A stretch of 64,000 bases of DNA from Pseudorhodoferax soli (lineage in GTDB: Bacteria; Pseudomonadota; Gammaproteobacteria; Burkholderiales; Burkholderiaceae_C). Position numbers and translations under genes: made by a program. Location of the stretch: NCBI RefSeq assembly GCF_003337555.1, contig NZ_QPJK01000005.1:186001-250000 (forward strand), in the 5' to 3' direction. The notes beneath the pieces are model-generated. The model was not told the origin of the DNA, searched no databases, and saw nothing but the letters and a program-made list of their open reading frames with translations. Of the stretch, positions 1 to 64,000 are shown piece after piece. Every line of letters starts with the position of its first letter. Positions within the stretch are counted from its first letter, which is position 1.

Positions 1-540
1 ACCTTGCGTTGTGTGGCTTCCAAGTACGGCCAATACGTGCAACGCGCAGCCACCCTCGCGGAACTGGCCCGCAGCATCGGCGTCGATGAGCGCGAGTTGG
101 CCGGCACGGTGGCGCAGTACAACCTCGACGACAAGCACGATCATGCGTTTGGCCGCGGGGGTACGCCATACGAAAGGTGGGGCGGCGACCCGCTCATTTC
201 ACCCAACCCTTGCATAGGGCCGATCATGCGGCCGCCCTTCTTCGCCGTGCGCCTGCATCCCGGCAGCCTGGGCACACTGGCCGGCATGGCGACCGATGAG
301 AACGCACGCGTGCTCGATACCAACGGCGCGGCCATCCCTGGCCTGTACGCATGTGGCAATGACATGGCGGCGGTGATGGGCGGGCACTATCCCGCCAACG
401 GCGTGACGCTCGGCGCTGCGATGGTCTTTGGCCACATCGCCGGGCAGACAGCGGTCGACAGCCCGGAAGGGCGGACCGCACGGGGCGCCGCGCAGCCGCC
501 CCACGAATTCTCGACACCGCAGCGAGACAGCAGCCCGTGA
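1..540 (+). CDS. FAD-dependent oxidoreductase, 3-ketosteroid dehydrogenase/fumarate reductase-like (3' part)
   Basis: Only the C-terminal ~179 residues lie in the window; the reading frame is open to the left edge. The segment GLYACGNDMAAVMGG followed by HYPANGVTLGAAMVFG is the C-terminal FAD-binding signature of the FAD_binding_2 family and most closely recalls 3-oxosteroid 1-dehydrogenases, which introduce a C1-C2 double bond in steroid ring A using FAD. The N-terminal Rossmann motif is outside the window, so the substrate cannot be fixed; a fumarate reductase-like flavoprotein is the alternative. The stop codon overlaps the GTG start of the next gene by 4 bases, so the two are probably cotranscribed. 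The family call is solid; steroid specificity is inference. Confidence 0.8.
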   Translation, partial: TLRCVASKYGQYVQRAATLAELARSIGVDERELAGTVAQYNLDDKHDHAFGRGGTPYERWGGDPLISPNPCIGPIMRPPFFAVRLHPGSLGTLAGMATDENARVLDTNGAAIPGLYACGNDMAAVMGGHYPANGVTLGAAMVFGHIAGQTAVDSPEGRTARGAAQPPHEFSTPQRDSSP

Positions 541-2288
541 ACACTGCGATGCCGGCCGCCGCGGTCCGGGCGGACACCGAGGCGCAGGAGCTGACGGAGC
601 GGCGCTTTCAGCTCATGGTTGTGCAGGTGCTGGCCGTGCGTTGGTCGTATTTCTTCATGACGGCGGTGGTGGCGGCTGTCGGCTGGCAGGCCGTGGCACC
701 GCCGTGGGTTCTGGCCTGGCTGGCAGGCGCGGTGCTCGTGTTCGAGCTGCGAGCGCGGTGGTTGGCGCGCCAGGCCACGCTGGTGCTGGTGCCCGCGCAG
801 GCGAAGGTGCGCGGCGCATTGCTGTGGAACGTTGCTTTGGGGCTGGCCTACGGCCTGTCGGCGCTGTTCATGCCGAGCCTGGGGTTGACGTTGTCCGCGG
901 TGCTGACGACGATCGTGGTTTCTGCCGCCGCCGGTGCGGTGGCCATCAGTGGGCCGCTGCTGCAGGTCTATCTGGCGTATACGCTGAGCATCATGTTGCC
1001 GTTTGCGTTGGTCTGGGCAGCGAATGGCACCTGGCTCGGCACAGGGCTGGCGCTGCTGATGGCGATGTTTGTCTCTGTCCAGTATCGTTTTGCTCGCAAG
1101 GTTAACGAGACGTTCACCGAGTCGTTTGTGATCCGGCGGGTGAATGAGCAGTTGGTGGCGGAACTGACGGTGGCACGCGACCAAGCCAATGCAGCCAATG
1201 TCGCCAAGACGCGGTTTCTCGCTGCTGCGAGCCATGATCTGCGCCAGCCCTTGCACGCTCTGTCGCTGCAAAGCTCCGCGCTGCTGCTCGACCCTCGCGC
1301 CGATGACACGCCGCAGATTGCGGCAGCCATCGCAGGGTCGATCCAGGACGTCGCAGCACTGCTTGATTCCCTGCTCGATATTTCCAAGCTCGATGCAGGC
1401 ACGCTGCGCGCGGACCGGCGTCCCATCCAGCTGTCGCGGATGCTGGAAGCGCTGGGGCGGTCTTTTCTGCCTTTGGTCCGGTCCAAGGGATTGCGTTTTG
1501 AACTGCAGGTGATCCCAGGCGTCGTTGCAGTGACTGATCCGATGCTGCTCGAACGGATTCTGCGCAATCTGGTCGACAACGCGATCAAGTTCACGCCGGC
1601 GGGGACCATCCGGATGACGCTGCAGGTCGTGCATGAAGAGCTTGAGTTGGTGGTGAGCGACACCGGCATCGGGATCGCGCCGCACCTGCAGGCCAAGGTG
1701 TTCGACGAGTTCTACCAAGTGGACCGGCACGCTCAAGGCCATACCCAGGGGCTGGGGTTGGGGCTGTCGATCATCAGCCGACTTGCACTGCTGCTGGGCA
1801 TCGCGGTGACCTTGAGTTCCGAGGCAGACGCGGGAACGACCATCCGGCTGCGCCTGCCAATGGAGCGCAGCGACGTTCCGCGGCCTGCACCTGAGGCAGC
1901 CCCGCCATCGCCTGGACCTGGTTTGCGGGGGCTGCGGATTCTGGTGCTCGATGACGAGCCCGCTGTCCGTGAAGGCATGAGCAACCTGTTGCGCCGTCTG
2001 GGCTGCGAAGTGGCATGCGGGGCTGACACGGACGAGGCGCTGGCGTGCGCGCGCACCTTCGGGCCGCGCATCGTCATGGCCGACTACCGTTTGCGCGACG
2101 ATGCCAACGGAATCGATGCGATCGGGCGTCTTCGGAAGCAGCATCCTGGTCTGCTATCGCTGCTGATCAGCGGCGACACAGCGCCTGACCGCCTGCGCGA
2201 GGCGGCCGACAGCGGACTGCAACTGCTGCACAAGCCGGTGTCGTTGGAGCAACTCAAGCAGGCGCTTGCCGACCTGCTCGACAACTGA
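537..2288 (+). CDS. Hybrid sensor histidine kinase with C-terminal receiver domain
   Basis: A 583-residue membrane kinase. Several hydrophobic helices fill residues ~38-180 with no large periplasmic loop, so it probably senses a membrane or cytoplasmic signal. The phosphoacceptor is H233 in the HDLRQPLHAL box, followed by the ATPase domain with the N box (NLVDNAIKF), DTGIGI and GLGLGLSI motifs at ~345-440. A receiver domain occupies ~462-580 with acceptor D516 and the conserved lysine in LLHKPVS. The GTG start overlaps the stop of the upstream flavoprotein. No separate DNA-binding regulator is adjacent, so the output is unknown; control of the flanking oxidoreductase genes is a guess from position. 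Confidence 0.9.
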   Translation: MNTAMPAAAVRADTEAQELTERRFQLMVVQVLAVRWSYFFMTAVVAAVGWQAVAPPWVLAWLAGAVLVFELRARWLARQATLVLVPAQAKVRGALLWNVALGLAYGLSALFMPSLGLTLSAVLTTIVVSAAAGAVAISGPLLQVYLAYTLSIMLPFALVWAANGTWLGTGLALLMAMFVSVQYRFARKVNETFTESFVIRRVNEQLVAELTVARDQANAANVAKTRFLAAASHDLRQPLHALSLQSSALLLDPRADDTPQIAAAIAGSIQDVAALLDSLLDISKLDAGTLRADRRPIQLSRMLEALGRSFLPLVRSKGLRFELQVIPGVVAVTDPMLLERILRNLVDNAIKFTPAGTIRMTLQVVHEELELVVSDTGIGIAPHLQAKVFDEFYQVDRHAQGHTQGLGLGLSIISRLALLLGIAVTLSSEADAGTTIRLRLPMERSDVPRPAPEAAPPSPGPGLRGLRILVLDDEPAVREGMSNLLRRLGCEVACGADTDEALACARTFGPRIVMADYRLRDDANGIDAIGRLRKQHPGLLSLLISGDTAPDRLREAADSGLQLLHKPVSLEQLKQALADLLDN

Positions 2289-2333
2289 CGCACGGCCGGC
2301 GCGCACGGCCATCCATCCACGAGGAGTTTTCCC

Positions 2334-5300
2334 ATGCACCCTGGAGTTGGCTGGTTGTCGCGCGATGCGCACGCGCTGCAGATTCGTCTGAAGGAAAAGG
2401 CTATGCCGCTGCACTGTGATCTGCTGATCGTCGGCAGCGGATATGGAGGCGCCGTGGCGGCGGCGCGCATGGCCGGGCTGCAGCACAGCGGCAAGCCGCT
2501 GCGCGTGCTGCTGGTCGAGCGTGGGCGCGAGTACCTGCCGGGCATGTTTCCATCGCGCACCGGAGATCTGCCCGGGCACGTGCGCTTCAGCCAGCAGGAC
2601 GGCAAGCCGCCGCGCGGGCCAGCCACCGCGCTGTGGGATCTGCGCCTCGGCCCCGATGTGAATGTCGTGCAGGGCAGCGGCCTGGGCGGTGGCTCGCTCA
2701 TCAACGCCGCGGTGATGGAGCGACCGGAGCCCGCTGTCTGGCAAAGCGTCTGGCCGCCGCAGATCGATGGCGGGCAACTCGATGGCGCCTACCGCAAGGT
2801 GGAGACTATGCTGCAAAGCGCGCCACTGCCCGCGGGCCAGCAATTGCACAAGCTCAGCGCGCTGCAGCATCTGGGCGATGGTCTCCCGGGCGCGCCGCGC
2901 GTGCAACGCTGCAACCTCGCGGTAGCGTTCTCGGACGCACGCACGCCTGCCGGCGTCGAACAGAAGGCCTGCATCCACTGCGGCGACTGCGCTACCGGGT
3001 GCAACCACCGCGCCAAGAACTCGCTGGATGTGAACTACCTGGCGCAAGCCAAACGCCGGGGCGTCGACATGTACTGCGGCGTGCTGGCCTTGCGCATCGA
3101 GCGGCTCGTCGGCTCCGAGTTCTGGCAGGTTCGCTGGGTGCCGACGGACAGGTCGCGTGGCTGGGCTGGCGAAGCCGAACCGATCCGCACGCGCTTTCTC
3201 ATCATTAGCGCAGGCAGCCTGGGTTCGACCGAATTGCTGCAGCGATCGGAATTGGGAATGCGCGAACGAGCCAGGGACGACGCCGGGCAGAGTGACTCAG
3301 GCGACAAGTCAGGATCCGCTCGACGGGCACGCTTGCGCTTCTCGGAGGCGCTCGGGTCGCGCTTTTCCACCAATGGCGACATGCTTGCCGCGGCCGTCAA
3401 GTTGCCGGTCCACACGCAGATCTGCGCCGAGGAGACCGCGCCGGCGAAGGTCGATGGCAAACCTGCACGCCACATCGGCCCGACCATCACCGGCATGCTG
3501 CGCAGCGGCGCCGGCTCTAGTCGCTTCACGGCGCAGGAATTTGCGATTCCCGCGGCACTGCGCACCTTGCTGGCCGAACTGACTGGCACGCTGGACATGC
3601 TGCATGCCATGCCGCGGTTCGACTGGTCTTTGCATTCGCCCCACCAGCGTGGCGACGATCCCCTGTCTCCCGGGCAGGCTGCGCTGGACCGCACCATGGT
3701 CTATGGCTTGATGGGCGACGACGGTGCCGGCGGCCGCCTTGAACCGACGCGCCGGCCATCGAGCGAGCGCGGCGAGCAACAGCTTGCGCGCCAACTTGAG
3801 CAGACCCCGCCCTTGGAAGAGCCGTTCGATGGGCGTATCGCCGTGCAGTGGCCCGACGCGCGCCACGCGACGGTGTTCGATGCCCAGCACGCGGCACTCG
3901 GCAAAGCCTATGGCACGCGCCGCCGAGGCTGGTACCTGCCCAATCCGGCCTGGCGCCCGCTGCCGCAGGCACTCGACCGCCTGGCGCAGGGTCGGGGTGT
4001 GCGGGGGCCGGTGACGACGGTGCACCCGCTGGGGGGGTGCCCGATGGGCGAGAGCATCCACAGCGGCGTGACCGACTGGGCAGGGTGCGTCTTCAACGCG
4101 GATGGCTCCAGCCAAGGTCCAGGGCAGTTTCACCATGGCCTTGCAGTGCTCGACGGCTCGATCGTGCCACGCGCCCTTGGCATCAATCCAGCGTTGACCA
4201 TCGCCGCGCTCGCCGAGCATGCCATCCCTGCACTGCAGCAGCGCTGGGAGATTGAAGGCGAGGAGCATGCCGACGCCGCGGAGCCATCCGCAAAGTTTGC
4301 CCGGCCGGTGTGGAGCGAGCCCGTGGCACGTCCCCTGCAACCGGCGACGGCAGCTCGGCTACTCGAAAGGGCACACGGCGCGCTGGAGATCGGCGGCGAG
4401 CGCTACTGGGGCGCGATGCAGGTGCATTTCGCGCCGATCGAGGATGTGGCGGCCTTCGCGCGCACGCTGCCACGGCGTGTAGCGTTCGAGCGCGTGGTGC
4501 TGTACCTGTACCCGGACCGCGGCGGGCTGGACGATGACCCGCAGTGGCGGGCACAGCGCGATGTCGAGGTCACGCCGCTGTGGGAGGTCACGCTCAGCGG
4601 CGAGGCCGACGTCCTGTTCCGCCATTGGTCGTGGGGGCTGTGCCGTGTGTGGCGCAGCTGGGTCAACCTTGGAAGTACCAACCGCATCGGTGGGACTGCG
4701 CAGTGGTGGCCACCACGCGCTGCAATGACCTCCATGCGCGCCTTGCTGCAGAAGGTGGCCATCGCCTCCAACATAGGCGAGCAGCGCGGCATCGACTATC
4801 TGCTGCACGTGGACTGCGTGTCCGGCCCGAACAGCCCGCTGCAGCCCGGCGATCGCCTGCGCGGCCGCAAGCTGATCGACAACTCGCTGGACAGCAACCC
4901 GTGGCGCCAGGTCAGCGAGATGCGCATGGAGCTCGTGCGCAGCAAGGGAATCTTGCGTCCAGCACTCTTGCCACTCGGCACCCTGTCGCTGGACCTGCGC
5001 TACTTCGTACGGCACAAGACCGCGCTGCTGGCAATGCAATCGCAGCCCGACATGGTCACGGCTCTGGCAGATTTGGGCAGCTTTGCATTGATGGCAGCAC
5101 GCGTGTTGCTGAAGATCCAGTTGCTGAAGTTCGTTCCGCCGGAGAAGCGCGACCGCAGCATCAAGGCACGGCGGCCGGCGGAACTGCCAGGGCTGTCGAT
5201 CCAGCGCTACGACCTGCGTCCGCAACGCAAGGTGCTGCTCACGCGGTATCACAACGAGGTAGAGCCACCGCTCGGCCCGCCCATCGTGCTGTTGCATGGA

Positions 5301-8294
5301 TTCACCGCCAGCGGCTCGACCTTCGCCCACCCCTCAATGCCACGCAATCTTGTGCAGTACCTGTGCGGTGAGCGGCGCGACGTCTGGGTCGTCGAGCTTC
5401 CTACCAGCATCGCGTTTGCCAAGCGAGAGGCTGTCGATCAGAGCTTCGAGGATGTAGCCGAGCACATCCCGTTCATTGTCCGCAGGGTGTTGAGCCTGCG
5501 CGTTGCGGAGGACAAGGAGCTCGGGCGCCCGCCCGTGCCGCGCCGGCAGATGAAGGTGGATGTACTGGCGCACTGCATCGGCGCCGCGATGTTCTGTCGC
5601 GCCGTCTTGCGCCGTGGCAGTCCGCACCAGCGCGTGCGCTCGCTAACGCTCTCCCAGGTCGGCCCGCTGATCCAGATGTCGCCCGCCAATCTGCTTCGGG
5701 GTTATCTGGCCAGCTACCTCGCCCAGTTCCTCGGCGTCGACTCATTGGACGCGCGCCCCAGTTTCGCGCCCGGCGGCGCCAACAGCCTGGGCCAGACGCT
5801 ACTGGACGCGGTTTTGGCGAGCCTGCCCTACCCGGCCCGCGACCACGAGCAGGAATTGGCCGCGCAGGCGGTTGCGCAAGGGCGGCCAGACTTTCGACTG
5901 GTGCGGCACCGCGCCGATGCGATGCTGGGCAGGCTGTTCGAACTGACACCGGATTCCCCGGTGTCCGCCGCGATGCTCGATGCGCTGGACGACATCCTCG
6001 GCTATGCCCGCGTGCGAACGCTGGCGCAAATCATCCACTACACACAGCACGCGATGCTGACCGACGACGACGGCCGCAACCGCGACCTGCACCATGACGC
6101 TCTGAGCCGGCGGATGGGTTTTCCCGTATTGATGTTGCATGGGCGCCGCAGCGGCGTGTTCGACTGGCGTGGCAGCATGGAGAGCTACCTGTGGCTGCGC
6201 GACAGCCATGCGCCACGCCTGGACCCCGCGCTCGGGCGCGTCGTGCGCGACGCGGAAAGGCTCCACCTGGGGCTGGATACGCCGCGCCAGCTCTGCATTT
6301 TCGAGAAGTTCGGCCACCAGGACACGATCATCGGCAGCCGCGCGCCGGACGTGGTCTACCCGGTGGTCGGAGATTTCCTGCGCTGGGTGGCGGAAACGGA
6401 GACATGTCCGCTGCCGCCGCTGCCTTCGCCGACAGGCGCGTTGCAGCAGGCAAAAGTACCGGCATCCTCGCCAGCGCCTGGCGTCGCCGTCGCACAGCAG
6501 CCAGCCCGACCCTGGGTTGCAGTCCTGCCTTGGATTGGACCCGTGCTGGGTTGGTTGCGTGAAGCACCGCAGGACGGTTGGATCAAAGTCTCGTTCCTGC
6601 TGCGTCCCAACCCAACGCATGCACGCACCTCTTTCGTCGGGGTCGTGCCGATGCGACTGATCCGGGGCCAGTGGGTTCATCCTGAAGACGCCCCGATCAT
6701 CCTGTGGGAGGCATCGGACAGCGAGCTGCCAATAGGGGACGTGCTGGCACTTCGACTCATGGAGATGGCCAAAGAACCGCCTCCAATCGTGTTCGTTACG
6801 GAGCCTGCAGCGCAGCGCCGCAGCGAGAGCGGCGATGATGCAGAGGAGGAGGAAGAAGACGCGGAGGACGCGGAGGACGAGGCGTTGTTGCCTGACATAG
6901 GACCTCGCTTACGCGCGGGAGCAGTGGCGTTGGACATCGACCCGGCCTGGGTCGATGGTGTGAACAGTGCATTGCTTCTGCTGACAGTGCACGATGACAT
7001 GCCAAAGCGCCCGCGTGCACTGACAGAGGAAGATTTGACTTGGTTGACGATCCGATCAAGGCGAGCGAGCCGACATGCAATCTCGGCTGTACGCCGCTTC
7101 CTCGCCGACCCGCCCCAATCGCTTGAATCGGCTCTGCTGCGCGTCCCGGCCTCACTGATCGCCGCGCGCGATCTGAGAACGGTGGACGTTCCTGCGGCGC
7201 GGACCAGCCCGCTGCACGTGGCCATCTGCAGCTGCCAGTACCCCGGCGGTCTGCTCGATCAGGATCTGGCCCAGGCAAGTCTGGCGCGCCTGGCCCAGCG
7301 CTTGCGCGCGCCGTCCGACAAGGTCGGCGCCGCACCGCAGCTGTTGCTGCAACTGGGCGACCAGGTCTATGTGGACGAGACCGCCGGTCTGTTCGACCCT
7401 GTCACTGCAAAGATCGCCCTCGAGCAGATCTACGACCGAACCCAGGGAGCGTCCGCTGCGCGGGAGGTGTTCGCGCGCGTGCCCAGCTATTGCATGCTCG
7501 ATGACCACGAAGTTCGGGACAACTGGCAGCGGGGGCAGGGCTCCGCAGATCAGAAAGCGGAGGACGACCGCGCCTTGATGGCTTTCCGGGAACGCCAAGC
7601 CAGCCTGAACCCACCGTTTACATATGACTGCGGTTCGGCCAGCTTCCAGGCGGCGCCCGGCGGCTGGCCGCTGTTCGTGCTGGACACGCGCACACGCAGG
7701 GACCAGCGCTCGCCGCAGACTTTTCTGAGGGCCCACATCGCACCATTGCAAGAGTTGGATAGACTGCTTGCGTGGCTCGGGGCGCTTAACCAGCTGGAGC
7801 CAACATGCCCCAAGTTCGTCGCCACCCCGAGCGTCATTCTTCCGTTGTTGCGCAGCGCGCCAGGCGAGGTAGCCTGGAGTGACGATGGTTGGGCTGGCTA
7901 CCCCGCTTCGCAAGCCCATCTGCTGGGCGAGATCGCGAGGCAGCGGATCCGCAACGTGGTGTTTCTGTCTGGCGATGCCCACCTGTCCATGCTCACAAAG
8001 ATGACGATCGCTTGGGAGGCACAGCAACCAGTCACAGTCCGCAGCATCGTGTCATCCGGCTTGTATGCTCCTTGGCGATTTGCCAATGCGGAGCCCGCCA
8101 ACTACTGCACAGGCGCGTTCGCGTGCCGGCTCTCGGACGCGTCACGTATCCATGGCGAGAGTGCGACCACGTTCCATCAAGCGGACGGATTCGCGGTCAT
8201 AAGCGCTGTGCGAGGGCGGGGCGGCTACCAAATCTCAGTCGATTTTGACCTCGCCGACGGTCGCCATTCCACAAGTTGGGCGTCGGACGAATAG
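2334..8294 (+). CDS. Triple-fusion enzyme: GMC oxidoreductase, alpha/beta hydrolase, PhoD-like phosphatase
   Basis: A single 1,986-residue frame. Residues ~23-620 are a GMC (cholesterol oxidase-like) flavoenzyme: FAD loop GSGYGGAVAAARMAG, a cysteine-rich CIHCGDCATGC segment, and the C-terminal HPLGGCPMG motif at ~564. Residues ~640-950 are a linker resembling the region after GMC domains in cholesterol oxidase-like proteins. An alpha/beta hydrolase spans ~975-1335 with oxyanion motif HGFTASG (988), nucleophile elbow AHCIGA (Cys1081 where Ser is usual) and candidate His1328. A Pro/Ala and then acidic linker (~1345-1520) leads to a PhoD-like metallophosphatase with LGDQVY (D1676), DDHEVRDNW (H1725) and SGDAH (H1883). 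GAGGAG lies 7 bases before ATG 2334; ATG 2403 is also preceded by AAGGA and would start nearer the FAD loop. The 3' third looks less GC-rich than the downstream genes. Substrate unknown; the oxidase and the upstream flavoprotein hint at steroids or other polycyclic lipids. Confidence 0.82.
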   Translation: MHPGVGWLSRDAHALQIRLKEKAMPLHCDLLIVGSGYGGAVAAARMAGLQHSGKPLRVLLVERGREYLPGMFPSRTGDLPGHVRFSQQDGKPPRGPATALWDLRLGPDVNVVQGSGLGGGSLINAAVMERPEPAVWQSVWPPQIDGGQLDGAYRKVETMLQSAPLPAGQQLHKLSALQHLGDGLPGAPRVQRCNLAVAFSDARTPAGVEQKACIHCGDCATGCNHRAKNSLDVNYLAQAKRRGVDMYCGVLALRIERLVGSEFWQVRWVPTDRSRGWAGEAEPIRTRFLIISAGSLGSTELLQRSELGMRERARDDAGQSDSGDKSGSARRARLRFSEALGSRFSTNGDMLAAAVKLPVHTQICAEETAPAKVDGKPARHIGPTITGMLRSGAGSSRFTAQEFAIPAALRTLLAELTGTLDMLHAMPRFDWSLHSPHQRGDDPLSPGQAALDRTMVYGLMGDDGAGGRLEPTRRPSSERGEQQLARQLEQTPPLEEPFDGRIAVQWPDARHATVFDAQHAALGKAYGTRRRGWYLPNPAWRPLPQALDRLAQGRGVRGPVTTVHPLGGCPMGESIHSGVTDWAGCVFNADGSSQGPGQFHHGLAVLDGSIVPRALGINPALTIAALAEHAIPALQQRWEIEGEEHADAAEPSAKFARPVWSEPVARPLQPATAARLLERAHGALEIGGERYWGAMQVHFAPIEDVAAFARTLPRRVAFERVVLYLYPDRGGLDDDPQWRAQRDVEVTPLWEVTLSGEADVLFRHWSWGLCRVWRSWVNLGSTNRIGGTAQWWPPRAAMTSMRALLQKVAIASNIGEQRGIDYLLHVDCVSGPNSPLQPGDRLRGRKLIDNSLDSNPWRQVSEMRMELVRSKGILRPALLPLGTLSLDLRYFVRHKTALLAMQSQPDMVTALADLGSFALMAARVLLKIQLLKFVPPEKRDRSIKARRPAELPGLSIQRYDLRPQRKVLLTRYHNEVEPPLGPPIVLLHGFTASGSTFAHPSMPRNLVQYLCGERRDVWVVELPTSIAFAKREAVDQSFEDVAEHIPFIVRRVLSLRVAEDKELGRPPVPRRQMKVDVLAHCIGAAMFCRAVLRRGSPHQRVRSLTLSQVGPLIQMSPANLLRGYLASYLAQFLGVDSLDARPSFAPGGANSLGQTLLDAVLASLPYPARDHEQELAAQAVAQGRPDFRLVRHRADAMLGRLFELTPDSPVSAAMLDALDDILGYARVRTLAQIIHYTQHAMLTDDDGRNRDLHHDALSRRMGFPVLMLHGRRSGVFDWRGSMESYLWLRDSHAPRLDPALGRVVRDAERLHLGLDTPRQLCIFEKFGHQDTIIGSRAPDVVYPVVGDFLRWVAETETCPLPPLPSPTGALQQAKVPASSPAPGVAVAQQPARPWVAVLPWIGPVLGWLREAPQDGWIKVSFLLRPNPTHARTSFVGVVPMRLIRGQWVHPEDAPIILWEASDSELPIGDVLALRLMEMAKEPPPIVFVTEPAAQRRSESGDDAEEEEEDAEDAEDEALLPDIGPRLRAGAVALDIDPAWVDGVNSALLLLTVHDDMPKRPRALTEEDLTWLTIRSRRASRHAISAVRRFLADPPQSLESALLRVPASLIAARDLRTVDVPAARTSPLHVAICSCQYPGGLLDQDLAQASLARLAQRLRAPSDKVGAAPQLLLQLGDQVYVDETAGLFDPVTAKIALEQIYDRTQGASAAREVFARVPSYCMLDDHEVRDNWQRGQGSADQKAEDDRALMAFRERQASLNPPFTYDCGSASFQAAPGGWPLFVLDTRTRRDQRSPQTFLRAHIAPLQELDRLLAWLGALNQLEPTCPKFVATPSVILPLLRSAPGEVAWSDDGWAGYPASQAHLLGEIARQRIRNVVFLSGDAHLSMLTKMTIAWEAQQPVTVRSIVSSGLYAPWRFANAEPANYCTGAFACRLSDASRIHGESATTFHQADGFAVISAVRGRGGYQISVDFDLADGRHSTSWASDE

Positions 8295-8321
8295 CATCGA
8301 ACCGCCCGGGCTGATGTCGCG

Positions 8322-9350
8322 TCAGACTTTCAGCAAGCCCTGCAACCGCGTCGACGTCGTCGTGTACTCCACCACCACCTTGCGCCCGCTGACCAGCCGC
8401 TCGGCCGCGTCGAACGCCGCCAGCGTGGCCTCGTGGAAGCCGCACAGGATCAGCTTCTTCTTGCCCGGGTAGTGGTTGATGTCGCCCACCGCATAGACGT
8501 TGGGCAGGCTGGTGGCACAGGTGGCCGGGTTGACCGCCAGCTGCTTGCGCTCCATCGCCATGCCCCAATCGGCCAGCGCGCCGAGGCGGGGCGACAGGCC
8601 CTGGCGCACCACAAGCAGGTCGAGCGGTAACCGCGTGTCGGGCCCTTCGGCATGGCTCAGCACCAGCCGGGAGAGCCGGCCCTGGGCGTCGGTCTCGAAA
8701 GCGGTGGGTTGGCCGGTGGCGACGCGGATGTGGCCGGCGTCGCGCAGCCGCTGCAGTTCTGCCAACTGGGCTGGCTCGGCCTCGAAGGCGTCGCGCCGGT
8801 GCAGCAGGGTCAGCGAGGCGGGTGCGGCCTGCGCGAAGGCGAGGGCGCTCGCCACGGCCTCCTCGCCACCGCCGGCGACCACGAGGTGGCGGCCGGCCAC
8901 GGCCGAGGCCTCGGGCGCGTAGTAGTGCAGCGCGCCGCCCTCGAAGGCCTCGATGCCTTCGATGCGCAGCCGCCGCGGCTGGAAGGCGCCGATGCCGGCC
9001 GCGATGAACAGCGCACGGGTTGTGAATTGCGTGCCCGCATTGGTGGCCAGCTGCAGCCGCCCATCGGGCAGGGTGCTGAATTCCGTGACTTCCTGCCCCA
9101 GGTGCAGCTGCGGCGCGAAGGGCGCGGCCTGCTCCTGCAGCGACGCGACCAGCTCGCGCCCGGTGCACACCGGCACGCCAGGAATGTCGTAGATGGGTTT
9201 GTCCGCGTACAGCGCCGCGCACTGGCCGCCCACATAGGGCAGTACGTCGACGATGTGGGCCCGGATCTCCTGCAGGCCGAGCTGGAAGGCCTGGAACAGG
9301 CCGGCGGGGCCGGCGCCGATGATGAGCGCGTCGGTCTCGATCACGCGCAC
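8322..9350 (-). CDS. Ferredoxin--NADP(+) reductase, thioredoxin reductase-like type
   Basis: A 342-residue flavoprotein with FAD loop IIGAGPAGLFQAF near the N-terminus, the VGGQCAALY segment typical of the TrxR-like ferredoxin/flavodoxin reductases (YumC class), a second nucleotide-binding loop (VVAGGGEEAV) and the C-terminal YAVGDINHYPGKKK. It lacks the CxxC redox pair of true thioredoxin reductases, which supports electron transfer between NADPH and ferredoxin. The start is GTG, 7 bases after the stop of the ferredoxin gene, so the two form an electron-transfer pair. A role as a different pyridine nucleotide-disulfide family reductase is less likely. Confidence 0.85.
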   Translation of the reverse strand: MRVIETDALIIGAGPAGLFQAFQLGLQEIRAHIVDVLPYVGGQCAALYADKPIYDIPGVPVCTGRELVASLQEQAAPFAPQLHLGQEVTEFSTLPDGRLQLATNAGTQFTTRALFIAAGIGAFQPRRLRIEGIEAFEGGALHYYAPEASAVAGRHLVVAGGGEEAVASALAFAQAAPASLTLLHRRDAFEAEPAQLAELQRLRDAGHIRVATGQPTAFETDAQGRLSRLVLSHAEGPDTRLPLDLLVVRQGLSPRLGALADWGMAMERKQLAVNPATCATSLPNVYAVGDINHYPGKKKLILCGFHEATLAAFDAAERLVSGRKVVVEYTTTSTRLQGLLKV

Positions 9351-9357
9351 CGCCGGT

Positions 9358-9687
9358 TCACTTCACCAGTTCGGCGATCTTGTTCGGCTTGTCTTTCCAC
9401 TCGTCGGCATCGGGCAACGCGGGCTTGCGCTTGGTGATGCTCTTCCAGCCGTCGGCCAGCGCCAGTTCGGCGTTGAGCTTGATGAAGGCGAGCTGGTCGG
9501 CCGGCAGGTCTTCCTCGGCGAAGATGGCGTTGGCCGGGCACTCGGGGATGCAGACCGCGCAATCGATGCACTCGTCCGGGTCGATCACCAGCATGTTCGG
9601 GCCTTCGCGGAAGCAGTCCACGGGGCACACGTCGACGCAGTCGGTGTATTTGCAGCGGATACAGTTTTCGGAGACGACGTGGGTCAT
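9358..9687 (-). CDS. fdxA: 7Fe ferredoxin FdxA
   Basis: 109 residues, the usual length for the FdxA family. Cysteines at 9, 12, 17, 21 and 25 (CIRCKYTDC...CPVDC) and 40, 43, 46, 50 ([12 protein letters not shown]) are the pattern for one [3Fe-4S] and one [4Fe-4S] cluster, and the conserved C-terminal extension (~70-109) is present. It carries low-potential electrons in the cytoplasm. It is followed directly by a ferredoxin reductase gene, the likely partner, and lies 124 bases behind cysN on the same strand. A TAAAAT -10-like element lies about 47 bases upstream. Confidence 0.95.
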
Positions 9688-9733
9688 GGTGCTTGACGGT
9701 GCGGGCGGGCGGTGCCGCTGGGGGAAACCCGCG

Positions 9734-9739
9734 ATTTTA
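9734..9739 (-). promoter_or_regulatory. Candidate -10 element for fdxA-reductase pair
   Basis: The minus strand reads TAAAAT here, five of six matches to the sigma-70 -10 box, in the 124-base gap between cysN and fdxA. No good -35 box is visible, so an activator or read-through from the cys genes may also be used. Confidence 0.35.
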
Positions 9740-9811
9740 GGGACATTTGCATCCCCACACCGTGCGCAGCCCCTGTGGCCGGCATGGGTGGGGTCTGTAG
9801 GTGGCGCGCTT

Positions 9812-11143
9812 TCAGCGCACCAGAACGGCGGCAGCCGTCTTGTGCGAGGCCTGGTCGACCAGCACCAGCGCACCCAGGGTGCGCGACTGGCGGTAGGGCA
9901 GCGTGGCGATGCTGTCCTGCAGCACCAGCTCGACCTCGCCGATGGCGTTGGCTTCGAGCTGGCTGGCGTCCTGCTCGGCCAGCGTGTGGATGTCCAGCCA
10001 ATGCACGATGCGGCGCACCTTGGCCTTGACCCAGCGGTGGCCATGCAGCGCCCAGTACGCGCGGCCGGGCACCAGCGGCTCGTCGTCCATCCAGGCGACC
10101 GTGGCGCTGACCTCGCGGGCGCCCTGCAATGCCGTGCCGTCCTCGGCTTCGGCCAGCAGCCAGTCGCCGCGCGAAACGTCGACTTCGCGGTCCAGCACGA
10201 TGCCGGCGCTGTGGCCAGCGGCCACGTCCTGCTCGCTGCGCACATGGCTCAGCACGCGGGCGATGGTCGCGCTCTGGCCGCTCGGCAGCACGCGCACGCG
10301 CTGGCCGACCGTGGCCTGGCCCGTGGCCACGCGGCCCCAGAACACGCGCCGCCCTTGGCTGGTGTCCGACGACGACGAGAACTTCTCGACCCATTGCACG
10401 GGGAAGGCCAGCGGCAGGCCGGTCTCGGACGGCGTGTTCGACAGGCCTTCGAGGATGCGCAGCAGGCTGGGGCCGTGGTAGCCGCACCAGTCGGCGTCCG
10501 GTGCGGCATCGACCACGTTCCAGCCCTTGAGCGCGGAGACGGGCACGATGGCCTCGACCGCGATGCCGGCCTCCTGCGCAAAGCCGCGCAACGCGGCCTC
10601 GATGCGGGTGTAGGCCAGCCGGGGGTCGGCCACGGCATCCAGCTTGTTCACCGCGAACACGATGGCCGGCACGCGCAGCAGTTGCACCAGCAGCGCGTGG
10701 CGGCGCGTCTGCGCCAGCAGCGGGAAGCTCGCGTCTTGCCAGGCCAGCTTGGTCGCGTCGACCAGCAGCACGGCGGCGTCTGCGCTCGACGCGGCCGTCA
10801 CCATGTTGCGCGTGTACTGCTCATGCCCCGGCGTGTCGCCGATGATGAACTTGCGCCGCGTGGTCGAGAAATAGCGGTAGGCCACGTCGATCGTGATGCC
10901 CTGCTCGCGTTCGGCCGACAGGCCATCGGTCAGCAGCGCGAGATCGGTCTCGCGGCCGTCCTGGCCCTGGCGCTGCACGCCGGCCAACTGGTCGGACAGA
11001 ACCGCCTTGCTGTCGACCAGCAGGCGGCCGATCAGCGTGCTCTTGCCGTCGTCCACGGAGCCGCAGGTGATGAACTTCAGGGCGGCCGTGGGTGCGGCAT
11101 CGTTGGCGGCGGTCGTCACGGAATGCTCAAGGGTGGCGGTCAT
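9812..11143 (-). CDS. cysN: Sulfate adenylyltransferase subunit 1 (GTPase)
   Basis: 443 residues. CysN hydrolyses GTP to drive CysD-catalysed formation of adenosine 5'-phosphosulfate (APS) from sulfate and ATP. The GTPase motifs are complete: P-loop [16 protein letters not shown], and NKLD, followed by two beta-barrel domains as in EF-Tu relatives. There is no fused APS kinase (CysC) at the C-terminus, which fits an APS reductase pathway. The ATG shares one base with the cysD stop (TGATG), so translation is coupled. A longer upstream frame exists but runs through cysD and is not used. Confidence 0.96.
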
Positions 11144-12105
11144 CAGAAGTACCCATCTTTCTTGCGCTTCTCCATCGAAGCCTCGGAGGTCTTGTCGTCC
11201 ATGCGCGTGGCGCCGCGCTCGCTCACGTCGGACAGCAGTGTCTCCACCACGATCTCGTCCGGCGTGCTGGCCAGGCTCTCGACCGGGCAGGTGCAGGTGA
11301 TGTCGCCCACGGTGCGGAAACGCACCTGGCGGCGCTCGGCAACTTCGCCATCTTTCAACGGTGTGAGTTCGGTCACCGGCACCAGCAGGCCGCGGCGCTC
11401 CACCACCGTGCGCTCGTGGCTGTAGTACAGCGAGGGCAGGGCGATGTTCTCGCGGGCGATGTACTGCCACACGTCGCGCTCGGTCCAGTTGGAGATCGGG
11501 AACACGCGGAAGTGCTCGCCGCTCTGCAGCCGGGTGTTGAACAGCGTCCACAGCTCGGGGCGCTGGGCCTTGGGCTGCCATTGGCCGAAGCTGTCGCGGT
11601 GCGAGAAAATGCGTTCCTTGGCGCGCGCCTTCTCCTCGTCGCGGCGGGCGCCGCCGATCAGCGCGTCGAAGCGGAATTCGTCGATGGCCTCCAGCAGCGT
11701 GACCGACTGGTGCACGTTGCGCGATTCGCCGGGGTGCGCAAGGCGCACCGTGCCGCGGGCCATGGAATCCTCGACGCTGCGCACGATCAGTTCGGCACCC
11801 AGCTCCTTGGCGCGCAGGTCGCGGAAGTCGGTCACTTCGTGGAAGTTGTGGCCGGTGTCGATCATCAGCAGCGGATACGGGATGCGGCCCGCGCCGAACG
11901 CCTTCTCTGCGCACTTGAGCAGCACCAGCGAATCCTTGCCGCCCGAGAACAGCAGCGTCGGGCGCTCGAAGGCCGCGGCCACCTCGCGCAGGATGAAGAT
12001 CGCTTCCTCTTCCAGCGCGTCGAGCTGGGCGTCGGCCAGGGGGGTATGGGCCACGGGCGGGTGCAGCACGTCGGCTTGTTGTTCGAATTGGGTGCGGGCG
12101 TTCAA
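11143..12105 (-). CDS. cysD: Sulfate adenylyltransferase subunit 2
   Basis: 320 residues from a TTG start. It is the catalytic ATP-pyrophosphatase-fold subunit that joins sulfate to AMP, working with CysN. SGGKDSLVLL is the PP-loop; GHNFHEV, SHRDSFGQW and SNWTERDVW are CysD family motifs. The TTG was chosen because it overlaps the cysH stop in a TTGA junction, has GGAG upstream, and gives a family-typical length; upstream in-frame starts lie inside cysH. Confidence 0.93.
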   Translation of the reverse strand: MNARTQFEQQADVLHPPVAHTPLADAQLDALEEEAIFILREVAAAFERPTLLFSGGKDSLVLLKCAEKAFGAGRIPYPLLMIDTGHNFHEVTDFRDLRAKELGAELIVRSVEDSMARGTVRLAHPGESRNVHQSVTLLEAIDEFRFDALIGGARRDEEKARAKERIFSHRDSFGQWQPKAQRPELWTLFNTRLQSGEHFRVFPISNWTERDVWQYIARENIALPSLYYSHERTVVERRGLLVPVTELTPLKDGEVAERRQVRFRTVGDITCTCPVESLASTPDEIVVETLLSDVSERGATRMDDKTSEASMEKRKKDGYF

Positions 12106-12890
12106 GAGGGGCTCCGTTCGGCAATCGGGGAAAGGCGGGAAATCGGCAGGGCGCTCACGGCGACGGGGTCGTCTTCCTGGGCCACGTGCAGGCCGCATTC
12201 CTTGGCGGCTTCGTCTTCCCACCACCAGCGGCCGGCGCGGAAGTCCTCGCCCAGGCTGATGGCCCGGGTGCAGGGCGCGCAGCCGATGCTGGGAAAGAAC
12301 TCATCGTGCAGCGGGTTGTAGGGCACCTGGTGTTCGCGGATGTAGTGCCACACGTCGCCCCAGGTCCATTCGGCCAGCGGGTTGTACTTGAGCCGTTCGG
12401 CGTTGCTGCGGTCGACCAGCGGCACGTCGGCGCGGGCGCCGGACTGTTCGCGGCGCAGGCCGGTGATCCAGGCCTGCTTGCCTTCGAGGGCGCGGGCCAG
12501 GGGCTCCATCTTGCGGATGTCGCAGCAGGCCTTGCGCAGGTCGATGCTGCGGTACATGGCGTCCAGGCCTTCGCGGGCGACGAAGTGCACCACGGCTTCC
12601 TCGCGCGGGTGCATCACCTCGATCGGGCGGCGCGCCTCGGCGCGCAGGCGCTCCAGCAGGGCCAGCGTCTCGGGATGCAGGCGGCCGGTCTCCAGCACGA
12701 AGGCTGGGATGTCCAGGCCCAGGGCGTCGATCAGGTGGCCGACGACCATGTCCTCGGCGCCCAGGCTGTGGGCCTGCGTCACGAACGCGGCACCGTGCGC
12801 GACCTGCGCCTCCTGGAGCACACGGCGCGTGGCGGTCAACTTGGCCTCGAAGTCGGCCGAGGGCCGGGCGTGCAGGTCGATGGCGGACAT
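12102..12890 (-). CDS. cysH: Adenylyl-sulfate (APS) reductase
   Basis: 262 residues. It reduces APS to sulfite and AMP with thioredoxin or glutathione as donor. The cysteine pairs KACCDIRK and GCAPCTR are the [4Fe-4S] ligands that mark APS-specific enzymes as opposed to the cluster-free PAPS reductases, and the C-terminal KECGLH motif holds the catalytic cysteine. This explains the absence of an APS kinase. It overlaps the DUF934 stop by one base (TGATG) and the cysD start by four. Confidence 0.94.
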   Translation of the reverse strand: MSAIDLHARPSADFEAKLTATRRVLQEAQVAHGAAFVTQAHSLGAEDMVVGHLIDALGLDIPAFVLETGRLHPETLALLERLRAEARRPIEVMHPREEAVVHFVAREGLDAMYRSIDLRKACCDIRKMEPLARALEGKQAWITGLRREQSGARADVPLVDRSNAERLKYNPLAEWTWGDVWHYIREHQVPYNPLHDEFFPSIGCAPCTRAISLGEDFRAGRWWWEDEAAKECGLHVAQEDDPVAVSALPISRLSPIAERSPS

Positions 12891-13282
12891 CAGGCGTGCT
12901 CCGCGGCCTCGGCGAAATGCGGCGCGGGATGCGCGGCATCGCCCTGGTAGAAGCCCTTGAAGCGGTCGAACTGGCGCTGGGCAGCGTCGGCCTTCAGGCC
13001 CTGGCGCAGCACAGCCGTAGTGAAGCCCGAGCGCGCCATTTGCACGAGCTGGTCGATCAGCACGTCGCCCGTGGCGCGGATCTCGCCCGCAAAGCCCAGG
13101 CGGCGGCGCAGCATGTAGGCCTGGCTGTAGGCCCGGCCGTCGGTGAACTTGGGGAAGTTGAGGTCGATGCGCTGCACGCCGTCCAGTGCCAGGCTGCGCG
13201 GGTCGACCGTGTTGTCCACCACCAGGATGCCAGCGGCGCCTTCGGCGGGCGCCTCGTGTTGCTCGAATGTCAGGATGTTCAT
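12890..13282 (-). CDS. DUF934 protein of the sulfate assimilation operon
   Basis: A 130-residue cytoplasmic protein with the DUF934 signature (NFPKFTDGRAYSQAYMLRRR, then a conserved ATGDVLIDQL). Genes of this family sit next to cysI in many proteobacteria; the function is not established, though an accessory role for sulfite reductase is usually assumed. It lies 15 bases after cysI and overlaps the cysH start by one base, so it is in the middle of the operon. Confidence 0.9.
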   Translation of the reverse strand: MNILTFEQHEAPAEGAAGILVVDNTVDPRSLALDGVQRIDLNFPKFTDGRAYSQAYMLRRRLGFAGEIRATGDVLIDQLVQMARSGFTTAVLRQGLKADAAQRQFDRFKGFYQGDAAHPAPHFAEAAEHA

Positions 13283-13297
13283 CGTGGCTGCTCTTCT

Positions 13298-15082
13298 TCA
13301 GGCGGTCTGGGCTTCGGGCTTGCGCGCCGTGCTGACGCGGGCGGCATTGGCCGCGGCCTTGAACGGGTCGTGGCCGACGCGGCGCAGCGTGGAGATGAAG
13401 GTCTCGCCGCTGCTGCGCTGGGCACGGTAGGTGTCCAGCAGGGCCTCGATGACCTCCGGCACTTCGGCCGCCGCGAACGAGGGGCCGACCACCTTGCCGG
13501 CGGCCGGCGCGCCCGACAGCTGCGAGCCGTCCGAGCCGGCCAGCGTGATCTGGTACCACTCCTGCCCATCCTTGTCCACGCCCAGGATGCCGATGTGCCC
13601 CGTGTGGTGGTGGCCGCAAGAGTTGATGCAGCCGCTCATGTGCAGGTCGATCTCGCCCAGGTCGTGCAGTTCGTCCATGTCCTGGTAGCGCGCCGTGATG
13701 GCGTGCGCGATCGGCAGCGAGCGGGCGTTGGCCAGCGCACAGAAGTCGCCGCCGGGGCAGGCGATCATGTCGGTCAGCAGGCGCACGTTGGACTTGGCCA
13801 GGCCCAGCTTGCGGGCTTCCTGCCAGAGCGCGGGCAGTTCCTCGGCGCGCACCCAGGGCAGCACCAGGTTCTGGTCGTGCGTGACACGCGCTTCGCCGGC
13901 GCTGTAGCGGTCGGCCAGGTCGGCCGCACGTTCCAGCTGGTCGGCCGTGGCGTCGCCCGGCGCGAAGCCCACGCGCTTGAACGACAGCGTGACGATGCGC
14001 AGTTCGGCGTTCTTGTGCGGAGCAACATTGCGCTGCAGCCAGCGCGCGTAGTCCACATCGCTCTGGGCATCGAGCTGCGCGGCGGCGCGCAACGCGGTGT
14101 CGACGTCGTTGGCGGCAGGCCGGGCAGGCGCGTGGAACGAGGCGGACACGCGGTCGAGTTCGGCCTGCGTGATGGTGTGGGCCGCGCCGTCGTGCGCCAT
14201 GATCTCGGCGTACTCCTCCTCGACCTCGTCGATGTAGCGCTGGCCTTCGGCCTTCACGAGGATCTTGATGCGCGCCTTGTAGATGTTGTCGCGCCGGCCC
14301 CAGCGGTTGTAGACGCGGACCACGGCTTCCAGGTAGTTGATGACCTGGTTCCAGGGCAGGAACTCGCGGATCACCGTGCCGACCACGGGCGTGCGGCCCA
14401 TGCCGCCGCCGACCAGCACGCGGAAGCCGACTTCGCCGGCGGCGTTGCGCACCACGTGCAGGCCCACGTCGTGCCAGAAGGTCGCTGCACGGTCTTCGCT
14501 GGCGCCCGTGATCGCGATCTTGAACTTGCGCGGCAGGAAGGCGAACTCGGGATGCAGCGTGCTCCAGTGGCGCAGGATCTCGGCGAAGGGCCGCGGGTCG
14601 GCGATCTCGTCCACGGCGATGCCGGCACGCTCGTCGCTCGTGATGTTGCGGATGCAGTTGCCGCTGGTCTGGATGCCGTGCATGTTGACGCTGGCCAGCA
14701 GGTCCATCACGTCGGCGCTGCGGTCCAGCGGGATCCAGTTGTACTGGATGTTCTGGCGCGTCGTGAAGTGCGCCACGCCGTCGGGCAGGCTGGTCAGGTC
14801 CGACAGGCCGGCGTTGGCCTTGGCCAGGTCGTGCGCGCCACGGTCGTCGTATTCGCGCGCGATCTTGCCCAGCACGCGCAGCTGGGCGGAGTTGAGCTCG
14901 CCATAGGGCACGGCGATGCGCAGCATGGGCGCGAAGCGCTGCACGTACCAGCCGTTCTGCAGCCGCAGCGGACGGAACTCGTCTTCCGCCAGTTCGCCCT
15001 TCTGCCAGCGTTCGAGCTGGTCACGGTACTGGGCAGCGCGCAGCTGGACGAACTCGCGGTCGAAATCTGTGTATTGGTACAT
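13298..15082 (-). CDS. cysI: Sulfite (nitrite/sulfite) reductase, siroheme [4Fe-4S] subunit
   Basis: 594 residues. It reduces sulfite to sulfide with six electrons at a coupled siroheme-[4Fe-4S] centre. The cluster ligands are C442 and C448 (CPGGDFC) and C485 and C489 (CINSC). Two ferredoxin-like and two catalytic repeats characteristic of the family are present. No flavoprotein partner (CysJ) is encoded in the cluster; a ferredoxin and its reductase are encoded just behind the operon and could supply electrons. It is the first gene of the operon. Confidence 0.93.
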   Translation of the reverse strand: MYQYTDFDREFVQLRAAQYRDQLERWQKGELAEDEFRPLRLQNGWYVQRFAPMLRIAVPYGELNSAQLRVLGKIAREYDDRGAHDLAKANAGLSDLTSLPDGVAHFTTRQNIQYNWIPLDRSADVMDLLASVNMHGIQTSGNCIRNITSDERAGIAVDEIADPRPFAEILRHWSTLHPEFAFLPRKFKIAITGASEDRAATFWHDVGLHVVRNAAGEVGFRVLVGGGMGRTPVVGTVIREFLPWNQVINYLEAVVRVYNRWGRRDNIYKARIKILVKAEGQRYIDEVEEEYAEIMAHDGAAHTITQAELDRVSASFHAPARPAANDVDTALRAAAQLDAQSDVDYARWLQRNVAPHKNAELRIVTLSFKRVGFAPGDATADQLERAADLADRYSAGEARVTHDQNLVLPWVRAEELPALWQEARKLGLAKSNVRLLTDMIACPGGDFCALANARSLPIAHAITARYQDMDELHDLGEIDLHMSGCINSCGHHHTGHIGILGVDKDGQEWYQITLAGSDGSQLSGAPAAGKVVGPSFAAAEVPEVIEALLDTYRAQRSSGETFISTLRRVGHDPFKAAANAARVSTARKPEAQTA

Positions 15083-15255
15083 CGTGGTGCTTGAGAAGGC
15101 GGTGGCCGCGCAGGGCCGGCGGGGTCAAGACTCAGTGGAAACCCGCGTACTCTAAGGAATTCGGCCTTAGATCCAAACTACTTATTTGTTGTGGCGCTAT
15201 GCGTGCTTGGTTATAAGCAAAGCGCCAGGGGCCGCTAAAAGGCCCGTCGAAGCCG
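15083..15255 (-). promoter_or_regulatory. Upstream region of the cys operon with inverted repeat
   Basis: The 173-base gap between ppx and cysI holds an AT-rich stretch (about 15170-15228), conspicuous in this GC-rich sequence, and a perfect 6-base inverted repeat CTAAGG/CCTTAG at 15152-15170. This is where the cysI promoter and any LysR-type activator (CysB/Cbl) site should be; no single site could be assigned with confidence. Confidence 0.45.
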
Positions 15256-16761
15256 TCAAAAACCGCTGAGGGCCAGCGGCCAGGGGGTCTTGGACCAGGC
15301 CTGGGCTTCTTCGCGCAGCAGGTGCGCGGACTGCGGGAAGGCTTCCGTCCAGCCGGCGCGGCAACTCAGCGTGCGCGTGGCCTGGCGGCCCTTGGCGGAG
15401 GAGAGCTTGAGGCCGTCGACGTCGGGGTCGCGCCGGGCATGGCACAGGATCACGGCCAGACGCAACGCCAGCAGCTGCTGGGCGAGGGCGGGGTCGGCCA
15501 GTTCGGCCTCGAGCTTCTTCAGTTTGCCCCGGTGGCCCAGCACCAGCTGGCTGAGCCGGTGCAATTCGGGCATGGCGAAGCCCGGCGCGTCGGCGTTGTC
15601 GAGCACGTAGGCGCCATGGCGGTGGTAGCTGCTGTGCGAGACCAGGAAACCGATCTCGTGCAGTTGCGCGGCCCACGACAGCTTGCGCTGCATGCGGTCG
15701 ATTTCCTCGGCTGGTTGCTCTGCGCCGGCCTGCAGCTGGGCAAAGAACTGGTTGGCCACGGCACCGACGCGCTGGGCCTGGGCCTGGTCGGTGTCGAACT
15801 TGCGCGCCAGGCGGCGCACCGAGGCCGAGCGCACATCGCTGTCGGCGCCGTCGCGTTCCATGAGGTCGTACAGCACGCCGTGGCGCAGCGCGCCGTCGGC
15901 GGCGTGCATCTCGCTGATGCCGAGCAAATCGAAGATGGCCAGCAGCACGGACAGGCCGCCGCCGATCACGAGCTTGCGGTCGTCTTTCATGCCCTCGACC
16001 TGCAGCTTGTCCACCGAGCGGGCCTTGAGCAGGCGTTCGCGCAGCCATTCCAGGCCGGCGCGCGGGATCAGTCCGGGCGGGCCGCCGGCCGCGGTCAGCA
16101 TGTCGGCCACGGCGCCGACTGTGCCAGACGCGCCGTAGGCCGTGTCCCAGTGGCCGGTGCCGTAGGCGGCGAGCGCTTCGTCCAGCACCGCCTCGGCCGC
16201 GATCTGGGCCATGCGGAAGGCGTCGGCCGTGAATTCGCCCTTGGGGAAATAGCGCATGGACCAGGCCACGCTGCCCACGCGAAAGGACTCCATGACCCGG
16301 GCCTCGAAGCCCTGACCCAGGATCATCTCGGTCGAGCGGCCGCCGATGTCCACCACCAGGCGGCGTTCCTCGGACTGCGGCAGCAGGCGCGAGACGCCTT
16401 GGTAGATCAGGCGGGCTTCTTCGCGCCCCGGGATCACGTCGATCGGGAAACCGAGGATGGCGTGGCCACGGCGCAGGAATTCGTCGCGGTTGCGCGCTTC
16501 TCGCAGGGTCTGGGTGGCGACGGCGCGCACCTGGTGCTTCTGGAACCCGGCCAGGCGTTCGGCAAAACGGGCCAGGCAATCCAGGCCGCGCTGCATCGCG
16601 TCTTCGCTGAGGTTGCGGGTTTCGTCCAGGCCGTTGCCCTGGCGCACGACCTCTTTCAGGTACTCGGTGCGGCGGATCTGGCCATGGTCCAGCCTGCCGA
16701 TTTCAAGCCGGAAGCTGTTGGAGCCCAGGTCCAGGGCGGCGAGGAGGGTTCCGTTCTGCAT
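15256..16761 (-). CDS. ppx: Exopolyphosphatase (Ppx/GppA family)
   Basis: 501 residues. It removes terminal phosphate from polyphosphate. The N-terminal ASKHA-fold motifs are clear: ALDLGSNSFRLEIGR (phosphate loop 1) and VVDIGGRSTEMILG (loop 2), with GREEARLIYQGV between them, followed by an HD-like C-terminal half (~320-500). It could instead act on pppGpp (GppA); length and location beside pst favour Ppx. It is transcribed away from pstS, and the Pho box lies 76 bases before its start, so shared control by PhoB is possible. Confidence 0.9.
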   Translation of the reverse strand: MQNGTLLAALDLGSNSFRLEIGRLDHGQIRRTEYLKEVVRQGNGLDETRNLSEDAMQRGLDCLARFAERLAGFQKHQVRAVATQTLREARNRDEFLRRGHAILGFPIDVIPGREEARLIYQGVSRLLPQSEERRLVVDIGGRSTEMILGQGFEARVMESFRVGSVAWSMRYFPKGEFTADAFRMAQIAAEAVLDEALAAYGTGHWDTAYGASGTVGAVADMLTAAGGPPGLIPRAGLEWLRERLLKARSVDKLQVEGMKDDRKLVIGGGLSVLLAIFDLLGISEMHAADGALRHGVLYDLMERDGADSDVRSASVRRLARKFDTDQAQAQRVGAVANQFFAQLQAGAEQPAEEIDRMQRKLSWAAQLHEIGFLVSHSSYHRHGAYVLDNADAPGFAMPELHRLSQLVLGHRGKLKKLEAELADPALAQQLLALRLAVILCHARRDPDVDGLKLSSAKGRQATRTLSCRAGWTEAFPQSAHLLREEAQAWSKTPWPLALSGF

Positions 16762-16836
16762 GGCTGGGGCGGGATGCTAGCACCGATGCTGCAGTGCAAC
16801 GCAGCGCGCGGCCGCAAATGTTTGCATACCGTTTTG

Positions 16837-16854
16837 GTGTCATGTTGCTGTCAC
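16837..16854 (+). promoter_or_regulatory. Pho box (PhoB binding site) upstream of pstS
   Basis: GTGTCAT-GTTG-CTGTCAC matches the 7-4-7 direct-repeat consensus for PhoB (CTGTCAT-N4-CTGTCAC); the second half is a perfect match. A TTAAAT -10-like element follows at 16864-16869, 9 bases after the box, which is the spacing of PhoB-activated promoters that lack a -35 box. Confidence 0.85.
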
Positions 16855-16938
16855 ACAAGCTTCTTAAATTCACGGCCATCGAGGGTGGCAATCCTGCTGC
16901 CTGGTTACCAACCGTCAACACTCGAAAGAGGTTTTCTC

Positions 16939-17979
16939 ATGCAATCGACGATCCGCTTCTCCACCATCGGCCTGCTCGGCCTGGCCATCTCGGGCCTCGC
17001 TTCGGCCCAGGATGTGACCGGCGCCGGCGCCAGCTTCCCCGCACCGCTGTACGCCAAGTGGGCGGCCGACTACAACAAGGCCACGGGCACCAAGATCAAC
17101 TACCAGTCCGTCGGTTCGGGCGCAGGCCTCAAGCAGATCGAAGCCAAGACCGTCGACTTCGGCGCTTCCGACGCCCCCCTGAAGGACGAAGACCTGGCTG
17201 CCAAGGGCCTGGTGCAGTTCCCCACCGTGATCGGCGGCGTCATCCCCGTGGTCAACATCCAGGGCATCAAGGCCGGCGAACTGAAGCTGAACGGCCAGGT
17301 GCTGGGCGACATCTACCTGGGCAAGATCACCAAGTGGAACGACCCCGCCATCGTCGCGCTGAACGCCGGCGTGAAGCTGCCCGACGCTGCCATCGCCCCG
17401 GTGCGCCGCGCCGACGGCTCGGGCACCAGCTTCCTGTTCACCAACTACCTGTCCAAGGTCAACGCCGAGTGGAAGTCCAAGGTCGGTGAAGGCACGGCCG
17501 TGAACTGGCCCACGGGCGCGGGCGGCAAGGGCAACGAAGGCGTGGCCGCATTCGTCGGTCGCCTGCCCAACTCGATCGGCTATGTCGAGTACGCCTACGT
17601 CAAGCAGAACAAGATGACCTACGCCCTGCTGCAGAACGCATCGGGCAAGTTCCCGCAGCCCGACGACGAAGCCTTCAAGGCCGCTGCCGCCAACGCCCAG
17701 TGGGACAAGAGCTTCTACCAGATCCTGACGAACCAGAACGGCGACGGCGCCTGGCCCATCACCGGCGCGACCTTCATCCTGATGCACAAGAAGCAGGACA
17801 AGCCGGCCGTGGCCGCCTCCGCGCTGAAGTTCTTCTCGTGGGCCTACAAGGACGGCGACAAGACCTCTGGCGACCTGGACTACGTGCCGATGCCGGCCGC
17901 TGTCAAGAGCGTGATCGAGAAGTCCTGGGGCCAGATCGTCGACGCTTCCGGCAAGCCGGTCGCGCTGGCGGCCAACTGA
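16939..17979 (+). CDS. pstS: Phosphate ABC transporter, periplasmic phosphate-binding protein
   Basis: 346 residues with a signal peptide (cleavage likely after ASA at 23). It binds inorganic phosphate in the periplasm. Phosphate-contacting motifs are present: GAGASFPAPLYAKW, VGSGAGLKQI, GASDAPL and RRADGSGTSF. The ATG has AGAGG upstream; the same frame stays open far to the left but that part is antisense to ppx. It heads the pstSCAB-phoUBR run and is preceded by a Pho box. Confidence 0.97.
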   Translation: MQSTIRFSTIGLLGLAISGLASAQDVTGAGASFPAPLYAKWAADYNKATGTKINYQSVGSGAGLKQIEAKTVDFGASDAPLKDEDLAAKGLVQFPTVIGGVIPVVNIQGIKAGELKLNGQVLGDIYLGKITKWNDPAIVALNAGVKLPDAAIAPVRRADGSGTSFLFTNYLSKVNAEWKSKVGEGTAVNWPTGAGGKGNEGVAAFVGRLPNSIGYVEYAYVKQNKMTYALLQNASGKFPQPDDEAFKAAAANAQWDKSFYQILTNQNGDGAWPITGATFILMHKKQDKPAVAASALKFFSWAYKDGDKTSGDLDYVPMPAAVKSVIEKSWGQIVDASGKPVALAAN

Positions 17980-18021
17980 TCGCCCGCGGCCCCCTCTGAC
18001 CTGACCAGCCGAGCCACCGAC

Positions 18022-19062
18022 GTGTCTTCTACACTCCCAGCGAACGGCGCCCCCTTCGATTTGTCCGGCAAGGGTGCCGGCAAAGGGGGTGAACGCGCGA
18101 TGACTACACCCCCCCCAAAGAAGGCCCGCAGTGGCCCCCTGGCAGACAAGCTGTTCGGCATGGCTGCCAAGGGCGCGGCCTGGCTCACGCTGTTGCTGCT
18201 GATCGGCATCCTGCTGTCGTTGATCCAGGGTGCCTGGCCGGCGATCTCCAAGTACGGCCTGTCGTTCCTGACGAGCACCACCTGGGATCCGGTGCAGGAA
18301 GAGTTCGGCGGCCTGGTCATGATCTACGGCACCTTGATGACATCGGTCATCGCGCTGCTGATCGCGGTGCCGGTCAGCTTCGGCATCGCGCTGTTCCTCA
18401 CGGAACTGTCGCCGGCCTGGCTCAAGCGCCCGCTGGGCACGGCCATCGAGCTGCTGGCGGCGGTGCCCTCCATCGTCTACGGCATGTGGGGCCTGCTGGT
18501 GTTCGGCCCCATCCTGTCGACCTATGTGCAGCAGCCGCTGCAAAGTCTTTTCGCCGGCGTGCCCTACCTGGGTGCGCTGGTCTCCGGCCCCCCGGTGGGC
18601 ATCGGCATCCTGTCGGCCGGCATCATCCTGGCCATCATGATCATCCCGTTCATCGCCTCGGTGATGCGCGACGTGTTCGAGGTCACGCCGCCTTTGCTCA
18701 AGGAATCGGCCTACGGCCTGGGTGCGACCACCTGGGAGGTCATGTCCAAGGTGGTGCTGCCCTACACCAAGGCCGGCGTCATCGGCGGCATCATGCTCGG
18801 CCTGGGCCGTGCGCTGGGCGAGACCATGGCCGTGACCTTCGTGATCGGCAACATGAACCAGCTGGATTCCCTGAGCCTGTTCCAGGCCGCCAACTCGATC
18901 ACCTCGGCCTTGGCCAACGAGTTCGCCGAAGCCGGCGCCGGCCTGCACCAGGCGGCGCTGATGTACCTGGGCCTGGTCCTGTTCTTCATCACCTTCGTCG
19001 TGCTGTCCTGCTCCAAGCTGCTGCTGGCACAACTGCGCAAGAGCGAAGGAGCCAAGTCGTGA
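18022..19062 (+). CDS. pstC: Phosphate ABC transporter permease PstC
   Basis: 346 residues with about six membrane helices; the binding-protein-dependent permease signature ([14 protein letters not shown] around 230-245) is the contact site for PstB. The start may be GTG 18022 or ATG 18100; the latter has a G-rich ribosome site but would still retain the first helix. A run of eight cytosines lies at 18109-18116 in the cytoplasmic N-terminal tail. The stop overlaps the pstA start in a GTGA junction. Confidence 0.95.
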
Positions 19063-19955
19063 ACACCTCCACCACCACAGGCCAGGCGCTCATCAACAAG
19101 GCCGCGTACGAGGCCGCCAAGGCCGCCAAGTACGCCAGCCGCAAGCGCGTCAACCAGGTCGCCCTGTTGCTGTCGCTGGCGGCCATGGCCTTCGGCGTGT
19201 TCTGGCTGGTCTGGATCCTCTGGGAAACCATCCGCTTGGGCGTCGGTGGCCTGGCCATCGCCACCTTCACCGAGATGACGCCGCCGCCGAACGAGGCAGG
19301 TGGCATTGCCAACGCGCTGTACGGCTCCTTCCTGATGGTCCTGTTCGCCACCTGCGTGGGCACGCCCATCGGCATCCTGGCGGGCATCTACCTGGCCGAA
19401 TACGAGCCCAAGGGCTGGCTGGCTTCGGTGACGCGCTTCGTCAACGACATCCTGCTGTCGGCACCGTCCATCGTGATCGGCCTGTTCGTCTATGCCGTGA
19501 TCGTCACGCAGATGCGTTCCTTCTCGGGCATTGCCGGTTCCATCGCGCTGGCGCTCATCGTGATCCCGGTGGTCATCCGCACCACCGAGAACATGCTGCA
19601 ACTGGTGCCGCCGGGCCTGCGCGAAGCCGCCTACGCCCTTGGCGCCCCCAAGTGGAAGGTGATCATGAGCATCACCCTGCGTGCCGCCCGCGCCGGCGTC
19701 GTGACCGGCATCCTGCTGGCCGTGGCCCGCATCGCCGGCGAGACAGCGCCGCTGCTGTTCACCGCGCTGAACAACCAGTTCTGGACTTCCAGCATGGGCG
19801 AGCCGATGGCCAGCCTGCCGGTGACGATCTTCAAGTTCGCCATGAGCCCGTACGAGAACTGGCAGCAACTGGCCTGGGCCGGTGTGTTCCTGATCACGGT
19901 GGCCGTCCTGGGCCTCAACATCCTGGCCCGCGTGCTGACGCGCTCCAAGCAGTAA
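19059..19955 (+). CDS. pstA: Phosphate ABC transporter permease PstA
   Basis: 298 residues, six membrane helices beginning near residue 30, with the EAA-type loop [14 protein letters not shown] that docks on PstB. It pairs with PstC to form the channel. The GTG start overlaps the pstC stop and has GAAGGAG 7 bases upstream. Longer in-frame extensions to the left lie inside pstC and are not used. Confidence 0.95.
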
Positions 19956-19980
19956 ACCGAATTCCAAAGTGAGAACCGAT

Positions 19981-20766
19981 ATGTCCGCAAGCATTGCCGC
20001 TCCCGTGGCCGAGCGCGCCAAGATCGCCGTCAAGGACCTGAACTTCTACTACGGCAAGTTCCACGCCCTGAAGGGCATCAACCTGGAGATTCCCGAGAAG
20101 AAGGTCACCGCCTTCATCGGCCCCTCCGGCTGCGGCAAGTCCACGCTGCTGCGCACCTTCAACCGCATGTTCGAGCTCTACCCCGAGCAGCGCGCCGAAG
20201 GCCAGATCATCCTGGACGGCGAGAACCTGCTGGAAAGCAAGCAGGACGTGGCTCTGGTGCGTGCCAAGGTCGGCATGGTGTTCCAGAAGCCCACGCCGTT
20301 CCCCATGTCGATCTACGACAACATCGCCTTCGGCGTGAAGCTGTTCGAGAACCTTTCGGCCACCGACATGGAAGAGCGCGTGGAATGGGCGCTGCGCAAG
20401 GCCGCGCTGTGGACCGAGGTCAAGGACAAGCTGAACCAGAGCGGTTCGGGCCTGTCCGGCGGCCAGCAGCAGCGCCTGTGCATCGCCCGCGGCATCGCGA
20501 TCAAGCCCGAAGTGCTGCTGCTGGACGAGCCCTGCTCGGCACTGGACCCGATCTCGACCTCCAAGATCGAGGAACTGATCACCGAACTGAAGACCGAATA
20601 CACGGTGGTGATCGTGACCCACAACATGCAGCAGGCTGCCCGTTGCAGCGACTACACGGCCTACATGTACCTGGGCGACCTGATGGAGTTCGGCGCCACC
20701 GAGCAGCTGTTCTTCAAGCCCAAGCGCAAGGAGACCGAGGACTACATCACCGGCCGCTTCGGCTGA
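19981..20766 (+). CDS. pstB: Phosphate ABC transporter ATP-binding protein
   Basis: 261 residues, the usual PstB length. Walker [11 protein letters not shown]-loop [15 protein letters not shown], signature LSGGQQQR and Walker [13 protein letters not shown] are complete, and the PstB-type [10 protein letters not shown] start is present. The ATG was preferred over the in-frame GTG 12 bases upstream because a GTGAGAA ribosome site fits it. It powers phosphate import through PstCA. Confidence 0.97.
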
Positions 20767-20797
20767 TCCGGATCATTGGTCCAAGAGGGAACACAAC

Positions 20798-21499
20798 ATG
20801 TCGGACAAACATCTTTCGACCCAGTTCGATGCCGAACTGAACAACGTGTCCAGCCGCGTCATGGAACTCGGCGGACTCGTGGAATCGCAGATCCGCAAGG
20901 CGATCTACGCGCTGGCCCAGTTCAGCACGGAGGTCGCCGACGAGGTCGAGGCCGCCGAGCAGCAGGTCAACGCCATGGAAGTGGAGATCGACCGCGACCT
21001 GGCCTCCATCATCGGCCGGCGCCAGCCCACCGCGCGCGACCTGCGCCTGCTGCTGGCCATCTCCAAGACCACGGCCAACCTGGAGCGCGTGGGCGACGAA
21101 TCCGCCAAGATCGCGCGCATGGCCAAGTCCATCGCGCAGAGCGGCGCGGCGCGCCAGTTGCCGACGCTGGACCTGCGCGTCTCGGCCGACCTGGCCTCGG
21201 GCCTCCTGCGCAAGGCGCTGGACGCGTTCGCGCGGCTCGACACGGCGGCCGCCGTCAGCATCCTCAAGGAGGACGACCTGATCGACCGCGAGTTCGACGG
21301 CTTCGTGCGCAAGCTCATCACCTACATGATGGAAGACCCACGCACCATCTCCGCCAGCCTGGACCTTCTGTTCCTGGCCAAGGCCATCGAGCGCATCGGC
21401 GACCACGCCAAGAACATCGCCGAATTCATCATCTACATCGTCAAGGGAGCCGACGTGCGCCATGCCACCATGGAACAGGTCGAGTCGGCAGTCCAATGA
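20798..21499 (+). CDS. phoU: Phosphate signalling complex protein PhoU
   Basis: 233 residues, all-helical, made of two PhoU repeats with conserved RDLR (near 80) and KAIERIGDHAKNIAE (second repeat) metal-binding motifs. PhoU links the Pst transporter to PhoR and keeps PhoB inactive when phosphate is plentiful. It overlaps the phoB start by four bases (ATGA). Confidence 0.96.
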   Translation: MSDKHLSTQFDAELNNVSSRVMELGGLVESQIRKAIYALAQFSTEVADEVEAAEQQVNAMEVEIDRDLASIIGRRQPTARDLRLLLAISKTTANLERVGDESAKIARMAKSIAQSGAARQLPTLDLRVSADLASGLLRKALDAFARLDTAAAVSILKEDDLIDREFDGFVRKLITYMMEDPRTISASLDLLFLAKAIERIGDHAKNIAEFIIYIVKGADVRHATMEQVESAVQ

Positions 21500-22254
21500 A
21501 GCACATGCCGCGCGTCCTGATCGTCGAGGATGAGCCCGCGATCGCCGAGTTGCTGGCCGTGAACCTGCGCCACAGCGGCTTCCAGCCGACCTGGGCCATG
21601 GACAGCGTGACCGCCCAGGTCGAGCTCGATGCCGTGCTCCCCGACGTGATCCTGCTGGATTGGATGCTGCCTGGTGAGAGCGGCCTGTCGCTGGCGCGCA
21701 AGTGGCGTGCCGACCCGCGCACCAAGGCCGTGCCCATCATCATGCTGACCGCCCGCGGTGACGAGCATGACCGCGTGGCCGGCCTGGATGCCGGCGCCGA
21801 CGACTACATTGCCAAGCCGTTCTCCACCAAAGAGATGCTGGCACGCATCCGCGCCGTGCTGCGCCGCCGCGCACCCGAGCAGGCCGGTGGTGCGGTGCAG
21901 ATCGGCGCGCTGCTGCTGGACAGCTCCACGCACCGTGTGAGCTTCGAGGGGCAGCCGCTCAAGATGGGCCCGACCGAGTTCAAGCTGCTGCACTACCTCA
22001 TGCAGCATGCCGAGCGCGTGCACAGCCGTTCGCAGCTGCTGGACCGCGTCTGGGGCGACCACGTGTTCATCGAGGAGCGCACGGTGGACGTGCACGTCAA
22101 GCGCCTGCGCGAGGCCTTGGGTGCGGCCGGCCCGATGGTCGAGACCGTGCGTGGCGCGGGCTACCGCATCACGGCGCAGCCTGTGGCACCGGTGGCCACC
22201 ACCCGCGCCGCGCGCGTTGCGCAGGCACCGTCCACGTCGGCATCCGCTTCCTGA
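21496..22254 (+). CDS. phoB: Phosphate regulon response regulator PhoB
   Basis: 252 residues: receiver domain with acceptor D55 (LLDWMLPG) and conserved lysine (AKPFSTKE), then an OmpR-type winged helix from ~145 (MGPTEFKLL, RTVDVHVKRLR). It binds Pho boxes such as the one before pstS. Its C-terminal tail (~25 residues, Ala/Val-rich) extends beyond the E. coli protein and is probably disordered. Confidence 0.96.
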   Translation: MKHMPRVLIVEDEPAIAELLAVNLRHSGFQPTWAMDSVTAQVELDAVLPDVILLDWMLPGESGLSLARKWRADPRTKAVPIIMLTARGDEHDRVAGLDAGADDYIAKPFSTKEMLARIRAVLRRRAPEQAGGAVQIGALLLDSSTHRVSFEGQPLKMGPTEFKLLHYLMQHAERVHSRSQLLDRVWGDHVFIEERTVDVHVKRLREALGAAGPMVETVRGAGYRITAQPVAPVATTRAARVAQAPSTSASAS

Positions 22255-22291
22255 ACCCCAGCCCGCGCGGGCTGCCGCGACAATCGCCCGC

Positions 22292-23632
22292 ATGTGGTTG
22301 CGTTTCACAAGTTTCCTCATCGTCCTCGTGGTCGGTGCTGCCATCGGCTGGTGGCTGCGGGGCTGGCCTGTCGCCTGTGCGGGCATGCTGCTGGCGGGTC
22401 TCGCCTGGTGTGTCGTCGATGTGGTGCGCGCACTGCGGGTGCTGCGCAGCCTGCGGGACGGCGACACCCAGACCCTGCCGCGCATGGGCGGCCTGTGGGG
22501 GGAGTTCGCGGACCGGCTGCGCCGGCTGCAGCGCATCGGCGAACGCCGCCAGCAGGACAGCGAGCGCCGGCTGCAGGAATTTCTTGACGCGATCCAGGCC
22601 TCGTCCAACGGCGTGATGCTGCTGGACGCCGAGGGCCGCATCAACTGGTGCAATCCGACGGCGGCCGCGCACTTCGGCATCGACACCGAACGCGACCACG
22701 AGCAGCTGATCGGCAACCTGGTGCGCGACCCGGCCTTCACAAGCTACTACGCCAACCCCGACCCCACACGCAACGCCATCGTCACCGGCCGTGGCGACAG
22801 CGCCGGCCGTCCGGTGCGTCTGGCCGTGCGCCTGCACTTCTACGGCGAAGGCCGGCGCCTCATGCTGTCCAACGACGTCACGGCACTCGAGCAGGCCGAG
22901 GCCATGCGGCGCGATTTCGTCGCCAACGTCTCGCACGAGATCCGCACGCCGCTCACGGTGCTGACCGGCTTTGTCGAGACGCTGCAATCGCTGCCGCTGG
23001 ACGAGACCGAGCGGGCGCGCTACCTGGAGCTCATGGCGCAGCAGGCCTCGCGCATGCAGACCTTGGTCAGCGACCTGCTGACGCTGTCGCGCATCGAAGG
23101 CAGCCCGCCGCCCGGCCGGAGCGAATGGACGGCGCTGGGCCAGCTCAGCGCCGAATGCGAGGACGAGGTCCAGGCCCTGTCGGCGCTGCTGACCGCGGGC
23201 CAGAGCGCGCCCCATGCACTGGAGTTCGCGCCGCCGCCCGCCCTGGCGCTGGCGGGCTCGCGCACCGAGCTCATGAGCGCGTTGTCCAACCTCGTGAGCA
23301 ATGCGGTGCGCTACACGCCAGGCGGCGGCAGTGTCAAGGTGACCTGGCAGACGCTGCAGGCTGGCCAGCTGGAGTTCGCCGTGGAAGACACCGGTCCCGG
23401 TGTGGCACCCGAGCACCTGCCGCGCCTGACCGAGCGCTTCTACCGTGTGGACCGCAGCCGCTCACGCGAGACCGGCGGCACGGGGCTGGGGCTGGCCATC
23501 GTCAAGCACGTGGTGCAACGCCATGGCGCCGAGCTGCGCATCCAGTCGGTGCTGGGCAAGGGCTCGCGCTTTGCCATCGTGTTCCCGGCCAGCCGCGTGC
23601 GTGCCAGCACGCCGCTCAGCGCGCCCGTGTGA
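22292..23632 (+). CDS. phoR: Phosphate regulon sensor histidine kinase PhoR
   Basis: 446 residues. Two N-terminal membrane helices (~5-22, 26-46) without a periplasmic sensor, a PAS domain (~90-190), H215 in SHEIRTPL, and a complete ATPase domain (NLVSNAVRY, DTGPGV, GTGLGLAI). This layout matches PhoR, which reads transporter state through PhoU. No ribosome site precedes the ATG, but GACAAT lies 7 bases before it, so a leaderless transcript is possible in addition to the operon transcript. Its 3' end overlaps the oppositely oriented MATE gene by 17 bases. Confidence 0.94.
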   Translation: MWLRFTSFLIVLVVGAAIGWWLRGWPVACAGMLLAGLAWCVVDVVRALRVLRSLRDGDTQTLPRMGGLWGEFADRLRRLQRIGERRQQDSERRLQEFLDAIQASSNGVMLLDAEGRINWCNPTAAAHFGIDTERDHEQLIGNLVRDPAFTSYYANPDPTRNAIVTGRGDSAGRPVRLAVRLHFYGEGRRLMLSNDVTALEQAEAMRRDFVANVSHEIRTPLTVLTGFVETLQSLPLDETERARYLELMAQQASRMQTLVSDLLTLSRIEGSPPPGRSEWTALGQLSAECEDEVQALSALLTAGQSAPHALEFAPPPALALAGSRTELMSALSNLVSNAVRYTPGGGSVKVTWQTLQAGQLEFAVEDTGPGVAPEHLPRLTERFYRVDRSRSRETGGTGLGLAIVKHVVQRHGAELRIQSVLGKGSRFAIVFPASRVRASTPLSAPV

Positions 23633-24956
23633 CGCGCCAGAGCAGCACCAGGAAGACGGCGGCCGTCGTGGCCAGCGCAGCGGCCCCCGCCATCCAGAAC
23701 GCCGCCGGCGACTGCAGCGCCGGCCAGGGGCCGACGCCGCGGTAGGCCAGCGACTGCCCGCCGTACAGGCCGACGCCCCACAGCAGCAATCCATAGACGA
23801 GGAGCGGCGCCAGCGTCACGCGGTAGCTGCGCAGCACGAACACGCAAACGGCCTGCACCGCATCCGCCAGGTGGTACAGCGCCACCCAACCCAGCAGGCT
23901 TGCAGCCACGGCGGCCACGGCCGGGCTGCCCGCGTACAGCGTGGCGATGGGGTTGCGCAGCAGCGCCACGGCGGCGGCCAGCAGCAGCGCCGTGCCCGCG
24001 GCCAGTGCCAGGCCGGTGCGCAGGCTGGCACGCGCACGGCCAGCGTCGTTCTGGCCGCGCCACCAGCTCACGCGCGCGCTGGTCGCCAGGCCCAGCGACA
24101 GCGGCACCATGTAGAGCACGGCCGTCATGTTGGCGGCGATCTGGTGGCCGGCAGAGGCCACCGTGCCCAGCCGCGCAATCATGAGCGCCATCAGCGTGAA
24201 CGAGGTCACCTCGACCAGCACCGCGAGGCCCGCCGGCACGCCGAGCCGCAGGAACTCGGCCAGCCGGCGCCAGTCCGGTGCCTCGATGCGGGCGCGGATG
24301 GCCAGCTCGGCGTACAGCGGCTGCGTGCGCAGCATCCACCAGGCCACGGCCAGCATGGCGTAGTTGACGACCAGCGTGGCCCAGGCGCAGCCCACCGCGC
24401 CCGCCGCGGGCAGCCCGGCGCCACCGAACGCGAACCAGATGGACAGCGGCACCTTGAGCGCGAGGCCGACGACCTGCAGCCAGGTCACGAACAGCGGCCG
24501 CGCCAGGGCCTGGTTCAGCGTGCTGTACAGGCGCAACAGCAGCGCGGGCGGCAAGGCCATGGCGAGCACGGCCAGGTAGTCCTGTACCTCGGCGCGCATG
24601 GCGGGCGGCACGTCGGCCCAGCGCAGCAGCGGCGCCGGCGCCAGCAAAGCGCCGCAGCCCAGCACCGCGCAGGCTGCGGCGAGGTAGAGCGACTGGCGCA
24701 CCGAGCGGCCGATCTCGTGGCCACGGCCTCCGCCGCGCAGTTCGGCCCAGACTGGCAGCAGCGCCTGCAGCACGCCCATCAGGCCCACATAGACGCTGAC
24801 GTACAGGGCCGAGCCGACCGACAGCGCGGCCAGCGCGGCGTCCGAATGGCGGCCGGCCACCAGCGTATCGGTCACGCCGAAGGCCATCACGGCCAGTTGG
24901 CCGACCAGGATGGTCCCAGCGTGCCGGGCGATGCGCGAGAGTTCCGACGACGCCAT
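23616..24956 (-). CDS. MATE family efflux transporter
   Basis: 446 residues with about twelve membrane helices in two homologous halves, as in NorM-type MATE (MatE) transporters, which export cationic drugs or other organic compounds using Na+ or H+. The N-terminal half carries the typical GQLAVMAFGVTDTLVAGR segment. The start shares one base with the stop of the glycosyltransferase gene upstream (TGATG). Substrate unknown; the genetic coupling leaves open a flippase-like role with the glycosyltransferase. Confidence 0.85.
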   Translation of the reverse strand: MASSELSRIARHAGTILVGQLAVMAFGVTDTLVAGRHSDAALAALSVGSALYVSVYVGLMGVLQALLPVWAELRGGGRGHEIGRSVRQSLYLAAACAVLGCGALLAPAPLLRWADVPPAMRAEVQDYLAVLAMALPPALLLRLYSTLNQALARPLFVTWLQVVGLALKVPLSIWFAFGGAGLPAAGAVGCAWATLVVNYAMLAVAWWMLRTQPLYAELAIRARIEAPDWRRLAEFLRLGVPAGLAVLVEVTSFTLMALMIARLGTVASAGHQIAANMTAVLYMVPLSLGLATSARVSWWRGQNDAGRARASLRTGLALAAGTALLLAAAVALLRNPIATLYAGSPAVAAVAASLLGWVALYHLADAVQAVCVFVLRSYRVTLAPLLVYGLLLWGVGLYGGQSLAYRGVGPWPALQSPAAFWMAGAAALATTAAVFLVLLWRVTRAR

Positions 24957-26647
24957 CAGCGCCGGAACAGCAGCATGTCCTCGTCCTTGTCGGCCGGGCG
25001 GCGAACGGAGCCCACCAAGGTCCAGGGTTGCGCGCCGATGGTGGCGCGCAGCGTGGACGTGGCGTCGGAGTGCACCAGCAGCCAGGGGCAGGCCGAGGGC
25101 TGGTCGGTGGCCGGCCGCAAGTCCATGCCGCCATGGAAGCGGAAGGCCGCGATCTGCGCGCGCGTGAAGCCGTGGATCTCCACGCAGCCCTGCGGACCCT
25201 GCATCTGCGCCTGCACCAGGCGCACCAGCGGTGCGTAGCTGCGCGCGTAGTTCAGCGTCGGCAGGCCCAGCGTCATGAGCAGAAACCAGCACAGCGCGGT
25301 GCCGCCAGCCGGGAGCACCAGGCTCTTCCAGATTGCGGACGGGTGGCGGCCGACACGCCAGCGCACCAGCCAGATCCAGACACCCGTGGCGACGAGCGCC
25401 AGCACGACGGCGATCGGCGAGAACACGGGCGCAAAGCCCGGCGCGAGCTTGAACACGTTGGCCGCCGGCTTGGCCGGCACGCCGGTCTGCAGCGAGATCC
25501 AGATGACCCAGATGGCGATCGCGCAGCTGGAGAAGAACAGCAGCGTGAACCAGTCGATCAGCGCGCCCATGCTGCGGCCGAAGGTCGGCAGAGCGAAGGC
25601 AGCCAGCGCGGCCATGGCCGGAAGGCCCAGCAGCAGCGCGCGGTCGGAAGGCGGGGCCACCAGCGTGCCGCCCAGCAGCACGAGCAGGAACCACAGGGGA
25701 ATGGCGAAATGCCGCTGCGGCCGGCCGCCCAGCAGCTGGCTGCGCCAGCGCCACAGCGTCCACAGCGCCAGCGGCCAGACCGGCCAGGTGAACCACAGCA
25801 GCAGGCGGCTCAGGCTGCGCCAGGTGCTCCATTGGGCGGCGGGCAGGGCAATGCGCCAGTGCCACAGATCGAGCGCGAAGGCGAGGGCAGCCGTGGCCAG
25901 CGTGAGCAGCAGCACCCACAGGGCAGCGCGGCGGCGCTCGGCCAAGGGGGCGTCTTCGCCGCGCTCGATCAGGCAGGTCGCGGCGCCGCCCAGCCCCAGC
26001 AGCACGGCCACGCTGGGCGCGCCGGACAGGGCCAGCCCGAACAGGCCGAAGGCCAATGCGGCCAGCGACTGGCCCACGCGGTAGGGCAGGGCGGCCAGCC
26101 CGAAGAAGGCCAGCGCCGCGCAGCCGAGCTGCACCAGCGCCGGAGACGTTTCGTGCGAGAGCTGGGCGAGACCCAGGCAGGCCAGCAAGGCCAGCAAGCC
26201 GCCGTCGGCCAGCGCGCGTGCGTAGTCCGCCGGGCGGGCCTCGCCGCCGAAGGCAAAGGCGACGGGCTGGGCGCCGGGTGCGCGGGCCAGGTAGTACACG
26301 CCGTACCAGGTGCAGGCCAGGGCCGTGGCCAGCAGCAGCATGAAGGGAATGCGCGCGGCGAAGGCCGGATCGACCCAGGATGGGGCCAGCGCCAGCGCGG
26401 CCGCGCCCAGCCAGAACGGCAGCAGCACGCCGGGTTCGGGCTGGCCCATCAGAGTCGGGTCCCACCACGACGTGGTGCCGGCGAGCAGTTCCAGCATGGT
26501 GCCGAAGGTGGCGACGTCGGTGTTCTTGAGCGGATCACGGCCGACGAATCCCGCCAGCACATAGGCCGCACACAGCAGCAACAAGGGCCAGCGCGGCAGG
26601 CGGCGGACCGAACTCTGGGCGACGATGGCTGGGCTGGGTTGGTTCAC
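24956..26647 (-). CDS. Membrane glycosyltransferase, family 39/ArnT-like
   Basis: 563 residues with ~11-12 membrane helices. The N-terminus has a periplasmic first loop with acidic residues (GRDPLKNTDVATFGTML), the position of the catalytic Asp/Glu in GT-C enzymes, which transfer sugars from polyprenyl phosphate carriers. The C-terminal ~120 residues form a soluble domain. The acceptor is unknown. The gene lies directly before the MATE gene with overlapping stop and start codons. Confidence 0.65.
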   Translation of the reverse strand: MNQPSPAIVAQSSVRRLPRWPLLLLCAAYVLAGFVGRDPLKNTDVATFGTMLELLAGTTSWWDPTLMGQPEPGVLLPFWLGAAALALAPSWVDPAFAARIPFMLLLATALACTWYGVYYLARAPGAQPVAFAFGGEARPADYARALADGGLLALLACLGLAQLSHETSPALVQLGCAALAFFGLAALPYRVGQSLAALAFGLFGLALSGAPSVAVLLGLGGAATCLIERGEDAPLAERRRAALWVLLLTLATAALAFALDLWHWRIALPAAQWSTWRSLSRLLLWFTWPVWPLALWTLWRWRSQLLGGRPQRHFAIPLWFLLVLLGGTLVAPPSDRALLLGLPAMAALAAFALPTFGRSMGALIDWFTLLFFSSCAIAIWVIWISLQTGVPAKPAANVFKLAPGFAPVFSPIAVVLALVATGVWIWLVRWRVGRHPSAIWKSLVLPAGGTALCWFLLMTLGLPTLNYARSYAPLVRLVQAQMQGPQGCVEIHGFTRAQIAAFRFHGGMDLRPATDQPSACPWLLVHSDATSTLRATIGAQPWTLVGSVRRPADKDEDMLLFRR

Positions 26648-26674
26648 TGGTCGAGGAGGATGGACGAGGGCAGC

Positions 26675-26706
26675 AAAAAGGGCAGCGCGGTCGAACCGGG
26701 CTGCCC
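26675..26706 (-). terminator. Rho-independent terminator after rpmE2
   Basis: On the minus strand a GGGCAGC/GCTGCCC stem with inner CGG/CCG pairing is followed by TTTTT, starting 28 bases after the rpmE2 stop. Confidence 0.8.
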
Positions 26707-26734
26707 TTGGGCTGCGTGCCTTGCGAGGAGCTGC

Positions 26735-26992
26735 TTACTTGGCAGCGGTCTTGCCGAAGCGGTTGCGGAAGCGCTCGACGCGGCCACCCATGTTGTCCAC
26801 CGACTTTTGCGTGCCGGTGTAGAAGGGGTGCGATTCGCTCGAGGTGTCCAGCTTGAACAGCGGCAGTTCGCGGCCGTCTTCCAGCTTGACCATTTCCTTC
26901 GTGTTCACGCACGAACGCGTGACGAATTGGAAGTTGTTGGACATGTCCTGGAACACCACTTCGCGGTAGTTCGGGTGGATGCCTTCTTTCAT
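26735..26992 (-). CDS. rpmE2: 50S ribosomal protein L31 type B
   Basis: 85 residues. The N-terminus [16 protein letters not shown] and the ~15-residue insertion mark type B L31; the zinc-binding cysteines of type A are missing, only one Cys (in RSCVNT) being present. Type B proteins replace the zinc form when zinc is scarce in bacteria that have both. The chosen ATG has AAGGA upstream; earlier in-frame starts would add a non-conserved tail. Confidence 0.96.
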
Positions 26993-27034
26993 GGGAATTC
27001 CTTCTGCAATCAGCTGCGGCAGCCGTCTCGTGCC

Positions 27035-27055
27035 TTGCATGAACCTTTCATGCAA
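27035..27055. repeat. Perfect inverted repeat upstream of rpmE2
   Basis: TTGCATGA-N5-TCATGCAA, an 8-base perfect dyad 43 bases before the rpmE2 start, inside its leader or promoter. It does not match the usual Zur box. An operator or RNA hairpin are both possible. Confidence 0.5.
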
Positions 27056-27080
27056 TCCAAAGCCAAGATACTTGCCGCGA

Positions 27081-27110
27081 AAAGCCCGCGATTATCACAT
27101 ACTCGCGGGC
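27081..27110 (-). terminator. Rho-independent terminator after rho
   Basis: On the minus strand GCCCGCGA/TCGCGGGC forms an 8-base stem with an 11-base loop, followed by TTTT, just behind the rho stop codon. Confidence 0.8.
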
Positions 27111-27117
27111 AGGGGGG

Positions 27118-28380
27118 TCAGCCGCCGCGGCGCATCATGTCGAAGAACTCGTTGTTGGTCTTCGTCGCACGCATGTTCTTGAGCATCAGCTCCATGGATT
27201 CGATCTCGTCCATGTTGTACATGAACTGGCGCAGGATGCGGCTCTTCTGCAGGATCTCGGGGGCCAGCAGCAGCTCTTCGCGGCGCGTGCCGCTGCGGTT
27301 CAGCTGCAGCGAGGGGAACACGCGCTTCTCGTACAGGCGGCGGTCCAGGTGGATTTCGCAGTTGCCCGTGCCCTTGAACTCTTCGAAGATCACTTCGTCC
27401 ATGCGGCTGCCGGTGTCGACCAGTGCAGTGCCGATGATGGTCAGCGAGCCGCCTTCTTCCACGTTGCGCGCCGCGCCCAGGAAGCGCTTGGGGCGCTGCA
27501 GCGCGTTGGAATCGACACCGCCGGTCAGCACCTTGCCCGACGAGGGCACGACGTTGTTGTAGGCGCGGGCCAGGCGCGTGATGGAGTCCAGCAGGATCAC
27601 CACATCCTTCTTGAGTTCGACCAGGCGCTTGGCGCGCTCGATCACCATTTCGGCCACGTGCACGTGGCGCGCAGCGGGCTCGTCGAAGGTCGAGGCGATG
27701 ACTTCGCCCTTGACCGAGCGCTGCATCTCGGTCACTTCCTCGGGGCGCTCGTCGACCAGCAGCACCATCATGTAGCTGTTGGGATAGTTGGCCGCGATGG
27801 CATGCGCGATGTGCTGCATCATCACCGTCTTGCCGCTCTTGGGCGGGGCCACCAGCAGCGCGCGCTGGCCCTTGCCGATGGGCGCGACGATGTCGATGAT
27901 CCGGCCGGTGATGTTCTCTTCGCCCTTGATGTCGCGCTCGAGCTTCATCTGCTCCTTGGGGAACAGCGGGGTCAGGTTCTCGAACATGACCTTGTGCTTG
28001 TTCTCTTCGGGGCCACCGCCGTTGACCTTGTCCAGCTTGTTCAACGCGAAATAGCGCTCGCCATCCTTGGGCGTGCGCACTTCGCCTTCGATCATGTCGC
28101 CGGTGTGCAGGTTGAAGCGCCGCACCTGGCTCGGGCTGATGTAGATGTCGTCCGTGCTGGCGGTGTAGCTGGTGTCCGGGCTGCGCAGGAAACCGAAGCC
28201 ATCGGGCAGGATTTCCAGCACGCCATCGGCAAACACCTGTTCGCCGGCACGCGCACGCTTCTTGATGATCGCGAACATCAGCTCCTGCTTGCGCATGCGG
28301 CCCGTGTTCTCGATCTCCAGTTCCTCGGCCTGCCGCAGGACTTCGGACACGTGCAGAGCCTTGAGTTCGTTTAAGTGCAT
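27118..28380 (-). CDS. rho: Transcription termination factor Rho
   Basis: 420 residues, standard length without the long insertion seen in actinobacteria. RNA-binding N-terminal domain with [10 protein letters not shown], then the ATPase with Walker A PPKSGKT, Walker [17 protein letters not shown], and the Q/R-loop region [18 protein letters not shown]. It is a hexameric RNA helicase that ends transcription. A leader of ~120 bases precedes it, which may serve the autoregulation known for rho genes. Confidence 0.98.
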
Positions 28381-28506
28381 GGGATGACTCCGTCGGGGAG
28401 TTCAGTGGTGGCTTACGCGGGGGAGGTAGTGCGGATGAGGCGGCGAGCGCCTTGCACCTGAATCGAACCGCTGGCCCCTGGTGGGGGTCACGGTGAACTG
28501 CGGGGG

Positions 28507-28512
28507 ATTATG
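28507..28512 (-). promoter_or_regulatory. Candidate -10 element for rho
   Basis: The minus strand reads CATAAT, five of six to the -10 consensus, with CGGACA 15 bases further upstream as a weak -35. It would give a rho leader of about 120 bases, which includes a CCCC-TGGT-GGGG hairpin near 28475-28487. Confidence 0.4.
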
Positions 28513-28522
28513 ACAGGAAAGA

Positions 28523-28570
28523 TCGCCTGTCCGGGGAGCCGGTGCGTAGAAGACCGGTCCGGGCAGGCGA
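28523..28570 (-). terminator. Probable terminator after trxA
   Basis: A long hairpin (TCGCCTG/CAGGCGA extended through CCGG pairs and an inner CCGGT/ACCGG stem) begins 12 bases after the trxA stop; the downstream T tract is short (ATCTTTCC on the minus strand), so termination may be partial and let some transcripts run into rho. Confidence 0.6.
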
Positions 28571-28581
28571 GGGAGAGAAGC

Positions 28582-28914
28582 TCAGGCGAGCTGCTGGTCG
28601 ATGAAGGCGGTCAGCTGGGCCTTGCTCATGGCGCCGACCTTGGTGGCCGACAGCTCGCCACCTTTGAACAGCATCAGCGTGGGGATACCGCGGATGCCGA
28701 ACTTGGCGGGGATGTCGCGGTTCTCGTCCACGTTCATCTTGGCGATCTGCAGCTTGCCGGCATAACCCGTGGCGACGTCGTCCAGGATCGGGGCGATCAT
28801 CTTGCAGGGGCCGCACCATTCGGCCCAGTAGTCCACCAGCACGGGCGTGGCGGACTTCAGCACATCGGCTTCGAAGCTCGCGTCGGACACATGCTTGATC
28901 AATTCGTTGGCCAT
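28582..28914 (-). CDS. trxA: Thioredoxin 1
   Basis: 110 residues with the redox-active W33-C34-G-P-C37 and the conserved cis-proline segment GIRGIPTL. It reduces protein disulfides in the cytoplasm and can serve the APS reductase (cysH) of this genome. AAAGGAAG precedes the ATG. trxA beside rho is a common betaproteobacterial arrangement. Confidence 0.98.
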
Positions 28915-29000
28915 TGGTCGCTTCCTTTATGGTGATACGGTACGGCTAAAGTCGCGGCATTGTGACAGAAACCAAGTACCCAAGCGGGGCCCCAAAGGCT

Positions 29001-29026
29001 ATAGCCGCCATAGCCAAAGCGGCTAT
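29001..29026. repeat. Perfect inverted repeat between trxA and the flavoprotein gene
   Basis: ATAGCCGC-N10-GCGGCTAT lies 31 bases before the flavoprotein ATG. It may be an operator for that gene or a hairpin in its leader; no known regulator site was recognised. Confidence 0.5.
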
Positions 29027-29056
29027 TGAACAGGCGCCGTGCACGGCGGAAACAAC

Positions 29057-30337
29057 ATGAGGCAGGCCTTGCAAATCGCCGTGGTCGGCGGTGGTCCCGC
29101 AGGGCTGATGGCCGCCGAGCGGTTGGCCCGCGCAGGGCTGTCGGTCGACCTCTACGACGCCATGCCTTCGGTCGGCCGCAAGTTCCTGCTGGCCGGCAAG
29201 GGCGGGCTCAATCTCACGCATTCCGAGGACGCCGCGCGTTTCGTGGCGCGCTTCGGCGCGCAACAGGGCGCTGTGGCCGGCTGGCTTGCACGGCTGGATG
29301 CGCAGGGCGTGCGCGACTGGGCCGCGGGCCTGGGCGTGCCCACCTTCGTGGGCACCTCCGGCCGCGTGTTCCCGGCCGACATGAAGGCCGCACCGCTGTT
29401 GCGCGCCTGGCTGCACCGCTTGCGCGAAGCCGGCGTGCGCCTGCACATGCGGCACCGCTGGGGCGGCTGGGCCGCAGACGGCAGCCTGCAATTCGACGCG
29501 CCGGCCGGCCCGGTGCAGGCACGGCCGGCCGCCACGGTGCTGGCGCTGGGCGGCGCCAGTTGGCCGCGGCTGGGTTCGGACGCGGCCTGGGTGCCGCTGC
29601 TGGCGGCACGCCAGGTGGCGATCACGCCGCTGGCTGCGGCGAACTGCGGCTTCGACCTCGTGCCCACGCCGCGTGCGCAGGCCGGCGCCGGCTGGAGCGC
29701 GCATTTCGCCGAACGCTTCGCGGGCCAGCCCTTCAAGTCGGTCGCGTTGCGCTGCGCCGATGGCGATGGCGGCTGGTTCGCGCGCAAGGGCGAGTTCGTG
29801 GCCACGGCCACAGGCATCGAGGGCAGCCTGGTCTACGCCGCGTCGCGTCTGCTGCGCGAGGAGATCGACCGCGCGGGCCAGGCCCGGCTGTGGCTGGATC
29901 TGCTGCCCGACCGCACACCCGAGCAGGTGCTGGCCGCCTGCCGCCACCCGCGCGGCGCGCGTTCGCTGTCCAGCCACCTGAAGAGCCGGCTGGGGCTGGA
30001 CGGCATCAAGCTCGCGCTGCTGCACGAGGTGCTGGCGCCCGAGACCTTGCACGATCCGGCCGCGCTGGCCCAGGCGATCAAGGCCGCGCCCCTGCAACTG
30101 GCGGCGCCGCGCCCGGTGGCCGAAGCCATCAGCACCGCGGGCGGCGTGGCCTTGCAGGCGCTGGATGCGGGCCTGATGCTCCAGACCCTGCCCGGTGTGT
30201 TCTGCGCCGGCGAGATGCTGGATTGGGAGGCCCCCACGGGCGGTTACCTGCTGACCGCCAGCATGGCCAGCGGCGTCGTGGCGGCTGAGGGCGTTCTGGC
30301 CCACCTGGGCCAGGCCTCGCCGATTCACATCGCTTGA
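29057..30337 (+). CDS. BaiN-type NAD(P)/FAD-dependent oxidoreductase (TIGR03862-like flavoprotein)
   Basis: 426 residues. FAD loop VVGGGPAGLMAAE, the family motif GRKFLLAGKGGLNLTHS, and the C-terminal GEMLDWEAPTGGYLLTAS are those of the HI0933/BaiN flavoprotein family. The catalysed reaction is not established for this subgroup. The ATG was chosen over an in-frame GTG 18 bases upstream because of a GGCGGA ribosome site. A dyad (29001-29026) lies just before it. Confidence 0.88.
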   Translation: MRQALQIAVVGGGPAGLMAAERLARAGLSVDLYDAMPSVGRKFLLAGKGGLNLTHSEDAARFVARFGAQQGAVAGWLARLDAQGVRDWAAGLGVPTFVGTSGRVFPADMKAAPLLRAWLHRLREAGVRLHMRHRWGGWAADGSLQFDAPAGPVQARPAATVLALGGASWPRLGSDAAWVPLLAARQVAITPLAAANCGFDLVPTPRAQAGAGWSAHFAERFAGQPFKSVALRCADGDGGWFARKGEFVATATGIEGSLVYAASRLLREEIDRAGQARLWLDLLPDRTPEQVLAACRHPRGARSLSSHLKSRLGLDGIKLALLHEVLAPETLHDPAALAQAIKAAPLQLAAPRPVAEAISTAGGVALQALDAGLMLQTLPGVFCAGEMLDWEAPTGGYLLTASMASGVVAAEGVLAHLGQASPIHIA

Positions 30338-30388
30338 CCTGCGGGTGGGTAGGGGCGTCATGGCGCTCGCCGAGAATGCCGCCTGTCT

Positions 30389-31596
30389 ATGCCGTCTTCT
30401 CCTGCACCGCGGCGCCTCCGCCTCGTCCTCGCCGCCGTCGTCCTGATCGCCCTGGCCTATGGCCTGTACCGCTGGGGCTTTGCGGCGCCGCCGCCGCCCG
30501 CCTACGTGACGGCGCCCGTCACGCGGGCCGACATCGAAAACACGGTGCTCGCCAATGGCACCTTGCAGGCCTTCCGCCAGGTCAGTGTCGGTGCCCAGGT
30601 CTCCGGCCAGGTCAAGTCGCTCAAGGTCAAGCTCGGCGACGAGGTGCAGGCCGGCCAGCTGGTGGCCGAGATCGACTCCGTGCCGCAGCAGAACAAGATC
30701 CGCACCGCTGAGGCGGCGCTGGCCAGCATCCAGGCGCAGCTGGCCTCGGCCCGCGCCACGCTGGCCCAGAGCGAGACCACGCTCGGCCGTGAACGCCGCA
30801 TGCGCGAACAGGACGCGACCTCGCAGGCCAACCTGGACACGGCCGAGGCCGCAGTGGCCACCGGCCGTGCCAGCGTGAACGCGCTGCAGGCCCAGGTCGA
30901 ACAGGCCCGCATCACCGTGGAGACGGCGCGCGTGGACCTGGGCTACACGCGCATCGTCGCGCCGATCGCCGGCCAGGTGGTCGCCGTGGTGACCGAGGAG
31001 GGCACCACCGTCAACGCCAACCAGACCACGCCCACCATCATCATCGTGGCCCAGGTCGACACCATGACCGTGAAGGCCTCGATCTCCGAGGCCGACGTGA
31101 CGCGGGTGAAACCGGGGCAGCGCGTGTACTTCACCATCCTGGGCGAGCCCGACAAGCGCTTCGAGGCCAGCCTGCGCACCGTGGAGCCGGCCACCGACGC
31201 GATCAAGACCAGTGGCACCAGTGCGCTCTCGCCCTCGACCACGGGCAGCAGCACGGCCAGCGCCACGGCCATCTACTACAACGGCCTGTTCGACGTCGCC
31301 AACCCGGAGCGCGCGCTGCGCATCTCGATGACGGCCACGGTCTACATCGTGCGCGGCGAGGCCAAGGGCGCGCTGACGATCCCGGTCGGCGCGCTGGGCG
31401 TGCGCGCGCCCGACGGACGCCAGCAGGTGCGCGTGCTCGACGCGCAGGGCCAGGCCCAGCCGCGCAGCGTGCGCATCGGCATCGACAACAAGGTGCGCGC
31501 CGAGGTGCTCGAAGGCCTGCAGGAAGGCGAGCGCGTGGTGCTTGGCGACGCTCAGGCCCTGCGCGGCGGTGGCACGCGCATGGGGCCGCCGCCGCG

Positions 31597-31600
<4 letters not shown>
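30389..31600 (+). CDS. macA: Macrolide efflux periplasmic adaptor MacA-like
   Basis: 403 residues: one N-terminal membrane helix (~10-30), a lipoyl-type hairpin ([16 protein letters not shown]...), coiled coil (~100-180), and beta-barrel and proximal domains. It bridges the inner-membrane ABC protein MacB and an outer-membrane channel. No TolC-like gene is adjacent, so a channel encoded elsewhere must be used. Its stop overlaps the macB start (ATGA). Confidence 0.9.
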
Positions 31601-33621
<2,021 letters not shown>

Positions 33622-33645
33622 GGCCGAACTTCGGTCTACGGCGGT

Positions 33646-34677
33646 CTACGGCGGCAGCAGCGCCGAGGCGCTGAAGGGCTCGCCCTCGTCGGCCTCCCGC
33701 TGGTCCCAGCGCTGCTTGACCTGCAGCACCTGCGGCAGGATGGAGGCGAACACCGGCACCATCTCCGGGTCGAAATGCGATCCCGTGCCCTCGTGCAGCG
33801 CCTGCATGATGCGGTCCAGCGGCCAGGGCTCCTTGTAGGGGCGCCGCATGCTGAGCGCATCGAACACATCGGCGATGGCGACGATGCGCGCCGATTCCGG
33901 GATGTCCCTGCCCGCCAGGCCCTGGGGATAGCCCGAGCCGTCCCAGCGCTCATGGTGGGCCAGCGCCACCTCGGCCGCCAGCTGGAACACCGGCGCGCGG
34001 CTCTTGATCAGGATGCCGTGGCCGATGCGCGGGTGCGTGCGCATGATCTCCCACTCGGCTGCGTCGAGCTTGCCGGGCTTGCACAGGATGGTGTGGGGAA
34101 TGCCGATCTTGCCGGTGTCGTGCATGGGGGCGGCCAGCTCCAGCATGGCGGCCTGCTCGGGGTCCCAGCCCCAGGCCGTGGCCAGCAGCCGCGCATAGGC
34201 CGCCATGCGCCAGATGTGCACGCCGGTGTCGTTGTCGTTGTAGTGCCCGGCCTCGCCCAGCATGAAGATGGCCGTGCGGTAGCTGGCCTCCAGCGCCGTG
34301 GTGCGCACCAGCGACAGGTGGGTGCGCACGCGGGCGCGCACGATGGGCGGCGACACCGGCTTGACGATGTAGTCCACGCCGCCGGCGGCGAAGCCCGCGG
34401 CCTCGTCGCCGACCTCGGAGAGCGCCGTCACGAAGATCACCGGCGTGTCGCGCGTGGCCGGGTCGGCCTTCAGGCGGCGGCACAGCGCGTAGCCGTCCAT
34501 GTCGGGCATGCGGATGTCCAGCAGCACCAGCGCCGGCTGGTGCTTGTGGGCGGCGGCCAGCGCCTCGGCCCCGTCGCGGGCGAACACCAGCGGGTGTTCG
34601 TCGGCCAGGATCTGGCGCAGGGTGGCGAGGTTGGCCGGTTCGTCGTCGACGATCAGGATGGGCCGGCGGCGCTGCAT
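33646..34677 (-). CDS. Response regulator with HD-GYP domain (c-di-GMP phosphodiesterase)
   Basis: 343 residues. A receiver domain (~1-120, LLDIRMPDMDGYAL) is followed by an HD-GYP domain with HDTGKIGIPH and HHERWDGSGYP, the metal and c-di-GMP binding motifs, so it should hydrolyse c-di-GMP when phosphorylated. ATG 34677 has AAGGAG 8 bases upstream; an in-frame ATG at 34704 overlaps the stop of the large kinase (ATGA) but lacks a ribosome site. The kinase is the obvious phosphodonor. Confidence 0.92.
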   Translation of the reverse strand: MQRRRPILIVDDEPANLATLRQILADEHPLVFARDGAEALAAAHKHQPALVLLDIRMPDMDGYALCRRLKADPATRDTPVIFVTALSEVGDEAAGFAAGGVDYIVKPVSPPIVRARVRTHLSLVRTTALEASYRTAIFMLGEAGHYNDNDTGVHIWRMAAYARLLATAWGWDPEQAAMLELAAPMHDTGKIGIPHTILCKPGKLDAAEWEIMRTHPRIGHGILIKSRAPVFQLAAEVALAHHERWDGSGYPQGLAGRDIPESARIVAIADVFDALSMRRPYKEPWPLDRIMQALHEGTGSHFDPEMVPVFASILPQVLQVKQRWDQREADEGEPFSASALLPP

Positions 34678-34700
34678 GGAGGGGGCTCCTTGGGGCAGGT

Positions 34701-37700
34701 TCATGGGGTGTCGAGCAGGCGGCGCACACGGCGTTCTGCGCCACGGAAGTCGTAGCTGTCCAGCAGGTCCTGCAGGGCCTGGATGTCGCCCGGCGGCAGA
34801 TGCGGGCCCAGTTCGGCCAGCAGGGCCTCGGCCGGGCCGGGGTCGTCGGCATCGAGTGCGCGCAGCAGCGCCTGCAACAGCCGGGGCCGCTCGGTCGGCG
34901 CTGCCGGCGTGGCGGGTGCTGTGGGGAGGGGTGCAGCAGGGTGCGCGGACTGCAGCTGCCTGGCCGAAGCCACGGCCGTGGCCAGCGCCTGCTCCAGACG
35001 CTGCAGGCCAGGCGCCGGGTCTTCGCCGTGCTGCAGCGCCAGCTCGACCTCGGCGGCAGCCTCGGTGGTCTGCGGCAGGGCCAGGTGGGCGGCGCCGCCG
35101 CGCAGCCGGTGGGCCAGCGCGCCGGCCTGCTCGGTGTCGCCGGCCGCCACCAGCGCGCGGATCTCTTGTGCGTTGCTGACATGCTCGTCCAGGAAGCGCG
35201 CCAGGAAGCGCTGGTAGGCGCGCTCATCGGTCCAGATCTGCAGGCCCTGCGCGAGGTCGATGCCGGGCAACTCGGGCAGCGCCAGGGCTGCACGGCGCGT
35301 ACCGGGCGCGGCGACGGCTGCGGGCGTGCCGTCGCGCCCTGTCAGGCGCCGGATCAGGGTGATGGCCTCGGCCACGTCGAACGGCTTGCCGATGAAGCCG
35401 TTCATGCCGGCCGCCCAGGCCGCGTCCTGCTGGCTCTTGAAGGCCCCGGCCGTCAGCGCGACTACGGGCAGGTGGGCCAGCCGCGCTTCGCGGCGCAGTC
35501 GGCGGGTGGCCTCGATGCCGTCCATGACGGGCATCTGCACGTCCATCAGCACGATGTCCACAGGCTCGGCCGTGCTGTCGCCAAGCCGGTCCAGCGCTTG
35601 CTGGCCGTCGTTGGCCAGCACCACGGCCGCGCCGGCGCGCTGCAGGATGCGCTGGGCCACTTCGCGGTTGATCTCGCTGTCGTCCACCACCAGGATGAAC
35701 AGCCCGGCCAGTGGCTGCTCCTGCGCCGCCGGCCCGGCTGCAGGGCCCTCCGGCACGGCGCTGCGCCGGCGCTGCGCCTGCACCACCGCGTCGTACAGCT
35801 TGGAGCTGGTGAGCGGTTTGTCCAGCACCGCGTCGACCAGGTCGGGCCCGGCCTCGGCAAGCAGCGCGCCGCGCGCATGGGCCGTGACCATGATGACGAT
35901 GGGGCAGGCGTGCGGCGGCACGGAGGCACGGATCGCGCGCGCAGCGGCCAGCCCGTCCATGCCCGGCATGCGCCAGTCCAGCAGTACCACGTCGGGCAGG
36001 GTGTGCGTGGCCAGGCGCCGCTCGATGAAGGCCAGCGCATCGCTGCCCGAGGCCACGGCCTCCATCTGCCAGCCCAGCCCGCGCGCTGTGGCGACGGCGG
36101 CCTCGCACACGAGCGGGTTGTCGTCGGCCACCAGCGCCTGCACCTGCAGCATGGCGGGCGAGGAGAAGTGCGTGGCCGGCGCGGGCTCGAACGGCACCGA
36201 GAACCAGAAGGTGCTGCCCTTGCCCGGCGTGCTGTGCACGCCGATCTGCCCGCCCATGAGTTCCACCAGCTGGCGGCAGATCGCCAGGCCCAGGCCGGTG
36301 CCGCCGAAGCGCCGCGTGGTGGAGCTGTCGGCCTGCGCGAAGGGCGCGAAGATCTCGTCCACCTTGTCGGCGGGAATGCCGATGCCCGAATCGACCACCG
36401 AGAAGCGCAGCCGCACCTGGCGGCTGTCGCGGTGCTCCAGTTCCGTGTGCAGGGCGATCTGGCCACGCTCGGTGAACTTGATGGCGTTGGCGGTGAGGTT
36501 CACCAGCACCTGCTGCAGCCGCAGCGCATCGCCCATCAGCTGGCCGGCGCCGAGCGGTGGCGGCGAGATCACGAGTTCCAGCGGCCTGTCGCCGACGTTG
36601 GCGCCCATGATGGTGGCGACGTTGTCGATCACCTCGTCGAGCCGGAACGGCGCACGCTCGATCTCCAGCCGGCCGGCTTCGATCTTGGAGATGTCCAGCA
36701 CATGGTTGATGGTGCCCAGCAGGGTGCGCCCCGCCGCGTGGATCTTGCGCACCAGGTCCAGCGGCTCGCCTTGCAGCGAGCCATGTTCCAGCAGGTAGGC
36801 CAGGCCCAGGATGGCGTTGAGCGGCGTGCGCACCTCGTGGCTCATGTTGGCGACGAAGGCCGCCTTGGCCCGGCTGGCCTGTTCGGCCGCATCGCGGGCC
36901 TGCACCAGTTCGGCCTCGGCGCGCTCCAGGTCCGAGATGTCCTGCAGGAACACCACCGTGGCCGGCCCGTCGGACAGGTCCACCGCGGTGCAGGCCACCA
37001 GCACGGGCAGCAACTCGCCGTTCTTGCGGGTGCTGTGGACCTTGCCCGCATGGGCCGGCGCCGCCTGGGGGGCGGCGAGGATCGCGTGCGCATCGACCGC
37101 GAACGCCGCCCGCCAGGGGCTGCCCGCCAGGTTGTCGCCGCTGGCGTAGCCGTGCATCGCGAGGAAGCGCCGGTTGGTGTACTCGAAGCGCTCGCCACGC
37201 AGGATGGCGATGGCCGTCGGCGCGCCCTCGATCAGCATGCGAAAGCGCGCCTCCGACAGCTCCAGCGCGGTCTGGGCGCGCCGCGCCGTGATGTCGCGCA
37301 CCACGGCCAGGAAGCGCGGGCGGCGCTCGGCGGTGGCCGGCAGGTACTGCAGGAACACTTCGGCGGGGATCGGATGGCCGTCGCGGTGCCGGTGCACGAC
37401 CTCGACGAGCTGGGCCGGCTCTTGCCCTTCCACCAGCGGCCGCGTGCGCTCCAGGTACTGCGCGGGCGTGGTGTCCCAGAGCAGGTCGGTCGGCTTCATC
37501 CCGAGCAGTTCGTCCTCGGCGTAGCCGCTCATGCGGATCGCGCCTTCGTTGACGTAGAGGAACTGCAGCGTCTGGGCGTCCAGGATGAACACGCAGTCCA
37601 GCGTCTCGTCCAGCATGCTCTTGAAGTCGCGCAGCTCGGCCTCGTGCGCCGCCAATGCCTGGGCCGACTGCTGGCGTGCCGTCACGTCCATGTGGGTGCC

Positions 37701-39029
37701 TGCAAGGCGGATGGGCGTGCCGTCCACGCGGTTGCCGCGCGACAGGATCCAGACCCAGTGGCCGTCGGCATGCCGCACGCGGAACTCGGCCTCGAACCGC
37801 GGTGCGCGGCCTTGCGCGTGGTCGGTGGCCTGGGCCAGCACGCCGGCCACATCGTCGGGATGCAGCCGGTCTGCCCAGGGCCTGCGCTCCAGCTGCACCT
37901 GCGCCGGCGTCAATCCCAGCATGGAGCAGCCGCGCGCATCGAGCACGATGCGGCCGCTGTCCAGGCTCCATTCCCACAAGCCCAGGTCGGCCCCGCGCAG
38001 CGCCAGCGCCACGCGTTCTTCACTTTCCTGCCGCGCCGCACGGCTGGCCTGCTGCAGCGTTGCGACCTGCAGCCGGCGGCGCTGCAACAAGCCCAACCCG
38101 AGGCCGCTGCCCAGTGCCACCGCCGCGAACAGCAGGCCGTAGGTCTGCGCCTGCTGCCAGATCGGGACGTACAGGGCCTCCTTGGAGCGGCCCACGGCAA
38201 CCACCAGCGGGTGGTCGACGCGCACCTGGGGCGACAGCACCGTGCGCACTGCCACGAGCCGCTCCAGGCCGGCGCCGTGGTCGTTGACCAGGTTGTGCAG
38301 CGCGCCCGACGCCGCATGCTGCTGCCAGAACGAGCCGGCCTCCTGCAGATCCTCCAGCATGTCGCTGGCGGTCAACGGCGCCACCTGGAACAGCCGGCCC
38401 TGGCCGTGCAGCACCGTCGCCCACATGTCCGGCGCATAGGTGACCGAACCGAGCACGCCGCCGAAGTACTCTGGATCCAGCGTGGCGCTGACCACGTGCT
38501 GCACGCGGCCATCGGGCGCGAAGCCGGCACGCGCAGCGTTCATCGCGACGCTGCCCAGGTAGGAGCGGAACGGCGCCGACAGCGCCACCATGCCCGCCTG
38601 CGGGCCGCCGACGGCGGCGCGGAAGAAATCACGCTCGCCATAGTTGCGGCCCAGCAGTTCGGGCCGGTTGGCGGCCAGCACGGTGCCCTTGGCGTCCATC
38701 ACCGTCAACGTGCGCACGCCGGGCATCACATCCACCAGCGCATGCAGCGAAGCCTCGCCGACGCCGCCGGCCGGCGTGGGCCACTGGGCCGCGGCCTGCA
38801 GCGTGGTGCGCAGGGCCTGGTCGACGCTTTCCAGTTGGCGGCGGACATGGTGGTCCACGACCTGGGCCTGGGTCTGCAGGCGAACGCTTTCCGAGACGCC
38901 GACGCGCCGGTACTCCCGTGCGATGGCGTACACCATCAGCCCGGCCAGCACCGCAAGTACACCAACCAGCAGCAGCCATTCGCGCAGCAATGCAGACCAT
39001 AGGGTCCCTCGGACCTTATTTGCATCCAT
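34701..39029 (-). CDS. Multidomain hybrid sensor histidine kinase (sensor-PAS-PAS-PAS-HK-REC-REC-HPt)
   Basis: 1,442 residues. Membrane helices at ~15-33 and ~296-316 frame a ~260-residue periplasmic sensor of the Cache type. Three PAS domains follow (~340-460, 470-590, 600-705), then H731 (SHEVRTPL), the ATPase domain, two receiver domains with acceptors D1018 and D1163, and an HPt domain with H1307 (HRLRGGAAHL). The phosphate can therefore pass His-Asp-His inside one chain and on to the HD-GYP regulator encoded immediately behind it. The C-terminal ~60 residues resemble the helical tail seen after some HPt domains. The ligand is unknown. Confidence 0.92.
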   Translation of the reverse strand: MDANKVRGTLWSALLREWLLLVGVLAVLAGLMVYAIAREYRRVGVSESVRLQTQAQVVDHHVRRQLESVDQALRTTLQAAAQWPTPAGGVGEASLHALVDVMPGVRTLTVMDAKGTVLAANRPELLGRNYGERDFFRAAVGGPQAGMVALSAPFRSYLGSVAMNAARAGFAPDGRVQHVVSATLDPEYFGGVLGSVTYAPDMWATVLHGQGRLFQVAPLTASDMLEDLQEAGSFWQQHAASGALHNLVNDHGAGLERLVAVRTVLSPQVRVDHPLVVAVGRSKEALYVPIWQQAQTYGLLFAAVALGSGLGLGLLQRRRLQVATLQQASRAARQESEERVALALRGADLGLWEWSLDSGRIVLDARGCSMLGLTPAQVQLERRPWADRLHPDDVAGVLAQATDHAQGRAPRFEAEFRVRHADGHWVWILSRGNRVDGTPIRLAGTHMDVTARQQSAQALAAHEAELRDFKSMLDETLDCVFILDAQTLQFLYVNEGAIRMSGYAEDELLGMKPTDLLWDTTPAQYLERTRPLVEGQEPAQLVEVVHRHRDGHPIPAEVFLQYLPATAERRPRFLAVVRDITARRAQTALELSEARFRMLIEGAPTAIAILRGERFEYTNRRFLAMHGYASGDNLAGSPWRAAFAVDAHAILAAPQAAPAHAGKVHSTRKNGELLPVLVACTAVDLSDGPATVVFLQDISDLERAEAELVQARDAAEQASRAKAAFVANMSHEVRTPLNAILGLAYLLEHGSLQGEPLDLVRKIHAAGRTLLGTINHVLDISKIEAGRLEIERAPFRLDEVIDNVATIMGANVGDRPLELVISPPPLGAGQLMGDALRLQQVLVNLTANAIKFTERGQIALHTELEHRDSRQVRLRFSVVDSGIGIPADKVDEIFAPFAQADSSTTRRFGGTGLGLAICRQLVELMGGQIGVHSTPGKGSTFWFSVPFEPAPATHFSSPAMLQVQALVADDNPLVCEAAVATARGLGWQMEAVASGSDALAFIERRLATHTLPDVVLLDWRMPGMDGLAAARAIRASVPPHACPIVIMVTAHARGALLAEAGPDLVDAVLDKPLTSSKLYDAVVQAQRRRSAVPEGPAAGPAAQEQPLAGLFILVVDDSEINREVAQRILQRAGAAVVLANDGQQALDRLGDSTAEPVDIVLMDVQMPVMDGIEATRRLRREARLAHLPVVALTAGAFKSQQDAAWAAGMNGFIGKPFDVAEAITLIRRLTGRDGTPAAVAAPGTRRAALALPELPGIDLAQGLQIWTDERAYQRFLARFLDEHVSNAQEIRALVAAGDTEQAGALAHRLRGGAAHLALPQTTEAAAEVELALQHGEDPAPGLQRLEQALATAVASARQLQSAHPAAPLPTAPATPAAPTERPRLLQALLRALDADDPGPAEALLAELGPHLPPGDIQALQDLLDSYDFRGAERRVRRLLDTP

Positions 39030-39039
39030 TTTCGTGCAT

Positions 39040-39053
39040 TTAAGTCGACTTAA
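39040..39053. promoter_or_regulatory. 14-base palindrome before the large hybrid kinase
   Basis: TTAAGTCGACTTAA is a perfect palindrome in the short AT-rich patch ahead of the kinase ATG (39029). It could be the binding site of a dimeric regulator controlling the kinase and HD-GYP genes. Confidence 0.45.
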
Positions 39054-39368
39054 TTGATCAAATTAAGATCATATTACTGCGTGCCCAAACGCCGGGAAAC
39101 CGCAGGAAGTTCGGGGGGGAATGGGGGCTGCGCAGCCGCATCGCGCCAGCCAGGACGCGGCGACCGACAATTGGCGCAGACACGCGGGACTATGCTGGGC
39201 CGATGGATCTGTGGGATGCCGCCAGGGCGCTGTGGCAGCTGCTCGTGCTGCTCAGGCGTTTTGTGGGCTGGCTGCTTGGCCTGGGCCGCTAGCAGCGCGG
39301 GCGGCAGGCCGGCCCGGGGCGGGCGCGGCATGCGCGGGGCATCGGTTGCCCGGCGCCGGCGCAGAAGA

Positions 39369-39383
39369 ACAAAAGAAAAAGGT
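39369..39383 (-). terminator. T tract ending the 4.5S RNA transcript
   Basis: Minus-strand sequence CCTTTTTCTTTTG directly follows the closing stem of the 4.5S RNA; the RNA's terminal stem serves as the terminator hairpin. Confidence 0.6.
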
Positions 39384-39477
39384 GACGAGCCTTGACCCCG
39401 GCACTGGCTACACAGTTAGGGCTGCTTGGTTCCCCACCTGACCCGGTTGGCCGCTTCACCATGCGGGAAGGCCCGTC
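39384..39477 (-). ncRNA. ffs: Signal recognition particle 4.5S RNA
   Basis: The minus strand carries the SRP domain IV core GGGTCAGGT-GG-GGAA-CC-AAGCAGCC: the symmetric and asymmetric internal loops that bind Ffh, and a GGAA tetraloop. The ends GACGGGCCTT and AAGGCTCGTC pair over ten bases (one G-U), defining a ~94-base hairpin. A TACAAT -10 box sits 7 bases before the predicted 5' end and a T tract follows the 3' end. The RNA pairs with Ffh to target membrane proteins. Exact ends may differ by a few bases. Confidence 0.88.
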
Positions 39478-39484
39478 GAGGCGC

Positions 39485-39490
39485 ATTGTA
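39485..39490 (-). promoter_or_regulatory. -10 element of the 4.5S RNA gene
   Basis: TACAAT on the minus strand, 7 bases before the predicted 5' end of the RNA. No strong -35 was found. Confidence 0.6.
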
Positions 39491-39522
39491 TCCGCGGCCG
39501 AATTCCCCTCCGTACCGGTTCG

Positions 39523-39528
39523 TAGAAT
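39523..39528 (+). promoter_or_regulatory. -10 element of dnaX, possibly giving a leaderless mRNA
   Basis: TAGAAT (five of six to consensus) ends 6 bases before the dnaX ATG, so transcription would start at or beside the ATG. No ribosome site precedes dnaX. No clear -35 box. Confidence 0.5.
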
Positions 39529-39534
39529 GCGCGG

Positions 39535-41373
39535 ATGTCCTATCTGGTTCTCGCGCGCAAATTCCGACCCAAGACGTTTGGAGAGATGGTGGGGCAGGAA
39601 CATGTGGTGCGGGCGCTGGAGAACGCGCTCACCAGCCAGCGCTTGCACCACGCCTACCTGTTCACCGGTACGCGCGGCGTCGGCAAGACGACGGTGTCAC
39701 GCATCCTGGCCAAATCGCTCAACTGCCAGGGTCCGGACGGGCAGGGCGGCGTGACGGCCCAGCCCTGCGGCGTGTGCCAGGCCTGCACCGACATCGATGC
39801 CGGTCGCTTCATCGATTACACCGAGCTCGACGCGGCCTCCAACCGCGGGGTGGACGAGGTACAGGGCCTGCTGGAGCAGGCCGTCTACAAGCCGGTGCAG
39901 GGCCGCTTCAAGGTCTTCATGATCGACGAAGTGCACATGCTCACGAACACGGCCTTCAACGCCATGCTCAAGACGCTGGAAGAGCCGCCCGAGTACCTCA
40001 AGTTCGTGCTGGCTACCACCGATCCGCAGAAGGTGCCCGTCACGGTGCTGTCGCGCTGCCTGCAGTTCAACCTGCGGCCGATGGCGCCCGAGACCGTGCG
40101 CGAGCATCTGGGCCGCGTGCTGCAGAGCGAGCAGGTGCCGGCCGACGATGCCTCGCTGCGGCTGCTGGCGCGCGCTGCGCGCGGCTCCATGCGTGATGCG
40201 CTCTCGCTGACCGACCAGGCCATTGCCTTCGGTGCCGGCCAGCTGCAGGAGGCCAGCGTGCGCCAGATGCTGGGCAGCGCCGACCGCAGCCACGTGCTGC
40301 GCCTGCTGCAGGCGTTGGCCGAAGGCGACGGCTGTACCGTGGTCGACACCTGCGAGGAGCTGCGCCTGCAGGGCCTGTCGGCAGCCGCCACGCTGGAGGA
40401 CATGGCCGCCATGCTGCAGCGCATGGCGGTGCTGCAGGCCGTGCCCGACGGCGGCCGTGGCGACGACGCCGACCTGGCCGACGCCGCCCGCCTGGCAGCC
40501 GCGATGCCGGCCGACGAGACGCAGCTGCTCTATTCCATCTGCCTGCATGGCCGCGCCGAACTGGGCCTCGCGCCGGACGAGTACGCGGGCCTCACGATGG
40601 TCCTGCTGCGGCTGCTGGCGTTCAAGCCGGCTGGCGCCGCGGCGGAAAAAAAAACTCCGCATGACGGTGGCGCCGGCCTGAGCCGCGCGGCGCAGGCGCC
40701 TTCGCCCGTGGCTTCGCCGGCACCGGCACCGGCACCGGCGCCGGCGCCGGCACCGCGCCCCTCGGCCTCCACACTGCCACCGCCGACGCCCCCGGCCACT
40801 GCGGCCCGGCCCGAAGGCGAGCGCCTGCGCGTGGTCGAGATGCCGCCCGTCGAGGTGCAGGCCCCCGCGCCCGTGACGCCGCCGCATGTGCCGCAGCAGG
40901 AGGTGGTGGCCATCGCGGTGCGCGAGCAGCCCGAGCCCGGCCCGCGCGAGCGGCCGCAGACCGCCACCGGCCCCTCCCGGCTGGTGCCCAACGAGGAGGG
41001 CGACCTGTGGCACCAGACCGTGCAGCAGCTGGTCGCCGCGGAGGCCGTCACCGCCCTGGCACGCGAGCTGGCGCTGCAGGCCCAGCTCGTCGCGCGCGAC
41101 GGCGAGCACTGGATGCTGCGTGTGGAGCGCGAATCGCTGAACCAGCCCGGCAGCCGCGAACGGCTGCGCGCCGCGCTGGAACAGGCCGGCCTGGGCACGC
41201 GCCTCAGCGTGGAGGTGGGCACCGTCAGCGACAGCCCGGCGCGCCGCAATGCCGCGTTCGCGGCCGAGAAACAGCGCGTGGCCGAAGAGACCGTGCGCAA
41301 CGACAGTTATGTGCAAAGCCTGGTGCGCGACTTTGGCGCGAAAATCGTCCCCAGCGGCATCAAGCCACTTTGA
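39535..41373 (+). CDS. dnaX: DNA polymerase III subunits tau and (by slippage) gamma
   Basis: 612 residues. Clamp-loader ATPase: Walker [10 protein letters not shown], zinc-binding cysteines (CGVCQAC and an earlier C), Walker [10 protein letters not shown], sensor 1 LATTDPQ and the arginine-finger motif LSRCLQF; domain III runs to ~365. A run of nine A (40646-40654) at codons 371-374 precedes close stops in both alternative frames (TGA 40662 and TGA 40679), so slippage would yield a ~376- or ~381-residue gamma-like protein. The rest of tau is a Pro/Ala-rich linker and a C-terminal domain (~490-612) that should bind the polymerase core. Divergent from the 4.5S RNA; ybaB and recR follow. Confidence 0.96.
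40646..40664 (+). promoter_or_regulatory. Putative slippage site in dnaX (A9 followed by -1 frame stop)
   Basis: GCGG-AAAAAAAAA-CTCC. In frame 0 it reads E-K-K-T; one base back it reads N-S-A-stop at 40662-40664; one base forward it ends at 40679-40681. Homopolymeric A tracts at this place in dnaX are known to cause ribosomal (E. coli) or transcriptional (Thermus) slippage that makes gamma. Confidence 0.7.
40717..40752 (+). repeat. Six tandem CCGGCR hexamers in dnaX
   Basis: Six copies of CCGGCA/CCGGCG encode a Pro-Ala repeat in the flexible tau linker just after the slippage site. Copy number probably varies between strains without harm. Confidence 0.75.
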
Positions 41374-41398
41374 TTTCAAAACCTCTAGGAGTTTTCAC

Positions 41399-41731
41399 AT
41401 GTTCAACAAGGGACAACTGGCCGGCCTCATGAAGCAGGCCCAGGCCATGCAGGACAACCTCAAGAAGGCGCAGGACGAACTGGCCTTCATCGAGGTCGAG
41501 GGCGAGTCCGGCGCCGGCCTGGTCAAGGTCGTCATGACCTGCAAGCACGACGTCAAGCGCATCACCATCGATCCCAGCCTGCTGGCCGACGACAAGGACA
41601 TGCTCGAAGACCTGGTGGCCGCCGCCTTCAACGCCGCCGTGCGCAAGGCCGAGGAGACCAGCCAGGAGAAGATGGGCAAGCTCACGGCCGGCATGCCTGG
41701 CCTGCCCGGCGGCATGAAGTTCCCGTTCTGA
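41399..41731 (+). CDS. ybaB: YbaB/EbfC family nucleoid-associated protein
   Basis: 110 residues, the usual size. N-terminal helical region [19 protein letters not shown] and the central [19 protein letters not shown] strand region are family hallmarks. It forms a dimer that binds DNA. It lies between dnaX and recR, its conserved location, with AGGAG ahead of the ATG. Confidence 0.95.
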
Positions 41732-41750
41732 GTCCGGCGGTCCCCGGTCC

Positions 41751-42341
41751 GTGGCCGATTCCGGCTCGCTGCAGGTGCTGGTCGAAGGACTGCGCCGCCT
41801 CCCCGGCGTGGGTGCCAAATCGGCCTCGCGCATGGCCTTCCACCTGCTGCAGCACGACCGCGCCGGCGCGCAGGCGCTGGCGCGCGCGCTGACGCAGGCG
41901 GTCGACCACGTGCGCCACTGCGCGCTGTGCCACACCTTCACCGAAGACGAGATCTGCAGCACCTGCGCCGACCCGCGCCGCGATGCGAGCAAGCTGTGCG
42001 TGGTGGAGACCCCGGCCGACCAGTCGGCCGTGGAACGCACCGCCGCCTTCAAGGGCCGCTACTTCGTGCTGATGGGGCGGCTCAGCCCGCTGGACGGCAT
42101 CGGCCCCAGGGACATCGGCATGCACGAGCTGATCGAGCGTGCCTGCGACGGCGTGGTGCAGGAGGTGATCCTCGCGACCAACTTCACGGCCGAAGGCGAG
42201 GCCACGGCACACGCCATCGCGTCCGCGCTGAAGTCGCGCGGGCTGGCCGTCACGCGGCTCGCGCGCGGCGTTCCCGCGGGCAGCGAGCTGGAGTACGTCG
42301 ACCTCTCGACCATCGCGCATGCGCTGGTGGACCGGCGTTAG
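41751..42341 (+). CDS. recR: Recombination protein RecR
   Basis: 196 residues from a GTG start. Helix-hairpin-helix [17 protein letters not shown], four-cysteine zinc finger ([16 protein letters not shown]), and a Toprim domain ([21 protein letters not shown]). It works with RecO/RecF to load RecA at gaps. Third gene of the dnaX-ybaB-recR run. Confidence 0.96.
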
Positions 42342-42467
42342 CCCCGGCGCGATTGCCTGCACCATCCGCAGCACCGCTTACGTGCTTTCCCCAAAGGGGA
42401 TGTTCCGGATGACGCACATCGCGGCGCCTGACTATGCTGGGCTGGCCTCGTGTCCAAAACCAGAACC

Positions 42468-43514
42468 ATGCAGACGCCCGCCCTTCGACGACGCTGCATC
42501 GTGGCCGCAGGCCTCGCTGGCGCAGCGTGCGTGGCGGTGCCGGCCCTGCAGGCCCAGGAGAAGCCCGAGAAGCAACGGCTGACCCTGGCCGTGGGTGGCA
42601 AGGCCACCTTCTACTACCTGCCGCTGACGATCGCCGAGCAGCTCGGCTACTTCAAGGCCGAAGGCCTGGACGTGGTCGTGGAAGACCATGCCGCTGGCGC
42701 GCATGCCATGCAGTCCGTGCTCGGCGGTGCGGCCGACATCGGTGCCGGCCCCTTCGAGGCCATGGTCGTGTTGCGCAACCGCAACCAGTCCTACCAGGCC
42801 TTCGTGCTGCAAGGGCGCGCTCCGCAGATCGCCATGGGCATTTCCACGCGCACGCTGGCCCAGTACCAGGAGCTGGCCAACCTGCGCGGACGCAGCATCG
42901 GCGTGCCGGCATCGGGCTCGTCCGCGCAGATGGTGGCGCAGTTGCTGCTCGCACGGGCCGGGCTCAGGCCCCAGGAAGCGCGCTTCGTCGGCGTGGGCAC
43001 GGGGGCCGAAGCGCTGGCCACGCTGCGCGCGGGCGAGCTCGACGCCATGTGCAACACCGAGCCCGTGATGACCATGCTCGAGCAGCATGGCGACGTGCGC
43101 ATCGTGGCAGACACCCGCACGCTCAAGGGCTCCCAGGCGCTGTTCGGCGGCAACATGCCGGCGGCCTGCCTCTACGCGTCCACCGCCTTCATTGCCAGCC
43201 ACCCGCGCACCTGCCAGGCGCTGGCCCATGCCATCGTGCACGCCCTCAAGTGGCTGCAGACCGCCGGCCCGGGCGACATCGTGCGCACCGTGCCCGAGAA
43301 CTACCTGCTGGGTGACCGTGCGCTGTACCTGGCTTCCTTCCAGAAGGTGCGTGACACGATCTCCCCGGATGGCCTGGTGCCGGACGACGGTGGCGCCACG
43401 GCGCTGCGCACGCTGGCCAGCTTCGATCCCGACATCGATGGCGCGCGCATCGATCCCGCGAGGCTGTCCACCAACCTGTTCGCGCGCAGGGCCAAGGAGC
43501 GCTTCAGGCTCTGA
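42468..43514 (+). CDS. ABC transporter substrate-binding protein, NitT/TauT (SsuA-like) family
   Basis: 348 residues with a twin-arginine-type signal (RRRCIVAAGLAG, cleavage likely after ALQA). The mature part has the NMT1/SsuA fold features: YYLPLTIAEQLGYFKAEGLDV and GVPASGSSAQ. Relatives bind nitrate, taurine, sulfonates or pyrimidine precursors. No permease or ATPase gene lies nearby, so it must share a transporter encoded elsewhere. A GTG 18 bases upstream is an alternative start. Confidence 0.85.
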   Translation: MQTPALRRRCIVAAGLAGAACVAVPALQAQEKPEKQRLTLAVGGKATFYYLPLTIAEQLGYFKAEGLDVVVEDHAAGAHAMQSVLGGAADIGAGPFEAMVVLRNRNQSYQAFVLQGRAPQIAMGISTRTLAQYQELANLRGRSIGVPASGSSAQMVAQLLLARAGLRPQEARFVGVGTGAEALATLRAGELDAMCNTEPVMTMLEQHGDVRIVADTRTLKGSQALFGGNMPAACLYASTAFIASHPRTCQALAHAIVHALKWLQTAGPGDIVRTVPENYLLGDRALYLASFQKVRDTISPDGLVPDDGGATALRTLASFDPDIDGARIDPARLSTNLFARRAKERFRL

Positions 43515-43523
43515 GCAGGCGGC

Positions 43524-44276
43524 CTACGTGCCGGGCTCGATCTCCAGCATGCGCACGCGCGCGTTCTCCACGTGCGCGCGCATCGCGCGGCGCGCGCCTT
43601 CGGCGTCCTGCGTGCGGATCAGCGCGAAGATGTTGCGGTGCTCGTCCAGCGCATCTTGCGTGCGGCGCCAGGGCTGCATGCGCGCCAGGTGGCGCCACAG
43701 GTTGACGGCATGGCTCACGTCGTATTCCAGCGACTTGAGCACCTGGGCCAGGCGCGGGTTGGCGCTGGCCTGGGCGATGGCTTCGTGGAAGCCATAGTCG
43801 AAATGGTGCGCCACCTCGCCGCGCCGGTTGGCGGTCTCGAAACCCTGCAGCATCTCCTCCATGCGTGCCAGATCGCGCGGCTTGCGGCGCATCGCGGCGA
43901 AGTAGGCGCACTCGGGCTCCAGCACCAGGCGCAGCTCCAGGCCGTGGGCGATGTGGCTCAGGTCGGCCGTGCTGCTTGCCAGCGGCACGACGGGCATGGT
44001 GGCGGGTTGCGCCCGCACGTAGGTGCCCGAGCCGCGGATGGACTCCACCAGCCGGTCGCTGCGCAGGCGGTCCAGCGCCTGGCGCACCACCGGCCGTGAC
44101 ACCTGGAAGCGCGCGGCCAGTTCCACCTCGGAGGGCAGCCGCGCGCCTGGCGCCAGGCGGCCCGTCATTACGGCATGGAACAGGCTGTCGTACACGCGCT
44201 CGGCAAAGCGCTCGTGCCGCACGGGCTCCAGGCCCAGCGGCGCTGCGCCCAGATCCGGGTCGTCAAAATTTGTCAT
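43524..44276 (-). CDS. GntR family transcriptional regulator (FadR/FCD subfamily)
   Basis: 250 residues. Winged helix at ~25-90 (LPSEVELAARFQVSRPVVRQALDRL; wing GSGTYV) and an all-helical FCD ligand domain with conserved histidines (HFDYGFHEAI; DEHRNIFALI) that bind a metal and a carboxylate effector. It is divergent from the aldehyde dehydrogenase operon and probably represses it, releasing with a hydroxy- or keto-acid; a dyad ATGG-T-CCAT lies 15 bases before its start. Confidence 0.88.
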   Translation of the reverse strand: MTNFDDPDLGAAPLGLEPVRHERFAERVYDSLFHAVMTGRLAPGARLPSEVELAARFQVSRPVVRQALDRLRSDRLVESIRGSGTYVRAQPATMPVVPLASSTADLSHIAHGLELRLVLEPECAYFAAMRRKPRDLARMEEMLQGFETANRRGEVAHHFDYGFHEAIAQASANPRLAQVLKSLEYDVSHAVNLWRHLARMQPWRRTQDALDEHRNIFALIRTQDAEGARRAMRAHVENARVRMLEIEPGT

Positions 44277-44290
44277 CCTGGTTTACTTGT

Positions 44291-44299
44291 ATGGTCCAT
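44291..44299. promoter_or_regulatory. Candidate GntR operator
   Basis: ATGGTCCAT, an odd-centred dyad flanked by a further matching G/C pair, in the divergent region between the GntR gene and the aldehyde dehydrogenase promoter. FCD regulators usually bind short dyads of this kind close to their own gene. Confidence 0.35.
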
Positions 44300-44358
44300 G
44301 CGCACCAAAGGAAGAGCGGGATGGTACGGGGATCGCGGCCGGGAAGTAGTAAAACGCT

Positions 44359-44388
44359 TTGACAACTTGTCCAGCAGGCGCCTAACAT
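44359..44388 (+). promoter_or_regulatory. Sigma-70 promoter of the aldehyde dehydrogenase operon
   Basis: Perfect -35 TTGACA (44359-44364), 18-base spacer and TAACAT (44383-44388), 33 bases before the ATG, which also has an AGGAGA ribosome site. Confidence 0.65.
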
Positions 44389-44421
44389 CCGCGCCGCCGC
44401 CACACTGGCCAGGAGACAAGC

Positions 44422-45855
44422 ATGCAGCACCATTTCATCGGCAACCGCCGCGTCGCGCCCGCTTCGGGCGAAAGCATTCCCGTCGTCGATCCTTCCGATG
44501 GCCAGGTCTTCGACGAAATCGCGCGCGGCAACGCGGCCGACATCGATGCGGCCATCGCCGCGGCACGCAGCGCCTACGAGGGCGACTGGGGCCGGCTGAC
44601 GGCAGCCGAGCGCGGCCGCCTCATGCACAAGCTCGCGCTGCACCTGGCCCAGCACACCGAGGAACTGGCGCAGACCGAGGCCCGCGACGCCGGCAAACCC
44701 CTGAAGCAGGCCCGCGCCGACGCGCTGGCCATCGTGCGCTACTTCGAGTTCTATGCCGGCGCCTGCGACAAGCTGCACGGGGAGACCATTCCCTACCAGA
44801 ACGGCTACACCGTGCTGACGGTGCGCGAGCCGCACGGCGTGACCGGCCACATCGTGCCCTGGAACTACCCGCTGCAGATCTTCGGCCGCAGCGTGGGCGG
44901 TGCGCTGGCCGCCGGCAACGCCTGCGTGGTCAAGCCGGCCGAGGACGCCTGCCTGTCGCTGCTGCGGGTGGCCGAACTGGCGGCCGAGGTCGGCTTCCCG
45001 GCCGGCGCCATCAACATCGTGACGGGCTACGGCCACGAGGCCGGCGACGCACTGGTCAGGCATCACGGCATCGACCACGTGTCGTTCACGGGCTCGCCCA
45101 ACATCGGCAAGGTGGTCACGCGCGCGGCCTGCGAGAACCACACCCCCGTCACGCTGGAGCTGGGCGGCAAGAGCCCGCAGATCGTCTTCGCGGATGCCGA
45201 CCTCGATGCCGCGCTGCCCGTCATCGTCAATGCCATCGTGCAGAACGCCGGCCAGACCTGCTCCGCAGGCAGCCGCCTGCTGATCGAGCGCAGCGCCTAC
45301 GAGGCCGTGCTGGCGCGCCTGGGCCCGATGTTCGCCGCCCTGCGCGTGGGCTCGGCGCAGCAGGACCTGGACTGCGGCCCACTGATCCGCAAGACACAGC
45401 AGCAGCGCGTGGCCGGCTTCCTGGACGAGGTGCGGCGCGATGGCCTGGCCATCGTGGCGCAGGGCAGCGTGGACCCGGCGGCGCCGCAAGGCGGCTTCTA
45501 CCAGCCGCCCACGCTGGTGCGCGACGTGCCCGTGGCGCACCGGCTGGCGCAGGAAGAGGTGTTCGGCCCGGTGCTGGCCGCCATGCCCTTTGACGACGAG
45601 GCGGATGCCGTGCGCATCGCCAACGCCACCGACTACGGCCTGGTGGCCAGCGTCTGGAGCCGCGACGGCGGCCGCCAGCTGCGCCTCGCGCGCAAGCTGC
45701 GCGCGGGCCAGGTGTTCATCAACAACTACGGCGCCGGCGGCGGCATCGAGCTGCCGTTCGGCGGTGTCAAGGCCAGCGGCCACGGACGCGAGAAGGGCTT
45801 CGAGGCGCTCTACGCGTTCACGGTGCTCAAGACCATCGCCATCCGCCACGACTGA
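44422..45855 (+). CDS. NAD(P)-dependent aldehyde dehydrogenase
   Basis: 477 residues, full length. Active-site C280 (NAGQTCSAG) and general base E246 (LELGGKSPQ), nucleotide-binding IVPWNYPLQ and FTGSPNIGK, and the C-terminal LPFGGVKASGHGREKG. It oxidises an aldehyde to the acid. With the neighbouring hydroxy-acid dehydrogenase it suggests use of a compound yielding an aldehyde and an alpha-hydroxy acid; betaine aldehyde-, gamma-aminobutyraldehyde- or benzaldehyde-type substrates cannot be told apart here. Confidence 0.9.
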   Translation: MQHHFIGNRRVAPASGESIPVVDPSDGQVFDEIARGNAADIDAAIAAARSAYEGDWGRLTAAERGRLMHKLALHLAQHTEELAQTEARDAGKPLKQARADALAIVRYFEFYAGACDKLHGETIPYQNGYTVLTVREPHGVTGHIVPWNYPLQIFGRSVGGALAAGNACVVKPAEDACLSLLRVAELAAEVGFPAGAINIVTGYGHEAGDALVRHHGIDHVSFTGSPNIGKVVTRAACENHTPVTLELGGKSPQIVFADADLDAALPVIVNAIVQNAGQTCSAGSRLLIERSAYEAVLARLGPMFAALRVGSAQQDLDCGPLIRKTQQQRVAGFLDEVRRDGLAIVAQGSVDPAAPQGGFYQPPTLVRDVPVAHRLAQEEVFGPVLAAMPFDDEADAVRIANATDYGLVASVWSRDGGRQLRLARKLRAGQVFINNYGAGGGIELPFGGVKASGHGREKGFEALYAFTVLKTIAIRHD

Positions 45856-45888
45856 GCCGGCAAGAACGACAAAGGGAGACAAGCCAAC

Positions 45889-46983
45889 ATGCAACGCAGA
45901 AGATTTCTGGCCCGCGGCACCGCCGCCGGCACGCTGGCCGCCGGCCTGGCCGCGCCCGCACTGGCCCAGGGCAGCAACCCGCAGGTGCGCTGGCGCCTGG
46001 CGTCGAGCTATCCGCGCTCGCTGGGCACCATCTACGGCGCCATGGACATGGCCGTCAAGCGCGTCGGCGAACTGACGGAAGGGCGCTTCAACATCTCGCT
46101 GCACCCGGCCGGCGAACTGGTGCCGGCCCTGCAGGTGCTGGACGCGACCCAGTCCGGTTCGGTCGAAGCCGGCCACTCGGCCAGCTACTTCTACATCGGC
46201 AAGGATCCGGCCTACGGTTTCGGCACGGCACTGCCGTTCGGCCTCAACGCCCGGGGCCAGAACGCCTGGCTCTACGAAGGCGGCGGCCAGGCGCTGCTCG
46301 ACGAGTTCTATGCCAGCCAGGGCGTGATGGCCATGCCCATCGGCAACACGGGTGCGCAGATGGCCGGGTGGTACCGCAAGGAAATCAAGACCGTGGAGGA
46401 CCTCAAGGGCTTGAAGTTCCGGGTGGGCGGCCTGGCGGGCATGGTGCTCGCCAAGCTCGGCGTCGTCGCCCAGCAGCTGGCGGCGGGCGACTTGTACGTG
46501 GCGCTGGAGAAGGGCACGCTGGACGCCGCCGAATTCGTCGGCCCCTACGACGACGAGAAGCTGGGCCTGCACAAGGTGGCCAAGTACTACTACTACCCGG
46601 GCTGGTGGGAGGGATCGGCCACGCTGGGCCTGTTCATCAACCCCAAGGCCTGGGCCGCGCTGCCGGCGCACTACCAGGCCGCTCTGCGCACGGCCGCGGC
46701 CGAGGCCAACCAATGGTGCACGGCCAAGTACGACGTGGAGAACCCGCGCGCAATGGGTCGCCTGGTGGCCGGCGGCGCCGTGCTGCGCGCGTTCCCGCGG
46801 CCGGTGCTGGATGCGAGCTACAAGGCGGCCGAGGCCTTGTACGCCGAACTGTCCGAGAAGAGCCCCGCGTTCAAGAAGATCTTCGAGCACTGGATCAGGT
46901 TCCGCAACGAGCAGGTGCTCTGGCAGCAGTTCTGCGAAGGGCCGTTCGACAGCTACATGGCCGCGGCCTCGCGCCGCAAGTGA
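45889..46983 (+). CDS. TRAP transporter substrate-binding protein (DctP family)
   Basis: 364 residues with a twin-arginine signal (RRRFLARG, cleavage near ALAQ). The mature sequence has the DctP-type architecture, with conserved GLKFRVGGLAGMVL and FVGPYDDEKLGL segments like TakP-class proteins that bind 2-oxo acids or other organic acids. No DctQ/DctM membrane genes are in the window. Its stop overlaps the start of the next gene by one base. Confidence 0.9.
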   Translation: MQRRRFLARGTAAGTLAAGLAAPALAQGSNPQVRWRLASSYPRSLGTIYGAMDMAVKRVGELTEGRFNISLHPAGELVPALQVLDATQSGSVEAGHSASYFYIGKDPAYGFGTALPFGLNARGQNAWLYEGGGQALLDEFYASQGVMAMPIGNTGAQMAGWYRKEIKTVEDLKGLKFRVGGLAGMVLAKLGVVAQQLAAGDLYVALEKGTLDAAEFVGPYDDEKLGLHKVAKYYYYPGWWEGSATLGLFINPKAWAALPAHYQAALRTAAAEANQWCTAKYDVENPRAMGRLVAGGAVLRAFPRPVLDASYKAAEALYAELSEKSPAFKKIFEHWIRFRNEQVLWQQFCEGPFDSYMAAASRRK

Positions 46984-48140
46984 TGGACGCCGCGCTGGAG
47001 CGCGCGCTGTCCATCGCCGACCTGCGTGCGATCGCGCGGCGCCGCCTGCCGCGCTCGGTGTTCGAGTTCATCGACGGCGGCGCCGAGGACGAACTCACGC
47101 TGGCCGACAACCGCGCCGCCTTCGAGCGCGTGCGCATCGTGCCGCGCGTGCTGGTCGACGTCTCGGCCCCCGACCTCGCCACCGACATCGTGGGCACGCC
47201 GGCGGCTGCTCCCTTCGTCGTCGCGCCCATGGGCTCGTGCGCGCTGGGCTGGCCCGGCGCCGACCTTGCCATCGCCAAGGCCGCGGCCGCGCATGGCATC
47301 CCCTACACGCTGTCGACCATGTCGAACACGGGGCTCGAGCGCATCGCCGATGCGGTGCAGGGGCCGCTATGGTTCCAGCTCTACGTGCTGCGCGACCGCG
47401 CCTTCAACGCCGCGCTGGTGCAGCGCGCCTGGGCTGCGGGCTATGGCACGCTGGTAGTCACGGTCGATTTGCCCGCCGGCGGCAAGCGCGAGCGCGACCT
47501 GCGCAACGGCGTCTCCATTCCCTTGCGCATGACGCCGCGCCACCTGTGGGAAGGCATCACCCATCCGGGCTGGGCCTGGCGCATGGCGCGCGGCGGCCGG
47601 CCCGAGTTCGAGAACGTGCGCGGCCTGCTGGGCGACCACAGCGCGGGCCTCACGATCGCGGCCAAGGTCGGGCAAAACCTCGACGCTTCCTACGGCTGGG
47701 ACGACCTGGCTGCCCTGCGCAACAGCTGGCCGGGCCGGCTGCTCGTCAAGGGCGTGGAGCATGCCGACGACGCGGAGCGCCTTGCGGCCCTGGGCGTGGA
47801 CGGCATCTGGGTCTCCAACCACGGAGGCCGCCAGCTCGACGGCGCGCAGGCCTCGGCCGATGCGCTGGCAGAGATCGCGCGCCGGCTGGCGGGGCGCCTG
47901 CCGCTGCTGGTCGATTCCGGTGTGCGCCGCGGCGTGGACGCGCTCAAGGCCCGCATGCTCGGGGCCCAGGCCGTGGCCATCGGCCGCGCCGCGCTGTTCG
48001 GCGCCTGCGCCGGTGGCGAGGCCGGCGCCCACCGTGCCATCGCCATCCTGCTGGGCGAGCTGCGGCTGGCCATGCAACTGGCCGGCGTCGCCACTCTGAC
48101 CGACGCCCGCCGGGCCGGCCTCAGCGCGACACAGATGTGA
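46983..48140 (+). CDS. FMN-dependent alpha-hydroxy acid dehydrogenase (lactate/mandelate type)
   Basis: 385 residues, a full-length TIM barrel. H280 and R283 in SNHGGRQLD are the catalytic base and carboxylate-binding residues; FMN-contacting segments VAPMGSCALG and VDSGVRRGVD are present. It oxidises a 2-hydroxy acid to the 2-oxo acid, passing electrons to the respiratory chain or oxygen. Mandelate dehydrogenase is as likely as L-lactate dehydrogenase given the adjacent aldehyde dehydrogenase. Confidence 0.9.
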   Translation: MDAALERALSIADLRAIARRRLPRSVFEFIDGGAEDELTLADNRAAFERVRIVPRVLVDVSAPDLATDIVGTPAAAPFVVAPMGSCALGWPGADLAIAKAAAAHGIPYTLSTMSNTGLERIADAVQGPLWFQLYVLRDRAFNAALVQRAWAAGYGTLVVTVDLPAGGKRERDLRNGVSIPLRMTPRHLWEGITHPGWAWRMARGGRPEFENVRGLLGDHSAGLTIAAKVGQNLDASYGWDDLAALRNSWPGRLLVKGVEHADDAERLAALGVDGIWVSNHGGRQLDGAQASADALAEIARRLAGRLPLLVDSGVRRGVDALKARMLGAQAVAIGRAALFGACAGGEAGAHRAIAILLGELRLAMQLAGVATLTDARRAGLSATQM

Positions 48141-48147
48141 CGCAAAC

Positions 48148-48161
48148 TTGACGCAGGTCAA
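48148..48161. promoter_or_regulatory. FNR/Anr-type box upstream of the PAS chemoreceptor
   Basis: TTGAC-GCAG-GTCAA, a perfect dyad with the 5-4-5 layout of FNR-family sites (TTGAT-N4-ATCAA; Anr sites often have TTGAC). It is centred 93 bases before the chemoreceptor ATG, and a start ~42 bases downstream of the centre would place an AT-rich -10 region at 48184-48195. Confidence 0.6.
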
Positions 48162-48247
48162 TTCGTGCGCGTTGCGAACGAGATTTTGATTTTATTTGTG
48201 TGTTTATGTGACTAGACTCTGCGCACCGACCAACGCGTGGGGACAAA

Positions 48248-49876
48248 ATGCGCAACAACCAACCTGTCAGTGGGCACGAGTACCAGTTTCCCGCTGAGCA
48301 GACGCTCGTCTCGGTCACCGACCTGAAGGGCCGCATCACTTACTGCAATCCGGCCTTCATCGAGGTCAGCGGCTTCAGGCAGGAGGAACTGCTGGGCCAG
48401 CCGCACAACCTGGTGCGGCATCCGGACATGCCGGCCGAGGCCTTCCGCGACATGTGGGCCACGATCCAGGGCGGCGAACCCTGGAGCGCGCTGGTGAAGA
48501 ACCGGCGCAAGAACGGCGACCACTACTGGGTGCGGGCCAATGCCACGCCGATGATGGACGGCGACCGCATCACCGGCTTCCTGTCCGTGCGCACCCACGC
48601 GGAGCGCGACGCCGTGCAGGCGGCCGAGCGGCTGTACGCCGACATGCGCGAGGAAGCTGCCAGCGGGAGCCTGCGCCATGTGCTGCAGCGCGGTGAGCTG
48701 CGGCGCCGCGACGCCTGGGGCCGGCTCGTGCAGGGCCTCACACCGCAGGCCAACGGCAAGCTGCTGGCCCTGCAGCTGGCGGCGTCGGCAGCCATCGTGC
48801 TGGCCAGCTGGGCCGGGCTGCCGGACGCTGCGGTGCTGGCGGTGGCGGCCGTGACCACCGCCGCAGCGGTCTGGGGCGTGCGCCAGTTGATGCTGGCCCC
48901 GCTCAAGGGGCTGGTGGTGGACGCGAACCGGCTGGCCTCCGGCGATTTGTCGCACCGCGTATCGACCGATGCCACGGGCGCGGTGGGGCGGCTCCAGCGC
49001 GCGCTGATGCAGATGTCGGTCAACCTGCGCACAGTGGTGTCCGACGTGCGTTCGGAGGTGGGCCAGCTCGGTGATGCGGTGGGCGAGATCGCCGCCGGCA
49101 ACCACGACCTGTCGGCCCGCACCGAATCGCAGGCCAGCAGCCTGCAGCAGACGGCCGCGTCGATGGACCAGATCAACGGCACGGTGCAGCAGAGCGCCAC
49201 ATCGGCCGCGCGCGGCGCCGAACTCGCCCACGCCACCGCGGAGGTGACGGAACGCAGCAACGCCGCGGTGCTGGCCGCTGCCGAGACCATGGAGGGCATC
49301 ACCCAGTCGTCCAGGCAGATCGGCGAGATCGTGCAGCTCATCGAAGGCGTGGCCTTCCAGACCAACATCCTGGCGCTCAACGCAGCGGTGGAGGCGGCGC
49401 GTGCCGGCGAGAGCGGCCGCGGCTTCGCCGTCGTCGCCTCCGAAGTGCGCGCGCTGGCGCAGCGCAGTTCGGACGCGGCGCGCCAGATCCGCGAACTCAT
49501 CGTCGAATCGGCCGGGCGCGTGGAGCAGGGCGCCAGCCGCACTGCCGAGGCACGCGAGCGCATGCAGCAGGCGCTGTCCTCGGTGGCCAAGGTGCGCACC
49601 ACACTGGACGAGATCAGCACCGCCGCGCGTGAGCAGCAGCAGGGCATCGCGCAGATCAACGAGGGCGTGAACCAGATCGATGGCATCACCCAGCAGAACG
49701 CGGCGCTGGTCGAGCAACTGGCGGCGGCGGCGCAGTCGCTGCAGGGCCGGGCCCAGGGCGTCAGCGACTCGATGCGGCTGTTCCGGCTGGTGCGCGGCGA
49801 GCAGTCGCTGGCCGAGGTCGACGCGGTGGCACTGCGGCGCGCGTCGCGCCAGGAGTTGGCCGAGGAACCGGCCTGA
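48248..49876 (+). CDS. Methyl-accepting chemotaxis protein with N-terminal PAS domain (Aer-like)
   Basis: 542 residues. PAS domain at ~15-120 ([28 protein letters not shown], a common heme/FAD-type redox sensor motif in Aer), two closely spaced membrane helices (~178-220), a HAMP-like linker and a signalling hairpin with the hallmark tip [30 protein letters not shown] (split here across ~360-390). No periplasmic domain, so it senses redox or energy state from the cytoplasm. No C-terminal receptor-methylation pentapeptide. An FNR-type box precedes it. Confidence 0.92.
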
Positions 49877-51409
49877 TCAGCGTGCGGCGCGCTTCTTGGT
49901 GACCGGCTGCCTGGCGGAAGGCGCCACCTGGCGCGTCACGGGCCTCTTGGCCGCGACGGTCCTGCGGCCAGCGGTGGCGCGCACCGGCAGGAACAGCGTG
50001 ATCGCCTGGCCGGCGCGCAGCGCGGCCGACGCGGAGATGTCGTTCCAGTCGGCCACCTGTGCGGCGCTCACCCGGTAGCGCCGCGCCAGGCTGGCGACGG
50101 TGTCCTTGCGCGCGGCCTTGACCACGGTGCGGTGCGTCACGATCTCGGGCGCCAGCTGCAGCGATGCGTTGTCGGCCAGGTGGCTGGCCACGTCGCCCAT
50201 CTTCCCCGAGCGTGGCACCACCAGCACCGAGCCGGCCTTGATCAGCATGCGCGGCGGGATGCTGTTGACGGTGCGCAGATCGGCCTCGCTCATGCCGACG
50301 CGGTCGGCCGCGGCGGCCACGGTCATGGTGGTGGGCACGGCCCAGGCGCCCCAGCTGGCATGCTGGCCCTTGCCGCGTGCGTCCAGGTTGCGCTTGAAGA
50401 CCAGGGCGTTGTCCCAGGGCAGCAGGATCTGTGGCGTGGCAGCGGCCAGGATCACCTGCTTGTTCATGGACGGGTTCAGCGCGCGGAAGTCTTCGGGCGA
50501 GACATCGGCCAGCTGCGCGGCCAGCGCCACGTCGATGTCGTGCGCCAGGTCCACCATCTGGAAGTAGGGGTGGTTCTCGATCAGCGGCAGGTCGGTGCTG
50601 AAGCGCTCGGGCCGGGCCACGATGTTCTTGACCGCCTGCAGCTTGGGCACGTAGTAGCGCGTCTCGTTGGGCATGGACAGGTCCATGTAGCCCGTCGGCA
50701 GGCCGGCGCGCTGGTTGCGCTGGATCGCGCGGCTCACGCTGCCTTCGCCCCAGTTGTAGGCGGCCAGGGCCAGGTGCCAGTCGCCGAACATGCCGTAGAG
50801 CTTTTGCAGGTAGTCCAGTGCCGCGCGCGTGGAGGCCAGCACGTCGCGCCGGTCGTCGCGGAAGATGTTCTGCTTGAGTTCGAAGTAGGTGCCCGTGGCC
50901 GGCATGAACTGCCACATGCCGGCGGCCTTGGCCACCGACACGGCCTGCGGGTTGAAGGCGCTCTCGATGTAGGGCAACAGCGCCAGCTCGGTCGGCATGC
51001 CGCGCACCTCGAGTTCCTCGACGATGTGGAACAGGTACTTGGACGAACGCTCGGTCATGCGCTGCATGTAGTCGGGCCGCGTGGCGTACCACTGCTCGCG
51101 GTCGCGCACCAGGTCGGTGTCCAGGTCGGGCATGGCGAAGCCGCGGCGGATGCGCTCCCACAGGTCGGCCGGCGGCAGCTGCAGCGTGACGGTGCCCGAG
51201 CGCAGCTCCGACGCTGCGATCGGGCTCAGCGGCCCGGTGGGGATGATGGCCTGGCGCGGGCCCGCGGGGATGGCGGCGCCGTCGACCTGCACGGTGGTGG
51301 GCGGCTGTGGCGCATTGGCGGAGATCGGGGAGGCGGGTTGGTCGATGCTGGCGCAGCCGGTCAGCCAGAGCAGGGCTGCCACGCCAAGGTACTTCATCAG
51401 GACATTCAT
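49877..51409 (-). CDS. mltD: Membrane-bound lytic murein transglycosylase D
   Basis: 510 residues with a lipoprotein signal (LLWLTGCAS). The Slt-type lysozyme-like domain has catalytic E149 in IESAFNPQA, followed by AAGMWQFMP and AAYNWGEG. Two LysM-like peptidoglycan-binding modules follow (~330-375 and ~395-450), then a basic tail. It cleaves murein with formation of anhydromuramyl ends. The ATG overlaps the gloB stop (ATGA), and its stop codon abuts that of the chemoreceptor gene. Confidence 0.93.
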   Translation of the reverse strand: MNVLMKYLGVAALLWLTGCASIDQPASPISANAPQPPTTVQVDGAAIPAGPRQAIIPTGPLSPIAASELRSGTVTLQLPPADLWERIRRGFAMPDLDTDLVRDREQWYATRPDYMQRMTERSSKYLFHIVEELEVRGMPTELALLPYIESAFNPQAVSVAKAAGMWQFMPATGTYFELKQNIFRDDRRDVLASTRAALDYLQKLYGMFGDWHLALAAYNWGEGSVSRAIQRNQRAGLPTGYMDLSMPNETRYYVPKLQAVKNIVARPERFSTDLPLIENHPYFQMVDLAHDIDVALAAQLADVSPEDFRALNPSMNKQVILAAATPQILLPWDNALVFKRNLDARGKGQHASWGAWAVPTTMTVAAAADRVGMSEADLRTVNSIPPRMLIKAGSVLVVPRSGKMGDVASHLADNASLQLAPEIVTHRTVVKAARKDTVASLARRYRVSAAQVADWNDISASAALRAGQAITLFLPVRATAGRRTVAAKRPVTRQVAPSARQPVTKKRAAR

Positions 51410-52197
51410 TTGAATTCGTTTTTCCACTGCCGCAGCGCGGCCAGCACACCGACGGCATCGAGCGCGCTGGCATCGAAGCCGCGGGCCGCTGCGGCCACCG
51501 AAGGTTCGCGTACGCGCAGGAAGGGATTGATGCACCGTTCCAGCGCGATGCGCGAGGGCAGCGTGGGCTGGTTCAGCGCGCGTTGTTGTTCGCACTGCGC
51601 GCTGTAGTGGAGCAGATCGGCGCTGCCAGGTTCCACGGCGCGCGCAAATTTGAGGTTGGACAGCGTGTACTCGTGGGCGCAGCACACGCGCGTGTTGCCG
51701 GGCAGCGCGGCCAGCTGGTCGAGCGAGTCCAGCATCTGCGCGGGCGTGCCTTCGAACAGGCGGCCACAGCCGCCGGAGAACAGCGTGTCGCCGCAGAACA
51801 GCACGGGGCTGCCATCGGCGTCGCCCACAGCGGCACACCAGTAGGCGATGTGCCCGGCCGTGTGGCCCGGCACGTCGATCACCTCGAAGGCCAGCCCCAG
51901 CGTGGCGGCATCGGCCGGCACGCGGTCGCCGCCGGCCAGGCGCGTGAGCGGTTCGGGGATGCGCTCGCGCGACGGACCGAAGACGCGGGCGCCGGTGGCC
52001 TCGCGCAGCGCCGCCACGCCGCCGACATGATCGGCATGGTGGTGCGTGACTAGAATCGAGCGCAGTTGCAAACCGCGGCGCTGCAAGGCCTCGAAGACCG
52101 GCGTGGCATCGCCCGGATCGACCACTAGCGCCGCCTGTCCGTCGTGCAGCATCCACACGTAGTTGTCGGCGAAAGCGGGCAGCGCAATGAGTTCCAT
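51406..52197 (-). CDS. gloB: Hydroxyacylglutathione hydrolase (glyoxalase II)
   Basis: 263 residues, standard length. Metallo-beta-lactamase motif THHHADH (H52, H53... D56, H57), [20 protein letters not shown] and the C-terminal glutathione-contacting region (NPFLRV). It hydrolyses S-lactoylglutathione to lactate in methylglyoxal detoxification. Its ATG overlaps that of the divergent methyltransferase gene in a single CATG. Confidence 0.95.
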
Positions 52198-53023
52198 GAG
52201 CGGTCAAATTATAGGTTTGCACGATTGGTTCCAGACCCCGCCCGGCCGTTATCTGCTGGCCTGGGAGCAGGCCGCGTTCGACAGGGCGGTGGCCGACGTC
52301 TTCGGTTACCACGCGTTGCAATTGGGTGCGGGTCAACTCGACGGCCTGCGCGCCTGCCGGATCCAGAACCGCTGGCTGGCCGCTTCGGAACCATCCGGGG
52401 CCATGGGCCGGGCCGCGCTGGCGTGCGATTTCTCGGCCCTGCCGTTCGAGTCCAACAGCCTGGACCTGGTGCTGCTGCCGCATGCGCTGGAACTGAGCCC
52501 CGATCCGCACGCCACGCTGCGCGAGGTCGAGCGCGTGCTCGTTCCCGAGGGCCAGGCCGTGATCTGCGGCTTCAACAGCGCCAGCCTGTGGGGTCTGCGC
52601 CAGCGCCGTGCACGCCTGTACCGCAGGCTGGGCCTGGGCCAGCTGTACCTGCCGGCCGATGGCGACTTCATCGGCTACCTGCGGCTGCGCGACTGGCTGC
52701 GCCTGTTGTCGTTCGAGGTCGAGTCCAGCAGCTTCGGCTGTTACCGGCCGGCCGTGAACAGCGAGGCCACGCTGGGCCGCTTTGGCTGGATGGAGCAGTT
52801 GGGCGCGCGCTGCTGGCCCATCCTGGGCGCCGTCTACTTCGTCACCGCCGTCAAGCGCGTGCGCGGCATGCGCCTGCTCGAAGCCAACTGGAAGGGCGCG
52901 CGCAAGCTCAAGGCCGCGCCCGTGCCGCTGGCCAACCGGCGCCCGCGGCGCCCCGTCCACGAGCCGGCGCACGCTGCGCAGGCTCCTCCTTCTGTTTCCA
53001 AGAGAGAAAAAGGCATCCGTTGA
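52196..53023 (+). CDS. Class I SAM-dependent methyltransferase
   Basis: 275 residues. Motifs of the Methyltransf_11 type are degenerate but visible: [21 protein letters not shown] (motif II-III region) and [19 protein letters not shown]. The Gly-rich SAM loop is weak ([12 protein letters not shown]). Proteins of this kind are encoded beside gloB and rnhA in Burkholderiales; the substrate is unknown. The basic C-terminal tail is probably disordered. The ATG shares CATG with the gloB start; the stop overlaps the rnhA start. Confidence 0.82.
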
Positions 53024-53469
53024 ACCACGTCGAGATCTACACCGATGGCGCCTGCAAGGGCAACCCCGGCCCGGGCGGCTGGGGGGTGGTGCTGAAGTCG
53101 GGCACGCTCGAAAAAGAGTTGTTCGGTGGCGAACTGGCCACCACCAACAACCGCATGGAAATGACCGCCGTGATCGAAGCGCTGGCGGCGCTCAAGAAGC
53201 CCTGCGAGGTCACGCTGTACCTGGACAGCGAGTACGTGCGCAAGGGCATCACCGAGTGGATGAAGGGCTGGAAGGCGCGCGGCTGGATCACCTCGACCAA
53301 GCAGCCCGTCAAGAACGTGGAGCTGTGGCAAAAGCTGGACGCGCTGGTTTCCGCCGGCGGCCACAAGATCGACTGGCGCTGGGTGCGCGGCCATGCCGGC
53401 AACCCCGGCAACGAGCGCGCCGATGCGCTGGCCAACAAGGGCGTGGACAAGGCGCTGGGGCGGATATGA
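53020..53469 (+). CDS. rnhA: Ribonuclease HI
   Basis: 149 residues from a TTG start. Catalytic acidic residues lie in [38 protein letters not shown] and [12 protein letters not shown]. It cleaves RNA in RNA-DNA hybrids. TTG was chosen because it overlaps the methyltransferase stop (TTGA), has a purine-rich ribosome site, and lies right before the conserved first strand. Confidence 0.95.
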
Positions 53470-53528
53470 GCGCCGCCCGGCCGCCAGCAGGCGCTCGCAC
53501 CGCAGCCCGAGAGGGCGCAGGTTCACCG

Positions 53529-54980
53529 ATGCCCCATACCTTTCTCTGGCACGACTACGAGACCTTCGGCGTCGTGCCGCGGCGCGACCGGCCTGCGCAG
53601 TTCGCCGCGATCCGCACCGATGCCGACCTCAACGAGATCGGCGAGCCCATCATGCTGTACTGCCAGCCGGCGCCGGACTACCTGCCCGATCCCGCGTCCT
53701 GCCTGATCACGGGCATCACGCCGCAGCTGTGCCTGGAGCGCGGCCTGCCCGAGGCCGAGTTCGCCGCACGCATCGAGGCCGCCTTCAGCCAGCCCGGCAC
53801 CATCGGCGTGGGCTACAACACCATCCGCTTCGACGACGAGGTCACGCGCTTCCTGTTCTGGCGCAACCTGATCGACCCCTATGCGCGTGAATGGCAGAAC
53901 GGCTGCGGCCGCTGGGACCTGCTGGACGTGGTGCGGCTCACGCACGCGCTGCGGCCCGAAGGCATCCAGTGGCCGCAGCGCTCCGCCGAGGAAGGCGGCG
54001 GTCCCAGCTTCAGGCTCGAGCACCTGAGCGCGGCCAACGGCCTGGCGCACGAGGCGGCGCACGATGCGCTGTCCGACGTGCGCGCGACGATCGCGCTGGC
54101 GCGGCTGATCCGCAATGCCCAGCCCAAGCTGTTCGACTTCGCGCTGGCCCTGCACAAGAAGGACCGCGTGGCCACCGAGCTGGGCTTGCCGACCACGCCG
54201 CAGGCGGCCAGGCCCTTCCTGCATGTCTCGGGCATGTTCGGGACAGAGCGCGGCTGCCTGGCACTGATGTGGCCGCTGGCCATGCACCCCACCAACAAGA
54301 ACGAGCTGCTGGCCTGGGACCTCGCGCACGACCCGCGCCAGCTCGACGGCCTCACGGTCGAGGACGCGCGGCTGCGCCTGTACTCGCGCACGGCCGAGCT
54401 GCCGCCCGGTGTCGCACGGCTGCCGCTCAAGAGCGTGCACCTGAACAAGTCGCCCATGGTCGTCGGCAACCTCAAGACGCTGACACCGGCCATGGCCGAG
54501 CGCTGGGGCCTGGACTTCTCCGTCCAGTTGCAGAACGCAGCCCATGCGGCGGCGCTGCCCGACCTCTCGGCCTTGTGGGAGGGCCTGCTGCGCCGCGAGC
54601 CGCAGGCCACGCCCGACGTGGACGAAGACCTGTACGGTGGCTTCATCGGTCCGGCCGACCGGCGCCGCCTCAACCAGCTGCGCGAGCAGTCGCCGCAGGC
54701 GCTGGCCACGGCCCGCAACAGCTTCGATGACGGGCGGCTCGAGGAGCTGCTGTTCCGCTACCGCGCGCGCAACTTCCCCGATACGCTGTCCGAGGAAGAA
54801 CAGGAGCGCTGGCTGCAGCACCGCGCCGCGCGCCTGATCGAAGGCGAGGGCGGCGTCCGCAACGTGGACCAGCTGCTCGAGGAGCTCGACCGCCACGGCC
54901 AGAGCGCCGATGCGCGGGGCGCCGAGATCCTCGAAGCCCTGCACGCCTACGTCGAGGACATCGCTTCCGATCTGGGCTGA
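53529..54980 (+). CDS. sbcB: Exodeoxyribonuclease I
   Basis: 483 residues, close to the E. coli protein. DEDD exonuclease motifs: FLWHDYETFG, GYNTIRFDDEV and HDALSDVRAT, followed by the SH3-like and helical ExoI domains (PTNKNELLAWDL; NKSPMVVGNLKTL). It digests single-stranded DNA 3' to 5' in recombination and repair. ATG 53466 overlaps the rnhA stop (ATGA) and would add 21 non-conserved residues; both starts may be used. Confidence 0.93.
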   Translation: MPHTFLWHDYETFGVVPRRDRPAQFAAIRTDADLNEIGEPIMLYCQPAPDYLPDPASCLITGITPQLCLERGLPEAEFAARIEAAFSQPGTIGVGYNTIRFDDEVTRFLFWRNLIDPYAREWQNGCGRWDLLDVVRLTHALRPEGIQWPQRSAEEGGGPSFRLEHLSAANGLAHEAAHDALSDVRATIALARLIRNAQPKLFDFALALHKKDRVATELGLPTTPQAARPFLHVSGMFGTERGCLALMWPLAMHPTNKNELLAWDLAHDPRQLDGLTVEDARLRLYSRTAELPPGVARLPLKSVHLNKSPMVVGNLKTLTPAMAERWGLDFSVQLQNAAHAAALPDLSALWEGLLRREPQATPDVDEDLYGGFIGPADRRRLNQLREQSPQALATARNSFDDGRLEELLFRYRARNFPDTLSEEEQERWLQHRAARLIEGEGGVRNVDQLLEELDRHGQSADARGAEILEALHAYVEDIASDLG

Positions 54981-54981
54981 G

Positions 54982-55794
54982 ATGGATCCGCAAGCTGCAC
55001 TGGCCGATTTCGTGGCACGCCACCCGCGCCTCATGGTGCTGACGGGCGCAGGCGTCAGCACCGAGTCCGGCATTCCCGACTACCGCGATGCCAACGGCGA
55101 CTGGAAGCGTCCGCAGCCCGTGACCTACCAGGCCTTCACGGGCGACGAGGGCACGCGCCAGCGCTACTGGGCGCGCAGCCTGCTCGGCTGGTCGACCATG
55201 GCCCATGCGCGGCCCGGTGCCGCGCATCTGGCGTTGGCGCGGCTGGAGGCCGCAGGCCATGTGGAGCTGCTGCTCACGCAGAACGTGGACGGCCTGCACG
55301 GCGCGGCCGGCAGCCGGCAGGTGGTCGACCTGCATGGCCGCATCGACACCGTGGTCTGCCTGGCCTGCGGCACGCGCTCGCCGCGCGCTGCCCTGCAACA
55401 GGATCTGGTGGCGCGCAACCCGCTCTTTGCCAGCCTGTCGGCCGGCGCCGCGCCGGATGGCGATGCCGACCTGGAGCATGCGGATTTCTCGCGCTTCCAG
55501 GTGCCCCCCTGCAGCCGCTGCGGCGGCATGCTCAAGCCCGACGTGGTGTTCTTCGGCGAGTCCGTGCCGCGCGAGCGCGTGGCGCAGGCCATGGCGGCGC
55601 TGCAGCGGGCCGACGCACTGCTGGTCGTCGGCTCCTCGCTCATGGTGTATTCGGGCTACCGCTTCGCATTGGCCGCGGCCGAGCAGCACAAGCCCATCGC
55701 GGCCTTGAACCTGGGCCGCACGCGCGCGGACGCGCTGCTGGCGCTCAAGGTCGAATTGCCCATCGGGGCCGCACTGGCGGCACTGCCGGGCTGA
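54982..55794 (+). CDS. cobB: NAD-dependent protein deacylase (sirtuin)
   Basis: 270 residues. NAD-binding GAGVSTESGIPDYRD, QNVDGLH, catalytic His in VVDLHGRID, zinc cysteines CLAC and CSRC, and VGSSLMVYSG. The sequence resembles SIRT4-like (class II) sirtuins. It removes acyl groups from lysines using NAD. It starts one base after the sbcB stop. Confidence 0.92.
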   Translation: MDPQAALADFVARHPRLMVLTGAGVSTESGIPDYRDANGDWKRPQPVTYQAFTGDEGTRQRYWARSLLGWSTMAHARPGAAHLALARLEAAGHVELLLTQNVDGLHGAAGSRQVVDLHGRIDTVVCLACGTRSPRAALQQDLVARNPLFASLSAGAAPDGDADLEHADFSRFQVPPCSRCGGMLKPDVVFFGESVPRERVAQAMAALQRADALLVVGSSLMVYSGYRFALAAAEQHKPIAALNLGRTRADALLALKVELPIGAALAALPG

Positions 55795-55899
55795 TACGCG
55801 GCTTTGCACGAGGCCTGCATTGCGCCACCGCTGCTTTACATTGGCCACCTAAGCTTGTCGCAGCCCGGCAGCACAGACCGGGCCTTGAAAGGAGTCCAG

Positions 55900-56319
55900 A
55901 TGAAACGCTCGATCTTCACCGCAGCCCTGGTGGCCATGGCCCTGGGAGTGCCGTCCATCGGCGCGATCGCCCAGCCGCGCGACCGCGACCGCGACGGCGA
56001 CCGGGATGACAGGGGTCGCCGCGGCGACCGCGACGACCGGCGCGGCCCGGACCGCCATGACGACCGCCACCACGGCAAGCCTTCGCGCCACCCGCATGGC
56101 GGCCCGCCCGGCCATGCCTACGGCGGCCCTCCGGGCCACTGGAAGCGCGGCGACCGCCTGCCGCCTGCGTACCGCGCACGCACCTATGTCATCGACGACT
56201 GGCGCGGCCACCGCCTGCAGCGGCCGCCGCGCGGCTACCACTGGGTGCAGGTGGGGGCCGAGTACGTGCTGATCGCGATCGCGACCGGCATCATCGCCCA
56301 GGTGCTGCTGTCGCAGTAA
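55900..56319 (+). CDS. RcnB-like periplasmic protein
   Basis: 139 residues with a signal peptide (cleavage near AIAQ). The middle (~25-75) is a low-complexity Arg/Asp/His/Pro-rich stretch; the C-terminus has the RcnB family pattern GDRLPPAYR...Y.V.DW..HRL..PPRGYHWVQV...YVLI followed by a hydrophobic end. RcnB affects nickel/cobalt retention in E. coli; whether that holds here is not known, though the His-rich segment could bind metal. AAAGGAG precedes the ATG. Confidence 0.85.
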   Translation: MKRSIFTAALVAMALGVPSIGAIAQPRDRDRDGDRDDRGRRGDRDDRRGPDRHDDRHHGKPSRHPHGGPPGHAYGGPPGHWKRGDRLPPAYRARTYVIDDWRGHRLQRPPRGYHWVQVGAEYVLIAIATGIIAQVLLSQ

Positions 56320-56326
56320 GCCGGGC

Positions 56327-57031
56327 TCAGGGGGCTGGCGGGATCGCCAGCCCGCGCTGCACGGCCGGCCGTGCCACGAAGGCGTCGAGCACGCGCCGAA
56401 CCTCGCGGAAGTCGTCGAAGCCGACGATCTCGCCGGCGCCATAGAAGCCCGCGAGGTTGCGCACCCAGGGGAACACCGCGATGTCCGCGATGCTGTATTC
56501 GTCCCCCATGATCCACTGGCGCGAGGCCAGCCGCCCGTCCAGCACCTGCAGCAGGCGGCGCGACTCGGCCACGTAGCGGTCGCGCGGGCGCTTGTCCTCG
56601 TAGTCCTTGCCGGCGAATTTGTGGAAGAAGCCGAGCTGGCCGAACATCGGGCCGATGCCGCCCATCTGGAACATGAGCCACTGCAGCGTCTCGTAGCGCG
56701 CGGCGTCGTCCGTGGGCATCAGCTGGCCGGTCTTGGCCGCCAGGTACACCAGGATGGCGCCGGACTCGAACAGCGCCAGCGGTTGGCCGTTCGGGCCGTT
56801 CGGATCGAGGATGGCCGGGATCTTGTTGTTCGGGTTCAGCGACAGGAACTCGGGCGAGAGTTGGTCGTTGGTGTCGAAGGCGACCCGGTGTACTTCGTAG
56901 GGCAGTCCGGTTTCTTCCAGCGCGATGGAAACCTTGACGCCATTGGGCGTGGGCAGGGAATACAGCTGCAGGCGCTCGGGATGGCGCGCGGGCCACTTCT
57001 TGGTGATGGCGAATGCGGACAGATCGGGCAT
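56327..57031 (-). CDS. Glutathione S-transferase (YghU/YfcG-like)
   Basis: 234 residues. Thioredoxin-like N-terminal domain with TPNGVKVSIALEETGLPYEV and NKIPAILD and ESGAILVYLA (glutathione site), then the helical domain with YSIADIAVFPWV. The TPN motif marks the Nu-class enzymes with disulfide-bond reductase activity. Stands alone. Confidence 0.92.
   Translation of the reverse strand: MPDLSAFAITKKWPARHPERLQLYSLPTPNGVKVSIALEETGLPYEVHRVAFDTNDQLSPEFLSLNPNNKIPAILDPNGPNGQPLALFESGAILVYLAAKTGQLMPTDDAARYETLQWLMFQMGGIGPMFGQLGFFHKFAGKDYEDKRPRDRYVAESRRLLQVLDGRLASRQWIMGDEYSIADIAVFPWVRNLAGFYGAGEIVGFDDFREVRRVLDAFVARPAVQRGLAIPPAP
56332..56353. terminator. Strong hairpin between convergent rcnB-like and glutathione transferase genes
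   Basis: GGGCTGGCG-GGAT-CGCCAGCCC is a perfect 9-base stem with a 4-base loop, 12 bases after the RcnB-like stop and inside the last codons of the glutathione transferase gene. There is no T tract, so it may protect the 3' end or pause polymerase rather than terminate alone. Confidence 0.4.
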
Positions 57032-57115
57032 GGTGCTTGAGAACGTTCAAGGAATGGACGAAGCGCGCAGCATAGGCCGGAGCGGGCTGCCGCGCGCGGC
57101 CAGGGGTCTTGCGGC

Positions 57116-60100
57116 TCAGGGCGTGGCGCGCGAGCTGGGCAGCGGCGCCGGCCGGCTCTCCACCGAGGGCAGCGGATGGTCCTGCAAGGTGGTGTCGCCC
57201 GGTGCCACCCAGACCTCCACGGTGTTGGGCCGCGGCCGGTAGCGGGCCGACAGCGGCTCGACGATCCAGTCCATGAAGCCGGCCTTGGGACCGAGCGCAC
57301 GCGCACAGGCCAGCGAAGCGCTGTCGTGGAAGCGCACCGTGGTCTTCTCCACCGGCACGGGGCTGGCGTAGCCGCGTGCGTTGGCGGTTTCCACCACGTC
57401 CTCGAGCGGCGGCACCTCGGCGCCCATGGCGCGCCAGGTGCGGCGCAGCGGCCAGACCGCGCGCCGCTGGCTGGGCCCGTAGATCTGCATGAACACCGTG
57501 ACGCCCGCGCATTCATGGCTGGGCACGGGCTGGGGCGATGGCGGCAGCGTGGCCGTCGGCGAGGGCGGCGCGGCCGGCACGGTGCCCGCCGCCGGCGCGC
57601 GCGCGAACACGCCCTCCGCGAAACGGCCGGTGTAGTGGCAACTGGCCGGCGGCCCGTCGCGCGGCGCGCCGGTGGCGGCCTGCTGCAGATACACCCGCTC
57701 GGCAACGACCGGGTCGCACGGGTGGGAGCTGGAGCTTGCGCCCTTGCCCGTGTAGTCGTAGACCCAGTAGCGCGGCGGCGGGGCCACGGCCAGGATTTCG
57801 GGCGCGGGCACCAGGCAGCTGCTGTTGGCACGGGTGTCGGCGTGCCGCTCGCCGGTGGCCAGCAGCGCGGCACAGGCAGCGGGCAGGGCTTCGCTCAGCG
57901 CCGCGCACTGCTGCATGGCCGACTGGTGAATGCGCCGCGCGAGGTCGGAGCGCGTGAACCAGCGCGCCTCGTCGGTCGGGCACAGCGTGTCGGCCGTGCG
58001 CAGCAAGGCGGCCGCCAGGTTGCCGGCGGCGGCCGGGTCGGGCCGGGCCTGTCCGCCGGGCGTGGCCTTGGCCCAGAGCTCGGCCAGTTCCTTGAGCGCA
58101 GCGCGTTCGTCCAGCGTCTGCTTGGTGAACACGGTGCGCGCCGTCTCGATGGCCTGCCACACGGTCACGCCCAGCGTGGCGGCGGCGCCCAGGCTGAGCG
58201 TGGCGCCCACCGCCGTCGCGGTGCCGCTGATGCGCGCAGGCAGCCGGCCGCTGGCGACCGCGCGGGCGCCTTCGTGCTCCTGGGCGGCGCGGCTGGCCTG
58301 CGCGGCGGCGAAGGGCGAGCAGTCGTCGTCCTCGAACCAGGCGCCGGGGTTGCGCAGCAACTCGGCGATCCAGCTGCGGTTCAGGTTCTGGCCCAGGAAG
58401 GTGCCCAGGTGGAAGTAGCTCTCCCATTGGGCTTCCGAGAAGAACTGGTCGGCGGTGGTCTCCTGCGGAAAGTCGGGGTTCTGCCGCTTGAAGTTGACCA
58501 GGTCCACCGGCAGGCCGTCGCACAGGTTGGGCTTGATGACGATGAGGATGCCGGTGCTCGGCTGTGCACCGCCGTACAGCACCTTGGCCAGCGCCAGGCA
58601 GGCCGTGCTCTCGGGCGAGGCCAGGTCGTTGAGCGAACCGAAGCGGGCCAGCCCGGCGGGCCCCTCACCCGAGCCCGCCGGTGCGCGGCGCGGGCGCTGG
58701 AACAGGATGTCGGCCTGCAGGTCGATGCGCGCCTTGCGCACCAGGTCCTCCAGGTTGTCGAAGCCGTAGCGCGGGTCGGCGCCGCAGTCGGCCAGCACGA
58801 TCACCTGGGCGCGCTCGGTCAGCAGCGCGTAGGCGCCGGTGTTCTCGAAGTGGCCGCCGTCGGTCAGGAACCAGTTGTCGCCGCGCCCGCCCAGGAAGCT
58901 GCCGAAGGTCTCGCTCAGCACGCCGCAGGACTTGACGAACAGCCGCGGCCAACGGCGCTCGGTGCCGGTGCGGGCCGACACATTCCACCAATAGCCCAGC
59001 CGGATGCCCGCGAAGGTGGCCAGCGCCGAGATGCCGCCGCGCGTGAGGTTGCCCAGGCCCGGCGCGATGGCCGCACCGGAGATCGCCATCCAGCCGCCCA
59101 GGCTGGGCAGGCCCGTGGTGGGTGGGCGCTCCCAGTCTTCCTGCGAGACCTTGACCAGCCCGCCGGAGGCCACCGACAGCGGCAGGCCGCGCCGGTCCTG
59201 GTTGAAGAGGCCGCCGCGCGGGTCCCGGGTCTGGTTGATGCAGCAGTTCAGCAGGTGCACGGGGCCACCGCAGTCTTGTGGCCGGTAGCGCTCCAGCGCG
59301 ATGTCGTCGTCCGCATTGAGGTCGTCCACCGGAATGTGGCGGCGGCGCACCGGCAGCACCGGTGGCACCTCGCCGAGTGCCGAGAGCGCACCGGGCCCGG
59401 CGCCCAGCCGCGCGCCATTGGCCGCGCCCAGGTAGCTGCGCACGATGCGCGCCTGGTAGAAGGCGTGCAGCGAGGACAGGTTGAGGAACTCCACGTTGCG
59501 CGCCGTGGCCAGGAAGAAGGCGGCCAGCGGCAGCAGGAACAGCAGCCACATCTGCCAGCCCTGCGCGAACTGCGCGCCGTTGTAGCTGAACACGGCGCCC
59601 ATGACCGCCTTGTGCACGAGCGAGACCCACCACACGCACAGCGCGAACGACAGGCCGTAGCCCAGCACGCGGCCGACCACGAGCAGCGCGCGCGTGAGGA
59701 TGCGCCCGGGCAGCAATTGCGAGGCCAGCGGCAGCACCGTGCGGATGGCCGCGGCCCACACCGCCAGCCACAGCGCGGCCGCGCCCTGGCCGGCCTCGGT
59801 CAGCGGTTCCAGCTCGAAGGCCAGGAACCAGGCCGCGCGGTCGATCAGGCCGGCCAGCGCCACCGCGCTGAACCAGCGGAAGGAATGGGCCAGCCAGGCC
59901 GTGAGATCGCTGCGCGCGGCTTCGGCGGCCGGGCCCGCACAGCGCAGCCGCGCGCGCCGCAATGCCAGCGCGCCCACCGGCACGGCCAGCAGCCACAGCA
60001 GCAGCAAGGCGGCGGTGACCGCCCACAGCGTGCTGCGCATGACCTCGCCGACCGGGCTGATGCTGGCCGCTGCCAGGCGCCAATACCACGACACCAGCCA

Positions 60101-60823
60101 GGCCGTGGCCAGCGCCACGGCCAGCCAGCCGGCCACGGCCCAGTGCCGCGCCAGCGTGAGCCAGGGCACGATCCAGTAGGCCATGGCGCGCGTGGCGCCC
60201 ACCAGCACCACGCAGGGCAGCAGCAGCCAGGCCATGGGCAGCCACAGCGGTACCCAGTCCGGCAGGTTGCGCAGCATGGCGAACACCGGCGTGGCGTGCG
60301 TGAAACCCAGTTGGTGCATGAACTGCCAGCCTGCCAGGTTGGCCGCCGTGAGCAGCACGCCCAGCAGCAGCGCCAGCATGCCGAGCTCGAAATGGATGGC
60401 GACCAGGTTGCGCAGGTACAGCGCGGCGACGAAGGTGGCGTCGCGCGCGCCGCGCGGGATCAGGTAGCGGCCGTTCGCGCGCAGCCACCAGACGAACCAG
60501 TTGGTGCGGGCCGCGCCCAGGGCCTGCTGCACCTGGGCCGCCTCCTGCGGTGTCCTGGCCCGTGAGAACAGGCGGCCCAGCAGGCCGCCGATGTGGCCGC
60601 CACCGGACACCGTGGACAGCAGGTCGAAGCGCAGCAGCAGACCCTCGCGCGCCAGTGCGCGCAGCAGGCCGAAGCAGAAGGTCGCACTGCGGATGCCGCC
60701 GCCGGACAGCGCCAGGCCCCACAGGCCTGCTTCTTCCAGCGGCTTGCCCAGCTCGTCGTCGGTGCCGGCGGCCGCCCAGGCCTGCCGGCGCGCCTGCACC
60801 TGCTTGCGCAATTCGTTGTCCAC
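57116..60823 (-). CDS. Large membrane-embedded patatin-like phospholipase
   Basis: 1,235 residues. Patatin oxyanion loop ALSGGGIRSATF at ~39-50 and nucleophile S73 in STVSGGGHIGG are at the N-terminus; the catalytic partner D655 (TDGGHFEN) is ~580 residues later. Between them lie about eight membrane helices (~133-160, 190-212, 227-248, 265-288, 316-336, 347-368, 379-404, 423-441). After the patatin domain come a further hydrophobic segment (~868-890), and a ~330-residue region with several cysteines and Pro/Ala linker, ending in an alpha/beta-looking module (~1110-1190). Expected activity: acyl hydrolase on membrane lipids. No neighbour explains its role. Confidence 0.8.
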   Translation of the reverse strand: MDNELRKQVQARRQAWAAAGTDDELGKPLEEAGLWGLALSGGGIRSATFCFGLLRALAREGLLLRFDLLSTVSGGGHIGGLLGRLFSRARTPQEAAQVQQALGAARTNWFVWWLRANGRYLIPRGARDATFVAALYLRNLVAIHFELGMLALLLGVLLTAANLAGWQFMHQLGFTHATPVFAMLRNLPDWVPLWLPMAWLLLPCVVLVGATRAMAYWIVPWLTLARHWAVAGWLAVALATAWLVSWYWRLAAASISPVGEVMRSTLWAVTAALLLLWLLAVPVGALALRRARLRCAGPAAEAARSDLTAWLAHSFRWFSAVALAGLIDRAAWFLAFELEPLTEAGQGAAALWLAVWAAAIRTVLPLASQLLPGRILTRALLVVGRVLGYGLSFALCVWWVSLVHKAVMGAVFSYNGAQFAQGWQMWLLFLLPLAAFFLATARNVEFLNLSSLHAFYQARIVRSYLGAANGARLGAGPGALSALGEVPPVLPVRRRHIPVDDLNADDDIALERYRPQDCGGPVHLLNCCINQTRDPRGGLFNQDRRGLPLSVASGGLVKVSQEDWERPPTTGLPSLGGWMAISGAAIAPGLGNLTRGGISALATFAGIRLGYWWNVSARTGTERRWPRLFVKSCGVLSETFGSFLGGRGDNWFLTDGGHFENTGAYALLTERAQVIVLADCGADPRYGFDNLEDLVRKARIDLQADILFQRPRRAPAGSGEGPAGLARFGSLNDLASPESTACLALAKVLYGGAQPSTGILIVIKPNLCDGLPVDLVNFKRQNPDFPQETTADQFFSEAQWESYFHLGTFLGQNLNRSWIAELLRNPGAWFEDDDCSPFAAAQASRAAQEHEGARAVASGRLPARISGTATAVGATLSLGAAATLGVTVWQAIETARTVFTKQTLDERAALKELAELWAKATPGGQARPDPAAAGNLAAALLRTADTLCPTDEARWFTRSDLARRIHQSAMQQCAALSEALPAACAALLATGERHADTRANSSCLVPAPEILAVAPPPRYWVYDYTGKGASSSSHPCDPVVAERVYLQQAATGAPRDGPPASCHYTGRFAEGVFARAPAAGTVPAAPPSPTATLPPSPQPVPSHECAGVTVFMQIYGPSQRRAVWPLRRTWRAMGAEVPPLEDVVETANARGYASPVPVEKTTVRFHDSASLACARALGPKAGFMDWIVEPLSARYRPRPNTVEVWVAPGDTTLQDHPLPSVESRPAPLPSSRATP

Positions 60824-60902
60824 GCCAGCCTCCCGCCGCGCCCGGCGGCTGTTGTGCCGGGAACGAGGCTAGCGGGGCCGCGCGCGAAAGGCGCGCCGCG
60901 AA

Positions 60903-62204
60903 TTATTTCGTTACGTTGCCGCCGCGGTGGCGGGGCGGCATGAACGCCGTCGCATCGGGCCGGCCCGGCAGGTGCAGGGTGGCCGTGGCTGCGGGGCTCT
61001 CGGCCAGCACCCGGCCCTTGCGCACGACCTTGAGCCGCGTGGCGCGCAGCCGGATCGCCTCGACCGGGTCGCGCGCCTGCAGCAGCACGAAGCTGGCGTC
61101 GCAGCCGGGTGCCAGCCCGTAGCTGCGCAGCCCCATCACCCGGGCGGCCGCACTGGTGACGGCCTCGAAGCACTGCGCCATGCCGGCCTCGCCGGTCATC
61201 TGCGCCACATGCAGGCCCATGTGGGCCACCTCCAGCATGTCGCCCGAGCCCATGCCGTACCACGGGTCCATCACGCAGTCGTGCCCGAAGGCCACGGTGA
61301 CGCCGGCCGCCAGCAGTTCGGGCACGCGCGTCATGCCGCGGCGCTTGGGGTAGCTGTCGTGGCGGCCCTGCAGCGTGATGTTGATGAGCGGATTGGCCAC
61401 CACGCTGACGCCGCTCTCGGCGATCAACGGCAGCAGCTTGCTGACGTAGTAGTTGTCCATGCTGTGCATGGAGGTGCAGTGCGAGCCGTTGACGCGCCCC
61501 GCCAGGCCCAGGCGCTGTGTCTCGCAGGCCAGCGTCTCGATGTGGCGCGACAGCGGGTCGTCCGATTCGTCGCAGTGCATGTCCACCGGCAGGCCGCGCG
61601 CGGCCGCCAACTCGCACAGCAGCTTCACGCTGGCCGCGCCCTCGGCCATGGTGCGCTCGAAATGCGGGATGCCGCCGACCACGTCCACGCCCAGGTCGAG
61701 TGCGCGCTGCAGGTTGGCGAGGCCGCCCGGGCTGCGCAGCACGCCGTCCTGCGGGAAGGCGACCAGCTGCAGGTCCAGGTAGGGCGCCACGCGCCGGCGC
61801 ACCTCGAGCATGGCCTCGACCGGCAGCAGGCTTGCATCGCTGGTGTCCACATGGCTGCGGATGGCCAGCAGGCCACGGGCCACGGCCCAGTCGCAATAGG
61901 CCACGGCACGCTCGATCAGCGCCTCGGCCGTGAGCAGCGGCTTGAGTTCGCCCCACAGCGCGATGCCCTCCAGCAGGGTGCCGCTCTGGTTGATGCGCGG
62001 CAGGCCGCGGCTCAGCGTGGCGTCCAGGTGGAAGTGCGGATCGACGAAGGGCGGGCTGACCAGCAGGCCGCCCGCGTCCAGCGTCTCGTGGGCGGGGGCC
62101 TGCAGTCCGGGCGCCACCTCGACGATGCGGCCGTCCTGGACGGCGATGGACATGTCGGATGCGCCGTCAGGCAGCGTGGCATGGGTGACGAGAAGGTCGA
62201 GCAT
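60903..62204 (-). CDS. codA: Amidohydrolase, cytosine deaminase-like
   Basis: 433 residues. Metal ligands HFHLD, HVDTSD, HCDESDDP, HCTSMHSMDN and GHDCVMDPWYGMG reproduce the cytosine deaminase (CodA) signature, so it should convert cytosine or a related ring such as creatinine or isoguanine. The ATG was placed at the conserved first strand (MLDLLVTHATL); an in-frame ATG 63 bases upstream would add a non-conserved tail. No cytosine permease (codB) is adjacent. Confidence 0.85.
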   Translation of the reverse strand: MLDLLVTHATLPDGASDMSIAVQDGRIVEVAPGLQAPAHETLDAGGLLVSPPFVDPHFHLDATLSRGLPRINQSGTLLEGIALWGELKPLLTAEALIERAVAYCDWAVARGLLAIRSHVDTSDASLLPVEAMLEVRRRVAPYLDLQLVAFPQDGVLRSPGGLANLQRALDLGVDVVGGIPHFERTMAEGAASVKLLCELAAARGLPVDMHCDESDDPLSRHIETLACETQRLGLAGRVNGSHCTSMHSMDNYYVSKLLPLIAESGVSVVANPLINITLQGRHDSYPKRRGMTRVPELLAAGVTVAFGHDCVMDPWYGMGSGDMLEVAHMGLHVAQMTGEAGMAQCFEAVTSAAARVMGLRSYGLAPGCDASFVLLQARDPVEAIRLRATRLKVVRKGRVLAESPAATATLHLPGRPDATAFMPPRHRGGNVTK

Positions 62205-62396
62205 GGAGATGGTGGAAGCCGCGCGGTCCGGCGGGCAGAAGCAGTGGCGTTGCCTCGCAGTATCCATGCCACGGGAGCCGAACCGGTGCGTTGCACTGGG
62301 GGCTGCGGGCGCCGGATTGTGCGATGCTGGCGCCTAGAATTCGCCCCAGGTATTCGACTATTGCGCCGGCCCCACCGCCTGCGCACCATTGGCTCC

Positions 62397-62780
62397 ATGT
62401 CCAGCGCGCCCCCCAAGACCCTTCTGATCGTCGATGACAGCCGCGTGTCGCGCATGATGATCCGCACCCTGGTGGCGGCCCGCAAGCCGCACTGGGCCCT
62501 GCAGGAATGCGAAAGCGGCGACGAGGCGCTGGTCCGGCTGGCGCAGGCCGTGCCCGACTACGTGAGCATGGACATCAACATGCCCGGCACCATCGGCACC
62601 GATGTGGCCGAGCGCATCCTGCAGGCCTACCCGCAGGTGCGCATGGTGGTGTTCTCGGCCAACGTGCAGGCGGCGCACAAGGCGAGGGCCGCGGCCATGG
62701 GGGCGTGCTTCGTGCCCAAGCCGGTCAGCGAGCGCAGCGTGCAGCTGGCGCTGAGCTTCTTCGACGACGAGGCCGCGTGA
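62397..62780 (+). CDS. CheY-like response regulator
   Basis: 127 residues, a receiver domain only. Acidic pocket D13-D14, acceptor D59 (SMDINMPG), and conserved Lys in VPKPVSE. With the phosphatase encoded next, it should act as a reversible phosphate switch. Its stop overlaps the next start (GTGA). Confidence 0.92.
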   Translation: MSSAPPKTLLIVDDSRVSRMMIRTLVAARKPHWALQECESGDEALVRLAQAVPDYVSMDINMPGTIGTDVAERILQAYPQVRMVVFSANVQAAHKARAAAMGACFVPKPVSERSVQLALSFFDDEAA

Positions 62781-63388
62781 TCACGCTGACGGAGCTGCAG
62801 ACCGACGCGCTGGCCGAAATGTTCAACGTCGGCGCAGGGCATGCCGCGGCCAGCCTGTCGGAGATCGTCGGCGACGAGGTGCTGCTGTCGATCCCGCGCA
62901 TCGCGTTCTGCGGCCGCGACGAACTCGGCACCAGCCTGGCCTTGCTGCGCAGCGAGCGCCTGGGTGCGGTGCGGCAGGATTTCAGCGGCGCTTTCGCGGT
63001 CAACGCCTCGCTGCTGTTCACCGAAGACAAGGCGCTCGAGATCGTGCACGAGATGCTGGGATCGCAGGTCAGCGTGGACGACCTGCCCGAGTTCGAGCAG
63101 GAGGCGATGTGCGAACTCGGCAACATCATCCTGAACGCGTGCATGGCCTCGATCTCGGAAATGCTGGACGTGGAGATGACCAGCACGCTGCCGCAGTACA
63201 TCGTGAACCGCACCGAGACGGTGCTGCACGAGCTCACCTCGGACATGCAGCAGCCGGTGGTGCTGGTGCTGCACATCGACCTCACCATCGAGAAGCGCGA
63301 GACGCACGGCGCGCTGGTGTTTCTGCTGAGTTCGGCGTCGTTCCACGATCTGATCGCCGCCGTCGACAGGTTCCTGGCGCGCATTTGA
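62777..63388 (+). CDS. CheC-like phosphatase of phosphorylated CheY
   Basis: 203 residues. Both CheC active-site motifs E-x2-N-x22-P are intact: E14, N17, P40 and E113, N116, P139. CheC/CheX/FliY proteins dephosphorylate CheY-P. Start is GTG, overlapping the receiver gene, so the two products are made together; the receiver is the likely substrate. Confidence 0.9.
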   Translation: MITLTELQTDALAEMFNVGAGHAAASLSEIVGDEVLLSIPRIAFCGRDELGTSLALLRSERLGAVRQDFSGAFAVNASLLFTEDKALEIVHEMLGSQVSVDDLPEFEQEAMCELGNIILNACMASISEMLDVEMTSTLPQYIVNRTETVLHELTSDMQQPVVLVLHIDLTIEKRETHGALVFLLSSASFHDLIAAVDRFLARI

Positions 63389-63419
63389 GCGCGCGAGAGG
63401 CTTCGTGCCCCCGGTACCG

Positions 63420-64000
63420 ATGACAGCACCGCATCTGAAGGTCGACTGGCCCGTGCTGTCCGACGCATTGGCGCTGGGCCTGGTCCTGCTCGACGCCAAG
63501 GGCCGCGTGCTGCACTGGAACAGCTGGATCAGCCGCTACGCCGGCATCGCCCTCGCCGATGCACAGGGCCGCACGCTGGAGCAGCTGTTTCCCCAGGCGC
63601 TTTCCGCGCCGTTCCGCAAGGCGCTCGCCAACGCATTGCGGCACCGCCTGCCCATCGTGCTGTCCAACGTGCTGCACCATTCGCCGCTGCCGCTCTACGC
63701 GCGGCCCGAGCACCGCGCCGGCAACCAGCGGCTGCCGCAGTCGGTGACGATCACGCCGGTGGTGCAGCCCGGTGCCGGCCACCTGTGCCTGCTGCAGGTG
63801 ACCGACACCAGCACACTGGCCACGCGCGAGCGCGTGCTGCAGCTGCGCTCGGACCGGCTGTCGCGCGAGGCCGTGGTCGATGGCCTGACCGGCATCTACA
63901 ACCGCAAGCACCTGGACGACAGGCTGCGCGCCGAACTCGAGCGCGCGCAACGCAACCAGATTCCGGTGGCACTGGTGATGTTCGACGTGGACAGCTTCAA
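63420..64000 (+). CDS. Diguanylate cyclase with N-terminal PAS domain (5' part)
   Basis: The frame runs off the right edge. A PAS-like domain at ~10-130 (GLVLLDAKGRVLHWN) is followed by the start of a GGDEF domain: DGLTGIYNRKHLDD and VMFDVDSF, which holds the first metal-binding Asp. The GGDEF motif itself is beyond the window, so activity cannot be judged. An in-frame GTG at 63405 with AGAGG before it is an alternative start. It lies 31 bases after the CheC gene and completes a signalling operon. Confidence 0.88.
   Translation, partial: MTAPHLKVDWPVLSDALALGLVLLDAKGRVLHWNSWISRYAGIALADAQGRTLEQLFPQALSAPFRKALANALRHRLPIVLSNVLHHSPLPLYARPEHRAGNQRLPQSVTITPVVQPGAGHLCLLQVTDTSTLATRERVLQLRSDRLSREAVVDGLTGIYNRKHLDDRLRAELERAQRNQIPVALVMFDVDSF

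Follow-up and report, generated by a model that had tools for sequence, protein, structure and literature searches.

The gene at positions 2334..8294 of the forward strand of the window (the whole stretch of 64,000 nucleotides of Pseudorhodoferax soli DNA analysed here) encodes a conserved, apparently unstudied multienzyme, in which a GMC oxidoreductase, a domain of unknown kind, an alpha/beta hydrolase and a PhoD-type phosphatase follow one another in a single polypeptide. Its parts are recognisable, and their combination predicts an acylated, phosphorylated alcohol as the substrate. The preferred reading, to which we give about an even chance, is that of a cytosolic multienzyme for one large, probably lipid-like, acylated and phosphorylated alcohol, working under a dedicated two-component system. 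The architecture is already present in public annotation and each part is of a known kind; among the papers listed by a literature search in open-licence full texts, none describes the three-domain protein. What appears new here is the combination of domains, the four-cysteine and Cys-nucleophile features and the coupling to a kinase.

The frame is an uninterrupted ORF of 1986 codons, starting from an ATG, and the chance of a random frame with the same base composition staying open over this length is approximately 10^-20.6. The start is credible, since AGGAG is placed 7 bases 5' of the ATG and a W-L/I-S motif stands ahead of the FAD motif, at most 45 residues N-terminal of it, in the window protein and in another 27 of the 42 long GMC frames examined. 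GC3 is 72-83% across the four parts of the gene. The features of the locus, with the basis of each assignment, are the following:

1..540 (+): 3' end of an FAD_binding_2 dehydrogenase gene (KstD-like); 4-base overlap with the kinase gene
537..2288 (+): hybrid sensor histidine kinase (hydrophobic N-terminus, HisKA, HATPase_c, receiver), directly upstream; Pfam, conserved neighbour
2334..8294 (+): GMC - unknown domain - alpha/beta hydrolase - PhoD polypeptide, 1986 aa; ORF, Pfam, single-frame relatives
2409..4253 (+): GMC oxidoreductase domain (aa 26-640), FAD motif GSGYGG from aa 34; Pfam, PDB profile match
2970..3002 (+): CIHCGDCATGC, Cys 213/216/219/223, ferredoxin-like four-cysteine motif; 40/40 proteins
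4023..4040 (+): HPLGGC, His564, aligned with HPLGGC of cholesterol oxidase; profile alignment, 40/40 proteins
4176..4199 (+): LGINPALT, Asn618, aligned with GVNPFVT of cholesterol oxidase; profile alignment, 40/40 proteins
4251..5228 (+): domain of unknown kind, aa ~640-965; alignment, BLAST
5211..6458 (+): alpha/beta-hydrolase domain, aa 960-1375; Pfam, acid lipases and PHA synthase in PDB
5568..5585 (+): AHCIGA, nucleophile elbow, Cys1081; aligns with lipase GHSQG and PHA synthase GYCIGG
6138..6155 (+): HGRRSG, catalytic-acid position, Ser1273; alignment
6309..6323 (+): FGHQD, predicted catalytic His1328; alignment
6831..6881 (+): acidic linker GDDAEEEEEDAEDAEDE; motif search, not kept in the relatives aligned
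7227..8291 (+): PhoD-type phosphatase domain with SCQYP, GDQVYVD, DDHE and SGDAH; Pfam, PDB profile

The original prediction, made from the DNA letters, had proposed a continuous frame of 1,986 codons joining a GMC oxidoreductase, an alpha/beta hydrolase and a PhoD-like phosphatase, and both the ORF and the domain search bear it out: in Pfam, GMC_oxred_N (aa 111-312), GMC_oxred_C (aa 560-627) and PhoD (aa 1699-1903) exceed their cut-offs in the whole protein, and Abhydrolase_1 does so only when its domain is scanned in isolation. All the motifs that it named are present (HPLGGC at aa 564, HGFTASG at 988, AHCIGA at 1079, LGDQVY at 1674, LDDHEVRDNW at 1722 and SGDAH at 1879), as is its acidic linker, at aa 1500-1516. 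The statement that each third of the protein carries motifs of its own holds for the motifs and fails for the thirds, a division that omits the domain of about 300 residues lying between the GMC and hydrolase parts. Single-sequence structure predictions gave mean pLDDT values of 32.5 for the GMC part and 35.1 for the middle and hydrolase part, and were set aside. No export signal was seen in the 1986-aa protein, either at the N-terminus, which by eye is not signal-like, or in a hydropathy scan, in which the single hydrophobic stretch is at aa 908.

The three-enzyme fusion is confirmed as genuine and not as an artefact of joining. Ten further genera of the family sample have a single frame that matches GMC, hydrolase and PhoD (G035, G063, G085, G110, G143, G204, G226, G242, G268 and G276, the last of these frames running off its contig). 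The order sample has five such genomes (G284, G306, G368, G423 and G457) and the class sample two, G637 and G653, besides a third, G533, in which the frame is interrupted; the phylum sample (n=299) adds one genome, G769, with the split form described below. In the family sample, 26 of 250 genomes, the window's own included, have both GMC and PhoD matches, three of them (G033, G034 and G137) with the parts on different contigs. Among 38 plasmid records with matches, 7 have one place covering at least 80% of the query, all of them Ensifer megaplasmids, and one of the three Ensifer loci examined (L059) reads as two overlapping frames. A protein of Ensifer sp. PDNC004 (WP_205239617.1, 'alpha/beta fold hydrolase', 1908 aa), known from annotation alone, has the identical domain order in one polypeptide, but differs in having a cyclase gene nearby and no adjoining kinase. 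Thus, the single-frame relatives in many genera exclude a sequencing error that joined separate genes, the doubt that had accompanied the original prediction, and the fusion, formerly regarded as unusual, turns out to recur in many genera and also as a gene pair. The gene is absent in 5/5 same-genus genomes, and its distribution is therefore patchy and the gene dispensable. The scan of genome contigs also met one locus in which a contig piece carries hydrolase and PhoD.

In the split form, PhoD is a gene of its own, of some 540-625 codons, located directly 3' of the GMC-hydrolase gene. An in-frame ATGA start/stop overlap was found at 6 of the 11 split junctions read, and an ATGA outside the called frame at 2 more; the gene calls come from a simple script and not from an annotation pipeline, and the script missed the PhoD gene of L089, though it is present in the genome search. 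A quick tree of 40 GMC-hydrolase proteins, with SH-aLRT as its only support measure and 11 of its 37 forks open, shows the fused and the split proteins intermingled, at least 4 changes from one form to the other being needed. The PhoD tree recovers the main groups of the GMC-hydrolase tree and also has 4 changes, of which strongly supported branches force only 1. Furthermore, the pairwise identities of PhoD and GMC-hydrolase parts correlate with r 0.95 over 33 loci, none of 2000 permutations being as high, a matched divergence which, like the gene linkage, is partly given by shared descent and in which near-identical loci are counted apart. The correlation does show that the two parts travel together, and PhoD, diverging in step with the GMC-hydrolase, belongs to the three-enzyme system.

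The GMC domain is clearly assigned, with GMC_oxred_N at 45.6 bits (cut-off 23), GMC_oxred_C at 31.3 (cut-off 24.6) and the FAD motif GxGxxG in the form GSGYGG. The best PDB match of a profile built from 31 domains of the 34 listed is class I cholesterol oxidase, at 2.3e-45, and NCBIfam NF058674 (cholesterol oxidase) matches all 31 GMC domains scanned; the window's scores are far under its 850-bit cut-off (119.7 for the whole protein and 125.1 for the GMC domain). His564 occupies the position of the catalytic His of cholesterol oxidase, and in 40/40 proteins an acidic residue is found at the position of E402, presumably E361 of that enzyme (by eye, outside the printed profile alignment). The likeness to the class I, GMC-type enzyme (PDB 1b4v, 1coy) thus extends from the FAD/GMC family to the aligned active-site His and Asn, a pair named for cholesterol oxidase in passages of PMC6719666. 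The window's GMC domain differs, however, in being fused to three further domains and in carrying CxxCGxCxxGCN where the aligned enzyme has no cysteines.

This four-cysteine motif, overlooked in the original prediction, occurs within the GMC domain of 40/40 proteins; Pfam's Fer4 matches on the protein are weak and below cut-off. The motif probably binds an Fe-S cluster, and it is likely that such a cluster takes electrons from the FAD, because the cysteines are kept in all 40 proteins and because a GMC enzyme which does have an Fe-S cluster, the FAD glucose dehydrogenase of Burkholderia cepacia (PDB 6a2u), matches the profile (6.5e-14). In its alpha subunit, a solved 3Fe-4S cluster coordinated by Cys212, 218 and 222 of a loop is described in passages of PMC6719666. 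That enzyme has three ligands and a separate gamma subunit, according to the same passages, whereas the window protein has four cysteines with CxxCxxCxxxC spacing, in a loop that may correspond.

The domain that follows (numbering of the middle stretch) was likewise overlooked in the original prediction. Its Glu39, Tyr183 and Lys207 are invariant in the 30 sequences aligned, of 35 listed, in spite of identities to the window's domain of 14-30%. A BLAST search with the window's middle stretch picked up the domain in 26 of the 43 long GMC proteins, and no credible match was obtained against Pfam and PDB profiles.

The hydrolase domain reaches 22.8 bits for Abhydrolase_1 in the whole protein and 29.6 when taken alone, against a cut-off of 25.8, and this family is found by Pfam in 32 of 35 hydrolase-domain members. 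In PDB, the profile of those 35 domains is nearest to gastric lipase (1e-15) and then to lysosomal acid lipase/cholesteryl ester hydrolase (3.5e-13), the match to PHA synthase being much weaker (4.9e-5). With the acid lipases (PDB 1hlg, 1k8q, 6v7n) it shares the alpha/beta-hydrolase scaffold and the aligned elbow and His: in the printed alignments GHxD falls on HLD of the lipases and, in a weak second stretch, HGxxN falls on GGxD of gastric lipases. The residues differ, however, Ser of the lipases being replaced by Cys and Asp by Asn. The GHSxG serine nucleophile of acid lipases is not found, the elbow nucleophile being Cys in 40/40 proteins, a feature that the original prediction had overlooked and that is shared with PHA synthase (PDB 9knj, 6k3c). 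With Cys as putative nucleophile, the domain is not an ordinary serine esterase. At the acid position, Asp in gastric lipases, Asn is present in 39/40 proteins and Ser in the window protein alone, so that the activity of the window's hydrolase is less sure than that of its relatives. This Cys/His/Asn acid-lipase-like domain and the cysteine-rich cholesterol-oxidase-like domain each merit a structure.

The PhoD domain scores 66.3 bits for PF09423, with a cut-off of 27, and its profile finds PDB 2yeq, the alkaline phosphatase PhoD of Bacillus, at 1.1e-23, the metal-site motifs being shared. The Cys, Asp, DDHE and DxH columns are invariant in the 30 sequences aligned, of 34 listed; L091, outside this alignment, has lost several PhoD motifs. 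PhoD is usually exported by a Tat signal. Unlike that enzyme, the window's PhoD is internal to a larger protein or, in relatives, encoded behind the GMC-hydrolase, with no export signal seen.

Moreover, a phosphoesterase also accompanies a second group of GMC-hydrolases, which are devoid of PhoD. The window's genome has one of them (G000:C6), with a calcineurin-like phosphoesterase gene (Pfam) directly upstream, and tblastn located a relative of this phosphoesterase directly upstream of a GMC-hydrolase in 9 genomes, counting that of the window (12 locus ids, some of them denoting the same place). Three of these loci (L063, L100 and L101) were part of the tree and form one clade with Leptospira L061; no phosphoesterase match was found beside the PhoD-less GMC-hydrolase at L061 (16.9 kb), nor at L009, L014 and L052, with short flanks. 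The GMC-hydrolase is thus often accompanied by a metallophosphoesterase of one of two families. This argues that dephosphorylation is a component of the enzyme's task, a phosphoesterase being tied to the set twice, independently.

Upstream of the gene, a LuxR-type response regulator, the FAD_binding_2 dehydrogenase (624 aa in full, L062:17666-19540) and the hybrid sensor kinase are encoded in this order, co-directionally and with 4-base overlaps, and 45 bases separate the kinase gene from the GMC-hydrolase-PhoD gene. The nearest named family of the kinase is NahK/ErcS (NF041832, 290.2 bits, under the cut-off of 400). GMC and PhoD were found together on the locus in 37 cassettes, of which 36 are testable, one being cut by a contig end; with near-identical loci counted apart, 29 have a related kinase gene immediately 5' and in the same orientation, 1 has it adjacent in the opposite orientation, 1 has it fused in frame and 5 lack it. 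As a control, such a kinase is the 5' neighbour, on either strand, of 14 of 537 other genes of those loci. Kinase and GMC-hydrolase identities correlate with r 0.95 over 30 loci. The in-frame fusion is that of G085, a one-contig genome, in which kinase, receiver, GMC and PhoD (Pfam) and hydrolase (BLAST) lie within one frame of 2377 codons. The five cassettes without a kinase are the three Ensifer loci, G769 and L091; in all of these but L091, an adenylate/guanylate cyclase gene, divergent and either complete or shortened, is found nearby in its stead.

In the preferred reading, the Cys-His hydrolase domain would take the acyl group of the substrate, from an ester or a thioester and by hydrolysis or transfer; the GMC domain would oxidise the alcohol with FAD and the His/Asn pair, the electrons passing to a bound Fe-S cluster and not straight to oxygen; and the PhoD domain would remove a phosphate mono- or diester, the steps being given here in no committed order. 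The upstream kinase, in turn, would respond to the substrate, or to a related signal at the membrane, and switch the operon on via the LuxR-type regulator. The candidate substrate is put as a large acylated, phosphorylated alcohol, without commitment to a narrower class. The question of the substrate is open to direct test, given that fused and split forms alternate repeatedly while the gene order stays fixed, that there are two different phosphoesterase partners and that a kinase is linked.

The original prediction had gone further, suggesting a three-step processing enzyme for a large lipid or steroid-like ester. Its three-enzyme reading stands, and the closest profiles keep the lipid and steroid leads, while the genome content speaks against steroids. 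For this comparison, carriers were genomes with GMC and PhoD matches, some of them on different contigs or interrupted, and non-carriers those in which the protein had no match at E 1e-20, though weaker ones occur in some. Steryl-ester catabolism, in which the hydrolase would free the sterol, the GMC domain oxidise its 3-OH, the KstD-like dehydrogenase continue the degradation and PhoD remove a sterol phosphate, could draw on the closeness of the GMC domain to cholesterol oxidase and of the hydrolase to gastric lipase and lysosomal acid lipase/cholesteryl ester hydrolase, together with the KstD-like gene within the window's operon. It is nevertheless improbable: the window's genome has no KshA (PF19298), which acts in steroid ring cleavage, and at E < 1e-20 KshA occurs in 1/36 carriers, 2/36 non-carriers and 0/5 congeners (8/36, 12/36 and 0/5 with matches up to E 0.001), so that, lacking any enrichment in carriers, steroid catabolism was rejected as the general role. 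Besides, the KstD-like gene is under the curated cut-off in all 25 families shown (e.g. 360.7 vs 789 bits), a tblastn search over the other loci examined gave no relatives of it, and the Cys nucleophile is unlike that of the lipases. Home-made hopanoids were also rejected, hopene cyclase being over its cut-off in 0/36 carriers and 1/36 non-carriers, with a weak match below it in the carrier G284. The invariant Cys elbow and the presence of PHA synthase among the PDB profile matches, with Cys on Cys, would fit an acyltransferase, a biosynthetic or storage-lipid enzyme in which the Cys domain passes an acyl group from a thioester onto the alcohol that the GMC domain oxidises. We hold this to be unlikely, if worth keeping in mind, as the acid lipases match far better (1e-15 vs 4.9e-5) and PhaC_N, found in 34/36 carriers and 31/36 non-carriers, is uninformative and provides no link to PHA.

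A different kind of explanation makes enzyme and kinase one signalling unit, in which the enzyme would make or destroy the ligand of the kinase, or its redox cluster would inform it, carbon gain not being the purpose. The linkage of the kinase in 31/36 cassettes, the G085 protein of 2377 aa, in which kinase and receiver are joined in frame to every enzyme part, and the occurrence of a cyclase, another signalling protein, in 4/5 cassettes without kinase are in its favour; only one such fusion was seen, however, and kinases beside catabolic genes usually just regulate them, and we consider this explanation improbable. With a similarly low probability, the natural kinase-receiver-GMC-hydrolase-PhoD fusion suggests that the kinase may read the substrate, product or redox state of a lipid-processing Fe-S/FAD oxidase, Cys acyl hydrolase and phosphatase as one working unit. 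An accidental origin, whether by random read-through from one gene into the next or through decay of the domains, can practically be dismissed: Ser at the otherwise-Asn acid site, the absence from the congeners and the lost PhoD motifs of L091 could be taken as signs of it, but the identical architecture is found in a single frame in many distant genomes and the other catalytic residues examined are kept.

Finally, the shared neighbours brought out by all-against-all clustering include, upstream of the gene, a 191-residue protein (7 loci) and, at a distance of 4-5 kb, a PAS kinase (5 loci), as well as the cyclase (5 loci). The shared neighbours other than the cyclase stand farther from the cassette.

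The genes around the window cassette (GMC oxidoreductase, alpha/beta hydrolase and PhoD) were as follows, L062 being the locus that includes DNA upstream of the window:

L062:2762-8851, in the upstream DNA: pair of same-strand Hsp70-like genes with two small genes between them (by eye)
L062:13021-16108, also in the upstream DNA: cluster adjoining the cassette operon and divergent from it
window 8322-15094: convergent thioredoxin-reductase-like gene, then ferredoxin and sulfate-assimilation genes (the latter two by eye)

The divergent cluster comprises a cyclopropane-fatty-acid-synthase-like methyltransferase and other genes, and possibly links the cassette operon to lipid modification. The Hsp70-like genes apparently form a separate chaperone cluster. 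The genes downstream, at 8322-15094, apparently bear no relation to the cassette.

The single-contig genome G085 carries two cassettes, one of them as a fusion:

L066:5701-12834 (G085:C1): five-part fusion frame of 2377 codons

This frame encodes one protein in which a sensor kinase and a receiver are joined to the GMC, hydrolase and PhoD parts; in the second cassette (L097, G085:C1:4641901), the PhoD match behind the GMC-hydrolase gene covers only 275 codons. The sole same-family cassette lacking the kinase gene, L091 (G096:C9), also has degenerate PhoD metal-site motifs.

Several features concern GMC-hydrolase genes elsewhere:

L063:7578-13810 (G000:C6): here the genome that contains the window has its second GMC-hydrolase gene
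L058:10606-14616: large adenylate/guanylate cyclase gene near the Ensifer GMC-hydrolase gene
L081:12886-16965: large adenylate/guanylate cyclase gene near that of genome G769
L061:14659-16884: large adenylate/guanylate cyclase gene in Leptospira, at a greater distance from the GMC-hydrolase gene

The Ensifer cyclase also contains an AAA domain. The L063 gene adjoins genes for a calcineurin-like phosphoesterase, a relative of which was found at the equivalent place in 9 genomes in total, and for another alpha/beta hydrolase.
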